Below, piece after piece: positions 1-64,000 of a DNA stretch of 64,000 nt. A program made the translations under genes and the position numbers. How positions within the stretch are numbered: the first letter of the stretch is position 1; each line of letters opens with the position of its first letter. The DNA is from Russula earlei (Eukaryota > Basidiomycota > Agaricomycetes > Russulales > Russulaceae): the NCBI GenBank assembly GCA_025769875.1, contig JAGFNK010000142.1:48646-112645 (forward strand). The letters are read 5' to 3'. Under the pieces are notes generated by a model, which saw nothing but the letters and a program-made list of their open reading frames with translations, made no database searches and had not been told where the DNA came from.

Positions 1-706
1 TTGGTGGAAAGTGAGGGGATCACAGGCAGATGTACCACCCACGCAAGGGCCGGTGTATCTCCCACAACACAGTTGAGTTTGCATTGTCCTGTAGTTATGA
101 TGGTTAGGCACAACATGACAGTCTTTCCATTGCTGGGATGCATGATAACATTCACTATGATCTCTTCTTCCAATAGAAGTTTCTCCTGTCAAGGCCCAGC
201 TGAGCATCAATCAAACAACTGGGATGAGGGATCACACTGTGACGCACCAGACAAGACAGAAAAGGTGGTGCCCAAATCCTGGGGAGAAATGTAACCAGAA
301 CTGGTAAAATTTGAAAGGCAAAGAATGACAAGTTGATTCACAGACAAAAGTAGTTTTGGGAGTCCTTGAAACAGACAATTCACCAACAAGAGTTCTTGCA
401 GAAGTGGATTGGATCCACCCAAGAATGAATATGGAAGGGAAATCACAGTGTTTTTTGGTACCCAAAACTGCTGATGTGTCAGCTCAGGGAATACTTTCTG
501 CATTGCTGCTGTGAATATTGTGATGTTGGAATGTAGGGCTATATTGATGGCCGATATGAGTGAGCTCTTTGCAGATACAGAACACCATCCATGCTTTCGC
601 TCAGGCAATATAATGCTTGCACTGGTGTTTGATGTGTGTGGGGAACCAGTGTCTTCACGTTCACAATCATCCCATGTGTAAGCAGAATGCATCAGGGGAA
701 CAGGCC
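1..706 (-). pseudogene. F-box/LRR-type protein pseudogene, left copy (partial)
   Basis: The minus strand reads a segment resembling the leucine-rich part of the large agaricomycete F-box protein family. The reading runs from about 692 to 207 and includes the recognisable stretches LPYSFLGGSNPLLQEL and SSGYISPQDLGTTFSVL. No F-box itself is visible and the downstream half lies beyond the window edge. The same stretch recurs at 48984-49473, where the C-terminal part is also present. Frames are broken and no start codon is convincing, so I treat it as a decayed copy. Family assignment is from remembered family motifs, not a search. Confidence 0.6.
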
Positions 707-904
707 TTGGTTGTTATGAACCAAGGCCAGATTCTGGCTGTATAGTGTCCTATTTCACTCAAAGAGAAACCTCTCTCACTTTGCATTGTCAACACACTTC
801 TGTTTCTTGGGCTACTCCTCCTGTGGTGCAAGATATTGCTATTGCAAAGGCACTATGACACAATCAGACATCCATTTCCTAATCAGGTAATCATCGCATG
901 GCAG

Positions 905-1290
905 TAGTGCTGTCGCCGGCTCGGCTCGAAACCGTTTCGAGCCGAGCCGGAGCCGTATCTGAGCCGAGGTAAGCCATTCAATGGCTCGCGGCTCGAAACA
1001 GCGCGAGCCGTTTCGAGCCGTTTCGAGCCGTTTGAAGTGCCAGATTTGGGTATGGTTGCTCGATTTGGAGAGTTGTCAGCCACTCTTGACTCTGCGTCTG
1101 GAATCTACCTCGTCCCTTTCTGCTATCCTCAGTAGGATCCAGTTACCGTTGTGGTCCTGTACCTCATATTTTTATCTCTATATCCATCTTGACCCAAGGG
1201 TCACTCATAAACAATTGCACTGGTTCCTCAGAAACAGCTCAAGCCGTTTCGAGCCACTTTGAAGTGCCAGATTTGGATATGGTTGCTCAA
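905..1290. repeat. Left subterminal repeats of the hAT-like element
   Basis: Dense palindromic copies of TTTCGAGCCG and CGGCTCGAAA occur at 916-1030 and again near 1245. They are followed twice (1032-1080 and 1258-1300) by a related segment containing TGCCAGATTTGG. The same combination recurs at 26228-26430. Repeated short motifs near the ends are expected of hAT elements. Confidence 0.7.
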
Positions 1291-1374
1291 TTTGGAGTCG
1301 TCTGGAATCTACTGGCAGCAATCCCCCCACGCCTTGCTCACCCTCCCCATATCTGCGTAAATCATCTCTTCCTA

Positions 1375-2790
1375 CTGGAGCTCCCAAAGCCGCCGCTACC
1401 CAGCGTACCTCAAAGACTCATCAAAGACTTGTCGAGCTCCTGTCCGACCCCCAGACCCGCCCCCTCCCCGCAGAACCGCAGAACAAGGCGAAGATGACGA
1501 GATCCATCGCTACGAGACAGACGCAGGCGTGCGCATGCGCGAGCATAGGAGCACCACGGAACGCATGACCAAGGCAGAGCGCCGCCGAGCTGGGTGCCGC
1601 CGCATCACCGCTTACTGGCTCGCGGATGGCTTTCGCATGAACCTGCTTGCCAACTTTCTCAAGCGCGAGCACAATGTTGTCCCTCGTTCGTTTGATGAGG
1701 CTCTCTATGTCGTACGTTCCTCGTCGACCCCTTGTCCTTCAACTTTTCCCCCTTGCCCCCGTCCCTTGCACAGTACACGTGGGGCTGGCCACCTCTCCCA
1801 AATGTATCACCTCCCGTTGCTTCCTGGTTGCGGCCCCGCGGCTACAGTGCGCTCCTCGGTTCCCACTCCGTCGCACAGGTCTCAGGCTGAAGAAGACGGC
1901 TACCCGGGCTCATACTTCTTCCCGGGACGCGCACCCGAGGATGGATTCGTATCGCATGATGGCTATATCGCGCGGAGCTTGACGAGCGAGCCACCCATCG
2001 AACGGCCCATGCACGAGCCCGAGGAAAGCGAGGTCGACGGCGAGTCGCGTGAACGTGGCCAGCGCGTGGACACCCCTTTGCTCGCGTCCCATAGCCCCAG
2101 CCCAGCTCCTCCTTTTGTGCCAGTGGGCGAGCCCAGAACACCGGTGGCGACGTGGCCGAGATCGTGTTCTTTAAGTATGGAGTCGCTGTCTTCTTTGGAT
2201 TCCACGAGATGCAGGAGCGCAATATCCTCGAGGACGTCCATGGTGCAGGCACACTCAAAGGTGCACGTGTCGAGAGCGAATGGAAAGTTGAGGAATGTCA
2301 TTTTGCATTAAGTAATTCTGCCCCCCCCTTTCTTGGTTCAGCACTATACCTCGTCGTAGTATGATTCAACGATTGGCTATCCGCGCATTTACAACGATTT
2401 TTTCAGTGAGTTTAGCTCATCTCCTTTCCGTGGGAGAAAAAGCATTCACACTGTCTTTGGTAGCATTCAAATCCCCGTCGCACCTTCTCACGCTCTCACT
2501 CTCGCATGCGCTTGCACGTCGACACTCCTCGCACACTACGAATCGCAAGCACATACCATCCTCCAACATCCGCGCACGCAAGCCTTGCCACGCACGCGCG
2601 CACTAGCACTCTCGCGACGCGACGCGATGCCGCTCACTGGGAAACTCTTCACGTTGCGCCGCGACTTCGTGCTCGTGCGCAACGTTCTCGACGTGCCGAG
2701 TACCTTCTGGGAAGAGGCGAGCATGGGCTGGACACCGTTGGGCATAGAATGCCTGCGAGCACGAGTAAGGCGCGCTAAGTTATGCAGTGG
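1375..2790 (+). pseudogene. RMD1/DUF155-like protein, captured gene fragment
   Basis: The translated pieces match my memory of the fungal RMD1/Sif-type DUF155 family in order. They are a lead-in with EDDEIHRYETDAGVRMR, the motif ITAYWLADGFRMNLLANFL (about 1606-1660), YHLPLLPG (about 1806), AEIVFFKYGVAVFFGFHEMQ (about 2155), and LFTLRRDFVLVRNVLDVP (about 2640-2700) followed by FWEEASMG. Frame changes separate the pieces near 2130, 2300 and 2530, and the C-terminal part after 2730 is missing. Intron-like gaps remain, which suggests copying at DNA level rather than from mRNA. It lies inside the hAT-like element and cannot make a full protein. Confidence 0.7.
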
Positions 2791-2879
2791 TTCCGCTTGA
2801 GCAGCAGGGGCCATGGTCTCGACGACGACGGAGAAACATCCGTTCCATCTGTACGCGATGCGTTCGTCGTCAGCGCGAA

Positions 2880-4345
2880 CGATTTCATGTGACTGATTTG
2901 AACTCTTTGGCACTAGGATTGTGACAGATCTGAATCCACAATTCTGCCTCCAAAGAAGCCGACTATGGAGCTGCAGGAGCTGGAGATGTTGAACCGCATC
3001 CGGATGACCAATCTGCTTTAACATCGACAAGTCAACTGCTACACAGTTTGGCAAGCCGTCGACGTTGAAAGAAGACTTGTGCCTTTTTTCTTCTTGTCGA
3101 CTTTCTCCCTCCTTGGCTTGCTAATGATTGGTATCTAACATCGTGTGTAAATCTGTCGAATGGTACAAGTCCTTTCCGAACAACCACCCTGTGCATTGCG
3201 TTATCCGCTCGTCCCCATCCTCCCCTCCGCTAGCATTTGTAAACTTGGCTGACTTGTCTGCGCTTATCAGAATGACGTGCACATAATCGCTTACATGTTG
3301 CTATTCCGGATTGCTAACAAATTCCACCAAGAAGTTATCTCAGATCCCACCATACCCAATAGCTTGAATCGCTCAATTGACTTCCGGGCAGTGACGCTGG
3401 AGTATGATTGGCTATTGACCGACTGTCGTCAGGAGTGGGCAGAGCGCTTCGAACAGGATTCGGACCACTCCGGTACATGGCACCCGTCGTTTTGGCTATC
3501 TTGGACTCGTCTGATGTTGCCCCCGATCTTCTTACATTACAGATGCCGCCTGTGAGTTCCACATCAAGCTTCTTCTATTGTATGTCTCCGGCATTTGTTT
3601 TGCCAGATTCGCTGGCTCACCTGTGTTTCTTTCGCATTACAGCTACACCAATTACGCGAGGCTCGTCATGTTCTCTTTCAAGTTCCAAAATGCGTTCCAA
3701 CGGGGCCTTGAAGCCGATGATGAGGTCTTCTTCACAAGGGTGAGAGATTTCACGTTATCGTGTATTGTTGGCATGACACCGGTATTCTTCAAGAGCCTGG
3801 AGAGCGCCAAGACTGTCGTCACGGTTCTCGTCGATTCCTTGGTCCCGACAGGTTACATACATTTTGCACCAGATGGTGCATGAAACTCTGGGCCACTTTG
3901 CTCTGCGCAAGACTAACATTATTTTGTATTTGCCACGTTTGCCTCGGCGTTCGTGCTCAAGGTGCGCTGTCCCGCTTTCTATCGCCCCATGGTCTTGGTC
4001 GGAATTTTTGACTTGCATCTACTATAGCTTCTACGCCCAGAATGCTCAAGGTTTATCACCCCGGGGCTTGAAACAGAGCTCTGCCAAGTGATCGAACGCC
4101 TCATTGCCATGATCGGGTCTCCCCAAAGTGCAATTGATGAGCGCCACACACCAAAGTTGTACTCGCGCTTCCTGGCAAGCTTACTGGCGAAACATAAACA
4201 TGATGGCACGGCCCAAGGACATATGCCTCAACAGGGATCACCACCACAGCAGATGCAGACCGGTTCGAATACGCCAAGGTCCAACAACCACCACAACCAC
4301 CACAGCAACAGCAACAATGATGGCAGCAACCAGCCCTCCCGCTGC
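2880..4345 (+). pseudogene. Fungal Zn2Cys6-type transcription factor, captured middle/C-terminal fragment
   Basis: Several exon-sized pieces match the fungal-specific transcription factor region of basidiomycete regulators. The order is MELQELEMLNRIRMTNLL (2967 on), DKSTATQFGKPSTLKED (about 3026), SVEWYKSFPNNHPVHC, FHQEVISDPTIPNSLNRSID (about 3320), YARLVMFSFKFQNAFQRGLE (about 3652), ESAKTVVTVLVDSL, and ERLIAMIGSP followed by RHTPKLYSRFLASLLAKH (4090-4200). A likely intron with GT...AG ends lies near 3739-3793. The Zn2Cys6 zinc cluster is absent, so only the body of the gene was taken. The tail from 4215 turns into Gln/Pro/His-rich repeats. The exact subfamily cannot be named. Confidence 0.65.
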
Positions 4346-4728
4346 AGAACACAACCTCGTCGTTACTATCCTTTACTGTTGTGGTTGTTTCCTTGTCTCT
4401 GCATTGGCTTTCGGTGTTGTAATCGTCATTTATTGCTTTTTGAATGTATACAAGGTATCGTCAATGACTCAAATCCACATTTATAGATTTCTCTAAACGG
4501 GTTGTGTTATCTGGCTCAGCAATCGCCGTCTTATAGATATCAGAGGAGTTCCTGTCCTCGCAATTACCGAACCCACTCCTGCTACTATAACATCCCATGC
4601 CGACCTCTAAATGGATCCCTGGAGTAGTGCTGCATTTGCATTTGCAGTTGAGGCAGGGCGCGTGCTTGCCCTCGGTTTGAAGCTAACGTTCATTGGCGAC
4701 AAATATGTTGTCGATGTCGTGTTCGGGG
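4346..4728. other. Interior of the hAT-like element without a recognisable gene
   Basis: Short readings only. A stretch with a hydrophobic run at about 4365-4440 and an ATG at 4611 opening a short frame give no family match. I see nothing else. Confidence 0.4.
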
Positions 4729-5226
4729 TCATTGGTATTCCCGGTTTCCACAGGGTTGCGACTTGTGTGCAGATTGTGAGTTCGTAGATGGTGTCGACTG
4801 AGGGGTCGCAGACACGGCGGGCGTCGGTTGCGGCTTTGTATTGGAATTCGGTGCGGAGTCATGAGGCCGCGATGATCCCTGAGCCTGCCCCGACGCCGGA
4901 AATTTATTCGCCTGCATCACTTTCATCACGAACTCACGACCCTTTTTGTACACGGCCATCTACTGAGCGAGCGTGGTGTTGTACTGTTTCGCCTCCTCGG
5001 TATGCCCGGCTTGTGCAGCCCCCATTTGCCTGTTACGCATCTCGGTGATGCGTATCTCCACTTGCTTGAGTTTAGCCTGCAAATCTGCAACATCGGCATT
5101 TGCCATTTGCCCTAGATTGAGGGGTAGCGACGGAGATTGAGATGGGGGTTGAGGTTGAGGTTGTATTGGCGGTTGTACTTGGGCTGTGATGTAGTCAGTG
5201 GTTGACTTTGGGTGCCCGAGAACCAT
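4729..5226 (-). pseudogene. Unrecognised Gln/Pro-rich coiled-coil gene fragment
   Basis: On the minus strand a Gln/Pro-rich stretch is followed by a charged helical stretch beginning MANADVADLQAKLKQVEIR, then AQAGHTEEAKQYNTTLAQ. A stop at 4960 is followed in frame by KKGREFVMKVMQANKFPA and a Ser/Pro-rich tail. It could be part of a chromatin or Mediator-type protein, but I do not recognise it. It follows the Nup188 fragment in the same orientation inside the hAT-like element and may be a fourth captured piece. Confidence 0.4.
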
Positions 5227-7870
5227 GCTAGTTCCAGCAGCGCCAGAAGGATCGCTAAGCGAACACCATGAGCAGTGAGAATGATTTCCCCAGAGCGCTT
5301 CTCTTTCGCGATTGAAGCAGATATCGATGACGCAAGCGACATTACGACAGGACGAAATTTGATATCACCTTGTAAGAAAGGTGCAACTTCGACTAGAAAT
5401 ACTTGCCACGATTGACCAAGTTGGGTTGATGCATACGCTAGGGAGAGGTTGAGGTTGATGGAGAAGAGGGTATGAATAAGTTCGTCGGCACGGGCTACAG
5501 TTGTGTCCAAAGAATCAATGTTGGAAAGCTCATTCGCAACTGAAGAGGCTCGCTTGTGAAGGCAAAGTCATCCCCCAGCTCGTGCTCTCCGACCAGCTCC
5601 CTTGATTCATAGTGTTCAAGAACCAAGTCCGGAAAGTGTCCTTCGGCTTTCTCTGCAAAATCTGCATAAAGAGTCGTAAGCATTGAAGATCGCTTCGTGG
5701 AGTTCATTCGAAAACTGCTCCTCGGATTTGAGAATGCTTTCGCTAGCCTGGTAGCTTTGGGGCTTTGCTCGATGTTCCCTGGCTGACGGGGCCGGGTCCA
5801 AACCGATATCGAGTGCGATGATCCGTATTGCAAAAGCTTTGGATAGCACCCGACACGAATGAGATGAGATGCTCTCGTGGTATGCAGCACGCGGATATCC
5901 GGCCATCTCAACCAGCTCCTTGCTCTTGTACTCCGGCGCTGGGGATATTTCTTCCTTGGCAAGTGCGGCGAGCTGACTCCAGAACTCCGAATTCTTCCTG
6001 ATATTGGTTAATGTCGACTGATGATCCCACCCGCGTTGCCATACAACTGTCAGGAAACCCAAAACAGCCGAAAGCAGCTGTGGATTTGTCTCCCAGTACT
6101 TGTTCCAGTTCGCAAGCATCTCCCTAGCAGCATCGAGTGCGCTCACACGTTTACTTTTCCCTTTATCCTTAGTGGATTCCTCTTTGGGAGCCTGAAAATG
6201 GCCCACGATGAAAGGGTGACCAAGGGCAGGCTCTGCTTCAACGGCGAGCGCCATAAAACGCCATACACCTAAGCCACACGTCCAAGTTGTGGTATGGATG
6301 TCGAGCCACACCCACCAGTGCCACGACTGTTGCTTCTAGATTGGATAATTGACCAACCATGGACGGGCCGGAAAACTTCCAAGTCGACAATGATGAGCAT
6401 AGTGCGTATAATAAACGGATGGATTCCTAGTGGAACCGTGGAATCGGTAGAGGATTCTTCGACAAACCCTGCGAGGACATCGAGAGGGTCCGACTTGTGT
6501 CGTCCTCCGTCGAACGACCAACACAAGGCATACTCCAGCAAGCAAGGCCCCTCCTCTACACAAATGCGCTGCTTGAAAATCAGGGAGAGACGCAAAGCAC
6601 GGAGGTGGGATCAGAGAACAAGGTGTAGGCCAAGAAGATCGCTAAGGCGACGGGATGCACGAATCCGGCGTGAGACAACAGCGAAGCTGGTGAACATGGA
6701 GATCAGAGGCTCAACAGTGGAAGTCGTTGCCTTGGACACTACGGCCCGACTAACTATTGACAAGGGACCCTCCCTATCCGGCGGTACTTGATCGAGGACA
6801 TCGGCATACAAGCCTGACACGAGCTTCCCGAGCTCGAAACGCGTCCCCAGCTGCGCGTATTTCCACCCTATGTGCTCAACGCACACTTCGACGTGAACGA
6901 AACGCAGCGCATGAAGGAGTGCCTCCTTGATCTCAATCAAGCGAGCTTTTCCATCGTGTGGTGCAAGTAAAGTACCGGATGCTTCAGTGCCACAACGCAT
7001 GAACGAGATGGAGCAGTGCCCGCGTGGTTGCATAGTTCCCACTGCACGCTCAGCGGCCATGGCGCCACGACTGCATGGAGAGTCGAATAATGCAGTCGAT
7101 GCGCGCGCAAATAACCATATGTGCGGAGCATACTCTGGGAGTGAGAGCAGTCCTGCAAGTAGACCCATTGCCGACGTTATAAGGGCAGATTCTGGGGGTG
7201 TTCCGCTATGCTGCCGCACAGAGCGCATAAGTGCGTCCTCGAGGATGGGCATCATCAGTTGCACCAGGCCCAGCGAGTCGCCATCAGTCGTGATCCCAAC
7301 ATAGTTGCTGTTTTGGAGCGAACTGAGAACCTGTGCTGCGAGGACTTGATTGTCTGATATGACGGCACAAAGCAAGTTGAGTGTGGCGGCCACAACCGAA
7401 CCATCTCCATCAGGTTCAAGTTCAAGTCCAATATCTTCTAGGCAAAGAACTACGGGTGGTTGCGAGGCCATGCGATTGACAGGAGCACTTGCAACAGGGG
7501 CAGATAAACCTGGTATTAGGTGTTTGCGTCGGACATAGCCATATAGGACCTTGACAGGAGTTTCCATCCAGAGTGCTCACACTGCCATACGATGATGAAA
7601 TCCTCCCCATCCTGACTAAGGAGACGACCGGTCGACCGGGCAGGGAGAATGGAATGGTTCTACCTGGGAGCTTTAATGGCCGCGAATTGGTGGAGGTAGG
7701 GCCCAACGCTTTGGAAGATAGCATATCGCTCGGGAACCTTCTCGTATAGCGCTTGTGACCCTGTGCACGCACTTGTGGGTAAAATTTGTGTGTACGTCGG
7801 CAGATTCTCGAAGAAATATGAAACTTCTTGAGCACATTGTGCCCGTGCCTCCATCAGCGGAGGCTGAGTA
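5112..7870 (-). pseudogene. Nucleoporin Nup188-like, captured internal fragment
   Basis: Minus-strand pieces follow the order of the scaffold nucleoporin Nup188. They are LPTYTQILPTSACTGSQALY then EKVPERYAIFQ (about 7820-7730), CLEDIGLELEPDGDGSVV (about 7440), QLMMPILEDALMRS (about 7260), ALLHALRFVHVEVCVEHIGW (about 6920-6860), KATTSTVEPLISMFTS, WRFMALAVEAEPALGHPF (about 6250), SILKSEEQFSNELHEAIFN, LVGEHELGDDFAFTSEPL (about 5580) and SLAYASTQLGQSWQVFLVEV (about 5440). About the middle 800 residues of a protein usually near 2000 are represented, broken by frameshifts and intron-like gaps. The collinearity of so many motifs makes the call firm. It cannot encode a working pore subunit. Confidence 0.75.
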
Positions 7871-9290
7871 GGCTGTGGTGGTCATGCCAGATTAGGCAGT
7901 GAGGGCGCCTGCTGTGGCGGGTTTGGTTTAGAGGGAAGGGGACGATTCTGCACCAATGCGGGCACAAGTTCTGGTGTGGGTTGAGTGAGATCAATGACAT
8001 CTGATTCTGGTGGTTCGAGGGAAGGAGGTTTCGGTGGAGAGGCTTGAGGCGCCGGGGAGGCTAAGGCAGAGGATGGTGGAGCAGGGGCGGGGGCTGGAGG
8101 GACCAAGGGACTAGATTGTGGGATTGTTTTTTTTTTCAGTGGCCAAGGCCGGGGACGCGGTCTGTGAGGGAAGTTTTACAAATTTCGGGCCAGGTAAGCG
8201 TTGCTCAGCAGGAGTTTCTGCAGGATGCTTGGCGGGGATTGTAGGTGGGACTGCGGCTGAGATAGAACCATGAGTGGCCTTATGGAGTGGGAGCGATGGG
8301 TCAAGGCTGTATCTGTGGGTTTAGGTGACGACGTAAAGCCCGATAGTAGGACGGTGTGATGAGGGCGGGTAGGAAACCATGGTGGTAATCACGCATCTGA
8401 GATCTATTGGATGAGATGCTGTAAGTGAGGGGGAGGTGATGTGACGCTGACAAGGAGTGACGCAGAGTGGAAAACAGCTCCGAGAATTTGGGAGAGGGGT
8501 GGACAAGCAGCATTGAACAGTTGATGTCGTGCTGTCAAGGGATCATAAGTCCATAAAGTTCCGCACGGCGAGGGCAGTGCATTCACCTTCAGCTCAGCAG
8601 GAACCGTCGTCCATGTGAGGTTGTCAAGAGCGGGTGAGGAATTCCAATACAGGTGCTTGGCATCGTCCAGCCGTGAAGTGCCATAAGTAACAAGAAAACT
8701 TATCTTTAGGCTTGTCGCGAGACTCGTTCAGAGTTAGGGGATGTAGGGGCTTCTGATTGACACCATTCTTGAGGTTGTCAAACATCTGGCAATACTAAGG
8801 ACGCATGCATCGAGACAGACAGAAATCCAGATACATCTATTGCCGCAGCATAGCCCTCAAGTGCAGCCATCCCCAAGGACCCACCGGTGACAGTGCGACC
8901 TATTGTGAGTCTCGTCGGGTCTTCCTTCAGCTCATCAGGCATGCCCGAAGCGAAGAAATGATTGATGAAAGGCGGGGACCCATGGCGATCGGGGGACCCT
9001 TATGTGATGATTCTGAGGCGGAGTTGCTGAGAAGATGGAAGATTTAAGAGCGAATTCGAAAGCTGGATAGGAAACAGAGCTATACATGTGGGGAGGAAGT
9101 ACCTCCTGCAAGACGATGAAGGAGTTGAGGCAGGTAGACGTGAAGGACGTGGTGCCATTCCGATGCGAGGGTATTAGGTAAGGCGAGCAGAGCCAACGTC
9201 ACCTACAAGAGCATTACAGTGGCAAGTGGCAACAAGAGTTCTTTGGTGTTCTAAAAATGGAAAGTAGATCCAAAAGTAGACATGGCCCAA
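7871..9290 (-). other. Pro-rich reading and unassigned right interior of the hAT-like element
   Basis: A minus-strand Pro/Ala/Ser-rich reading (8106-7882, containing PPESDVIDLTQPTPELVPAL) sits upstream of the Nup188 piece and may belong to its donor locus or to another captured gene. From 8110 to 9290 only short readings occur, and none matches a family I know. Confidence 0.35.
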
Positions 9291-9405
9291 ATGGGACGGC
9301 TCAAATCGGCTCAAGCCGCAAGCCATGGCTTGGCTCGGTCCGGCTCACCCAATCTGGCCAAGCCGTTGCTGAGCCGAACCGAGCCGAGCCGAGCCGAGCC
9401 GTGAC
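9290..9405. repeat. Right subterminal repeats of the hAT-like element
   Basis: Copies of CGGCTCAAATCGGCTC, GGCTCGG and a run of GAGCC repeats end just inside the right TIR. They mirror the left subterminal block and support this as the true right end. Confidence 0.7.
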
Positions 9406-10112
9406 AGCACTACATGGCAGCCACATGGCCACTCAGCCACCAGGGACCTGAAACAGCGGCATGGACTCCTACAACTCATTGCATAACTCATATGATGTCA
9501 TTTAGCTCCAATGACATCATGGCTGACTGAGCAACTCCACAATGACCTCATGGGCTCACTAAGCGCTCCACAGTGACATCATAAAGATGTCATCGCTCCA
9601 CAATGATCAGCAATATGCTCAGTAAGCCTGAAACTTGACACAAGCAAGTTTATGCCCCTGTAGTCCTATTGGATGGTACCGAAGAGTCTAGAATAGTTCC
9701 AGTCCTTTGTAATCAACCCTGTACACAGTATATAAGCCCCAATGTAGCATGGCAGTTGTCAGACTGTCCATTTGTGATACTCTCATCTTCCTGGGTACTC
9801 CCCTGTGACCACTCAGTTTAAAGTCTTCCCTTGTCCTCAAGGTACACTTCAACGACCACCTTGTCTAAAGCCCCCTTGCTGCACTGGCCTCCAACCTTCA
9901 CCTCTGCCTCCAGCAACATCTACCAGTCCCCTTCTGGTACCTCCTTGTCATTTGGCTTGTCCTCTTGTTCAACGCTGTCTATGCCGCGTACCATCTGTTC
10001 CAACCCTTGCCCACCTGCTCCTGAGTCCTTAGTGATCAGCAGTACATGTCTTGACATTGGTGGTGGTAGTGGTGGCTGGGTGGTGTAGGGCATATACTGC
10101 ATGGGCTCCAGG

Positions 10113-11535
10113 TGTTGTGATCTCCCCTTGTTCATCACTAACTGTTACACCATTTTCCTTTTATGTTTACCTCTTACCTTTTGCTATGGACTGCTTGCTT
10201 TTGTACATCCCTTTGCTTACTAGTCTTGTGATCTCTTACATCTTGTGATCCCTTCTGCATTATCATGTGATCCATACATGTCCAGGTAACACTGGATTGC
10301 TGTTACTTTCCTTTTGTTTGGTTCTCTTTCCATTTATATTCACTTCTTAGTTTCGGCTGTGCAATGCTGTGCACCTACTGTGCAGCACAGTTACTTGGTT
10401 CTGACTCATTTGTGGCCTCATTCCTATGACTCCTACATATTATGACTCCTACTATACTAGTAGCACAGTCAAAGCACAGCTATTGCTGCGCTTCTCCTGT
10501 ATATATAAGCTCAGTACTTTGTGACCAAAGCCCTAAGCTTGGTCTCTTGTAGAATCCAACCTACTCTTGTCCAAACATATTTGCCTGCAACCCACTTCGC
10601 TCCTAATCCTCAAACCACATCCACCTCTCCATTTCATCAACTCTCAACACACCATCCACCATCCACTCTTCGCCTTTCCCTTCCTTCCCTAAGAGTCTCT
10701 CTTCACTCCCCTGAGAAGAGCTCTCCTCCTTTAAGACCTACTTTCCTCTACTCTCTCTGCATTGTTCAAGGTCCCCGATGGACTTGAACGCATATAGCTA
10801 GTGGAACCAGCCCTAGTCTATCCCATTACAAACTTACCCTAGCTTCTCAATGGACTGAGTCATACTAGGAAGGGTCTATTGGCCATAACCTGTTTAGCAT
10901 AAAACACTTCGACCGCTGCAGGGATCCTTACTCATTATACACGGGAACCAGCCCGTTTCTTGAACACCTCTCTATCACTGACTTGTTTTCTGCTTGTGAA
11001 CTGACACAGCTAGTTACCGTGACACTAACCCTTGTTCCTATTTTTGTACACCACCCCCATCCCCTTTATTACTGTTTCATCCCTTGATTGTGATGAACTA
11101 GTCATTGTTTCACCTACTATGTTTCATCTATTGTTCTTGATCCCTTTCCATCATTGGTTTACCTTTATCTATTGTTCCACATGGTACTGTACAGCCTCAC
11201 TACATACAGTATTTAAGCACCTGTAAAAGCTGGGGAATGCCCCAAGCTTAGCTTTGTCCCAGTTCCTGTTGCATCCCTTTGCCCTGTATAATCTCAATCA
11301 CAACTTGTGTTGTGCTGGCTTATACTTTGCCTGACTTAAGCTTGTCACAAGGGACCTTTGTGTTCCTCTTCCTCCTCTGCTCCTCTCTCATTGCCCTCCT
11401 CTTCTGTGAAACCAGAAGACCAACTCTGTCTGCAGATTAAGTCATCCTTAACTTAGTCTTGAGATGCTAAACCTTCAAACCAGTCTTCTTGATGCTGATC
11501 CCCATTGAACCCCTGAACCAAGTCACTGGGACTTG
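10113..11535 (+). mobile_element. Family-B Gypsy LTR relic, interrupted
   Basis: It starts TGTTGTGATCTCCCC at 10113 and continues, after the family-D insertion, from about 11025 to 11535. It matches the 593-bp LTR at 28598-29190, including the TATTTAAG box and AAGCTTAGCTT. It stops at ACTTG where the Gypsy-A 5' LTR begins, so Gypsy-A inserted into it. The last ~70 bp are not found downstream. Confidence 0.8.
10143..11024 (+). mobile_element. Family-D solo LTR
   Basis: It runs from TGTTACACC at 10143 to GTGACA at 11024 (882 bp). The 5-bp duplication CTAAC lies at 10138-10142 and 11025-11029, and removing the insertion restores the family-B LTR sequence. It has a TATATATAAG box near 10500. There is no internal sequence, so it is a solo LTR. 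Its first half is also in the duplicated copy at 50922. Confidence 0.88.
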
Positions 11536-11741
11536 TGTTACCGAGTGGTTTGGGGTCCGGAAGATGCCGGAACACCTGAACTATGGGCTGCACTGTTTGC
11601 ATCATGCAGTGCATCAGATTTTGATCGTTTATGTTTGTTGATATCACGTTCGGAACGCGTTGATCGTATCTGTTTTAAGAAGTATGGAAGAAGCAATGAG
11701 TAGCATTGCTTCTGTTCCAGATGTTCCTATACTGCCATGTA

Positions 11742-12233
11742 CAGTGACCCAAAAAACCGTTCAAATGTTTTGTACATTTTCATTGTATTGACCATATCTA
11801 GAGAACCACTGCAGCTAATAATATGTAACTAGGTGTGTTTTCAAGCTCTACATCATAGCTTTGTAATGGTATACTTTATACAGCATAAGCATAATTATTT
11901 AGGAATATATAAGGTATTTTTGCTGGTGTACCCATTTGAACAGTTTTTTGGCCTTGGTAAGTGAATTCATTATTTCTCAGATTAAGATTCATATTCTTTC
12001 CCCAGAGGGCTAAAATCGAACATGGAGGTCATGTGACCTATGGATACACTGGAAGAAATACCTTATATCTTCTTACATAATTATGTTCATAGTATATATA
12101 GTATTTCATTACAAAGCTATGATGTAGAGCTTTAAAACAAGCCCACTAACATGTTATCAGCTGCAGTGGTTCTCTAGATATGGTTAATACAATAAAAATG
12201 TACAAAACATTTGAATGGTTTTTTGGGTCACTG
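11742..12233. mobile_element. Tc1/mariner-type MITE
   Basis: The 492-bp element has long imperfect terminal inverted repeats (about 85 bp) beginning CAGTGACCCAAAAAA. It is flanked by TA dinucleotides at 11740-11741 and 12234-12235, the usual Tc1/mariner target. It has no coding sequence. It sits inside the Gypsy-A LTR; the family-A solo LTR at 49593 lacks it and shows the empty site. Confidence 0.88.
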
Positions 12234-12410
12234 TATGTCGCTTCCTTGATTGGGAAAGTACTTATGACACCAAGATTGCTTCTAGGGAAGCACTTAATGC
12301 TTCCAGCACCGAGATCGTTTACATAGAAGCAACCTCGCTTCTACGAGCCATGTTTTGCTTCTATAGCACCAACCAGTACTACAGTAGTACAAACCTTATC
12401 CCTGTAAGGC

Positions 12411-12456
12411 TATATAAAGCCCCCAGTCGTAACAGTTGAGCCTTAAGCTCGACTTA
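12411..12456 (+). promoter_or_regulatory. Gypsy-A LTR promoter and predicted mRNA 5' end
   Basis: TATATAAA at 12411 is followed 34 bases later by AAGCTCGACTTA (12445-12456). This is the expected distance for transcription to start at or just before 12445. The 12-mer is the exact reverse complement of the sequence next to the LTR (13186-13197). Confidence 0.6.
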
Positions 12457-12604
12457 GTTTGCCAATCCCAAACAGTTGACTCCTACCCCGTCTGCAGAGC
12501 CCCTCTCATCTTGTTGCCATACTCCAGAAGGATCTAACACTCCTTCCCCTCCATGAGTATTGCTTGCTTGACTCAAGCATATCTGCATTGGTAGGATGCA
12601 TTCA

Positions 12605-13134
12605 TGTTAAGATCTGATAGATCTTAGTACCGACTCTTCTGGTGAAAGAGTTGCTTGATATAATTCAAGCACTAGACTTCGAACCCTTTGATATTATCTC
12701 AGGAAGATTGAATGTAGAAAAGAGAGGGGCCTCTTTCAGGTAGAGTCTGCACTATAGTTGTGTTTTAGATATGTTGACAAGATGATTGTCTTGTTAAAAG
12801 TGTAAGTCAAGCGTAAGGCTCGACTTCTTGGTACCACAGACTATTTATACGATATCTCAATAACTACTGATCCGATTCGTATGAAACTCGGAGTGTACAC
12901 AGCTGAGAACCAGTAGTATCCAAATACAGAAAGCGCAATTCAGAATGTTAGAAATGACTCACGCGTGAGTCATTCTTTCCTAGTATCTGTCATCAATCAG
13001 TAAGCAATGAGTAATCAAATCTGTAAGCAATCAGTAAGCGATCACTAAGCTAGATTAATAAGCAGACATATGAGTAATCACAGACGAGTCAGCAGAAATA
13101 GATGCCAGTCAGGAGAATCAAGAGAATCTTAACA
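12605..13134. mobile_element. Solo LTR, Copia-like (family F)
   Basis: The 530-bp unit starts TGTTAAGATC, ends ATCTTAACA and is flanked by the duplication ATTCA (12600-12604 and 13135-13139). The start resembles the Copia LTR at 18567-18973 (TGTTGAGATCTG when read on the minus strand), so a Copia origin is likely. The solo family-A LTR lacks it. Confidence 0.8.
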
Positions 13135-13185
13135 ATTCATAGATGCAACCATTGATCTTATTTAAGGCACTTTGGAGCCTTAACA

Positions 13186-13197
13186 TAAGTCGAGCTT
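13186..13197 (+). other. Gypsy-A primer-binding site, self-priming type
   Basis: TAAGTCGAGCTT directly follows the 5' LTR. It is fully complementary to 12445-12456, the predicted first bases of the mRNA. I see no match to a tRNA 3' end. Tf1 of fission yeast primes reverse transcription from its own mRNA 5' end in this way. Confidence 0.6.
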
Positions 13198-13470
13198 CTA
13201 TCACAGACATCGCTGTGAAAGCGAACCAGAATAGGCAGGAAGCCTAAAGACTAGGATCTAGTCATCATACGGTCAGCAACCTACGCTGAAGTAGTCAAGG
13301 GGGAGAATCTATACAGACCTCTCCACGTCAAGAAGAAGGTGTACTACGTGACTCTCGACGAGCAGCATGGTTGGACACATGCATACTTCTGTAAAGACCC
13401 CTACTGTCATTGGCATAGACAGTGGTAAGAGGGCAGACAAGTCCCGACTCCCTAGGAAAGGCAGTGGCAA

Positions 13471-15297
13471 GTGGACAAACTGGAAATCGAAGGAGAACAT
13501 AGCATACGCATAAAGTTCAACCAGAAATCAAAGCAAGGAACCAAATTTGGTTGGTTCAAAGCTAGAGAGAGGGACGATCTACCCTCAGGAGTCAAAGGAA
13601 CTGCCATCTGGTGTTGGGCAGACCAGGAAGGGCCTAACAGATACGAGGTCCGATACAAAGGAAGCTACCTTCCTTGTGAATACATCAATGATCAGTGGTA
13701 CTTTGTTGATTACCACAAAGGATGTCCCTACGCAGGAGAGGACGAAGACATCAACAAATATAAGGTCCTAGGTTTAGGAACCAAGACAGATCCTTATACT
13801 ACTCATTGGGAACCCAGAGACCCAGTAGTAGACGACCCAGCTCCATTGATACAAAAGTCATCAAGTGGAGAAACAGAACAGTCGGACCCTCCGACTACAG
13901 ATCAGAAAGCAGAAGCACCAGAAGTATTGGAGCTAGCTGAAAAACTAGAGCAGACAGTACACGTCTTGCCCATTGAACCAACAATAGTTGAAGAGCCAGA
14001 AGAATCAGTCAAAATGGCTACCATTGCAGCAACGCAGACAGCCACCATTGCCACCCAGACAGCAGGTGGAAGAGCAGGGCCCACCATTGTAGTAAACCCT
14101 GGAGGTGGTCCACCTGGAGCAGGAGGACCACCTGGAGGTGGAGGAGTCCCCTTCAGACCTGGAGGTCCACCAGTACCAGGAGGAGGCCCACCCAGAGGAG
14201 GCCCTCCAGCAGGGGGACCACCGGCAGCACCTCCTGTAGGACCAGGGGCGAATCTGGCACCTCAGCCGGCACCAGGCCCCCATGGGGGCAACAGATCTCT
14301 AAAAGGAGACCCTCCTGAAGTCTTCAAAGGAGACAGGAAAAAGATGAAGTACTTTGTCCAGGATTTCAATCTATGGAATCTACTCAACAGCGACAACCCG
14401 ACCATGACTATTCCAATGAAGCGAGTAGCCCTAGCTCTCACCTACATCAAAGGTTGGAAAGTACATGAATGGGTGGTCAATCAAACGAACCTGGTAGAAG
14501 CAAAAAGAAATGGGGACCCGCCATCTCCTTATGCACCAGTGCAGCTAGATCCAACTGACATGCTCTTTTGGACTGAATTTGTGGATGATTTCTTCAGAGA
14601 ATTCAAAGACACCACAGAGCCTGAAGACGCTTTCATGGAGCTACAACAATTGTCCATGTCTAAAGCAGCATCGCTGGATGACTATACCAGCAAATTCCTT
14701 GTTCTGCTCAGTAAAGCAGGATGGGACCAGAATTCACCAGGAGCAGTAGAAGCCTACAAGGCTGGCCTAATCACCTGGCTGGTGCGACAAATCTACAATC
14801 GACCAGTCAGAGACATACCTGCCATCAATGATCTATGAGCATGGATCAATGCTGCTAGGGAAGAACAGGCCAGAGACCAGCTCATGAAAGCCAATATTGG
14901 ATCTGGAGGTGGATCGTTGACCACCAGGGAAAATCGCATGAAATCCCTACAGGTTGGGAAAAGGCAAAACCAAAGAGATCCGAATGCAATGGAAGTGGAC
15001 TCAGTATCCACTGATGCAGCAAGGAACAAGCGATGTCCTCCCCTGACAGAGGAAAAGAAGAAACTGCTAGCAGAAGGGAAATGCTTTATCTGCAAGAAAG
15101 CAGGACATATCAGTCGGAACTGTCCTGACAAGGACAGAGTCAAGAAGAAATCAAGTAACCCAAGGGACAAAGGGAAAGCTCGAGCTCTGGAAACAGCGAA
15201 GGAGGACGACTCAGGGGACAGTGGAAATGAAAGCACTGTCTCTGGGCAATCTACATCTCCTCCTCCTACCTATAACAAGAGCTCCTCCTCAGCATAA
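13471..15297 (+). pseudogene. Gypsy-A gag with extra N-terminal domain
   Basis: The frame begins near 13471. The first ~130 residues form a Trp/Tyr-rich globular-looking part that is not a usual Gag. A Pro/Gly-rich linker (14090-14290) follows, then the retrotransposon Gag domain (about 14320-14830, with KYFVQDFNLWN and LDDYTSKFLVLLSKAGW), and a zinc knuckle CFICKKAGHISRNC at 15082-15123. A TGA at 14836-14838 splits the reading in the same frame, at a likely former arginine. Protease and pol continue in the +1 frame from a short overlap (15221-15297), so frameshifting or a decay indel lies between them. Confidence 0.8.
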
Positions 15298-16984
15298 AGA
15301 AGATGTCCACCAAACAGAAGGAGGACTTGTTGGAAGAACTGATGGAACAGGGTTTTTAGGAACACCTAAGTCAATGGCCTGGCTTAGGAAGAATAGTGTG
15401 TTGCAAGTGTACATTAGAAGACTGAATGCTATGAATATTCCATTCACTTTCGTCACTGCACACACAACGGCCGAGGAATCTGCTCTACTGGACAGTGGAG
15501 CAACAGAGAACTTCATCGATCACTCAGCTTGGAAAAGACTGAAGATTGGGAAACAAGAACTACATGAACCCATGGTAGTACAAAACGTCGACGGAACCCA
15601 GAATAAGCAAGGGGAACTCACTCATTACTGCTGGCTTCACGTCCGATACAAGGAGAAGGAGAGCCTGCAAAGGTTCTATCTCACAGATTTAGGAATGGAT
15701 TGGGTCATCCTGGGATATCCCTTCCTATATGAATTTGACCCCACCATCAACTGGAAGAAAGGACAGCTGATGGAAGGAACGGTACAGATTGAGACTGCTC
15801 GATACAAGTACCTGGATCTCTATGTCGCAAAACTCCAAAAGCGAGCAAGAGATGAGAACCGACAATTGAAGAAGGGGGAAGCCATTTACCTATGAAAGAC
15901 AACTATTGCTCAGAAGTGGGCCCAGCAGTCGATTAAACCACAGGAAGGAGAGGATCCCCTTGCCAATGTTCCAAAGCAATTCCACCGCTTTGCAGATGTC
16001 TTCTCAGAAGAAAAGTCCCAGAGGTTCCCACCACCAAGGGAACCAGACATGCAGATAGAGCTGTTACCTGACGCACCAAAGGAACTAAACTGCAAAGTGT
16101 ACCCCCTAACACGAGATGAGCGAGAATACCTCAAGAAATTCCTAGCTGACGAAGTAGAGAAGCAATACATCACTCCAGGTCCATCCAGCTACACATCTCC
16201 AGTGTTCTTCATTGGCAAGAAGGACAGCAAGGAGAAAAGGATCATTGTAGACTATCGACGACTAAATCAGTGGACCAGACGAGACAATGAACCTTTACCA
16301 CATCTGGAACAAGAGGTGGAAAGACTCCGAGGGAAAAAGGTCTTCTCCAAATTCGATATACAATGGGGATACAATAATGTGTGACTGGCAGAAGGAGATC
16401 GCTGGAAAGCAGCCTTCAAGAAGCCATATGGAACCTACCTGCCCAACGTCATGTATTTTTGGCTCAAGAACGCACCAGCCTTCTTTACTAGGCTGATGAG
16501 AAGAGACTTCAGTGACTGGCTGGACCGATGGGCAGAATACACGGTCAACTATTTGGATGACTTTGGAATTGCCATGGGGGACAGTCCTGAACAACTAGAA
16601 ATCCATGAGCAATGTGTCAACGAACTACTCACGCTGATGCAGAAGAAGTCATACTTCCTGAAACCCCAGAAGTGCCAGTTCATGGTGCGAAAACTAACCA
16701 TGTTAGGATGGGACATAGACGAAGGGAAGATGAAGATTGAAGCCTCCAAAGTCTGAGGAATCACAGACTGGCCTCGGGAAATCAAGGATGTACACGAAGT
16801 GTGCAAAGTCATGGGAGTCCTCAGTTACAATAGGGCTTTCATTCAAGGATTCAGTCAGATTGCTCGACCCATTCTTGCCTTGACAAAGAAAGGGGTGCCA
16901 TTTGAATGGACCCAAGAATCGCTTAGGCGAAGCCAGGAAAGGAAGTCGCGTCTGTTTGCCGAGTTCACACCTGGGGCAAGGTGA
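15221..16984 (+). pseudogene. Gypsy-A protease and reverse transcriptase
   Basis: The aspartic protease has LLDSGATENFIDHSAW (15485-15532). The reverse transcriptase follows, with SPVFFIGKKDS (about 16200), VFSKFDIQWGYNNV (about 16340), the catalytic YLDD (16549-16560) and a thumb/connection region up to FEWTQE (16916). TGA codons at 15893, 16382 and 16754 interrupt one otherwise continuous frame, and related elements have arginine at the positions I can place. Pol is then cut by the Copia fragment and resumes at 18974. Confidence 0.85.
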
Positions 16985-18325
16985 CTGATCGCGATCCGCT
17001 GAACTAAGCGAGATTCCCTTGACGGAATGAGCGTATTTGATTAGCGCGCGTGAGGACATATGTCCCATGCGCTGATGCCAGATGTTAAGTGGTAGCACCC
17101 CCGCCTGCGCATGTAGGGCCAGAGATGAAAAATCAATATAGAATAGGTTATTCTCCAGGTATCCTTGCGCGACTGTCCGATCTTTGTAGTAGATTTGGCA
17201 CGCGTTCTGGGTAAAAGTGATATGTCCCCCCCTTCGGAGCAACGCGCTGACTAAGTAGCGTGCGTCGGCTTCCGGAACATGCATGACATCGGTGAGGGTT
17301 AATGGAAACTTCCCAATGCCTCCAGATGGTAGGACGGATACAGATCCGGTCCCAATCTGCTTGATGATAGCGTGACCACCGAGGTTAACTGATCCGGTGG
17401 CCGGAGCGTAAGTGATGAAGTCGGTCCGGAACGGACTGATGTGATGGGTGGCTCCTGAGTCAATCATCCAGCGCGATCTAGTCGCCGAGTAAAGGGAAAT
17501 GCGAATGTCATTTTCATCATCCGAGATCTCCGTAATTGTAGCAGTAGTCTCTACTATGTGCGCGTTGACCTTTCTGTTAGTGTCCGCGCCAGACTCCCTC
17601 TTTTTCTGCGCCTTCTCCTCCTCATCCTTTTTCTTCTTCCGGCACTCAAGACTCTTGTGACCAGCTTTGTTGCAATAATAACATTTTATTTTGTTTTTAT
17701 CGCTCTGTTTCTTGACCGGAGCAATTTTGTTAAGGGAAGCGGAGGAGCCGGCCCGACAACTCTCTTCATTGAGAATGTGTTCCTGAATGGCTTTCGGGGA
17801 AAGCTTGTTTGGAAGATTAGAGCCGAGGATAGCATGCATAAGACCAGAGTAAGAGCTGGGAAGTGACTGAATTAGAGTGAGACTGAATTGGAGATCGGTG
17901 ACGGGCATGTCATTGTTCTGAAGGTTGATCCTAGTATCATTCAATTTCTGTAGTTGTGGGAACATAGGGCTGGTGTCATCTAGATCAAAACGCGTGAAGG
18001 CGGTCCAAGAGTTATGTAGGGACATAGATCCAACGCCGATGCAAGTAGTCTTAAGTTGTTCCCACTTGAGTTTACAGGTGTCGAACTTGGTGTTATCGCT
18101 TATCTCTGCGTATATATCTTTCTGGAGATGGAGCTGGAAGACGCCTAACAGTATGTCTTCTTCAACGTCCCAATTGCTATCTCCAGAGGGTTTTGTATCG
18201 ATAAGATGACACCGGAAACCATTCATTCGGGTAATGGCCTCGAAGCGAAATGACCAAGTAGTCCAATTTGATGAATCTAAGATCTCCAGGGGCGTTCCCG
18301 AGGGGATAGTGAATGTGGGTGCCAT
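16925..18325 (-). pseudogene. Copia gag-pol, N-terminal part
   Basis: One open minus-strand frame from ATG at 18325 has a UBN2-type Gag region (LEILDSSNWTTWSFRFEAI), a zinc knuckle CYYCNKAGHKSLEC, an aspartic protease motif MIDSGATHHISPF (about 17470) and a GAG-pre-integrase zinc motif with WHQRMGHMSSRAL and CPRCELGKQTRLPF. The frame then runs into Gypsy sequence, so the last ~75 residues are chimeric. The surviving coding part has no stop, unlike the host Gypsy, which suggests a younger insertion. It has no reverse transcriptase and cannot move alone. Confidence 0.82.
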
Positions 18326-18566
18326 ATGATGTAATGAGGTGAATTGCCAATCCGGACCAGCGGAGCAATTGTAGCCAGATCAATTAGAGATCAAATCAGT
18401 ATCTTTGACGCGTGATGTAACTGCGCGCGCATCAATCCTTTGGTTCCAGGGGCCAAGGGAGTAAGATGTCGTCTGATAACAGAGGTTTGTGGGGAAGGGA
18501 GGTATTATAGGAATAAACATGTGTGGTGATCTCTGTGGATTTTAGATATGGGCAGGGCCCATAACC

Positions 18567-18973
18567 TGTTGAAAATAGACGCAGTATGTGTGATTAGATA
18601 GCAGCAGATGATAAGATCGCAGGCAGATCTATCAGACAATAGTTCAGTTTGGTTGACACAAAACTGATATAAATAATGTACCTATCAGACAATAGCTACA
18701 AGGCGTCGTTAGTACTGTGAGATAAGATGTCATAGTGTAAATACTCACTTCAGTTTGGTTGACACAAAACTGAAGTGATCTACATACTTTGTGGTGTTCT
18801 TAAGTACCTGAGACCGCCACTAGATGCAGTACAGTTAACTACCATCACGGATCACTAAGTAAGTCCGAGGATCAGTTGTAAGTAGCTACCGATTGTTCTA
18901 AATCACTCTATCAATGTAACTAACGCGTGCTGCAGCGTATGAGCTGAGACTCTGGGCAGTGCAGATCTCAACA
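18567..18973 (-). repeat. Copia LTR (5' LTR of the truncated element)
   Basis: Read on the minus strand it starts TGTTGAGATCTGC and ends TTTTCAACA (407 bp). It is followed by GGTTATGGGCCC, which looks like the primer site of a Copia element. It contains repeated CAGTTTGGTTGACACAAAACTG palindrome-like units around 18645-18775. Confidence 0.7.
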
Positions 18974-21314
18974 TGCTCTGGAATGACTTATCCAGATAGT
19001 ATCTTCTGACCGTGTCCTGCTCCATCCTGATGAGGAGTGACCCTTTGGACTGGAAGTAGATGCATCCAATTATGCCATTGGAGCAGTATTATTCCAGAAG
19101 GACGAACAAGGAAAGAGGAGGCCAATAGGTTACTTCTCAGCAGCCTTGAAACAAGCAGAAAAGAACTACGACATATGGGACAAAGAGTTCTTAGCCATGG
19201 TGCGAGCCTTGAAACACTGGCGACACCTGCTCATGGGAGCAAAGCATAAGGTGGTGGTCTATACAGACCATGCGAACCTGTTGCATTACCGACACCCTCA
19301 GCGAATAAATGGTCGAGTGGCAAGATACATTACCTTCTTGGCAGATTTTGACTTAGAATTGAAACGTCAGGCGGGGGCAAGGAATAAAGCAGATGCCCTG
19401 TCAAGGAGACCTGACCTTGACGATGGACAAGGGGATAAAGAAGAAGTGGTCGCGCTACCTGACCATCTTTTTATTTGAGTAATGCACACTACTGCATTGG
19501 AAGAATGGATAAAGAACCAACAAGGGGAAGAAAGACACTGATTAAAGTTACTTGATTGGGTACAGAGACACCGACTGGAGAAGCAACATAACTTATGGTG
19601 GAAGAATGAAGCCTTGGTGGTTACAGGCGACAAAGGAACCCACAGGACGTTACTGGAACAGTATCATGACAGTCCCACAGCAGGACACCCAGGAAAAGCT
19701 AAAACATTACTGGGAATAATGTGATACTACTGGTGGCCCACCATAAGATGCTTTGTCGACCGATATGTGGAAGGATGTGCAATTTGCCAAAGTAACAAGT
19801 CAAACACTCATCCAAATCGACCTCCCTTGTATCCCATTCCACCGGAAGAAGGGGCTACTCCCTTCTCGACTGTCAGCATGGACTTTGTGGTCAAATTGCC
19901 GAAGTCGAAGGGATGCGACAGTATATTGACTGTCACTGACCACGATTGTACTAAAGGCGTCATCTTGCTTCCTTGCAAAGAAGAAATGGACGCAGAAGAG
20001 CTAGCACAGCTCTACAAGGACAGAATATTCCCATTTGTGGGAGTACCAAGCAAGATCATATCTGATCGAGATAAACTAATAAGTTCCAAGTTCATTAGGG
20101 AACTTTGTGACCAGCTGCATATCAAACAGAATATCAGCACTGCCTACCATCCCCAGACAGATGGACAATCAGAAAGAACAAATCAGACGATGGAAACATC
20201 GTTAAGAATCTTTTGCAACCACCAACAAGATCATTGGGTGGATTGGCTGCCTCTGGTGCAATACATGATGAATTCTAACATTTCAGAGACAACCAGACAA
20301 TCCCCTTTCTTCTTATGGATGGGCTTTAGGCCCAAGGCACACCAGCCAAATCGGGGAAGCAAGATACCAAGAATAGACAATTGGAAAGTCCAGATCCAGG
20401 AAGTGAGATCACAGGCACAAGAAGCGATGAAGATCACTTCCCTAATGTGGAAGCGAAGAAGTAGTTTCCAACCTTATCAGAAAGGAGAAAGGGTATGGCT
20501 TGACAGCACCAACCTAAAAACGACACATCCTACAGTGAAACTACGCCCAAAACAATATGGGCCCTTTGAAATCACGGAGGTGATTAGTCCGGTGACATAC
20601 AGATTGGATCTCCCTAGCCGCTGGAGGATCCATAACGCGTTTCATGCCTCCTTATTGACACCTTACAAGGAAACCGAGGAGCATGGGGCCAACTACACCA
20701 ATCCAGAAGCAGAATTGGTGGAAGGAGAAGAGGAATATGAAGTAGCAACAATTTTAGGTTCGAGACAAACTGGAAGGAGGAAACAACTGGAGTATCAAGT
20801 CCGGTGGGAAGGGTACTCCGAAGCCCATGACTCTTGGGAGCCAGTAGAGAACATCAAAGCATCTAGACTAATAGAGGAATATCACAGAAAGAACCCCATG
20901 GCCATATGGGTTATAAAAGTCCAGCAAAAGATGCCCTCTACTTCCTCATCCCGATATCGTCACTCACAAATGTCCCAAACTCCCACTAATGAAATCGTTC
21001 CCCAATCCAACCTCTCTGGTGTAGAGGGGCCACTTGAAATCACCACTCCCGATGCTTCCCTCCTCACCTTCTTCCAAGGAATGGATGAACATAACACTGG
21101 AGAAGGAGAAGCAGATATGCGTCCTCTCGAATTTGGACCCCCTGCTGACCAAGTCAACATTCAGCCTGGGGATTGGGATGTGACATCCCCCACCAGCACT
21201 CTTGCCCAGGATGCCCACCCTGGAGAGCCTTGGGTACAATGGGACGCTGACAGACACCACACAGGGATTGACATCCCTGATGGCATGACTTGGGGCAACA
21301 AACCAGCCAGGTAA
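18974..21314 (+). pseudogene. Gypsy-A RNase H, integrase and chromodomain
   Basis: The reading resumes with the RNase H part (LEVDASNYAIGAVLFQKD, then YTDHANLLHYRHPQ) and ends that domain at NKADALSRRPDL. The integrase has an HHCC-type zinc part (ending CAICQSNKSNTHP), a DDE core with SMDFVVKLP, TVTDHDCTK and STAYHPQTDGQSERTNQ (about 20137-20190), and the GPFEITE region. A chromodomain (about 20735-20890, EYQVRWEGYSEAHDSWEPVE) follows, then a 135-residue tail. TGA codons interrupt at 18984, 19038, 19476 and 19722. The chromodomain places the element among chromoviruses. Confidence 0.85.
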
Positions 21315-21560
21315 AACGCTCGATACTACTGCACAGATGGCCAAATCCTTGAATATGAGGTATAGTCTACCGGAGGAGCTTCCGAGTTCTCGAGCCCAAG
21401 AAATCGAATTGTTTGATCTATGCATGGGAGGAGGACATAAAGATCAGGAAGTGCTGCAAAAAATGGGAGCACTGTGGTGGAAGAGAACAGAAAGCCAGTC
21501 GAAGGCGTTGGTGGATAGGGAGCGTTGTCCCGGACGAGAGACTAGACGAGTGTAATCGGA
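21315..21560 (+). other. Gypsy-A 3' non-coding remnant
   Basis: This purine-rich sequence follows the integrase tail. No family-A LTR start is found, so the element is broken here. The boundary is uncertain. Confidence 0.4.
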
Positions 21561-23386
21561 TCCAAGCAACCGCCGTACCTCTCCCACTATGACACCATGT
21601 GACCTTCGGGAAACCGGCCCGGCCCGGTTCATGAATTTCATAGACCGGCTGTTTGCAGTTGCCCCACGGTCACTGGACCAGTTCAGACCAGTTTATTATC
21701 TATGTGCTCTGCAGTTGTGACTATGTTCCTTCCGTTGCTGAATCTCTGTACGGGTACGGGATCCGTGTCCGAGGACGATCGAGTGTGTGACACGTCCTTG
21801 TCCAAGTCTGAGCCTTGCGGCGTGTCGAAGGTGTTGAACGCGGGTGTGGTGTGTCGAAGCAGGGAGGGGATGAGGCGTGCTCGCGGCGTGTCGAATGCGT
21901 CGTCGCGCCTCGTGGTGTTGCCAAGCGTCGGCCGTGTTGCTGCTGTTGCTGCTGTTGTCTATGCGGAGGCGATGGCGGCAAGAGCGAGGGCGGTGGTGAG
22001 AGAGGGTGGCAGCGCCGGAGGGCGAGGGTCGTGGGAGATGGAGGCGACGGAGAAGAGGGTGAGGGCGGTGGCGAGATGGCGGGGTCGTCTCTACAGCAGT
22101 TGGCGGTGGGACGTGTTGACGATAGCGCGCGAGTGGGTGACGAGACAAGAGGTGGTGGACAGCGTGGTTCGCCTTGCGAACGCTTGCCGTAGCTGTTGAG
22201 CTAGAGAGTGTGTGATCAGTGTCCAAAAACAAGACGTGAACGGGTCTCGGGTAATCATCTCACGGCCGCGGCGACGAGGTCTTCGCCACTGCAGGTGGTG
22301 GCAGCACACGTGGATGAGGGCGTACGTGTGGGCGGGGATGCGATGGAAGGGGAGGTGTTGTGCGGCGTGGTGGCAGGGTCTGATGTTCTTTCTGCGAGGC
22401 GGCGTTGTGACATCTGCTCTTCTGAGGCGGCGGCGTGCTCTTCGTTTTCCAGTTATTTGTGCGTTCTTTCTCGGCGGTGCGAGGCGGTATAACGGCTAGC
22501 GACGGAAGTGAGAGGGCGGCGTGGTCAGGAAGCAGAGCGGTGGCTGGGACTACACCCAGAACGGCAGCGGACGAGGCTGAGGGCGTGGTAGCGATGGCTG
22601 ATTGAGCTGGGCTTGAGGCGGCGGGCGGCGCTAAGACGTCGGTGGGCGAGGCTGAGGCTACGGGTGCGGCGGTGCGCGAGACGACGACTGGGGCGGCGAC
22701 GGAAGACGTAGAGGCGGTTGGCAATGCGGGGGCTGAGACTGGCAGCGCGGAGGCTGTGGCTGACGCGGGCGGAGAGGAGACGAGTGAGGGCACGGCGGCG
22801 GACGAGACTGGGGCGGCGACGGGAGACGTAGAGGCGGTGGCTGGCAATGCCAGTGATACGTATAGTTGAGGGTTGGATAGAGGTATAGGGCCCGAGTGCG
22901 CGAGCCACAGGGCACACGTGGGTAAGCGAATGGGAGACAACTGACATACTGAGTGGTGGTGTAAAAATTAAAACAAAGTAGCCACAGAAACGAAAACGAA
23001 ATACCACACATGCAAATCCATTCCAGCTGAGTCAGGAATGTGGCTTGCTATGGGTAATGAGGTGGAGGCTTGTCCAGGGAGGTAGTCATGTTGGCCATGG
23101 AGAGAGGTTTAGTGGGAAGGAGAGGGAGGAGAGGATGAGAGAGCGTGTGTGAACGAAACAAACGCACCCGCGGATACCGCTGACACCGGTTGCCATCGGT
23201 CCGGTCTGGTTCGATCCGCGGTCCATTTTCGGTCCAATGGCAATGGACCGGACTTTTTTTTTTTTTTTCAGCAGGTCCTCACTTATCGGCCCACATTTGT
23301 CACATGACCACATCTTTGTAAGCTACTATATATGGAAATGTCGTAGTGGGGGGGGAGAGGGGTCAGAGCTGATCCAAGCAGGCAAA
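21561..23386. other. GC-rich intergenic region with no firm gene
   Basis: 21600-22940 is GC-rich with Ala/Ser/Pro- or Gly/Arg-biased readings on both strands. The longest, minus strand 22940-22260, is Ala/Ser/Pro repeats and looks compositional. GGCCCGG and CCGGTCTGGTTCG motifs at 21615 and 23195 hint at another TE with subterminal repeats, but I find no matching ends. A run of 15 T lies at about 23255. Confidence 0.4.
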
Positions 23387-23388
23387 TT

Positions 23389-23416
23389 GTGGCGGTGGCG
23401 GTGGCGGTGGCGGACG
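23389..23416. repeat. (GGCGGT)n microsatellite
   Basis: Four to five tandem GGCGGT units lie about 75 bp upstream of the kinase start codon. Confidence 0.7.
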
Positions 23417-23486
23417 TCGCAAACTAAACAAGTTGAGTGTGACATGTGACAAGTGACATTTTACTCCTTTCATTCGCTCTGCATTG

Positions 23487-25903
23487 ATGTCATTTGCGAC
23501 TTCTCCTGATTCCGGCCATTCAGGCCCACATACACCTCCTCGTGGCCAGGTCCCTCCCGTCAAACCTACCAAGTCGTCTCCGGTCGGCAGAGTGTACAAG
23601 TATTTTCTTCCCGAAAACCGCGAGCAATACCAGAAATTTGGTCACGATGAGCGCTTTATGCTGGAAACCTTTTGACGAGTCAGGGTTCCTCGACTTTTTG
23701 AAATTAAAAGACCAACTCCCCGAAATTGTTCTTGGCGAAAACCTGAGAAAACAGGAATCTTTTATTGAATTGGCTAATACGGCGGCCCAAATTATAAAGG
23801 ACGAGTGTGAGCACCTACCTGTTTCTGTACTTACTTGGCTTTCTTGCCGACATATGATTTTCACTTTAGATTTTTCACAGGGCAATACCCTTGAGTTCCG
23901 GGACACGGGAAACAGATCACCACCTGGACACGTTACGGACACAAAGTGCAATCCCGACATCACGGCTGCCTTTCAGAACAACTGGAAGGATGATGTCGTG
24001 CGCTGGCCGTTTATTCAACTTGCCGGGGAGACGGCATCTAGGGGAAAGCCCCCAAACATCCAGAGGGGACAGGCGATTTCATATCTCCACTACCTGCTTT
24101 TAGCTAGACCCGACCTCTACGTCGCCCAAGGCCTGCTTTCGTCCAAAAAAGGCCTCACATTCTTTTTTGGGATTGGCGGGGAAGGTATACGGGAATTCCA
24201 TGTCCAATGGGATCACGAACGCTTCGACCAGTTATTATGTGCGTTCATATATCGCCTCTACCAGCCTGGCCACTTCGCAGATTCATCGTATATCAACATC
24301 GAGTTCGATAAAGAAACCACGGCCAAGTATACGATAAACATACGCATATCGGAAAGGGAAAAAAGAGCAGTGTCCGGTTTTTATCCCATATATGCCAGAA
24401 ATCCATTCGCAACTCGTACACATGTTCTCTCCCATCCACGCTTCAAACTTGGAGACAAGAATCTTAGCATACTCAAAGACCAGCTTTGCCGAGTTGGAAG
24501 ACGTTTTGAAGAACTAAAAATTCTCCAAGAGCATGTTCATAAACCGACGCAGGTGCCTGGCGTGGTGGTAGCCACATATGGTGAAACAATACCAATTGGG
24601 GAACCTCTGTCTAAAGAAAGGTGGAAGCACCGCTTGGGTCTTGGAGAGAGTGGATCCCCTTTCACGAGTATCCCTACACTGTCTCAAGTGTTGGAGACGT
24701 TGTTCGACGTTCTAGAAGGTCTTTAAATCTCTGTTGCGACGCGATCTGCTGACATTCTTGCCAGTATTGCGGTATTTGCGGCTCCACCGCGAGGTCCTTC
24801 ATCGCGATATCAGCTCAGGAAACGTGCTGTATGTCGAGAATTCGTCGGATCGCTCTTCGCCGCCGAAGACTGTGCCTCTTCCTCAAGACCTCTGCTTTGC
24901 CAAGTATCTCCTAGGCGAGAGGTATGTGTATATCGAAGAAATAGGATAGTTGATAACAAAGATTTGATGTAGCAACGATCCCTCGAAAACATCAATGCTC
25001 CTTGTTGACTTCAACCTTGCGGAGCACTTAGGACCTGAGAATGGTGACAAGCCGCGAATTGACCGAACGGTGAGTTGCGTCGTGATCCTATCCGTTAGGC
25101 GCCCTACTCATTTTTACCAGGGAACACCTATTTTTATTGCTCGGGCTGTTGAATGGGGCGCACCTGTGCCACCCACTCTCGCCCGAGTTCCTGGGATTCC
25201 CCAGAGTTGTTCTCCCTATGCTACGGCCCACCCGGATCGAGTTAAGGAATTCTCGAGCTTAATTGAAAAACAACACTTCGATCCAGATCTCAGATGCATT
25301 GATGATAAAAAAGTTAAAAAATCACGCGATGAGTTCAGGCACGAGCTCAACCACGATGCGGAGTCCGTCTTTTGGCTCCTTCTTTACTGGGCTATGGTCG
25401 TGCAGCCTGAGAATTGTCGCAAGGAAAAGATTGGCGCGGAACCCTGGAGCCAACTGATCGGAGACCACAAGACCAGAAACCGCCTCATCCGTAACATTGC
25501 GCTCCCAGAACCCTTACCGGACAACCTCATCCATTCGCTCTACAATCCCTTGGAACCTTTGATCACACGTCTCGCTGCCGTCCTTGTTATTGACAGCTAT
25601 TGGCTTGCTGCGACAGATCCTCGAAGGGAGGACCTATACTACATTACCGAAGCGTTTCAGCGCTTAATACTCAACTTCATCATCGACAATCGTGGCAAAG
25701 AATTCATGCACTGTCGGGTTGATAAAACCTTCCGTAAAGTGCAGGAGACGCAGGATTCTCACGCATTGTCAGTTAGCGATGTGCAGTCGTTGGATGCACA
25801 ATCCCGTGTTATCCCGGTGGGTTGTGTACGTGGATCTATGAATTTCTGTCTGTTCTTATTGTTGTGCTTACTACAGGACACGGATGAAATCGAGATTGAT
25901 TGA
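23487..25903 (+). CDS. FunK1-like protein kinase, frame interrupted
   Basis: The likely start is ATG at 23487. The N-terminal ~400 residues are followed by the catalytic loop HRDISSGNVLY (24797-24829) and VDFNLAEHL (25006-25032), where the metal-binding DFG reads DFN. Both are marks of the basidiomycete FunK1 kinase family. Introns with GT...AG ends and restored frames are 24922-24972, 25070-25120 and 25817-25876. Two single-base frame changes spoil the model: a T run at about 23670, and near 24725 just before the catalytic exon. They may be true decay or assembly indels. Function in FunK1 kinases is poorly known; a role in signalling is inference only. Confidence 0.75.
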
Positions 25904-26227
25904 TGGATGGTACGCAATGAAAGAGGTTGTGAATCGGTGATTAAGGGGTGCTAGAGCTGATTAGGAGAAATGAGGCGAGCGCTGCCGTTTTGGTGTGCAG
26001 CGCCAGCCCGTGCCACACACCGTTCCATATCCGTCTCAATTACTCACTCACCAATTGTGGGAGATTATTGACTATCGTAGGTATCTACGTAGGACAGTCT
26101 TTATGTTCAAGGTTTAAGGCTATCAGATGGAGTCTGTATGAGGAGATGTTGCGGCGGAAGGTTTGAACAAGACCCTGCCTGTCCATTGCCTTAAAGTGTG
26201 GGTGTCAGTCGTTTCCCTATATACGAA
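25904..26227. other. Intergenic, 3' side of the kinase gene
   Basis: I see no gene or repeat. It would hold the kinase 3' untranslated region. Confidence 0.4.
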
Positions 26228-26430
26228 ACGGTTTCGAGCCGAGCCGGAGACGTTCCTGAGCCGAGGTAAGCCGTTCAACGGCTCGCGGCTCGAAACCGCT
26301 CAAAACAGTGCGAGCCGTTTCGAGCCATTTTGAAGTGCCCAATTTGGAGTTCTGGTTCTGAAGTGCCAGATTTGGATATGGTTGCTCAATTTGGAGAGTT
26401 GTCTGCCACTCTGCCTATTCCTGCAATCTA
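26228..26430. repeat. Relic related to the hAT-like left end
   Basis: GGTTTCGAGCCGAGCCGGAG, GGCTCGCGGCTCGAAACCG and the following TGCCAGATTTGGATATGG segment match 916-1080 and 1258-1300. The terminal TAGTGCTGTC and a target duplication are not seen, so this is an end-proximal fragment of the same family. Confidence 0.65.
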
Positions 26431-26525
26431 CCTTGCTCCTTGGCTCCTGAGCCAACATTGCCATCCTCAACAACAGCATTCACAACGGGCAGGAAGGGAT
26501 AAGTCAACTGTGCTTATAGTCAACT

Positions 26526-26831
26526 CAGTGGACAATAAAAGTAAAATATTTCAAGTGCTGAGTAGGCTCTGTTGCAGCCACAAATTATATTACATAAGTA
26601 ATGACTTTAGTTGAGCACGAAGAATGTGACAAAAAAGGTTAAATAAGGACAGTACTCATTCTGGCACAACTTTTAGCCAGGCTAGGGTGAATGTTGTGCC
26701 GGAATGAGTAGACTGTCCTAATTTAATTTTTTTTGTCACATTTTTCATGCTCAACTAAAGTCATTACTTATGTAATATAATTTGTGGCCACAACAGAGCC
26801 TACTCAGCACTTGAAATACTGTATGCCACTG
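26526..26831. mobile_element. Foldback/MITE-like inverted repeat
   Basis: Two arms of about 140 bp are near-perfect reverse complements around a short ~25-bp loop near 26678. The outer ends are CAGTGG and CCACTG. No coding sequence. Target duplication is unclear, with AACTC near both sides. It could form a long hairpin. Confidence 0.75.
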
Positions 26832-27140
26832 GGAACTCAGCAGTTCACTACCATCTCGGCGATTTCATTTTTCCCTGTATCTGCTCAAACAACTCTATTC
26901 AAAACTTTGTAATTATACTATTGAGTACCATTAATGTCATTCTAGCAAAGAAAAATTGCAGTCCATTGAGTGGTTCTCGAGTAATGTTTTGGCCTGGGGG
27001 TCACGCCTGTATCACACCTGCATCACACCACTGTCATGGCAGAGGGGGGAGTTTGATTCCAGCTGGGTGATCACATTACCGACAGTACGCTGACCTGGAG
27101 GCCTCCAAGGATCTGGGTACTCTCTCAATGTCATGTTACA
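26832..27140. other. No recognisable feature
   Basis: AT-rich spacer between the foldback element and the pogo pseudogene. The reading at 27012-27230 on the minus strand appears incidental. Confidence 0.3.
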
Positions 27141-27149
27141 GGTGGTCCA

Positions 27150-28597
27150 GTCAGCCAGCACAAGACCATACATATGAGCAGTGGCTACAGGCTGCATTGA
27201 GTGACTACTGCAATGGGATCTATTGATCATTTACTTGCACAGCACTGGCCCATGATGTCAGTGCATTCCATACATGGCCAATAAGTCAAAATCTTATGCT
27301 TTCCAAGGTTTCACGCCAGATGCTACAAGATAGAGCTTCTGGGAAACATAAGTCATGTCAGGAAGCTCACCAGGATGGCCAGCGTCTCAAGCCAGCCCAG
27401 GAAAAGGCATTGCTAGATTGGTGTGACTGTCAAGACATGTACTGCTGATCCGTATGGACTCAGGAGCAGGTGGGCAAGGGTCGGAACAGATGGTACATGG
27501 CATTGAACAGGAGGACAAGCCAAATGTACCAGATGGGGACTGGTACATGTAACTGGAGGCAGAGGCAAAGACTGGAGGCCAGTGCAGCGAGAAGGCTTTA
27601 GACAAGGCAGTTGTCGAAAAGTACCTTGGAGGCAAGGGGAGTCTTTAAACTGAGCGGTCGCAGGGGAGTACCCAGGAAGATGAGAGTATCACAAATGGAC
27701 AGTCTGACAACTGCCATACTTCATTGGGGCTTATATACAGTGTACAGGTTCAATTACAAAGAACTGGGACTATTCTAGACCCCTTGGTACCATCCAATAG
27801 GACTACAGAGGCATAAACTTGCTTGTGTCAAGTTTCAGGCTTACTAAGCACATTACTGATCATTGTGGAGTGATGACATCATTATGATGTCACTGTGGAG
27901 CACTTAGTGAGCCTATGAGGTCACTGTGGAGTCGCTCAGTCAGCCATGATGTCATTGGAGCCTTGATGATGTCAGATGAGTTATGCAACAGTTTCTAAGA
28001 GTTTGTGCTGCTGTTTCGGGTTCTTGGTGGCTGGGTGACCATGTGGCTGCCACATGATGATTACCTGATTAGGAAATGTGTGCCTGGTGGTGTTATAGTG
28101 CCTTTTCCATAGCGATATCTTGCACCGCAGGAAGGGTAGCCCAAGAAATGGAAGGGAGTTGGTAATGCAAAGTGAGAGAGGTCCCACTTGAGTGAAATAG
28201 GACAATATATGGCCAGGACCTGGCCTTGGTTCGTAACAGTGACCAGCTGTCTGCAGAGGCGATGCCTTTGGATCAAAAGGCACTGCGGGCTCATGCTCTG
28301 GACCTATCTAGCCATTACCCTGGAATAAACTGGCATTATCAGTTCATTAAATGCAACTCCAGTCTGACTTTCTCAAAAGCAAGTGGGTTGGATCCAAAGT
28401 GCACAAAAAACTTTAATAGGACAGTAGTCCATGACTACTTTGCAAAAATACAGGAACTGGTGGACACTAATGATGGGATACCACTGGAACATCAATTGAA
28501 TATGGACGAGAAGGGAATCCAGATGGGAGGTGGCCATAAAAATAATGGAAAAAAGTATCTATTCATGAAAGACTGGAAGCAGCGATATCGCATCAAG
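27150..28597 (+). pseudogene. Pogo/Tigger-type DDE transposase pseudogene, split twice
   Basis: The N-terminal helix-turn-helix region reads YEQWLQAALSDYCNG (about 27178) and then LKPAQEKALLDWCD (27385-27427). Removing the reversed solo LTR 27428-28238 and one GTGAC copy continues the frame as QLSAEAMPLDQKAL. After that come SGLDPKCTKNFNRTVVHDYF (about 28386) and the first catalytic Asp in NMDEKGIQMGGGHK (about 28498). The gene is cut at 28597 by Gypsy-B, and the catalytic remainder is not found on the other side. Confidence 0.8.
27428..28238 (-). mobile_element. Family-C solo LTR, reverse orientation
   Basis: It runs from TGTCAAGAC at 27428 to CGTAACA at 28238 (811 bp), flanked by GTGAC at 27423-27427 and 28239-28243. 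The minus-strand sequence matches the LTR at 61763-62586. Excision restores the pogo reading frame. Confidence 0.92.
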
Positions 28598-29190
28598 TGT
28601 TATGATTTACCCCTCTTTCGGTTCATCCCTAACCACTTCTTATTGTTCTTTACTTTTCACCCTCATCCCCTTGGTTACTGTTTCATCCCTTGATGTTGAT
28701 CGTCCCTTGTTGTTTCACCTGTCATGTTTCATCTATGGTCTGATCCCTTTTTGCTATTGGCTCAGTTTTATCTATTGTTCCACATATAGTACTGTACAGC
28801 CTCACTACATACAGTATTTAAGTGCCTGTAAAAGCTGGGGAATGTCCCAAGCTTAGCTTTGTCCCATTTCCTGTCGCATCCCTTGCCCTGTATACTCTCT
28901 CAATCACAACTTGCTTGTGCTGGCCTATACTCTGCTTGACCTGAGCACACCTCAAGGAACCATTGTGTTCCTCTTCCTCCTCTACCTCTCTCTTATCATC
29001 CTCCTCTTCTGTGAAACCAGGATATCGACTCTGTCTGTGGGCTGAGTCATTGTGTGACTAAGCCTTGAGACACTAAAACCTCTGATCTGGTCTCTTTGAG
29101 CCAGCCCCCACTGAACCCTTAAACCAAGTCACAGGGACTTGGCCCCACTGAACCCTGAGCTGACACTCCAACGGCTGTGATGCCGTAACA
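28598..29190 (+). repeat. Gypsy-B 5' LTR (family B)
   Basis: The 593-bp LTR starts TGTTATGATTTACCCC and ends GCCGTAACA. The promoter TATTTAA (28815) is followed 34 bases later by AAGCTTAGCTT (28849-28859), the presumed mRNA start. It differs from the 3' LTR at scattered positions, so the insertion is not recent. Confidence 0.9.
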
Positions 29191-29191
29191 C

Positions 29192-29202
29192 AAGCTAAGC
29201 TT
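29192..29202 (+). other. Gypsy-B primer-binding site, self-priming type
   Basis: AAGCTAAGCTT lies one base after the 5' LTR and is the exact reverse complement of AAGCTTAGCTT at 28849-28859, the predicted first bases of the mRNA. Confidence 0.6.
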
Positions 29203-29227
29203 CCTTACTCCATTCTGGAGATCAACC

Positions 29228-30660
29228 TTGAACTACCACCAAACTGCTGAATCCACATCCAACCTAGACCCTCCCCAGACCTTCCCCAACACATTGTCGG
29301 AACCGCCACCTGGGACAGCTTCCACACCATCCTCTGCTAGGTCACCACTGAAAACAACGAAGAACTACCTGTTGAATTTATCAACAATTGCTGGTTTGAG
29401 CTACAACTCAGAAGAGGACAGCTCTACACTCATCAGGACCTTGAACTCATCAGAAACAGCCTTGGATTAGGCTACTGGAGGGAAGACAACCCTCTTTATG
29501 AACTGCCATCAGACTCAGAAGCCTCTTCTACAGTAGGCAACCCCCCTGAACCCCCTGAACCAGGAAACACTATCGAATCTCAGACACTTCTTGAGAACCA
29601 GGAACCACACACACCACCTGAAACAGAGAACCCCCCTGAACCTACCATGGCAGCACAAGCCCCACAAGCTGTGGCGCCAGCCCCTCAAATCGCCACACAA
29701 CCAATTGTCGCACAAGCACCACAGGCCGCTCAAGGGGCCAATGGGTCCCTCAGTGGCAAAGCACCCACTGTCTTCACAGGCAAAAGAAACAAAACAAAAT
29801 GCTTTATCATGCAGTTTAACCTATACTGGGGACTCAATGATGACAAAACAGTAATGACTGACCCCGCTAAAAGGGTCGTCTTAGCCCTTTCTTACATTCA
29901 AGGAGAGAAGGTGGAAGACTGGGTTATTAATAATTCACAAGTAACTGCTCTCAGAGAAAAGATCACAAGAACCCAGAACCCAGTCAACAGAAATGATGAA
30001 GTTCTATGGAACGACTTCGTCACAGATTTTACTTTCAAATTCACCAACACTGTGGAGAAAGAAGATGCCCAAGCAGCTCTTGTCAAACTTGAAATGAAGG
30101 ATTCCCTTGATGACTACATCTCCACCTTTGAACAACTCCTGACCAAAACAGGATGGCCAGAGACAGACGTAATCACCATTGAAAGTTTCAAGAATGGGCT
30201 TAAAAGTGGACTCTACTGTGCCATCTTGACCAGGGACACCTGGCCTACCACCCTCCAGGAATGGAAGGAGGAAGCCAGGAGACAACACCAACAATTTGTC
30301 ACTATCAGGGAGAAACTCAAAGGAAAAAAGACAACACACTCCCCCTCAGAACACAAGTCCCATCACCCTGACCGAATGCAAGTGGATGCTGCCAAGTCCA
30401 ACTTTAAGAAGCTCACTGAAGAAGAAAGGAAACAATTGGCAAAAGAAGGGCATTGCTTCCGATGCAGAGAAAAAGGCCACCTCAGCCAGGAATGCCCCAA
30501 AAATACAAACCCCACCACCTCCAAGGCTCACACCACCGAACCGACCGAAGAACCATCTAAGGAAGAAGAACCAGCTTCCATGGTAGCCCACATGAAAGCC
30601 CTACCAGCCAAGGAACAAGCCAAAATCTGGGACCTCATCCTCAAAGAGGATTTTCTCTAG
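29228..30660 (+). pseudogene. Gypsy-B gag
   Basis: After a short upstream reading (29228-29470), the main frame 29647-30660 contains the retrotransposon Gag domain (KCFIMQFNLYWGLNDD, VVLALSYIQGEKVEDWVINN, LDDYISTFEQLLTKTGW) and a zinc knuckle CFRCREKGHLSQEC (30454-30495). It ends at TAG 30658-30660. Protease starts in the -1 frame around 30700. The Gag packages element RNA in the cytoplasmic particle. The frame is nearly intact, unlike pol. Confidence 0.82.
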
Positions 30661-30689
30661 GCCAAAGTGCGACAGTCGGCACAGAGGCC

Positions 30690-33600
30690 CAAATAGATAC
30701 TATTGTCAACCATAAAGAAAACTCAATGAAAGTTCCTTTTATGTTAACAACCAATGGAAAGACTGGCCAGGTGCTCCTTGACAGCGGAGCAACAGAAAAT
30801 TTCATCAGCCAAGGAATCATGGGAAAGTTACAAATCCCACTTTGAACCCTCAGAACCCCCTGACCCATCATCAATGTGGATGGCACTAGCAATCAAGGGG
30901 GAGCACTAACCCATTATGCTCACATGGCCATACAACATGGCCCCACCACACAACTTCTCACCTTTTATGTCACAAATTTGGGAGAAGATAGAATGATCCT
31001 CAGCTACCCCTTCCTAAAGGCATTAAATCCCCTTGTTAACTGGAGCGCTGGTTGCCTGAGAAACCACCTAGGGGTCCTTCTCATCCCCGTACATTTAACC
31101 AACCCACCAAAGATCTGGGTTGCACAAATAAGAACAACCACCATCCCCTCAGAATACTCACGACACCAAAGGGTTTTCTCAGAAGAAGCAGCCAAACAAC
31201 TCCCACCCAGTCAAGGAGAACTTGACTTCAGAATCACCCTGAAACCAGATGCCCCCAAATTCCTTGATTGCCGAATGTACCCTCTCCCCCAGAACAAGAA
31301 ACAAGAATTATCAAGACAAATACAAGAAGACCTAGCCAAAGGTTTTATCAAAGATGGTGTCTCGGACTTTATATCTCCTGTCTTCTTTGTCCAGAAGAAG
31401 GATGGCACTGCCCCGTGAATGGTAGTAGACTACCAAAAACTCAATAACGCCACAGTCCCTGACTACCATGCCTTACCAAACATGGAAGAACAGTTGCACC
31501 GACTAAGGGGGAAAACCACCTTCAGCAAGTTTGACATCAGAGCTGGTTACAACAACATCCTAATCCACCCAGAAGATTGGCACAAAGGCACCTTCAAAAC
31601 TCAATTCGGCACCTTTGTCCCCATGGTAATGGGCTTTGGCTTTACCAATGCCCCAGCAGCCTTCCAATGAGCAATGAACCACACCCTCCGGCCCTGGCTT
31701 CTAAAGTACCCAGAGAACACCTGCAACTATCTAGATGACGTGGCAATAGCCACAGGGTCAGGAGAAGAACACCTTCACCAACAAATCACACACAAATTCC
31801 TTGACCTCCTCAAAAGAGACTCTTATTTTCTAAAAGCATCCAAATGTGCCTTTGAACAAGAAGAAATTGACTTCCTGGGCTTCCGAATCAACCAAGGGAC
31901 CCTCAAAATTGACCCAGTCAAAATGGATGGCCTCAAAAACTGGCCAAGACCCCCCAATAACCTGAAACAAGTACAACAAATCATGGGCACCCTCAATTAC
32001 CAATGACCATTTATCCAAGACTTTGCTAAAATAGCTCGCCCCATCTTCTCTACAATAAAGAAAGGAACCCCCTCTTTCTGGACCCCAGAAGCGACCACAG
32101 CCCTAGAAACCTTGATATCAGCAGTCTGTGATGACCCTGAACTCTACACTGCCAACCCTGACCTCCCATACAAATTAGAAACTGATGCCTCACAATTCAC
32201 CACTGGAGCGATCCTATTTTAAAATGATTCAAGGGGAAAAAGGAAAATGATTGGTAATATGTCACATGCGTTCAACAAAGCAGAAAGGAACTACCAGGTC
32301 TGGGATAGGGAATTCCTAGCCCTGATCCTGGCGCTCCAACATTGGCAGTATCTGTTGGTTGGAACAAAACACCTGATCAAGATTTTTACCAATCACGCCA
32401 ACCTAGCCCACTACCAACTCCCCCATAAAATTAATCAAAGAATTGCAGGTTACATTTCCACACTGGCAGATTATCATTTTGAAATCCACCACAAACCCAG
32501 AACTTCTAATTGTGCAGACGCTCTCTCTGTTACGGTGTCGCGGCCGTAAGAGCGTTAGCTCAAGGTTCAGTGGGGCCAAGTCCCTGTGACTTGGTTCAAG
32601 GGTTCAATGGTTGCCGGCTCAAAGAGACCGGATCAAAGGTTTAGCGTCTCAAGGCTGAGTCAGACAATGACTCAGTCTGCAGACAGAGTCGATCTTCTGG
32701 TTTCACAGAAGAGGAGGACAATGAGAGAGAGGCAGAGGAGGAAGAGGAACACAAGTGTTCCTTGAGGTGTGCTCAGGTCAAGTAGAGTATAGGCCAGCAC
32801 AAGCAAGTTGTGATTGAGAGAGAGTACAGGGCAAGGGATGCGACAGGAAATGGGACAAAGCTAAGCTTGGGGCATTCCCCAGCTTCTACAGGCGCTTAAA
32901 TACTGTATGTAGCGAGGCTGTACAGTAGTACTATAAGCAGAACAATAAGTAAAGGTAGACCAATAGCAAAGGTAACTCAACAATAGGTGAAACACAATAA
33001 GTGAAACACAATAAGGGATCACCATCAAGGGATGAAACGGTAACCACGGGGACAGAAAAGAATAATAATGAGAGGGATTTATGGACGAACTGATAAGAGG
33101 GTAAATTACAACACTCTCACAACAACCTGACCACAATGATGGGTCAGGAGACAACCAAAACATCATGGCTCTTTCTGACAAACTCTTCATTCACACACTC
33201 CACACGGAATGACCTGTATGAGCAAGTCTTGAAAGAACAAAAGAGTTGACAATCAGACCTACTTATGTGGAAAACCAAACACAATCTACAAGAAGAAGAT
33301 GGCACACTGTTCAAGGATAAAAAATTGGTTGTACCATATCAAGAACCCCTGTTACAAAAGATTTTACACACATATCATGACAGCATCCTTGGAGGACATA
33401 CAGGAAATGCCCGAACCTTGTACTTGATCCAAGAATCCTTCTGGTGGCCTAAAATGGGCTATTTCATCCAGGACCACATTTGGGGTTGTGCCACCTGTCA
33501 GGCCAACAAATCCTCCACGCACCCCACTCATCCCCCAATTCACCCAATTCCCCCTGAGTTTCAGAAACTGTTTCAAGCCATAGCTATTGACTGGATCGTC

Positions 33601-34600
33601 GATCTCCCACTGTCGGAAGGGAACAACACCATCATCACTGATCACGACTCTACCAAAGCAGCAATTCTCATACCATGCCATAAAGACATGGGAACCCTGG
33701 AAATGGCCAAATTATTCTTACAACATGCCTTCCCTTGGACTGGGGTCCCTTCCAAAATCATTTCCAATTGAGATTCCCACTTCACCTCTGACCTATTCAA
33801 AGAAGTCTCTTGAACTCTGGGGATCAATCAAAATCTAAGTACTGCCTATCACCCTCCAACCAACGGACAATCCGAAAGAACCAATCAAACCTTGGAAATG
33901 TATCTCTGCATCTATATGGGAGAGAAACAAGGAGAATGGGAACACTGGCTCCCCATAGCTCAGTACCACTTCAATGCTCATAAGTCTACAACCACCAAAC
34001 GAACCCCCTATGAACTACTCATTGGCTTCAACCCACAAGGACTTGGCACCCAACTGAAATCCAAGTTCCCAGGAATTCAAGAACAACTCCAGGCCCTAAA
34101 AGACATGTGAGAATCAGGTCAAGAAGCAATGAAAAAGGCACAAACCAGCTGGGTAAAAGAAACTAAGTTCAAAGGGTTTGAAGAAGGACAGAAGGTTTGG
34201 TTGGAAGGGACTAACCTAAAAACACCCCATCAGTTTCAGAAGTTCCATCCCAAACAGTTTGGACCTTTTGTCATCACCAAGAAGATTTCCCATGTTGTCT
34301 ACCAACTTCACCTTCCCCCTTAATGAAGTATCCATAACATGTTTCATGCCTCCCTTCTTTCCCCAGTCACTGAAACAGTGGAACACAGCCCTAACTTCCC
34401 CGAACCTCCCCCTGACCTTCTCTCAGGAGAATATGAGGTCGAAAAGATTACCGCTCAACGTCTCCATAGAAACTGACTACAGTACAGAGTTTGGTGGAAA
34501 GGATACTCCATGGCAGAAGATACCTGGGAACCCCTCTTGAACCTTAAAAATGCCCAAGATGCCATCACCATCTTTCATCTGCAACAACCCACTAAACTCC
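30690..34600 (+). pseudogene. Gypsy-B pol: protease, RT, RNase H, integrase, chromodomain
   Basis: Protease VLLDSGATENFISQGIM (30771-30821). RT with SKFDIRAGYNNILIHP (about 31524), GFTNAPAAFQ and catalytic YLDD (31726-31737). RNase H with HANLAHYQLPHKINQR (about 32396), ending ADAL where the solo LTR sits. Integrase zinc part CATCQANKSSTHP (about 33490), DDE core with AIDWIVDLP, STAYHPPTNGQSERTNQ (about 33839) and GPFVITKK. Chromodomain with LQYRVWWKGYSMAEDTWEP (34477-34533). Stops at 30843, 30861, 31416, 31668, 32004, 33769 and 34108 are TGA where related elements carry Arg; one TAA is at 32219. Confidence 0.87.
32528..33113 (-). mobile_element. Family-B solo LTR inside Gypsy-B pol
   Basis: TGTTACGGTG ... 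AATTACAACA (586 bp), flanked by CTCTC at 32523-32527 and 33114-33118. On the minus strand it matches the family-B LTR. Excision joins ADALS to QQPDHNDG in frame. Confidence 0.92.
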
Positions 34601-34605
34601 ATATT

Positions 34606-36290
34606 ATGTCGACCACTAACTCTGATCCCACAGAATCTCATCACTTAGGAGAAAGCCTAGATGACTTGGAACACCAATTCCAAGAACTTACGATACAACA
34701 ACATACATTACTTCCACAAGTTAATTCATGTAACCCCCCTTCCTATTCAGTTAATGACCCCACTGTCCCCGACCGCGGACACACTATCTTCAATATAGCT
34801 GCCAGGGAACAACTCTTTTCCAGAATTCTCTCCCCTGGCGACTTCCACGGCTTTCAACTTCTCATAATGGACCCCTGTTTTTCAGAATTTCCTCTATCCA
34901 TATGAAGAGAAGTACTTACAGATTTGGTATGGAATCATATTGTATGATCAGCCTCCATAAATACCCCCCCCCCTTCAGAGTGGTCAGCTTGGCACCACAA
35001 ACATGCTACTTCCACCTACAATACCCCTATGTCTTCCCCAGCTCCCCCTTCATCTCCCTTACCTATCCTTACACCCTCTCATACCATTAAACAAGAGCCT
35101 CTCTCACCTGAGGTCATACAGCACATCATTGACCAGCATACATTCATTGTCCCCAATGAGGCCAAACTCCAAGACCTTGCCACCACCCTTAACCCACTTG
35201 CCATCCATGAAGGAAGCCCTTCACCCACCCCTACTGAAGCAGACCCCACTCACCCTGGACCCCCTTGGTTTGTCTATGAACCATATATGCACATTCCCCC
35301 TTTTTATATCAATGTCAACAGGTGGCAACGCCTACTACCTTACTTACGAATTGCTCTATGGAATGACAAACCCATGCTTTTAGGAACTATGGGTCAAGGA
35401 GAACCCACTTATGGGGAAAAACTTGTCACCCTACCCATCATCTCTGCCCCTCACTTCTTCACCACCGCCTCTGATCTCCACCTCCTAGTTGAGGACTACC
35501 CCTTCCATTTCGATGTGGCACAAGCACTCGAAAACCTCCATGACCCTGGAGCACTTGCCAATGTTTACCGCCTTTGTAATGGCTCACTACAACTGAAGGT
35601 TCTGGAGGCTAAGCAAGCTGCTATTCAAGGAGCTATGGACATTCTCCAACAACAACTCACCAACCAGCTCCATGAAATCCAATCTTACACCAAAGAGTCT
35701 GCCACCATCCGTAGTCACCTCCATGCTAATAACACCTCTGTCTGAGTCTGTCACCAACTTGACAACATGATGACTGATGGAGGTCTCACCCATATCACTG
35801 GACCCTTCTATTCATTGGCAGGGAGTTATGACAAAATCAAGGTCTTAAAACAACCCTCCATGCTCTCCACCCCTGTCTCACCAATTCATCCCCCTCTCTC
35901 CCTAACCTCCCTTGAACTGTTGACCAGTCTCAAAATGATGCTCCCATGGGGGCCCCTTCCCACTTTCCACAGATGTTTTCTGATGATGCTAGTACCCCCA
36001 ATACCCCTCTTACCCCCACACACATGACCAAGGCACAGCATCATCAACTACAGAAGCGTCAACATGTTTGCAAGCACTGCAATACCAGGGGTCATTGGAA
36101 CAAGGACTGTAACAAACCTCACACCAACTGCCTTGGTCAGATGGACTGTATCCTTAGGAGGACTCAGAGGAGCTACAGAGGCTACTGCCCCAAGGCGATG
36201 GGTCCTCAAGGCACTTGGCCTGAGGGCAATGGAGACTATGTCCCTGAATCAGGCCCTGAGACTGATTAGTTCAGAGAACTAAGCATGAGG
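34606..36290 (+). pseudogene. Gypsy-B third ORF with its own CCHC zinc knuckle
   Basis: Downstream of the chromodomain an extra coding region runs from about ATG 34606 (MSTTNSDPTESHHLGES) through 35029-35745 and on to 36269. The middle part has a possible globular domain (FVYEPYMHIPPFYINVNRW, LHLLVEDYPFHFDVAQALE) and a predicted helical stretch (LEAKQAAIQGAMDILQQQL). The C-terminus has a canonical CX2CX4HX4C knuckle, CKHCNTRGHWNKDC (36073-36114). TGA at 35743 and a frame change near 35930 break it. Its position is that of env in other elements, but there is no signal peptide or membrane segment; an RNA-binding role is inference. A partial second copy of its start is at 36891-37370. Confidence 0.65.
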
Positions 36291-36298
36291 GGGGCATG

Positions 36299-36890
36299 AT
36301 GTTATGATTTACCCCTCTTTCAGTTCGTCCCTAACCACTTCTTATTGTTCTTTACTTTTCACCCTCGTCCCCTTGGTTACCATTTCATCCCTTGATGTTG
36401 ATCATCCCTTGTTGTTTCACCTGTCATGTTTCATCTATGGTCTGATCCCTTTTTGCTATTGGCTCAGTTTTATCTATTGTTCTACATATAGTACTGTACA
36501 GCCTCACTACATACAGTATTTAAGTGCCTGTAAAAGCTGGGGAATGTCCCAAGCTTAGCTTTGTCCCATTTCCTGTTGCATCCCTTGCCCTGTACACACT
36601 CTCAATCACAGGTTGCTTGTGCTGGCCTACACTCTGCTTCACCTGAGCACACCTCAAGGAACCTTTGTGTTCCTCTTCCTCCTCTGCTTCTCTCTCATCA
36701 TCCTCCTCTTCTGTGAAACCAGGAGATCGACTCTGTCTGTGGGCTGAGTCATTGTCTGACTAAGCCTTGAGACACTAAACCTCTGATCCAGTCTCTTTGA
36801 GCCGGCCCCTGCTGAACCCTTGAACCAAGTCACAGGGACTTGGCCCCACTGAACCCTGAGCTGACACTCCAACGGCTGCGACACCATAAC
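36299..36890 (+). repeat. Gypsy-B 3' LTR
   Basis: 592 bp, TGTTATGATTTACCCC to CACCATAACA. It is preceded by a purine tract and followed directly by internal sequence of a second family-B copy. Confidence 0.9.
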
Positions 36891-37374
36891 AAATACAGAG
36901 TCTGGTGGAAAGGATACTCCACAGCAGAAGACACCTGAGAACCCCTTTCTAATCTTAAAAATGCCCAGGACACCATCACCATCTTCCACCTGCAACAGCC
37001 CACTAAACTCTGTGTTATGTCCACCACTGACTCTGATCCCACAGAATCTCATCATTTGGGTGAAAGCCTAGATGACCTAGAACATCAATTTCAAGGACTT
37101 ATGATACAACAACATACTTTACTCCCCCTAGATCAGTTCATGTAACCCTCCTTCATACTCCACTAATGATCCCACTATTCCTGCCCATGGGCACACTATT
37201 TTTAACTTAGCCATTAGGGAACAACTCTTTTCCAGAATTCTTTCCCCTGGCAACTTCCATGGTTTCCAACTTCTTATGATGGACCCTCATTTTTCTGAGT
37301 TTCACCTGTCCATATGGAGGGCAGTACTTATGGACTTAGTATGGAACCATATTGTATGGTCAATCCCCTTACTG
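36891..37374 (+). mobile_element. Fragment of a second Gypsy-B copy
   Basis: It matches 34482-34950 (end of chromodomain and start of the third ORF), beginning exactly at the LTR border with AATACAGAGTCTGG. It ends where the 154-bp repeat begins. It shows a 3' truncation or a recombination product. Confidence 0.8.
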
Positions 37375-37702
37375 TCATTTTCACGTGACCTTGCACTTGC
37401 CATTTTTGGATGTCATTTTAAGTGCAAAATTAAAGCTGCTATATCTCAACAGCATCTCAACAGATTGCCTTGAAACTTTGATAGTAGAACCTTATATACT
37501 GTATCTAGGTGCAGCTAAAATATGGGAGCCTAACATCCAGTTCTTGGCATGTCAATTTTCAGGTGCTGACATGAGTGCAAAACTTTGAATTGCCATATCT
37601 CAACTGTTTCTCAATCAATTTACTTGAACCTTCTGACAGTGGGATGTCATGTCCTGTATCTAGGTGCAGCCCAAGAGTTGGGGTCTAATTCTTAGTTCTT
37701 GA
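37375..37702 (+). repeat. 154-bp tandem repeat, left part
   Basis: Units with the core ATATCTCAAC...CTTGAAAC and TGTATCTAGGTGCA start at 37438 and 37592 (154 apart). The array continues at 47042 after the nested insertions. Confidence 0.8.
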
Positions 37703-37979
37703 GGCCCCTTTTACCAACCAAGGCCCCATACAGCAACTGAGATTTCTTGAAACTTGAACTTGGAACTTGAATTTCAGGATTAGCCGGGAGTGACAGGAGT
37801 GACAAGTGTGATGACAGTGACATGTCATATGATTAACTAATATCAGTTGTTTTTGTCTGTTAACTGTAATTCACATATTTGCATATGTGATGTCGTGTAA
37901 TGACTTGGGCTCGGGAACAATTGGTGCAGTCAATGATTGGCATCACTTCTTTCTATCCCCACCTTGACCACCCTATATG

Positions 37980-40230
37980 ATGCAGACCCACTCATCAATA
38001 AGTCCAAATTCCATTGAAGGGAGTCTAATCTCAGAAAGTAACAAGGCTATATGGACAACTGAAGAGGAAGCTGCATTTCTACTGTTCCTCGTTGAGTGGA
38101 ACCAAGAAGGAAACATGACCTCCAACGCCATGTTCAAGGACCATACCTTCAACCAAGCAGCCAATTCTATTAAGCCCATGCATGAGAAGGGTCCTATCAA
38201 GACTGGACCTATGTGCAAATCAAAATGGCAAAGGGTATGATTTTTTTTTGCTTTGCCATATCACGCAGCTAACATTGTCCACTACTAGATGAAGAAAAAG
38301 CAATTGGTAATCATTGCTCTCAGGAATGAGTCTGGGTTCAGGCACCTATGGACTGATGAGAATGGAATTGTTGTTCCACCTGAAATGGAATCAGTGTGGA
38401 GTGATCTAGTCAAGGTGTGTACATTACATCTAATTTGTCAATGCCATCTGATCATTATTAAAAACATCAAGAATACAACAAGTACAGGGATAAAGGCTGG
38501 CTGCATCACATCATCATGAATGTCATGAACCATTCTCTGGAGAGGGCCCTTGAATGACCCTTCTTTATGAGAGGAAACCCAGTCCCTATGGTGTCACCCT
38601 ATTCACATGGACAAAAGGGGTGAGTAGAGGTGTTCACAATATCGTACACGCATTGTCGCACGAGCAATTCTTGGCACAATCGACATACAGCAAGCCCCAC
38701 TTAATGGCAACCCTTTTAGCAATAAAGGACAGTATTATAGCCTCCTTAAGGACCCTTTAGGATGACTCTAAGTGCCCTAAAATAGGCACTAACACAATAC
38801 TAAGGACCCTACAACGTGTTATTAGACTAACTCTAATAACTATAGAACGAACTATAGAGCAATACTAAGGACCTTAATAGAAGTATTAGGGTCGACTCTA
38901 AGGACCTAATAGAACTATATAAAGGGCCTTATAGACAACTCAATTCCTGGAACCAAACTACAAGTCCCCAAATGACCGGCCCTAAACTAACTAACAGCAA
39001 ATGAATCAGGTGCTTTGCACGTGTACTAAAGCGGTGAACATGTGGACAATAGGGGCTCTTACTCATCATCAGAAGCCCTCTTACTCAGCAGCTTACTGAG
39101 CATGACTGAGCATGCTCAGTAAGCATACTCTGACTTCTTACTCATCCATCTATTGTGCTTGATAACAAGGTTATGACTTGTTCCCTATTTAACAGTTCTC
39201 TTGTAGTATATAAGTGCTCAATAAAGTAACAGACAGTCTTCAGACTGTCCATCTGTTTACAGCACTCTCCAACCCTGGGATACTCCTTTAAGGACCGTCC
39301 CCTTGTGACCATTCTGGCTACTTCCCTGCATACCTGCTTGACTCTACCAGTAACTGTACCCCTCTGGTACTTGATACTGCTTTGGACTCTGCTCCTTGCC
39401 CACGCCGTCCTAGACATCTATCAACTTGTCTTTGAACTGACCCCTCGCTCTTGAACTGGATAGTTCAACAGTGAGTCTTGACAATGAAATCTCTGATGCC
39501 ATCAAGTGCAAAAGGCCAACATTCATATGGGGGCATGCAGTTGACAGCCCATTTTACTCCCCCTCAGTCACCTGCATCACTGTCCCCCAATCCCAATTTG
39601 TTTGAACATCAAAGTGGGGACTCCTTGTCATCCCTGGCACCAGATCACTCTTCCTCCTCATCCAGTGTCCTTCATTTCAAATACAAAGTATCTCAGGTCA
39701 AGGATGTCGCCTCCAAAACATCTTCCTCATTGATCAAAAAACTCAAGTCTGATTCCATGGCAGTTGCTGTCCACAGCATGCAGTCAACCATGGAGAGGTT
39801 TGCCAATAACTTCAACACAACCATGCATGCATTCATTGCTTCGTCCCCACCCCCATTGTCGCTGGCACTCCCCCCACTCCCAATGCCGCTGGCACTCCCC
39901 TCAAACCCAGCCCTGGCCCCACCTCTGGCCATGCATATGCCACCTCCAAATGACATCATAACTATCTTGGCACTTCCCGAGATCACCCATCGGTCACTGG
40001 CAATTCAACATCTTACCAAGGATATTGAACTGAATGGTGAATGGCTCTCCATGGATGATGTTGTCCCTGTGATCAATGTCTTGGGATCTTGTGACATCAT
40101 GCATGTAGACAGTTATATTGTGCTTATGACTAATGGGTCAGTGTTGTCACGCAAGATTGCATGCAACTACATCAAGGATCTATTGGAGAATGCCAGGACT
40201 GTCCTGACTGTAGTTGTACTTCTACAGTAA
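37980..40230 (+). pseudogene. Myb/SANT-like protein of Harbinger-A, split by a solo LTR
   Basis: Exon 1 from ATG at about 37980 holds a trihelix/SANT-like part (IWTTEEEAAFLLFLVEWNQE, then FKDHTFNQAANSI). Intron 38235-38288 has clean GT...AG ends and a restored frame into MKKKQLVIIALRNESGF and PEMESVWSDLVK. A second intron near 38415-38470 is less clean. Then comes YRDKGWLHHIIM, cut by the family-E LTR at 38521-39483. Removing it gives HHIIMKSLMPSSAKG and a Ser/Pro-rich C-terminal half ending at TAA 40228-40230. This partner is thought to bind the element ends for the transposase. Confidence 0.78.
38521..39483 (+). mobile_element. Family-E solo LTR
   Basis: TGTCATGAACC ... GTCTTGACA (963 bp), flanked by ATGAA at 38516-38520 and 39484-39488. 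It has a TATATAAG box near 39208 followed by AGACTGTCC as in family C. A reversed copy lies at 44285-45248. Confidence 0.92.
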
Positions 40231-40249
40231 TCACCAATCACATGCCTGT

Positions 40250-40350
40250 ATTGTAATTTGTTGAATGCCATGAAGTGTTTCCAATGGTGGACAGCCACAG
40301 GGTGACCAGAGAGGTTTTGCATGGCAACGAATCCTCCAATATATTTTCTG
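40250..40350 (-). pseudogene. F-box gene C-terminal scrap inside Harbinger-A
   Basis: The minus strand reads KYIGGFVAMQNLSGHPVAV, matching at DNA and protein level the C-terminal end of the F-box pseudogene at 47700-47790. It lies between the two Harbinger genes. Either Harbinger-A picked up a scrap of an F-box gene or this is an older mobile piece. Confidence 0.5.
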
Positions 40351-40374
40351 AAAACATGTGGACATGTGTCTGAA

Positions 40375-42074
40375 CTAAATACCTGCTGTGCGATCCTGAA
40401 GTGTTTTCTGATACTGCTCCCACATCTCACCTGCAATCCTGTCTAACCTGATATTTGCTTGCTCCCTCTCATAGTGCATCACTACCCCTCTTCCCAGTTC
40501 ACCAGCCACTTCATGATGACCCACCTGAGGGTCTACCCTGTCATCAAATACGTTGATCTCACTGTGGTCATAATGGTGAATAAAATTGTGAAGGGCTGCA
40601 AGTGCCGATGGGATGTGCACTTGAATATCCATGTTATACTTGTCATTGTGATTTATTACTGATGCACTGTAGATATCACTCTGGGGTGTCAGCACAATGC
40701 TCCAGATAATAGTTCCATTATTTGGATCGATTTATGGCTTAGTCAGGTCGATATTACAGGCAGAGGAGCAGTAGTATACCTTAGTCTCAATTGCTCCTCT
40801 GCAGGTGTGTAGTAGTTTGACTCCTCATAACAATACTAGTCTCAATTGCTCCTCTGCAGTTCCCTTTGAGTCCTGTGGACATAAGGGTGCTAATAGGTCG
40901 CTTATTTAACAATACTCAGGAGGGTACCAAAGGATTTTGAAATGCCACTTAAGCATCCCAAACATATGCTCAATGATGTTGCAAGCTTGAGCATGGCGCA
41001 GATTGAATAATTCCTGGGGTGTGCATGGCCTAGGACAAGCATAAAAATTAGTGAGAAGATGGGAAAGAAAGAGAGAACACACCATATGCCAGCATAACCC
41101 CACTCAGACAGATGATATCATACACCTTGATGAGGAACAAGCAGTGTGTTTGATGAGGCAAAGCCTGCATCAGCAAGATAGTATTTCCCTCTTGGGATGG
41201 GGAAATTGGAATGATGTGCATCATAGAAAAGAGTTGAGTCAGCAGTGGAGCCCTCCCAACCAGTCAAAAGATATGTGAAGCAGAGGTCAAATGAGCAAGC
41301 AGCAAGGCAGTTCTGTGAGAGAACACCATTGTGGTCCCTTGTTGCATCACGCTCTGTGGCAGTGGAGTAACAACCGATGTGGGTGCCATCGATAGCACCC
41401 AGGGCATCCTTGAAAAAGGGAAAATTTTTGGGATTCCCTTGGATAAAGGAGTGAGGAGGGGAATCAGCATCAGGAAGCTGTACAAAGGTGGTGTAGAAAG
41501 GGGGGGTTGCGAGAACTCCGAGTATCTTTTTAAAATATCTGGATATCCATCAGAAGATACATAGAAGGAAACCATGGGATACATACTTTGAGACTGTGCT
41601 TGGTGACCGCTAAAAACACTCTCTGATATTTGTTGTTGACAGCCCAGTGGAAGTGGCATAGAGAAATATGGCAACCTGTTCTTCAATTTGGACATGCTGA
41701 GATGACGCAACACCAAAGTCGTGGAGAGTCTGCTGGAGCTTGTGAAACACATGTTTATGGACCCTAAGTTCATTCCGAATGCATTCTGGGTGGCTGGTGA
41801 GTAGTTCATGGACCCAGGCAAGACCAGTGAGGGCAGAGGTGTGATATGGAATAGGAGGAGAATGGGGTTTGAGTATTGACAGTATGGCCTGGAAGCCATA
41901 AAGGGCATAACCTGTAAAATATAAAATCATTAGAAGTTGTTGGCATTGCTGTTGTACCTGCTGCAGATACAGCCTCTCCTGATCAAGGTAATCAGCCATA
42001 GCATTGACCAGGGGATGGACAGGTGACAACTTGAAATTGGGGGGTAAAAAATTGGCCATGACCTGGAGGGGCAT
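40375..42074 (-). pseudogene. PIF/Harbinger DDE transposase
   Basis: From ATG at 42074 the minus strand reads an N-terminal region (AIFLYATSTGLSTTNIRECF), then in shifted frames the DDE_Tnp_4 core. The first catalytic Asp is in GAIDGTHIGCYSTATERD (about 41410), the second in YYLADAGF (about 41180) and the Glu in NIIEHMFGMLKWHFKIL (about 40960). The conserved C-terminal helix region is LAALHNFIHHYD (about 40590), followed by RIAGEMWEQYQKTL. Introns and indels separate the pieces near 41600, 41100 and 40900-40700. The domain set is complete but no single intact frame remains, so activity is unlikely. Confidence 0.82.
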
Positions 42075-42394
42075 AAAATGTTTTTGGGCACATCAGTCAT
42101 TACAACAACAAATATGTGAATTACAGTTAACAGACAAAAACAACTGATATTAGTTAATCATATGACATGTCACTGTCATCACACCTGTCACACCTGGCTA
42201 ATCCTGAAATTCAAGTTCCAAGTTCAAGTTTCAAGAAATCTCAGTTGCTGTATGGCAGTGTTGGCTGAAGGGCTGAAGGCCTTCAAATGGCTTGCCCTTC
42301 AGGAAGCCTTCAGTGAAGCCTTCAAGGCTTGTAACAAAATTTTGAAGAGTTGAAGGGCTTCAAGGTCTGAGTGGCTGTGTTGTAGTTAGAAATT

Positions 42395-45300
42395 TTGTCA
42401 ACTAATAATTTCAAACTCTTGACTCATCTGAGATGTCAGATGGCACCAAATGCTCAGTCACTTTGGGCATTCTTTCATCGAGGTGAGAAGCAAAATGGAA
42501 CCCATTATCACATGTACTGCAAGGGTTGTGTTGCTCAACATGAAGTGATTGGTGATGAAGGACTGGATGACACTTCAGAATTTATTTCACAGAAGTTGAG
42601 ATTCGAAACTGGTGAGTAACAATTGCCAACATGACATGTCATGTTCACCCTCAATCTCCATATTAACACATACTTCAAAGCTTGCCAAGCAGTGGGCAGT
42701 ACTCAAGGCTCAAAACTAGCCTTCATTGCACATATAACTGGGGGACAAGGCATTCAACCATGCCCATATGCATCAGATGTGGCAAAAGAAGAAGCAATCA
42801 CCCAATGAGCCTTGGGAAAGACATCAGCTAAGGGTAACGTGACATCTGAGCCAACTGTCAACAACAGCAGCAGGAAACACTCCCAACCAAGCTCCGCCAT
42901 TGAACCAAGCTCCCGTCCATGCCAGAAGTTGAAACAAGCCATGCTGAAGACCTACCGAGGAGTGGACATGCCATTCAGTCAAGAAGAGATGGTTGCTGTC
43001 CAGGCCCAAGTCCTTCGAGCTGTTGTTTTGGCAAACCTTTTGTTCTGAGCAATGGGAAACCCAGAGATGTTGAAGCTCTTTGGGATGCTACGAATGGCTG
43101 CACCTGGAATCATACCATCTAGGAAAATAATTGGTGGTCAGTTGCTAGATGAAGCATCAGGGATAGTTGACTCAACGCTTGGAAGAATCCTAACTGGAAA
43201 GAACCTTGGTTTATTGTAAGATTGTAACGACACTAGATCAATATGCAGTGCTGATTTTGGAAGTGTAGGACTGATGGATGGAAATCTCTCATGAAAGATG
43301 CTGTGAACGGCATTTGTGCAAATGTGGATTTCAAGGTATGTGCCATTGTGCCTGTTGTCTGTGATGTATCTCCCACACCATCTAGTCATATACGCTAGAG
43401 TTGATTCATGCAACTGCAAACGACAAGGATGGACCTGCACAATGTCAGCAATTTGAAGAGATTATTGATCAGATAGAGAAAAAGTATGGTTGCACAGTTA
43501 TCTACTTCACAACAGATGCAGATGGTGGTAGCAACAAGGGTCAGAAATTACTGATAAAGAGTCGGCCGTACTTGATTGGGCCATCATGTTGGGCTCACCA
43601 GGTGTGTGCAGCAACATTTCATCATGCCATGTCATAAATACTAATGGTTCAATTCACAAAGTTTCAATTGATTCTTGTCAACTACTTTAAGGTCTGCATT
43701 TACATGGTAGAGATTGGAGCATCTGCAACAGCACTGATAGGCTGGCTGAACAACCATGGGAAGGTCCATACCATATTTAACGAGGCACAGGCAGATATCA
43801 GCAAGGACCATAATAATGGACGTCCTATCATTCTCACATATCTCATGGCCAATCTCACACGATGGACGACACATTACATTGCCTTTGTTTGCTCATACAC
43901 TGTCAAGGAACCACTTCAGCTTGCCGTAATGCTGCATTGAGTAGCTATTATTGCTGCGCAAGTTGGGGCAGCCAAGTCAAAAGAATGGCTGACCAAAGAT
44001 GCTGTGCAGTTCTGTGACTTAATTAAAATCCACGCGTTCTGGACTGGGCTAGAGACCGTTATAGGTGACATTGAGCCCATCTGCTATAGAACAAACATCA
44101 ATCAGAGCGGCTCTACTTGGGCTGATCAAGTCCTACTTACCTTGGTGGGAATGTTTTTACATTTCAAGGGTCATCCTGAGCCCCACGTTGCAACTGCAAT
44201 GGTCAAACGACTTGAAAAGAGATGGAAGTCTTGTGACCAACCACTTTTCATCCTGGCCTTGATTCTTAATCCATACGAGGGTCTTGTCAAGACTCACTGT
44301 TGAACTATCCAGTTCAAGAGCGAGGGATAAGCTCGAAGACAAGTCGATAGACGTCCAAGACTGCGTGGGCAAAGAGTAGAGTCCAGAGTAGTAACAGGTA
44401 CCAGAGAGGCACTGTTACTGTGAGAGTAGAACAGTCACGCAGAGAAGAGGCCAGAATAGTCACAAGGGGGACGGTCCTTAAAGGAGTATCCCAGGGATAG
44501 AGAGTGCTGTAAACAAATGGACAGTCTGAGGACTGTCTGCTACTTTATTGAGCGCTTATATACTACAAGAGAACTGCTAAATAGGGAACAAGTCATAACC
44601 TTGTTATCAAGCACAATAGAGTGATGAGTAAGAAGTCGGAGGACTGCTTACTGAGCATGCTCAGTCATGCTCAGTAAGCTGCTGAGTAAGAAGGCTTCTC
44701 TTGATGAGTAAGAGCTTCCATTATCCACGTGTTCACTGTTTTAGTGCACGTGCAAGCACCTGATTCATTTCCTGTTAGTTAGTTTAGGGCCGGTCATTTG
44801 AGGACTTGTAGTTTGGTCAGGGAATAGTGTTATCTTATAAGGCCCTTATATAGTTCTACTAGGGTCCTTAGAGTCGACCCTAATACTTCTATTAAGGTCC
44901 TTAGTATTGCCTTATAGTTCGTTCTATAGTTATTAGAGTTGGTCTAATAACGCGTTGTAGGGCCTTTGATACTAGGTTAGTGCCTACTGTAGAGCTCCTA
45001 GGGTCATTCCAAAGGGTCCTTAGGAAGGCCCTAATACTGTCCTTTGTTGTTAGAAGGGTTGCCTTTAAGTGGGGCTTGCTGTATGTCGATTGTGTTGAGA
45101 ATTGCTCGCGCAACAATGTGCGCGCGATATTGTGGACACCTCTACTCACCCCTTTTGCTCGTGTGAACAGGGTGACACCATGGAGGCTGGGTTTCCTCCT
45201 ATAAGGAAGGGTCCTTCAAGGGCCCTCTCCGGAGAATGGTTCATGACAGGTCTATCCTGTTTTGAATCCACTGCAAATCTTAATTACTTCAAGTGAAATA

Positions 45301-46300
45301 ACCTCCTCATTTCAGTATGTCATTTATGTCCACTATCTCAAACTATACAGCGATTGATGGGTGTAGATGTATCATTGCATGAAAGCCTGGCCCTCAAACA
45401 GTGATATGCCACAGGAGTGTGCTACAAAGGAGCGTGCACTTACAAGATCATTTATGCAGTATCTCACCGGAACAGGGCAGTTTGGTGATTGGAGAGATCA
45501 ACACGTTGGGTTTGAAGATATTATGGTATGTACTTCATATGGCTATCAGTAAAGTATATTGACATGTATTTGACTAGGGGAAGGACCCATTAGCTGTCTG
45601 GAGGGCCTTTGAGAGTTCAAATGATACACAGGAGCTTGCATCCTTCGCAATTACCCTCCTTACTATTGTAGTCAATCAGGCTGGTTGCGAGTGTTTTTTC
45701 TCTGACTTGAAGGTTAAGCAAACCCAACGATGGAATCATTTAGGCTTGAAAAAGCTTGAAAAGATGACAAAGGTTAAATTATTACTGCATCTTTCATACA
45801 ACCCTCACCATTATCAGGTTGGTGCAGATATTGCTGCAGATCATTGATGGCTTGGCCTCATTAAAAAGCAAGGAGAGCATAAGAACCATAGTTCAACTGC
45901 CACTCTTCTAGCTGTCCCATGATACAGTGATTTGCTCAAAGATATAGATGATGAAGACAAGACTGAGCATGGCCAAGCATTGGTGACTAGCAAAGCAGGG
46001 TGGAGAACAGAGATGGCAAAGTGGATCAGGGATGCATGACTCCAGGCAGAGAATGAGTCAGATGCTGAGCTGGAATCAGACGATGAGGACCTGATTACAC
46101 CTATACCAGCTGCCCATGCCAGAAAATGGTCACCTTGTAAATTGTTGGTGCTATTTGGAGGTGAGGTGGTATGACCAGACAGACATGCACTGATGGAATT
46201 TGATGAGGAAGCTGCACTGATGGAAGCTTTGGTGGACCAAGAGGAGGATGAATACCCTGATGATGGTGCCATGGAGGGATCTGGGGATGACTTCGAGTAG
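42395..46300 (+). pseudogene. hAT transposase with BED finger, broken
   Basis: BED zinc finger (WAFFHRGEKQNGTHYHMYCK, then GCVAQH; about 42460-42545). Core pieces are MLRMAAPGIIPSRKIIGGQL (about 43083), AQCQQFEEIIDQIEKKYGC, IYFTTDADGGSNKGQKLLIK (about 43500), then SCWAHQ, LIGWLNNHGKVHTIF, YLMANLTRWTTHYIAF (about 43840) and VIGDIEPICYRTNINQ (about 44060). LALILNPYEGL is cut at 44284 by the solo LTR and continues in frame as SCFESTANLNYFK at 45254. The hATC dimerisation region follows (FAITLLTIVVNQAGCECFFS, about 45640-45700). Stops, often TGA, and intron-like gaps interrupt it. Confidence 0.85.
44285..45248 (-). mobile_element. Family-E solo LTR, reverse orientation
   Basis: TGTCAAGACTC ... 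GTTCATGACA (964 bp), flanked by GGTCT at 44280-44284 and 45249-45253. Removing it restores the hAT reading frame across NPYEGL/SCFES. The minus-strand sequence matches 38521-39483. Confidence 0.93.
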
Positions 46301-47041
46301 AAACTTAAATTGACTGTATCTTAGCTTGAATCACCCCTATTGTCGTCAAACTTATGATAATAGCCATGCAAACATTTTAAACTGTCATTTTTTGATATTA
46401 AGGCCTTCAATTGAAGGTCTTGAAGCCCTTCAACAGCCTTGAAGCCTTCAAGTTTGGCAAAACCTATTTGAAGGGCTTCATGGCCAACACTGCTGTATGG
46501 GGCCCAAGAATTCTTGAATCTTGAACTTGAACTTGGATTTTGGGATTTTCTGGGAGTGACAGGAGTGACAGGAGTGATGTAAGTGATATGATGTATATAA
46601 TAAATTAATATGGATTTTTTTCTTGTTCTGATTTGCATATTCACATATATGGGGTTACACATGATGTGTCAGTATCAAACTTGGAGTTGAGCTCAACATC
46701 TGGGTGCTTGCAGCCCCATTTGCAACAGAGCTGCACATACAAAAGTTGCCCAAAGATGTGCACCCACACATCAGTGACACATTTTCTGCCTTAGTGACAT
46801 GCTTGCTATACCCCACTTGGAAGGAGTGGAAGGAGGGGGGCTAGAAAATATATTTTACATATCATATGTAAACCCCATGCATGAATGCAAATCACACTGA
46901 AAAATAACTCATATTTGAAATAGACTCATATGAGTTTATTATGTCACTTACATCACACCTGTCACACCTGTCACTCCCAGAAAATCCCGAAATCCAAGTT
47001 CAAGTTCAAGATTCAAGAATTCTTGGTTGGTAAAAGGGGCC

Positions 47042-47345
47042 TGAAGTTTCAATTTTTGGGTGTGACCTGAGTGTGAAATTTTGAACTGCCATATCTCAAC
47101 CTTTTCTCAATAGATTGTCTTGAAACTTGGACAGTAGAACCTTATATACTGTATCTAGGTGCAACTAAAATATGGGAGCCTAAGATTCAGTTCTTGAAGT
47201 TTCAAGTTTTGGGTGCCAATCTGTGTGCAAAATTTCAAACTGCCATATCTCAACCATTTCTCAATGAATTGCCTTGAAACTTGGACATTAGAACCTCATG
47301 TACTGTGTCTACATACAACCAAATAATGGGTTTCACTTGTTGAAT
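47042..47345 (+). repeat. 154-bp tandem repeat, right part
   Basis: Unit cores begin at 47088 and 47242 (154 apart). Together with 37438 and 37592 this makes four units once the insertion is taken out. Confidence 0.85.
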
Positions 47346-47690
47346 TTTCCTGTTTTGGAGTGCTGACTCCAAGCATGATGAAATTACATTCCCTACAGTT
47401 GAATACATGATATAATACAACTATTTACAAATGATGTGACACATGTGTCGAGGCAGCAATTGCAATTGCACATGAATGGGCAAGGGGAGGCAAGGCAAGG
47501 TGGGCTGCAATCCCTCACATATGGCAGCAGCAAATGATGGTAAATGATGAAGGGGTGGCTCAGTAGGTCAGAGCAACGCGGTGAGCAAAAGTGTAATGGT
47601 ATGGCCTCAAGTCAAATAATGATAATTGCCCAAGAGGTAAATGATAAATGATGTCAGATGCTAATTAGATGGGGTGTGTAAAGAACTCAT
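47346..47690. other. Spacer with no recognised feature
   Basis: Low-complexity TGATAAATGATG-like runs around 47530-47650. No gene seen. Confidence 0.35.
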
Positions 47691-47699
47691 TGAATCTGC

Positions 47700-49480
47700 C
47701 CAGTCTTGCTCACACCAAGGATGGACAGCCACAGGGTGACCAGATAGTTTTCATGCGGCAATGAATCGCTTAATATATTTCAGAACTGATCCCAATGGCT
47801 CGAGGCCCTCCAAGAAAATGTTCTGGAGCATGCATAAGACTTCTGTTACTCTTTCTCCCATGAGCTCTTCCAGGGCTTGGCAGACATGTGGCACAACTTG
47901 ATGGGTTAGGTGCAGATCCTTCATAGCAGTGAATGGGACCAGGAGTTCCAGCCATTGAGTGGTTTCCACATCATCTTTCCAGTGTGATTGAGGAACATTA
48001 GCATCCATGATGTCAAGCTTTACTAAAGTGGAGAGAAAGGGAAAGTATGAGTTGCAGGCTTGGGCCAGCAATGCAAGCTGCCAATCCAACTCTCTGCAGC
48101 TAAGAACTCCAGAAGCTGATTCATACCTTTGGAGATTGTGAATTCAATTCCATGACCAAAAGTGTGCATGGTTGCTCTGTCACATGAAATGAATGATTCT
48201 GCTTGACTGATCAACTGGTGGAGTTGTGGGAGGATAAGGTTGAGGTCCATGGAAAATGTTACATAGAGTCTGCTGAGAAGGGGAGCCTCAATTTGGGCCA
48301 CTAAGTCCTCCAAGTACTCATGAACACCTTTGAATTCAAGTTGTGTGAGTGTGGGGAAGAGTGTGTAAATGGAGGTGGAGGTTGACTTTGAATCCAATCC
48401 AGAAAACAGCCCCTCAGAGACAGGAGTGGTGGTAGCATAAGTGCATGGTGACAGTATGAAGTGCAAGATCACAAGACAAGGTTGAGCAAGCTGGTCAAAC
48501 TTCATGTGCACCATGCTTGGAGATGGCATCAGCATGACAGCACTGGGTGGAGTAGGTGTGGGTGGGTAGGTGTGTGTTGAGGAAAACTGCCTGCTTGATG
48601 TGTCTGTGAGCATCATGTCCAAATCTGTAGCAGAATGTGAGGCCAGATGAGATGACAGAGTTGCTGATGTGTGTGCCTGGGACTCAGTTATGGCACTAGT
48701 ACAGCATGAAAACTTGAGTGAGCCAGGACAATGGTTTGGCAAGCTCACAGGTACAGGAACAAGTGAGACAAAAACATTTGGTGGAAAGTGAGGGGATCAC
48801 AGGCAGATGTACCACCCACGCAAGGGCCGGTGTATCTCCCACAACACAGTTGAGTTTGCATTGTCCTGTAGTTATGATGGTTAGGCACAACATGACAGTC
48901 TTTCCATTGCTGGGATGCACGATAACATTCACTATGATCTCTTCTTCCAATAGAAATTTCTCCTGTCAAGGCCCAGCTGAGCATCAATCAAACAACTGGG
49001 ATGAGGGATCACACTGTGACGCACCAGACAAGACAGAAAAGGTGGTGCCCAAATCCTGGGGAGAAATGTAACCAGAACTCGTAACATTTGAAAGGCAAAG
49101 AATGACAAGTTGATTCACAGACAAAAGTGGTTTTGGGAGTCCTTGAAACAGACAATTCACCAACAAGAGTTCTTGCAGAAGTGGATTGGATCCACCCAAG
49201 AATGAATATGGAAGGGAAATCACAGTGTTTGTTTTTTGGTACCCAAAACTGCTGATGTGTCAGCTCAGGGAATACTTTCTGCATTGCTGCTGTGAATATT
49301 GTGATGTTGGAATGTAGGGCTATATTGATGGCCAATATGGGTGAGCTCTTTGCAGATACAGAACACCATCCATGCTTTTGCTCAGGCAATATAATGTTTG
49401 CACTGGTGCTTGATGTGTGTGGGGAACCAGTGTCTTCACGTTCACAATCATCCCATGTGTAAGCAGAATGCATCAGGGGA
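47700..49480 (-). pseudogene. F-box/LRR-type protein pseudogene, right copy
   Basis: On the minus strand, from upstream to downstream: LRR-like part 49473-48984 (SFLGGSNPLLQELLLVN, SSGYISPQDLGTTFSVL), a Ser/Pro/Thr stretch, then LTQLEFKGVHEYLEDLVAQI followed by EAPLLSRLYVTF (about 48350-48240). The C-terminal part is 48089-47751 (ETTQWLELLVPFTAMKDLHL, ELMGERVTEVL), ending LSGHPVAVH near 47720. These match a large agaricomycete F-box family from memory. Frame changes lie near 48740, 48980 and 48080, and I do not see the F-box domain. It is likely dead. The family-C LTR sits about 20 bp upstream. Confidence 0.7.
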
Positions 49481-49492
49481 ACAGGCCTTGGT

Positions 49493-50835
49493 TGTTATGA
49501 ACCAAGGCCAGATTCTGGCCATATAGTGTCCTATTTCACTCAAAGAGAAACCTCTCTCACTTTGCATTGTCAACACACTTCTGTTTCTTGGGTGTTACCA
49601 AGTGGTTTAGGGTCCGGAAGATGCCGGAACACCTGAACTATGGACTGCACCGTTTGCATTATGTGTGCGTCAGACCTTGATCGTTTATGTTCCTTGATAT
49701 CACATTCGGAGCGCGTTGATCGTATCTTTCAGAAGATGTATTGAAGAAGCAATGGGTAGCATTGCTTCTGTCCCAGATGTTCCTGTACCGCCACATATGT
49801 CGATTCCTTGATTGGGGAAGCACTTAATGCTTCCAGCACCGAGATCATTTACATAGAAGCAACCTCGCTTCTATGAGCCGCATTTTGCTTCTATAGCACC
49901 GACCAGTACTACAGTAGCATGAACCTTATCCCTGTAGGGCTATATAAAGCCCCCAGTAGAAACGGTTGAGCCTTAAGCTCGACTTAGTTTGCCAATCCCA
50001 AACAGTTGACTCCTACCCTGTCTGCAGAGCCCCTCTCATCTTGTTGTCATACTCTAGAAGGATCTAATACTCCTTCCCCTCCACGAGTATTGCTTGCTTG
50101 ACTCAAGCATATCTGCATTGGTAGGACGCGTTTATAGACGCGACCATTGATCTTATTTAAGGCACTTTGGAGCCTTAACATTGGGCTACTCCTCCTGTGG
50201 TGCAAGATATTGCTATTGCAAAGGCACTATGACATGATCAGACATCCATTTCCTAATCAGGTAATCATTGCGTGGCAGCCACATGGCCACTCAGCCACCA
50301 GGGACCTGAAACAGTGGCATGGACTCCTACAACTCATTGCATAACTCATATGATGTCATTTAGCTCCAATGACATCATGGCTGACTGAGCAATATGCTCA
50401 GTAAGCCTGAAACCTGACACAAGCAAGTTTATGCCCCTGTAGTCCTATTGGATGGTACCGAAGAGTCTAGAATAGTTCCAGTCCTTTGTAATCAACCCTG
50501 TACACTGTATATAAGCCCCAATGTAGCATGGCAGTTGTCAGACTGTCCATCTGTGATACTCTCATCTTCCTGGGTACTCCCCTGTGACCACTCAGTTTAA
50601 AGTCTTCCCTTGTCCTCAAGGTACACTTCAACGACCGCCTTGTCTAAATCCCCCTTGCTACACTGGCCTCCAACCTTCACCTCTGCCTCCAGCAACATCT
50701 ACCAGTCCCCTTCTGGTACCTCCTTGTCATTTGGCTTGTCCTCTTGTTCAATGCTGTCTATGCCACGTACCATCTGTTCCAACCCTTGCCCACCTGCTCC
50801 TGAGTCCTTAGTGATCAGCAGTACATGTCTTGACA
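49493..50835 (+). mobile_element. Family-C solo LTR, right copy
   Basis: TGTTATGAACC ... CTTGACA with duplication TTGGT at 49488-49492 and 50836-50840, the same as in the left copy. Less the nested family-A LTR it is 750 bp. It supplies the empty site (near 50270) for the hAT-like insertion. Confidence 0.9.
49593..50180 (+). mobile_element. Family-A solo LTR
   Basis: TGTTACCAAG ... GCCTTAACA (588 bp), flanked by TTGGG at 49588-49592 and 50181-50185. It lacks the MITE and family-F insertions seen in the Gypsy-A 5' LTR, so it shows the unmodified LTR. Confidence 0.93.
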
Positions 50836-50891
50836 TTGGTGGTGGTAGTGGTGGCTGGGTGGTGTAGGGCATATACTGCATGGGCTCCAGG

Positions 50892-51367
50892 TGTTGTGAT
50901 CTCCCCTTGTTCATCACTAACTGTTACACCATTTTCCTTTTACGTTTACCTCTTACCTTTTGCTATGGACTGCTTGCTTTCGTACATCCCTTTGCTTACT
51001 AGTCTTGTGATCTCTTACATCTTGTGATCCCTTCTGCATTATCATGTGATCCATAGACGTCCAGGTAACACTGGATTGCTGTTACTTTCCCTTTGTTTGG
51101 TTCTCTTTCCATTTATATTCACTTCTTAGTTTCGACTGTGCAATGCTGTGCACCTACTGTGCAGCACAGTTACTTGGTTCTGACTCATTTGTGGCCTCAT
51201 TCCTATGACTCCTACATATTATGACTCCTACTATACTAGTAGCACAGTCAAAGCACAGCTATTGCTGCGCTTCTCCTGTATATATAAGCTCAGTACTTTG
51301 TGACCAAAGCCCTAAGCTTGGTCTCTTGTAGAATCCAACCTACTCTTGTCCAAACATATTTGCCTGC
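50892..51367 (+). mobile_element. Truncated family-B LTR with family-D insertion
   Basis: The family-B start TGTTGTGATCTCCCC at 50892 is interrupted at 50922 by the family-D LTR (TGTTACACC). Both are cut off at 51367 by the duplication boundary. Confidence 0.8.
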
Positions 51368-51944
51368 CCCATGCGCGTTGTAGAAAGTCTTTAAACTTGT
51401 CCGATATTTCGTGACAAAGAGAGAGGTTACTTGCCCACACGAGCGCCAGGACAGCGGAGGTGGCATTAGCGGTCTTACGAATTGCCAAGTCAATCGCAGG
51501 GCCATGTACATCCTCATTGATGGGAAATGGGGATGCAGGAAAATGGTTTATATTCTGGTTTGATGAGAATTCTCGCTCATTGCCGATCCTGGTGCAAATC
51601 AAGCTTCTGAAAGGCACGGGAAGTGCACAGACTGCCAAAGAAATCGAGTGAGTGTTTCGGGCTACCGGGTGGGCCTGTGATGCCAAGTGTGACGTAATCC
51701 CTGTCATCCCGGATAGGACAAACTGGGATACAGCGGTGAAGATGAGTATATAGTGAATTAGGAGAGCGATGGCCTTCACAGCTCCTGTCAGTGAGCCAAA
51801 ATGAAGGGGGAATTTTAATATATGACAGATGACGTCGAAGGTCTGGCGTGCAAGGGCAGTATATGAGCAAACACGGGATAGGAAGAATAGTAGTGGGTGT
51901 GTCGATGCATCGTGAGGGTTGATAGTAACACCTTGGCTTTGCAT
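51368..51944 (-). pseudogene. Unrecognised ORF, truncated at the duplication border
   Basis: A minus-strand frame opens at ATG 51944 and stays open across the border into LTR sequence, stopping at 51312. Its own part has a hydrophobic stretch (SLTGAVKAIALLIHYILIFT) and a motif NHFPASPFPINEDVHGPAID followed by ATSAVLALVWASNLS that I associate loosely with agaricomycete hypothetical proteins, without a function. The last 16 or so residues are LTR-derived, so the gene has lost its 3' end. Confidence 0.5.
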
Positions 51945-52699
51945 TGGGAATAAGCTCGCTTACAGGGGGTCTGAATGACCGTAGATGATATTATCGCTTT
52001 CAAGCCTTTTATAGTCAGGATTGCCAACAGTGACAGTGATTAGCAATCATATCTCAAAGAGACGGGTAATGGGTAAAACTCACTGGGATGATGTGAACCA
52101 TTTACAATGGTTGTGTGCGCATATGTGTATGTGCATATGAGATCCACCAAGCGCTGTGCCCGAGCAAGCCGGTAAGGGCTTCCCATGCATGCTATGCTGT
52201 TGTCGGAACTGCGACAAGCAGAGCCTGCAACAGGGTTGGAGTTGGACTCACGGGCCAGCTGCACCTATGACAATAAGCAGTATTCGACGGCATTTATTCA
52301 CGGTATTCATTCACCTTTGTTCTCATTCCAAGGGTGCATTCTATCCTATCCCATATCAACTCATAATTGTATGTATTGTTCCAATCAATAAAGTCAAGCA
52401 AGCACTTGGGAACGTTGTCGAGTCGAGGTAAAAGAGGACAGACGCCCAACGCGGCGTATCATATATACCCACCCACTACACGGCCTGAAGGGGACACAAT
52501 ATACGTCAGCCAACAGGCTGTGTAGGGTCATGGTTTAAATAATCAGCGCGGGCACGTGTATTTCCTTTTGCTTTCTTCCTCTTCCGTTCTTCCGTTGCCA
52601 ATTGCTTCAAACAACTACCTATGTCTTAAGACTAGTGTAATGTGTTTCTCTGATGATCGGAAGATGCCCTCAACACGCTGTGCGCTCTCAATTCTTGCC
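51945..52699. other. Intergenic, no gene seen
   Basis: Short readings only. TATA-like runs and a CCAATCAATAAAG motif near 52380 are not specific. Confidence 0.3.
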
Positions 52700-52996
52700 G
52701 ATTTTAACGCCTCTTAGGATATTGTGTTTCTTTGTGATCAAAAGCGTGCAACATGTATGAGCGCGATCATTGTGCTCAAATGAACAAAAAAAAGTGAATT
52801 GGAGATGGAAGTTTCAATCACAAAGAAACATATCATTCCTAAGAGGTGTTAAAACCACTCATGACTCATGTTGGACGGACTTGGCTTGGGATTCGTAGTA
52901 GAAATGCACCCTGAAGGAATGGAGTGATCGTGACGAAACTGAATATTATCTCAAATTCATTTTTTTTTTTGTTCACTTGAGCACAATCATTGTGCA
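52700..52996. repeat. Two interleaved inverted repeats
   Basis: Pair 1 is 52700-52739 with 52817-52856 (CCTCTTAGGAT...TTTCTTTGTGAT). Pair 2 is 52758-52801 with 52954-52996 (ATTGTGCTCAA...GAACAAAAAAAA). The arms alternate L1-L2-R1-R2 and end just before the WD40 gene start. Confidence 0.75.
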
Positions 52997-53000
52997 TTAT

Positions 53001-54594
53001 ATGCACGGCGAAGGCGATAAGAACGGTCTTTTCTGGCTGATGGTAGAGAACGGTAGAGAACAGATTATCATGCCAGCAATGACCCCAGCCTCAGGGATTG
53101 TCGACTTCAGGCTTCAGAATACCCTTCGGTGCCATACCAGGCCAGTGAACCATCTTACCGTCAGCCCAGAATGTAGTCAGTTAATAAGCATTGGTACACT
53201 CTCATTTCTCAACTTCACCTAACCAGCTGACAAATAAACAGGCGACGATTCGAGGACTGTTGTATGGTCTGTTGCTTCGGGGGAGAAGCTTTTCGAAACC
53301 GTACGGCCTTTTAATGGCCCAGCCACAGCTGTATGTTGGACCAGTCAAGATGCAAGCCGCTTTGTCGTCAGGTTCGCCAGTGGAGATCTCCATCTCTTCT
53401 GGAGCGACAATGGAAAGGTATCGGAAGTTTCATGTTCCACTTCGATCTCATCTACAGCATGCTCTCAGTCGTACCGTGACAATGTAGGAATATCGGGAGG
53501 GAACGGGGCTGTTGAGGGCATCGCATACGATGCAATTCATGACAGGATAGCATGCATCTCAGAGAAATCTATGCAGCTGTGGAAGATCAAAGGGACCGAG
53601 CTTGTCCCAATTCTTCCATTGCCACTCATGTCCGAAGGATATGGGAAATCCGTTTACTTTTGTGACAATGGGGCAAGCGTCGTCCTCTTTTACTTAGACA
53701 CACATGAGTGGTAAGTTGCACGTTCTCATTGGTTCCTCGATTGCTCAACCGTTGCAGTGTGTGTTATTCAATCGAGCCCTGGGAAAGGAGGTGGTCAAAA
53801 AGACTGACCAGTCGGATGTATGGTCTCCACAGCCGTCACTTTAATCTCGTTCTTACATATAAACAGCGGGTACATGTCTCTCAACCATGACGGCAAGCTC
53901 TTGCTTGTTTCCAATCTCAAAGATGGTGTCGACGAATACCAATTTCCTAGCCTGGACAAAATCCAGACCTTCACACACCCAATACAGACCAACTGTATCC
54001 TCCAGACAAGGTCTTTACTGTTATGGAATCTCGTTGTTGCAGGTGGTGATAATGGCTTCGCTCGCGTGTTCAACCGAATCAGTGGCCAGCTAGTCACCGA
54101 GATTCACCATGGAGGTGGGCGACTCCATTAACCTTCCTTGCCCATAACATATAGTTGACGTGTTATAGCTCGTGGTCAGCTCATACAGGTTGTTGAGGTA
54201 GCTCTTGTGGCCACTGATTTGTGAGCTACATGCTCACTTTCCGAGTGCAGGCTTTTGTTGACCCTGGTGGACAATGTGTCATAGTTACGGCTGCCTCAGG
54301 TGAAGCGCCATACGAACTAAAAATATGGTTGTATCAAACTCCAAAGGTGTGTACATATGGCTGATCCCATGTGCATATGATGAATTTGGCATTTAGGCAC
54401 CCGTAGCCTCAAAGGAGCCAATGCAATCTCCTCTCAGCACTTCTCTCTCGACGTGGTGGGATCGAATCGCCATTGCATTCATCGCCTTCTTGTTTTTGCT
54501 GTTTCTTATCGTTCTCGTGGGAACGTTTTTGGTAACCCATCCGGCGACGCTCTCTCAATGGTCTAGTGGGGGGTATCACCCTTGGAGATTGTAA
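53001..54594 (+). CDS. WD40-repeat protein with C-terminal membrane anchor
   Basis: A multi-exon gene. WD-type pieces are RPVNHLTVSPECSQLISIG (exon 1), RTVVWSVASGEKLFETVRPF then PATAVCWTSQD (exon 2), GIAYDAIHDRIACISEKSMQ followed by LWKIKG (exon 3), YMSLNHDGKLLLVSNL, NLVVAGGDNGFARVFNRISG (about 54035) and GQCVIVTAASG...KIWLY. The C-terminus has a membrane helix IAIAFIAFLFLLFLIVLVGT (54472-54531) and a short tail to TAA 54592-54594. Clear introns are 53194-53241 and 54347-54396. The exon 2/3 join near 53418-53487 is one base out of frame, so the model needs RNA support. The start at 53001 is tentative; 53069 is the alternative. Function unknown. Confidence 0.75.
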
Positions 54595-54989
54595 TGGAGA
54601 TCATGATGACTCGTAAAATTTGTCAAAAAAAGGTGTTGTGTTAGTGACCACGCTACTGTGTGATACATGAAATCGGGCTTCTGTCTGCCGCTAGCTTCTA
54701 GAGTGTCGCCATGGCGAGTGGGTCTGCACAGAAGACATTTCGCTATGCTATCCCCACTCGATTTTTTTGTGGATGGCGAGCGAGATCCGCCCCCTTTTGT
54801 CCCATTGAGTGAGTCATCCACAGTGCGATTGTGCATTCAAATTGCCGCCTTTTGATCTAATTTAATAGACCGTCATGTGTTTTGCCGAGTGAATTATTGT
54901 CAGCGCATATGCGTATATTAGGGGCCAATCGACCGAGTTCACATAGTGCCAAAACCCCAACTCCATATCCAACCGTCCTTTATCACCTC

Positions 54990-56490
54990 ATGTCCCAACA
55001 CGCCGGCATCCCAGTTGAGTCGTTTCTCTCATTGCGTCTTCTCTGCTGAGTAAAATTGTAGAACCAGGGGGCTCCTCGTTTCACTGTTGCCACTCGATCA
55101 GCCCGTCCCTTCGACTTTGAAGACGACGAGATGCAGTCCGATGACCCGGACATCCCCTATGATGACAACCTGAATATGGACACTGACATGGAGCATACAA
55201 TTGGCACAGGTCAGTGCACGGGCGTTGACCGACTTGTGCTCAATTGTCTGCAGGCAGCCTTGGCCTTAGTATGAGCGCATTCAATCAGCTCGTTAATGCT
55301 GCTTCTGAGACAGCAGCCGTGGCGGTCATGAGAGCCATGAGAGCTGGGGACATGAATCCACCTAATAATGTTCCTGCTCCTCCTGAAGATCCAGGTACCA
55401 CTGGAAACGAATTGGACACGGGCGTTCCCAAGCCTTTCCAACGTATGTGTTTCCCGGCTCTATGACCTTTTGTTGTCATCACTTTTGCAGCCCCACGCGG
55501 TAAGAAGAAGACTCCTCAGTGCAAACCAGAACAAACTTGTGGATGTATGTAGTTCTACCTCCCATTCATTGTTGCTACTGACGTCTCTCTCCTAGGAGGC
55601 AATGCGCAAGTTCCTGGATAACAAAGGTGCTCTTGCAAGAAGGGATTTCTTCCCTGACGAACCCGACAAGCGAATGGTTGATGCGTTCGAACAGTATGGT
55701 GTTGGTGGCCCGAATCCCGACGCTCCTCGTGTTTCCTTGACACAGACCTTCAAGGGAAAATGGAACAAGGAGGTGGTTGACCTGCTCACGACAGCTTTTA
55801 TCACGGACGTCAAAAAGGGAGCATATCAGCCCGTCCAGCACAATTGGACGCAGATGACCGAGGATAATGTAAGGAAGAGGTGCCAGAGCAAGCTATATCG
55901 CACGCAGTACATTTGCCGGACAGGAAAGCGCCCATATACAGATAAGGTCGCCCGGATGTATCAAAGGCGGCAGGAGGTTTGTCTTCTCATCGGCTGCGTC
56001 GCACCTTTCACTGACCTTTCCATAGACGTACTACAGAAGGAGGAAGATATGTGAGTTTAACAGCCATAGAGACTCAGAAACATGGAAGCGTGTGGGCATA
56101 TTGCTGGACGCCCTTGGCCCTCGGGGTACAAGTGATGATGAGACCGACGACGATTCAAACCATTCGAATCGAGACTCACGCTTTAAGACCCTCCGGCGTC
56201 TTGATATGGGTTTTCTGAATCCTGCCATGGCCGACATATGGGCAGCGGTGGAATCATATCCATTGTCTCTCTGCCCCTCACGTGGAAACCGGTCTTTCAA
56301 ACGCATTGCGAAGGCCAAAAGTGTCAGCAAGCGTGCGCCGCTGCCAGGTCTTCCATTGAACTTTTACAACCCACAGTGGTTGCCGAAAAGTCCTCCCCAC
56401 TTTCAGAAGCTTGTAAAGGCAGAGTTCCCTCTTCCCATCCTGGTGAGTTATCATTTCATTTATTATCAGAAGCTTCACATCTGTACTTAG
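54990..56490 (+). CDS. Hypothetical agaricomycete protein, multi-exon
   Basis: ATG at 54990. Introns 55014-55061 and 55210-55253 have GT...AG ends and restored frames, and further introns lie near 55443-55490, 55550-55595 and 55975-56025. Recognisable blocks are FDFEDDEMQSDDPDIPYDDN, MRKFLDNKGALARRDFFP (from 55602), GKWNKEVVDLLTTAFITDVK, VARMYQRRQETYYRRRK, ILLDALGPRGTSDDETDDD and LPLNFYNPQWLPKSPPHF near the end. I recall similar proteins, without assigned function, in agaricomycetes, often near transposases. It faces the Tnp2 gene tail to tail and may be its partner ORF or a host gene. The frame is uncertain around 55500-55600. Confidence 0.6.
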
Positions 56491-56800
56491 GCCCCCTACG
56501 AAAGCGACTACATGGGGCAGATATAGGACGAAATTTCTGGTCCAAGCATGGTTAGATTGCGATTTTCCCTCTTGTGTCTTCCATTACTTACCATACCTTA
56601 CAGGTTCTATGTGATGCGGGCAATGTATGTGTGGCATAGATATGGGTGATGAAGGATTCGCATCGTATCATCGTTGTTGGGTGACTTGATATGAAATGAT
56701 ATACTACATCCGAGTTACATCCGAGTGTCAAGAACTAGAGGGATCTGCAGCGCTTGTCTCGATGGCGCTGAGGCCCGTCAAAAGTCCTGAAAACTAATGG

Positions 56801-59800
56801 TCAGTTGTGATTTCCAATCAAGATGACATGACTGACTCGGGTCAGCAGTTTCATCACCAGGATCTGGTGGTCCCAGTCTTGGTAAATAGCATGGTAGATG
56901 TCGCGATTTCCTGGCACTATCGTTACTTCTTTCTGTGTCTCCGATGACCACAGATTTGCACCGAAATCTGGGTAACGTGCGAAAGGGTTCGGAAGAGATG
57001 TCGGAGGCGCAAGATAGCGGTGAACAGCTAGGAATAGCTTTTCTTCGCTATCCTGTATAAGGAATATTGCGCAGACGATTCCCGGAACCAGGGAATTAGC
57101 ACTACCCATGTCTTGGAAGAAAATGACACCATGTCTCTTTGACATGCGATAAGTCGTAAATTCACGGCCGTAAATTGTCACCCTGTCCTGGAAGTTGACT
57201 CCATCCTGAAAATTCCCCAATTCACATTGCAGATTGCTCTTGTACTTGTTCATTGCATCATTAATAACGTCACTTAGTGGCCTTAATCTCGGTGTAGCCA
57301 CCTTCGAGGATTCATCTATGCGGCTGTCATCTCCCTGTCCCAAAGTATCTTAGTCGAGTGCGTACCTGTTTTCTTACTGCCAAATGGACGTTCCCTGATT
57401 GCGATGCTATCTTTCCATGCATCCAGACAGCGTAAACGTTGAATAGTTGCCTGCATGGTCGACTTGGCAGAGAAGGCCGCAAACATACCCTTCTCCATTT
57501 CGCCTTTGTTTCTCGTAAGTGTGTTGCAACCGGAGGAAAGGAGTCTCACGTACCTGGCTTATTGTTCGTGTTTGAGCGCTGCAAATCACCTATGACCCTT
57601 TCGAACTGGAAACATCCACCAGCCCTGAACAGGGCCATATAAACGAAGGTAATTGCCGACAAGGAGGGCATTGAGATGGTTGGGGCGGAAATGCTGGGTG
57701 GGTCGGAGCTCCCTCAGCATTTTAAGGTAATTTTTCATGGTCTTCTTATATTCTTCAATGTGCTTGGCTGATATATGTTGAGACGTTGCCCATCTGATCG
57801 CAGTGGCGAGTAGGAAAGTACTCTGCACCAGTTTCGCCCTGTATTTGTCCACCTGCGCCCCTGATGCATGTCGCAGTGTCTCGATTCGAAGCAGCGACAC
57901 TGGTATGTCGAACTCGAAGCACGATCTCCATTCATCAGCCTTCAGCTTACCATGTGATACCTGCCCTAAATTAGTAGGAGGGGCCGCGTGCCAGCGAGGG
58001 CGTGTAGTAGCCACTATGTCATCCCGAATAACCTTCAAGTCGTTCGGAGAAATCCCCACTCCTTGCAATGTCTTCAAACCCCTCTGTCCTTTAGCGATCT
58101 CCTTTACGATGCCTTCGCCAACGATGTCCGAGACAGAAGAGCTCACCCGATTTGAGAGGGATTCCTAAATCACTCCCCCATATGAGCATATGTAGTGAGA
58201 TACGAGTATGTCTCATACCTTAATGCACTTGATTAGATCTTCTTTACAGGGCTCACCAGACTGCTTCACGCCAACGCCCCTTTCATCACAAAGGACCTTC
58301 AGCACGTCAACCGATAACGTCGTCAGATCAACAGACTCGGGCCTGGTATGCAGTAGCATCTTTCTTGTGGCTTCTAAGTCTGACGTTGCCTTCGCGAGTT
58401 TTGGCTTGCACGTTCCTGCCGAGTCCATCCCGAGCACTGTTCGTGCATGGTATTGCAATAAGCCGATGAAGAAGAGGTGCATGCAGTCCACAGGGACCAT
58501 GGTGGTAGGGTCCCAGTATTCTAGTTCCATCAGGACTGAGTGACGCACGCCAGTTTTGCTGTATAGCCGCTTCCGTTCCTTCTGTGACGTTGCATTCCGC
58601 CATTTCTGGGCATCGTCTTGAACCTCCTGAATAGTGCGCACGCTCCATGAGTCCGGATCCTCCTCTTTTGCGGTATTCCTATCAATGAAGTTTGAAATAC
58701 CCATGATCTTCCGAGCCATTGGCAGGTCATTTACTGAGAGGGCGATTGCTGAGCGGACAAGTCGGCCATAAGGATAATCGTGCGTCTTGTATATTTCTCC
58801 ATGTGCCCAGGATTCCTTCATGACTTCGACGAGGGGACGTAAGAACTGGTCGATTTCCTCGCCTGAAGGCTCGCGAGGCCCAGGGATGATGCCAACAAGG
58901 CAGAGGTTTTCGTGTTTATGCCGCATGTCTGGTGGCAATAGGAGGCAGGACAGGACTATGGAACCCACAGACGCGACCTTCCCAGCGATCTTATTATGAT
59001 ATGGGTTGAAGAAATCCACGGAGAGACACCACAATAGGCGAAGTTCGTCATGTTGTCCACCAGAGAGGAAAGGTATGCCGTCTGGCCCTTTGAGTGCCCT
59101 GACGCCATCTGCGATGACGATATCATCGACAGTCCCAGTGCGCACGCGCTCTCGAGATCGTTTAAGCGCAGCCTCTACCCCCGGTCTGGACAACAGGCGT
59201 GCTACAAAGTCATGGAAGTCTTGCATAACGAAGGGACGCTTAGGTACGCCAATGCTCTTCCCATCCGGTGTTGACCCCACTCTGAGGAGGTCAAATCTAC
59301 CTCGAACTTGACACGGCTCGCTGGTGCAATCATATGGATAAACTGCGATTCCATCTTCATCTTGTGAAGGATACGTGGAGCTACATGCTGGGCAGCATGC
59401 GTACGTGATAGTCTTCAGGACTCCAAGCAATTTCCGAGCAACCCTGATGTCGCTTGGAAAGGTTCGGAGGATCTGCTCGTCGGTATTTGACAAGCTGGCC
59501 CTTGACTTTCTGAAGACCTCCTTAAGTGATTTGAGTCTGATGTTGCTCAACTTTCGAGTTGAGTGGTCCAGAGTGTCCTGGACAAGCAGTTCAAACAGAC
59601 TTCGCAGTAGGAGTGAGTCACATTCTGCCAAGCTGCGAATGAATTCATCTGTTGCTAACGTCAGTGTGTGCATATGTCCACAGCTGAGATCCTCACTCGG
59701 CGGTTCTGCACCAATTATCCTCCGTGTTGAGACCAACTTGCCTGTGTCAGCAAGGAGTACTCCTTTCAAGTCGTTCACGTCCTCAATATTCTTCTGTAAG

Positions 59801-60383
59801 TACATCTTCAGGCCTTCCTTCATGGTCATTCCTAGTGAACCGACTGGAAACCAGAGCGTATTGATGGCCGCCAACATTGTCTCCATGTTTGTTCGGTGTG
59901 TTTTGATCACGTTAAGCAATGCTCTGGTAGGTGGTGATGCCAGGGCTTGACTTTTCCATGACAGCGTGGCCTGGCTTTGAGAAATGGCCCTCTTCTCCAG
60001 CTCAACCAAGGAATTCAGTGTTTTGGGGTCAGAAGTCATAAGTGATATTTGTCCTGGGGTGCTAATTTGATGGCATCTCGCATGCCCCTGGCGTGATCCC
60101 ACATTGCGTGTGGTCCCCGACTCGTCAATGTGTGGCGATGATCCAGAAATTGTTTTGGATTGTTCAAATGGGTCATTCTGGACGCATATGCGATGATCTG
60201 TGTTCGCATTGGGCTGTCACAAGTTTAATCAGACATGCTACGTAAGGAATATCAAAGTTGACGGCATGCCTTATTAAGATTGTGATAAGATTGTGAGGCA
60301 TCAAATTCCCCATGACGCTTTTTGGTCTTATTGTCGACAAGTTTGCCGTTGCAGCCAAAGTAAGCACAGTAGCAGGCAGGCAT
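56801..60383 (-). CDS. Tnp2-type transposase (Transposase_21-like)
   Basis: The start is probably ATG complementary to 60383-60381, opening MPACYCAYFGCNGKLVDNK. An intron ends near 60210. The long exon 60102-58213 has an N-terminal helical part, a CPAC...C zinc-like region (ACCPACSSTYPS), the Tnp2 core LWCLSVDFFNPYHNKIAGKV (about 59020-58960), GIIPGPREPS and MVPVDCMHLFFIGLLQYHA (about 58500-58445). Intron at about 58167-58220, then VSSSVSDIVGEGIVKEIAKG and GPVQGWWMFP, then ERVIGDLQRSNTNNKPG one base out of frame near 57605. Later exons run to 56801. Element ends were not found. Nearly intact, with a few single-base frame problems. Confidence 0.75.
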
Positions 60384-60439
60384 GATGGCGATTCTATGGT
60401 GTAATGCACCTCCGTATGGTGGGTTTTAACTGCCAAATA

Positions 60440-60780
60440 TGAAGCCGTTCCTCAGTGCTATCCCTTCTTGAATGAATTGACTGCCTTGTACATCAATTTT
60501 TGTGGCGATCTTGTTTCATGGGTCTCAGTTCTGCATGTCATGTACCCTAATGGGCTTCGTTGTTTCCTCTTTATCCTCTTGACAGCTCATTTTCTTTTCT
60601 TATTCTCTCTAACAAATGACCAGTAACCAGGGATCATCGCAGCCCTACAAACACTTCTATTGCATTACGTTTTGTCCCTTGTTCTTCGTGAGTGGTTGTA
60701 TTTCTGAGCTTCAACAACAAACCAGGTAGGCGACGCTATTTAAAATATCAGTACTTCTCACATTAATTACTATCTTTCCC
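60440..60780. other. Spacer, no feature seen
   Basis: AT-rich, with pyrimidine stretches. It could hold promoters of the flanking genes but nothing specific is visible. Confidence 0.3.
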
Positions 60781-60781
60781 C

Positions 60782-61404
60782 ATGCCTTGCATACGTCCTC
60801 GCTGCCATCATCGCCACTTCCTCCCTCACTTCTCGCTGGGAACAATGAGATGCCAATTCAGTCCAGAGTTGGTTCCTCCACTGCCTCATGCCATGATGCA
60901 TGTGTTCCCGACATCAGAAAATAGTCACGCCAGTGGAATGTCCATCTCCGCACCTCCATCACCACTGACGCCAACAATGCCATCTTCACCACTCATACCC
61001 AAGCCCTCAGGAGAGGTCGGTCATGTCGGACGTGGGGGATATGCACTCAAGAATGTCCTTGAGCAAGAGCACGGATGGGAAAGTGGACTCTACCCTAAAA
61101 TTAGAGTATAACCAACTTGTGCAGGGTGCAATTACCCTTCAAATCAAGGACAAACTTATGCTTCTATGTGAACTGGTGCAATATTTTGTCAATTGTTCAA
61201 TGTAAAATTGATCATGTCAGGCAGGCTTCCACAGAATTTCCAATACTCCTCAAGTTTGAGAACAACTGGGTAGTACATGACTATCTACGTGTCTATTTGA
61301 AGAACAGCGCCCAGAAAGCCAGAAAGAATCAGCAGGATAAGGATAAGGAGCTTGCAGCTGCTGCCAAGGGCAAAGGTAGAGGTGTGTACGCTGGCAACTC
61401 CTAG
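60782..61404 (+). CDS. Hypothetical protein, fragmentary
   Basis: A first frame from ATG 60782 (Pro/Ser/His-rich) ends at 61111. A second frame (61023-61205) contains LEYNQLVQGAITLQIKDKLM. A third (about 61140-61404) contains FPILLKFENNWVVHDYLRVY followed by LKNSAQKARKNQQDKDKE. This last block resembles the C-terminus of a widespread basidiomycete hypothetical family. An intron or indels link the frames. No function can be given. Confidence 0.45.
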
Positions 61405-61762
61405 AGTCCATGATTCTAATCGCCCACTCAATCAGCCAATTGACTGGCAAGAGCTTTGCTGTATTGCAACAGACTTATTAGTCTGGAAGTCATTGCACAC
61501 CTACCTTTGGCCTATGTCAGATCGACCAATGCGAATTTTATTATCTGGCAGCTCGTTTCGATTATCTTGCTTAGATCTTATCATACACAGGGAAGACTGC
61601 CCCGTTGCGACGACTGCCCCTGCCTGATTTGGATCTGAGCCCGTGGCTCGAGCGGAGCTAACTAGCCCACTTAGCCATGATGCCAATCAGTAGCTCGGCT
61701 CACTCAATTCTATTCGGCTCGAGTGCATAACTCAGAAAGCGTGGCAGGAACATATGAGCGGG
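61405..61762. other. Spacer with GAGCCGAGC-like motifs
   Basis: Motifs such as GTGGCTCGAGCGGAGC and TTCGGCTCGAGTGC at 61640-61725 recall the hAT-like subterminal repeats, but no end is recognisable. Confidence 0.35.
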
Positions 61763-62586
61763 TGTTACGAACCGAGGCCAAGTCCTGGCCGAAGATTGTC
61801 CTATTTTACTCAAGAAGAACCTCTCTCACTTTGCATTGCCAACTCCTTCCATTTTCTGGGCTATTCCCCCTGCGGTACAAGATATTGCTATTGCAAAGGC
61901 ACTATAACACGACCAGGCACCAGTTTCCTAATCGGGTAATCATCGCGTGGCAGCCACATGGCCACTCAAGCCACCATGGACCCCAAAACAGCGGCACAAA
62001 CTCTCCACAAACTGTTGCATAAATCATCTGACGTCATCAAGGCTCCAATGACATCATGGCTGACTGAGCGACTCCACAGCGACCTCATAGGGCTCACTAA
62101 GCGCTCCACAGTGACATCATAATGATGTCATCGCTCCACAATGATCAGTAATGCGCTAAGTAAGCCTGAAAGTTGACACAAGCAAGTTTATGCCTCTGTA
62201 GCCCTATTGGATGGTACCAAAGAGTCTAGAATAGTCCCAGTGCTTTGTAATCGACCCTGTATACTGTATATAAGCCCCAATGAAGCATGGCAGTCGTCAG
62301 ACTGTCCATTTGTGATACTCTCATCCTCCTGGGTACTCCCTGAACTGCTCAGTTTAAAGTCCACTCTCGTCTTCAAGGTACTCTTCAACGACCGCCTTGT
62401 TTAAAGTCCCTCGCGACCTGGCTCTAGCCTTCGCCTTTGTTCTTGCAACACCTACCAGTCCCTATCTGGTACCTCCTCGTCGTTTGGCTGTCCTCCTGTT
62501 CAACGCCGCCTTTGCCGCGTACCATCTGTTCCGACCCTTGCCCACCTGCTCCTGAGTCCTTAGTGATCAGCAGTACGGTCTTGACA
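61763..62586 (+). repeat. Gypsy-C 5' LTR (family C)
   Basis: TGTTACGAACC ... GTCTTGACA, 824 bp. TATATAAG at 62267 is followed 32 bases later by AGACTGTCCA (62299-62308), the presumed mRNA start. Confidence 0.85.
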
Positions 62587-62588
62587 TC

Positions 62589-62598
62589 TGGACAGTCT
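62589..62598 (+). other. Gypsy-C primer-binding site, self-priming type
   Basis: TGGACAGTCT, two bases after the LTR, is the exact reverse complement of AGACTGTCCA at 62299-62308. This is the third family in the window with this arrangement. Confidence 0.6.
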
Positions 62599-63122
62599 CT
62601 CATCATTCTTGTATTGACCAGCCAACGCTCAAGTGTCTACTCCCAACTCCCCCCACTCTTGTCAATACCTCCCTGCGTCTCCCTTCTCCTCTCCAGCCCA
62701 CTCCACGCACCGCTCTTCGCATCCTCACTGAGACGTCGACCCGGTCGCACAATCCTCACCTCTCAGCCTCTTGTACTCCCAACGGCTCCCCCATCGTCTC
62801 CTACCACTGTCCAGCCTATCCCAGACAACTTTGTCCCTGTCGCACTCCCCCTCCAGCGAACAGAACGAGCAAGCAAAGCGGACCGTCCTCCCTTACCTGA
62901 AGGCTTCCTCGACCGTCCCCCCTGCACAGTATTTCGCTTCCATCCGCACCAGTACTTGTCGTCCTCCCTACCACCAATCGTCACCAGGAGCAGTGGTCCC
63001 CTCCACGACTTGAATCATCAGACTACTTGGACGCATCCCTACCTCAGACCAGTTAGCTAGTCGCGCATTCACAGACACCTCACACTACCGCCTTTCGTGC
63101 ACGCATCGTCCACACTTTTGCG

Positions 63123-63930
63123 GTGAAACCCTCCAACACTGCCCTTGCCACCAAGTACAATCTCACCCCCTTTGGCATCTGCTCCAACGTCGGGATATAC
63201 GCCCGGACGCTGACTTTCCCCTCGGACGCATCGCTTACATTTTTAACACCTCGTTATTTAGGAAACTACTACTTGCCTGCTATTTACGGCCCTGCTTACG
63301 AGGGCTTTTGCTTAATCTATCGTACACGACTTCTTGGACGGACGTCTCGCTTTCGGCATACGGCTACTTACACTTCGAGGAGAACAGTAACCGCGTGTCC
63401 CTACGTCACTATTCGACTTATACAGTCGACACCATCCGCTTTAACCCCAGCTACTTCGCTTTTGCTTTACACATCGTATTCCCCTTAACCCTCTCGAAAT
63501 AATTGAGAGGTACCAGCTCGAAACCATAGATCTTGCGCACGGTTCTTAAAAAAGTAAGAACCATCCTTGTAACGCTTCAATAAGATCAAATAAAGATCCT
63601 TTTGTTTTAACTAAAGTGCCACGAGAATACGCCTTAGAAGAAGACGAAGAAGAAGACGCTATCACCAGACATGTCTTAAGCCTAAATCATTATCGAACTT
63701 GGACCTCCGTCGCATTCCCTGTCACCACTTTAAACCAACTTACACGACGTACCAGGAGTTGAACCACCTCACGAGGATTTCCCCATCTTATTGTTAAGAG
63801 TTCCTTGAAGTCTTGCCTTTTGGACAGCTCTTGAGCCACGACGAACACGCCTATACCTTGAAACCCTTAGTCGACTTCTACCACCAGCACGACAACAACT
63901 ATTATATGGCACCTTGCTCAAGCGAAGAAC
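63123..63930 (+). pseudogene. Gypsy-C upstream ORF before gag, frame-broken
   Basis: Readings in changing frames join into one plausible protein: YLPAIYGPAYEGFCLIYR, SLSAYGYLHFEENSNRVS (about 63340), NPLEIIERYQLETIDLAHGS (about 63490), EYALEEDEEEDAITRHVLSL (about 63620), YRTWTSVAFPVTTLNQL, and EVLPFGQLLSHDEHAYTLK (about 63808). It resembles in position, not in sequence, the extra N-terminal domain of Gypsy-A gag. I do not know its function. 62600-63120 is Pro/Ser/Leu-biased with no recognisable domain. Confidence 0.45.
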
Positions 63931-64000
63931 ATCCAAGGACAACCAGTTGACTACCAATCCTTACGCACCAGTGAATTAAACCTTTGGACCAGAGTCATTC

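What the first reader, a model, noticed from the sequence alone, without database searches (positions are those of the whole stretch)
905..9413. 8.5-kb hAT-like element carrying pieces of several unrelated host genes
Seen: 10-bp perfect (about 22-bp imperfect) terminal inverted repeats, an 8-bp target duplication, an empty site in two sister LTRs, subterminal GAGCCG repeats, no transposase. Inside lie collinear fragments of an RMD1/DUF155-like gene (+), a fungal transcription factor (+), Nup188 (-), and possibly a coiled-coil gene (-). Known: gene-capturing transposons (Pack-MULEs, Helitrons) are described mainly in plants. A fungal hAT-like carrier with several genes at once would be unusual. 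Inference: intron-like gaps mean capture at DNA level, perhaps by abortive gap repair.
Basis: partly seen in the sequence, partly recalled or inferred. Interest (0 to 1): 0.88.

Follow-up and report, generated by a model that had tools for sequence, protein, structure and literature searches.

The report
Mushroom jumping gene hoarding host-gene pieces
In the mushroom Russula earlei, a family of jumping DNA elements has repeatedly copied pieces of ordinary host genes, introns included, between its own ends, and the copy studied here is about nine-tenths host-gene sequence taken from four different genes; this kind of gene hoarding is known mostly from plants.

Summary
Bases 905-9412 are a complete non-autonomous hAT-type transposon: TAGTGCTGTC ends, CATGGCAG 8-bp target duplication, three empty sister sites. 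The host is Russula earlei. By similarity to host loci, 90% of the element is host-derived: RMD1/DUF155 (+), a fungal transcription factor (+), an unnamed gene (-), and a Nup188 piece (-) sitting inside the unnamed gene. Source-like loci lie on different contigs, so it is not one trapped block. Of 25 loci that I paired by distance, 18 have exact 8-bp duplications, five none. The left end occurs at 59 places, control 0. The composite itself moves: near-identical copies sit at different sites. A 10.1-kb relative has the same ends, a hAT dimerisation domain and its own captured pieces (RMD1, Rpn10, histidine kinase). Other members carry a second DUF155 gene and a protein kinase. Introns are retained, so capture was from DNA. 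Captured copies have lost coding constraint and decay at CpG; parental genes do not. Fungal hAT transduplication is already known (histone H3, from transcript). Multi-gene, nested, genomic capture in a basidiomycete is a new variant. The capture mechanism (template-switching repair) is inferred.

The parts
897..904 (.). left target-site duplication CATGGCAG
905..914 (+). left terminal inverted repeat TAGTGCTGTC (perfect 10 bp, imperfect to about 22 bp)
905..1208 (+). left terminal and subterminal region with GAGCCG repeats; shared with same-ended elements
1239..1304 (+). second copy of the left subterminal region (1239-1297 is 92% identical to 1013-1070), just before the RMD1 piece; the terminal repeat itself is not included
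1371..2725 (+). captured RMD1/RMND1-like (DUF155) gene fragment, introns retained; similarity may start near 1324
   Evidence: 95.2% of aligned bases identical to C119 (L024), largest gap 18 bp; C119 is DUF155
2731..2891 (.). short unit of unknown origin, shared at least in part with C284, C261, C54, C211 and C97
2892..4370 (+). captured fungal transcription-factor gene (PF04082), main part
   Evidence: 89.9% identical to C480 (L030); domain at C480
4371..4611 (+). captured transcription-factor gene, 3' part, joined after a gap of about 760 bp relative to C480
   Evidence: matches C35 and C552
5214..7857 (-). captured internal Nup188 fragment, placed inside the unnamed gene; frameshifted
   Evidence: 95.1% identical to C123; Nup188 domain at C123; junctions; decay
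7858..9172 (-). captured unnamed gene, 5' part
   Evidence: matches C35 and C552, contiguous there with 4612-5213
9220..9412 (+). right subterminal region with GAGCCG repeats and right end
9403..9412 (-). right terminal inverted repeat GACAGCACTA
9413..9420 (.). right target-site duplication CATGGCAG

Best explanation
This is a non-autonomous hAT element of a large gene-capturing family in Russula earlei, functionally a fungal counterpart of plant Pack-TYPE elements. Shown: it is a complete unit with hAT-type ends and an 8-bp duplication; near-identical composites sit at several different sites; its interior comes from four host genes at different loci; the Nup188 piece lies inside a previously or simultaneously captured gene; capture was from genomic DNA; the captured Nup188 copy no longer evolves as a gene. 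Inferred: it is moved in trans by a transposase like that in the same-ended 10.1-kb element at C19. Inferred: host DNA enters when a break in the element (after excision or fork stalling) is repaired by synthesis that switches template to another locus and back, so that each event inserts a filler copy and leaves the donor gene intact. Rounds of this, followed by transposition, build the nested mosaics.
For: Ends and target duplication; exact 8-bp duplications at 18 of 25 loci that I paired by distance; 59 left ends, control 0. Group 1 composites: C142 (CATGGCAG), C788 (7 bp), and C366, C861, C389, C735 and C223 seen with one end only, with differing flanks except C861/C389, which look like two halves of one insertion. 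Group 2: C261, C367 and C18 with exact duplications, C962 and C1304 with one end only, all flanks different. Identity 99.4% for W with C788 and C366, 98.8-99.0% for C261 with C18 and C367. hAT dimerisation domain between the same ends at C19, with target duplication CATGGACG. Separate source-like loci. Unnamed gene uninterrupted at C35/C552, with the Nup188 piece inserted between GGGT and CGG without loss or duplication of target bases, and the same junctions in W, C788 and C261. Gaps of at most 21 bp between W and four source-like loci; an intron retained in the C19 and C1032 kinase pieces. Junction overlaps of 0-4 bp at five junctions. No internal copy of the terminal repeats found at gene junctions of W, C788, C284, C19 or C1032. 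Parental Nup188 changes favour third codon positions (7, 6, 23); element changes do not (29, 17, 17), and the element copy has frameshifts.
Against: Transposition and capture were not observed. Trans-mobilisation by the C19-type protein is inferred from shared ends only; whether that transposase is intact was not established. Five of 25 loci (C110, C22, C20, C88, C166) have no matching duplication; their ends may not belong together. C788 has 7 bp and C186 has 7 of 8. Junction overlaps of 0-4 bp do not separate template switching from end joining. W and C788 have a second left-subterminal piece just before the RMD1 fragment, and C261 has a right-subterminal remnant near its left end, as a tandem re-mobilisation model could leave. 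C54 lacks the Nup188 piece but also about 30 bp around that point, so it is not a clean pre-insertion state.
Confidence: 0.86

Rival explanations
1. Capture by tandem insertion and re-mobilisation: two same-family elements insert on either side of host DNA and the outermost ends move everything between them, as proposed for plant Pack-CACTA and other Pack-TYPE elements.
For: Proposed in print for Pack-TYPE elements including hAT (PMC8903248, passages). W and C788 keep a second left-subterminal piece (w1239-1304) some 20-70 bp before the RMD1 fragment, and C261 keeps a 68-bp right-subterminal remnant at 247-314, just inside its left end.
Against: No end sequence was found next to the RMD1 right junction or at the transcription-factor, unnamed-gene and Nup188 junctions in W, nor inside C284, C19 or C1032 (six elements, 220-bp left and 200-bp right ends). 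The Nup188 piece is inserted into another captured gene without any end sequence.
Confidence: 0.15
2. Capture by end joining of stray DNA fragments (filler DNA) at a break in the element, without template switching.
For: Junction overlaps are only 0-4 bp and the Nup188 insertion caused no loss of flanking bases.
Against: Captured pieces are up to 2.65 kb, collinear with the parental gene, and the parental loci persist; this is compatible with either route, so the evidence is weak both ways.
Confidence: 0.25
3. One genomic block, with these genes adjacent at an ancestral locus, trapped between two hAT ends.
For: None found beyond the fact that the pieces are adjacent in the element.
Against: Source-like loci are on different contigs, three of four genes run on past the capture points, and one piece is nested inside another. 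Other members carry different gene sets. Contigs are short, so distant linkage of the donors is not excluded.
Confidence: 0.02
4. Capture of transcripts or retrocopies, as reported for histone H3 in Dothideomycetes hAT elements.
For: Published precedent (PMC6710886, passages).
Against: Introns are kept: kinase intron GTGAGT...ATCAG in C19 and C1032; the four aligned pieces of W show no gap above 21 bp against their source-like loci. The transcription-factor tail after the 760-bp gap was not part of that alignment.
Confidence: 0.02

Closest known systems
Pack-TYPE elements of plants (Pack-MULE, Pack-CACTA, Pack-hAT)
   Same: Non-autonomous TIR elements with captured coding DNA, in all main DNA-transposon superfamilies including hAT (PMC8903248, passages). 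Chimeras of several loci are known there (recalled).
   Different: Basidiomycete; one captured gene nested inside another; a relative bearing a hAT transposase domain also carries captured pieces; no terminal-repeat remnants at the gene junctions checked.
hAT transduplication of histone H3 in Pyrenophora tritici-repentis and Pseudocercospora fijiensis
   Same: Fungal hAT, 8-bp duplications, gene carried between the ends and amplified, also in an element with transposase (PMC3538342 and PMC6710886, passages).
   Different: There one known host gene, captured as transcript, in ascomycetes, with RIP damage in P. fijiensis. Here several unrelated genes, genomic with introns, and CpG-biased decay.
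Pack-TIRs of animals
   Same: TIR elements with host filler; [quoted passage not shown] a hAT example in frogs; short microhomology (PMC8277862, passages).
   Different: The passages that I saw do not mention several donors in one element; here there are four.
Helitrons of Pleurotus ostreatus
   Same: Basidiomycete transposons carrying extra genes.
   Different: Rolling-circle, no target duplication; [quoted passage not shown]

Membership tests
hAT superfamily | short terminal inverted repeats | tested here: met
   perfect 10 bp at both ends
hAT superfamily | 8-bp target-site duplication | tested here: met
   window element exact; of 25 loci paired, 18 exact, one of 7 bp, one 7 of 8, five none
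hAT superfamily | hAT transposase (C-terminal dimerisation domain) in same-ended elements | tested here: met
   C19 element, PF05699, 47.1 bits against cut-off 21.4; further matches near same ends at C1366, C110, C122, C22 and C20
hAT superfamily | own transposase in the window element | tested here: not met
   so non-autonomous, which the superfamily allows
hAT superfamily | Ac-type duplication consensus nTnnnnAn (recalled; not universal) | tested here: not met
   T at position 2 in 2 of 15 and A at position 7 in 3 of 15 exact duplications
Pack-TYPE element | host gene fragments between the ends of a non-autonomous TIR element | tested here: met
   7636 of 8508 bases match four host loci
Pack-TYPE element | parental copies elsewhere in the genome | tested here: met
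   C119, C480 family, C35/C552, C123
Pack-TYPE element | mobility of the composite | tested here: met
   near-identical copies at different sites, four with exact duplications (C142, C261, C367, C18) and one with 7 bp; movement itself not observed
Helitron | no terminal inverted repeats and no target duplication | tested here: not met
   both are present
Starship (captain tyrosine recombinase) | captain gene at one end | not tested
   not searched for; the ends and duplication fit hAT

The most novel reading that the evidence does not exclude
The family is a serial gene-trapping machine whose host-gene cargo is kept because it serves the element: methylated, antisense-arranged copies of conserved genes (Nup188, Rpn10, RMD1, histidine kinase) would yield small RNAs or mimic host genes, so that silencing the element would endanger essential genes.
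Probability: 0.08. Interest if true: 0.9.

Novelty: new variant of a known kind. Interest (0 to 1): 0.7.

Why it matters
In the fungal hAT papers of which I read passages, capture concerns histone H3, taken from a transcript, and Pleurotus Helitrons are said not to tend to capture host genes. Here one hAT family carries pieces of eight host-type genes among seven elements examined, up to 90% of an element. That gives a fungal system, outside plants, in which the rate, mechanism and silencing consequences of genomic gene capture can be measured, with layers of different age and intact parental genes in the same genome. It may also mislead gene annotation: a predicted R. earlei protein related to the captured unnamed gene is on contig C366, which holds a copy of this element (its exact position was not checked).

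Tried and rejected
Considered and rejected: one trapped genomic block (separate loci and nesting); transcript capture (introns kept); Helitron (ends and duplication); RIP as the main cause of decay (CpG, not CpA). The 170-bp gap between the C19 and C75 kinase first looked like a spliced intron; it is a deletion that also removes coding sequence, while the next intron is retained. C54 was first noted as a pre-Nup188 stage; the junction alignment shows about 30 bp missing at that point, so this is left open. C21 was fetched as the kinase source but also matches the transcription-factor tail, so it is probably another element copy; the kinase source is not located. First Pfam attempt on one frame of 1500-3400 gave nothing.

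Led nowhere: literature on Russula earlei elements (one paper, on species limits; one review; listings only). Searches behind statements on print: (PMC open-licence library only).

Full report
WHAT IS THERE. Bases 905-9412 of the window are bounded by TAGTGCTGTC and GACAGCACTA, each found once in the window, and by CATGGCAG on both sides. The insertion split a repeat that has three other copies in the window; each runs through the site once, with 1, 1 and 2 differences in the octamer. The ends carry 10 and 8 GAGCCG/CGGCTC motifs, 1061-9289 none, the rest of the window 18. The element has no transposase by three checks: no PF05699 match listed in C142 (150 of 260 candidates scored), no Pfam family on its minus strand, and no tblastn match of 13 frames from the C19 transposase region, which also miss C788, C284, C1032 and C261.

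WHERE IT IS FROM. The assembly has 66,585,037 bases in 1374 contigs. Three of 14 homologous proteins are named Russula earlei and lie on contigs of 144028, 53161 and 281494 bases, the lengths of C87, C366 and C18. Some pairs of contigs have identical 30-bp flanks at the element (C1003/C462, C129/C1277, C376/C182, C979/C178), and C35/C552 are 99.3% identical over 4.3 kb. Both haplotypes therefore seem partly present, so copy counts may be up to twofold high.

THE FAMILY. A 28-base left-end pattern occurs at 59 places within 3 mismatches (22 exact) and its reversed control at 0. A 22-base right-end pattern gives 101 places, control 0, but the looser ones ending in CACAA or CACTT may be another family. 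I paired both ends at 25 loci by distance: 18 have exact 8-bp duplications, C788 has 7 bp, C186 7 of 8, and C110, C22, C20, C88 and C166 none. A further pair, C861 (left) and C389 (right), both cut at contig ends, share GGTTTGAG; I paired them by that octamer, so I leave them out of the count.

TWO COMPOSITE GROUPS. Group 1 (C142, C788, C366, C861, C389, C735, C223): W against C788 is 8429 of 8481 aligned bases identical, W against C366 8202 of 8254. Group 2 (C261, C962, C367, C18, C1304): 9.25 kb in C261, about 90% identical to W over the shared 4.4 kb. C261 is 98.8% identical to C18 and 99.0% to C367 over 6.2 kb. C142, C261, C367 and C18 have exact duplications of different sequence and C788 one of 7 bp. 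For C366, C735, C223, C962 and C1304 only one end was seen; their flanking octamers match no other end tested. So the composite itself is the mobile unit.

THE CARGO OF THE WINDOW ELEMENT. Similarity to host loci covers 7636 of 8508 bases: RMD1/DUF155 as at C119 (DUF155, 100.6 bits, cut-off 27), a transcription factor of the C480 type (Fungal_trans, 32.2 bits, cut-off 23), an unnamed gene as at C35/C552, and an internal piece of Nup188 as at C123 (N-terminal subdomain III 28.8 bits, cut-off 24.3; the C-terminal domain at 17.1 bits is under its cut-off of 25.4). Identity of aligned bases: RMD1 1283/1347, Nup188 2512/2642, unnamed gene 1781/1905, transcription factor (w2892-4370) 1322/1470. The largest gaps are 18, 21, 9 and 15 bp. 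The transcription factor belongs to a host family: a 1.4-kb piece of it has 40 matches, 23 of them spanning most of it at the top of the list, so C480 need not be the exact donor. The Nup188 piece lies between GGGT and CGG of the unnamed gene, which is uninterrupted at C35. No target base is lost or doubled, and the junctions are the same in W, C788 and C261. The nesting means that Nup188 entered after, or together with, the unnamed gene.

OTHER MEMBERS CARRY OTHER GENES. C284 (7,325 bp, CAGGAGGG) carries transcription-factor pieces, Rpn10 (84% over 1.1 kb to C541; its own VWA match is under the cut-off), the HAMP part of a histidine kinase and a second DUF155 gene. C19 (10,120 bp, CATGGACG) carries a hAT dimerisation domain on the opposite strand, RMD1, Rpn10 and the HATPase part of the same kinase. 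C1032 (6,552 bp, AAATGGAT) carries RMD1, a protein kinase piece, Rpn10 and the histidine kinase. C178 (3,467 bp, GATCACTG) has a weak match to 3-dehydroquinate synthase (23.9 bits, cut-off 24.2). Source-like loci: Rpn10 at C541 (VWA and UIM), histidine kinase at C75 (HAMP, HisKA, HATPase_c), second DUF155 at C243. The donor of the protein kinase piece was not located. In all, eight host-type genes are supported plus one weak, among seven elements read in full (W, C788, C284, C19, C1032, C261, C178).

DNA, NOT TRANSCRIPT. A histidine-kinase intron beginning GTGAGT and ending ATCAG is retained in C19 and C1032, and no intron-sized gap separates the four aligned pieces of W from their source-like loci.

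FATE OF THE CAPTURED PIECES. C123 keeps a 1266-codon open frame. Within it the W copy has 11 indels, 7 of them not multiples of three, and the C261 copy 8. By three-way comparison within that frame, changes on the source branch fall 7, 6, 23 on codon positions, W changes 29, 17, 17 and C261 changes 25, 24, 29. Over three genes (Nup188 and unnamed gene with C261, RMD1 with C97 as second copy), C-to-T or G-to-A at CpG: source 6/648, W 60/775, second copy 75/789; at CpA 3/752, 12/690, 12/688; elsewhere 25/1347, 21/1354, 40/1378. This is the mark expected of CpG methylation in the elements, not of RIP (interpretation). Branch lengths differ between source and copies, so the within-branch ratios are the fair comparison.

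HOW IT MAY WORK. Shown: ends, duplications, spread of the composite, separate DNA donors, nesting, loss of constraint. Inferred: trans-mobilisation by a C19-type transposase, and capture by repair synthesis with template switching. Overlaps at five junctions (unnamed|Nup188, Nup188|unnamed, Rpn10|kinase, kinase|DUF155, factor|unnamed) are 0, 2, 4, 2 and 0-1 bp, too short to decide. No internal terminal repeats mark the gene junctions in W, C788, C284, C19 or C1032. But W and C788 have a second left-subterminal piece just before the RMD1 fragment, and C261 a right-subterminal remnant at 247-314, so tandem re-mobilisation may have acted at the left side.

COMPARISON WITH PRINT. Gene capture by hAT elements in fungi is published for histone H3 in the papers found (PMC3538342 and PMC6710886, passages read); there a transcript was captured. 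Pack-TYPE elements of plants (PMC8903248, passages) and Pack-TIRs of animals (PMC8277862, passages) are the closest kinds. Helitrons of Pleurotus are said not to tend to capture host genes (PMC4289320, passages). My searches covered an open-licence library only, and in their listings I saw no report of a multi-gene hAT family in a basidiomycete.

Noticed in passing
window 26224-26441: A second left-subterminal-like stretch of this family (77% to 927-1118, one 38-bp stretch identical to 1260-1297); no exact TAGTGCTGTC end is there, so perhaps a decayed relative.
   Followed up: no
L030, L112, L113 (C480:7056-17566) and places listed: The transcription-factor gene is an expanded host family (40 matches to a 1.4-kb piece); at C480 a NACHT (NPHP3_N) and WD40 gene follows, and copies on C450, C480 and C910 are spaced 15-19 kb, suggesting repeated clusters.
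   Followed up: partly
captured Nup188, RMD1 and unnamed-gene pieces in W, C261 and C97: CpG-specific decay in the captured copies but not in the parental genes.
   Followed up: partly
L025 (C87:94908-99456): The unnamed gene and the transcription factor are joined in inverted order compared with W, a further rearranged composite.
   Followed up: no
L051/L012 (C261 element positions 247-314): A right-end subterminal remnant just inside the left end, a possible trace of tandem insertion and re-mobilisation.
   Followed up: no
contigs listed: Right-end-like sites ending GACAGCACAA or GACAGCACTT recur; perhaps one or two sister hAT families with slightly different ends.
   Followed up: no
L129 (C178:28843-32249): A 3.5-kb same-ended element with a weak 3-dehydroquinate synthase match and a 0.75-kb stretch shared with C19 at 92%.
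   Followed up: partly
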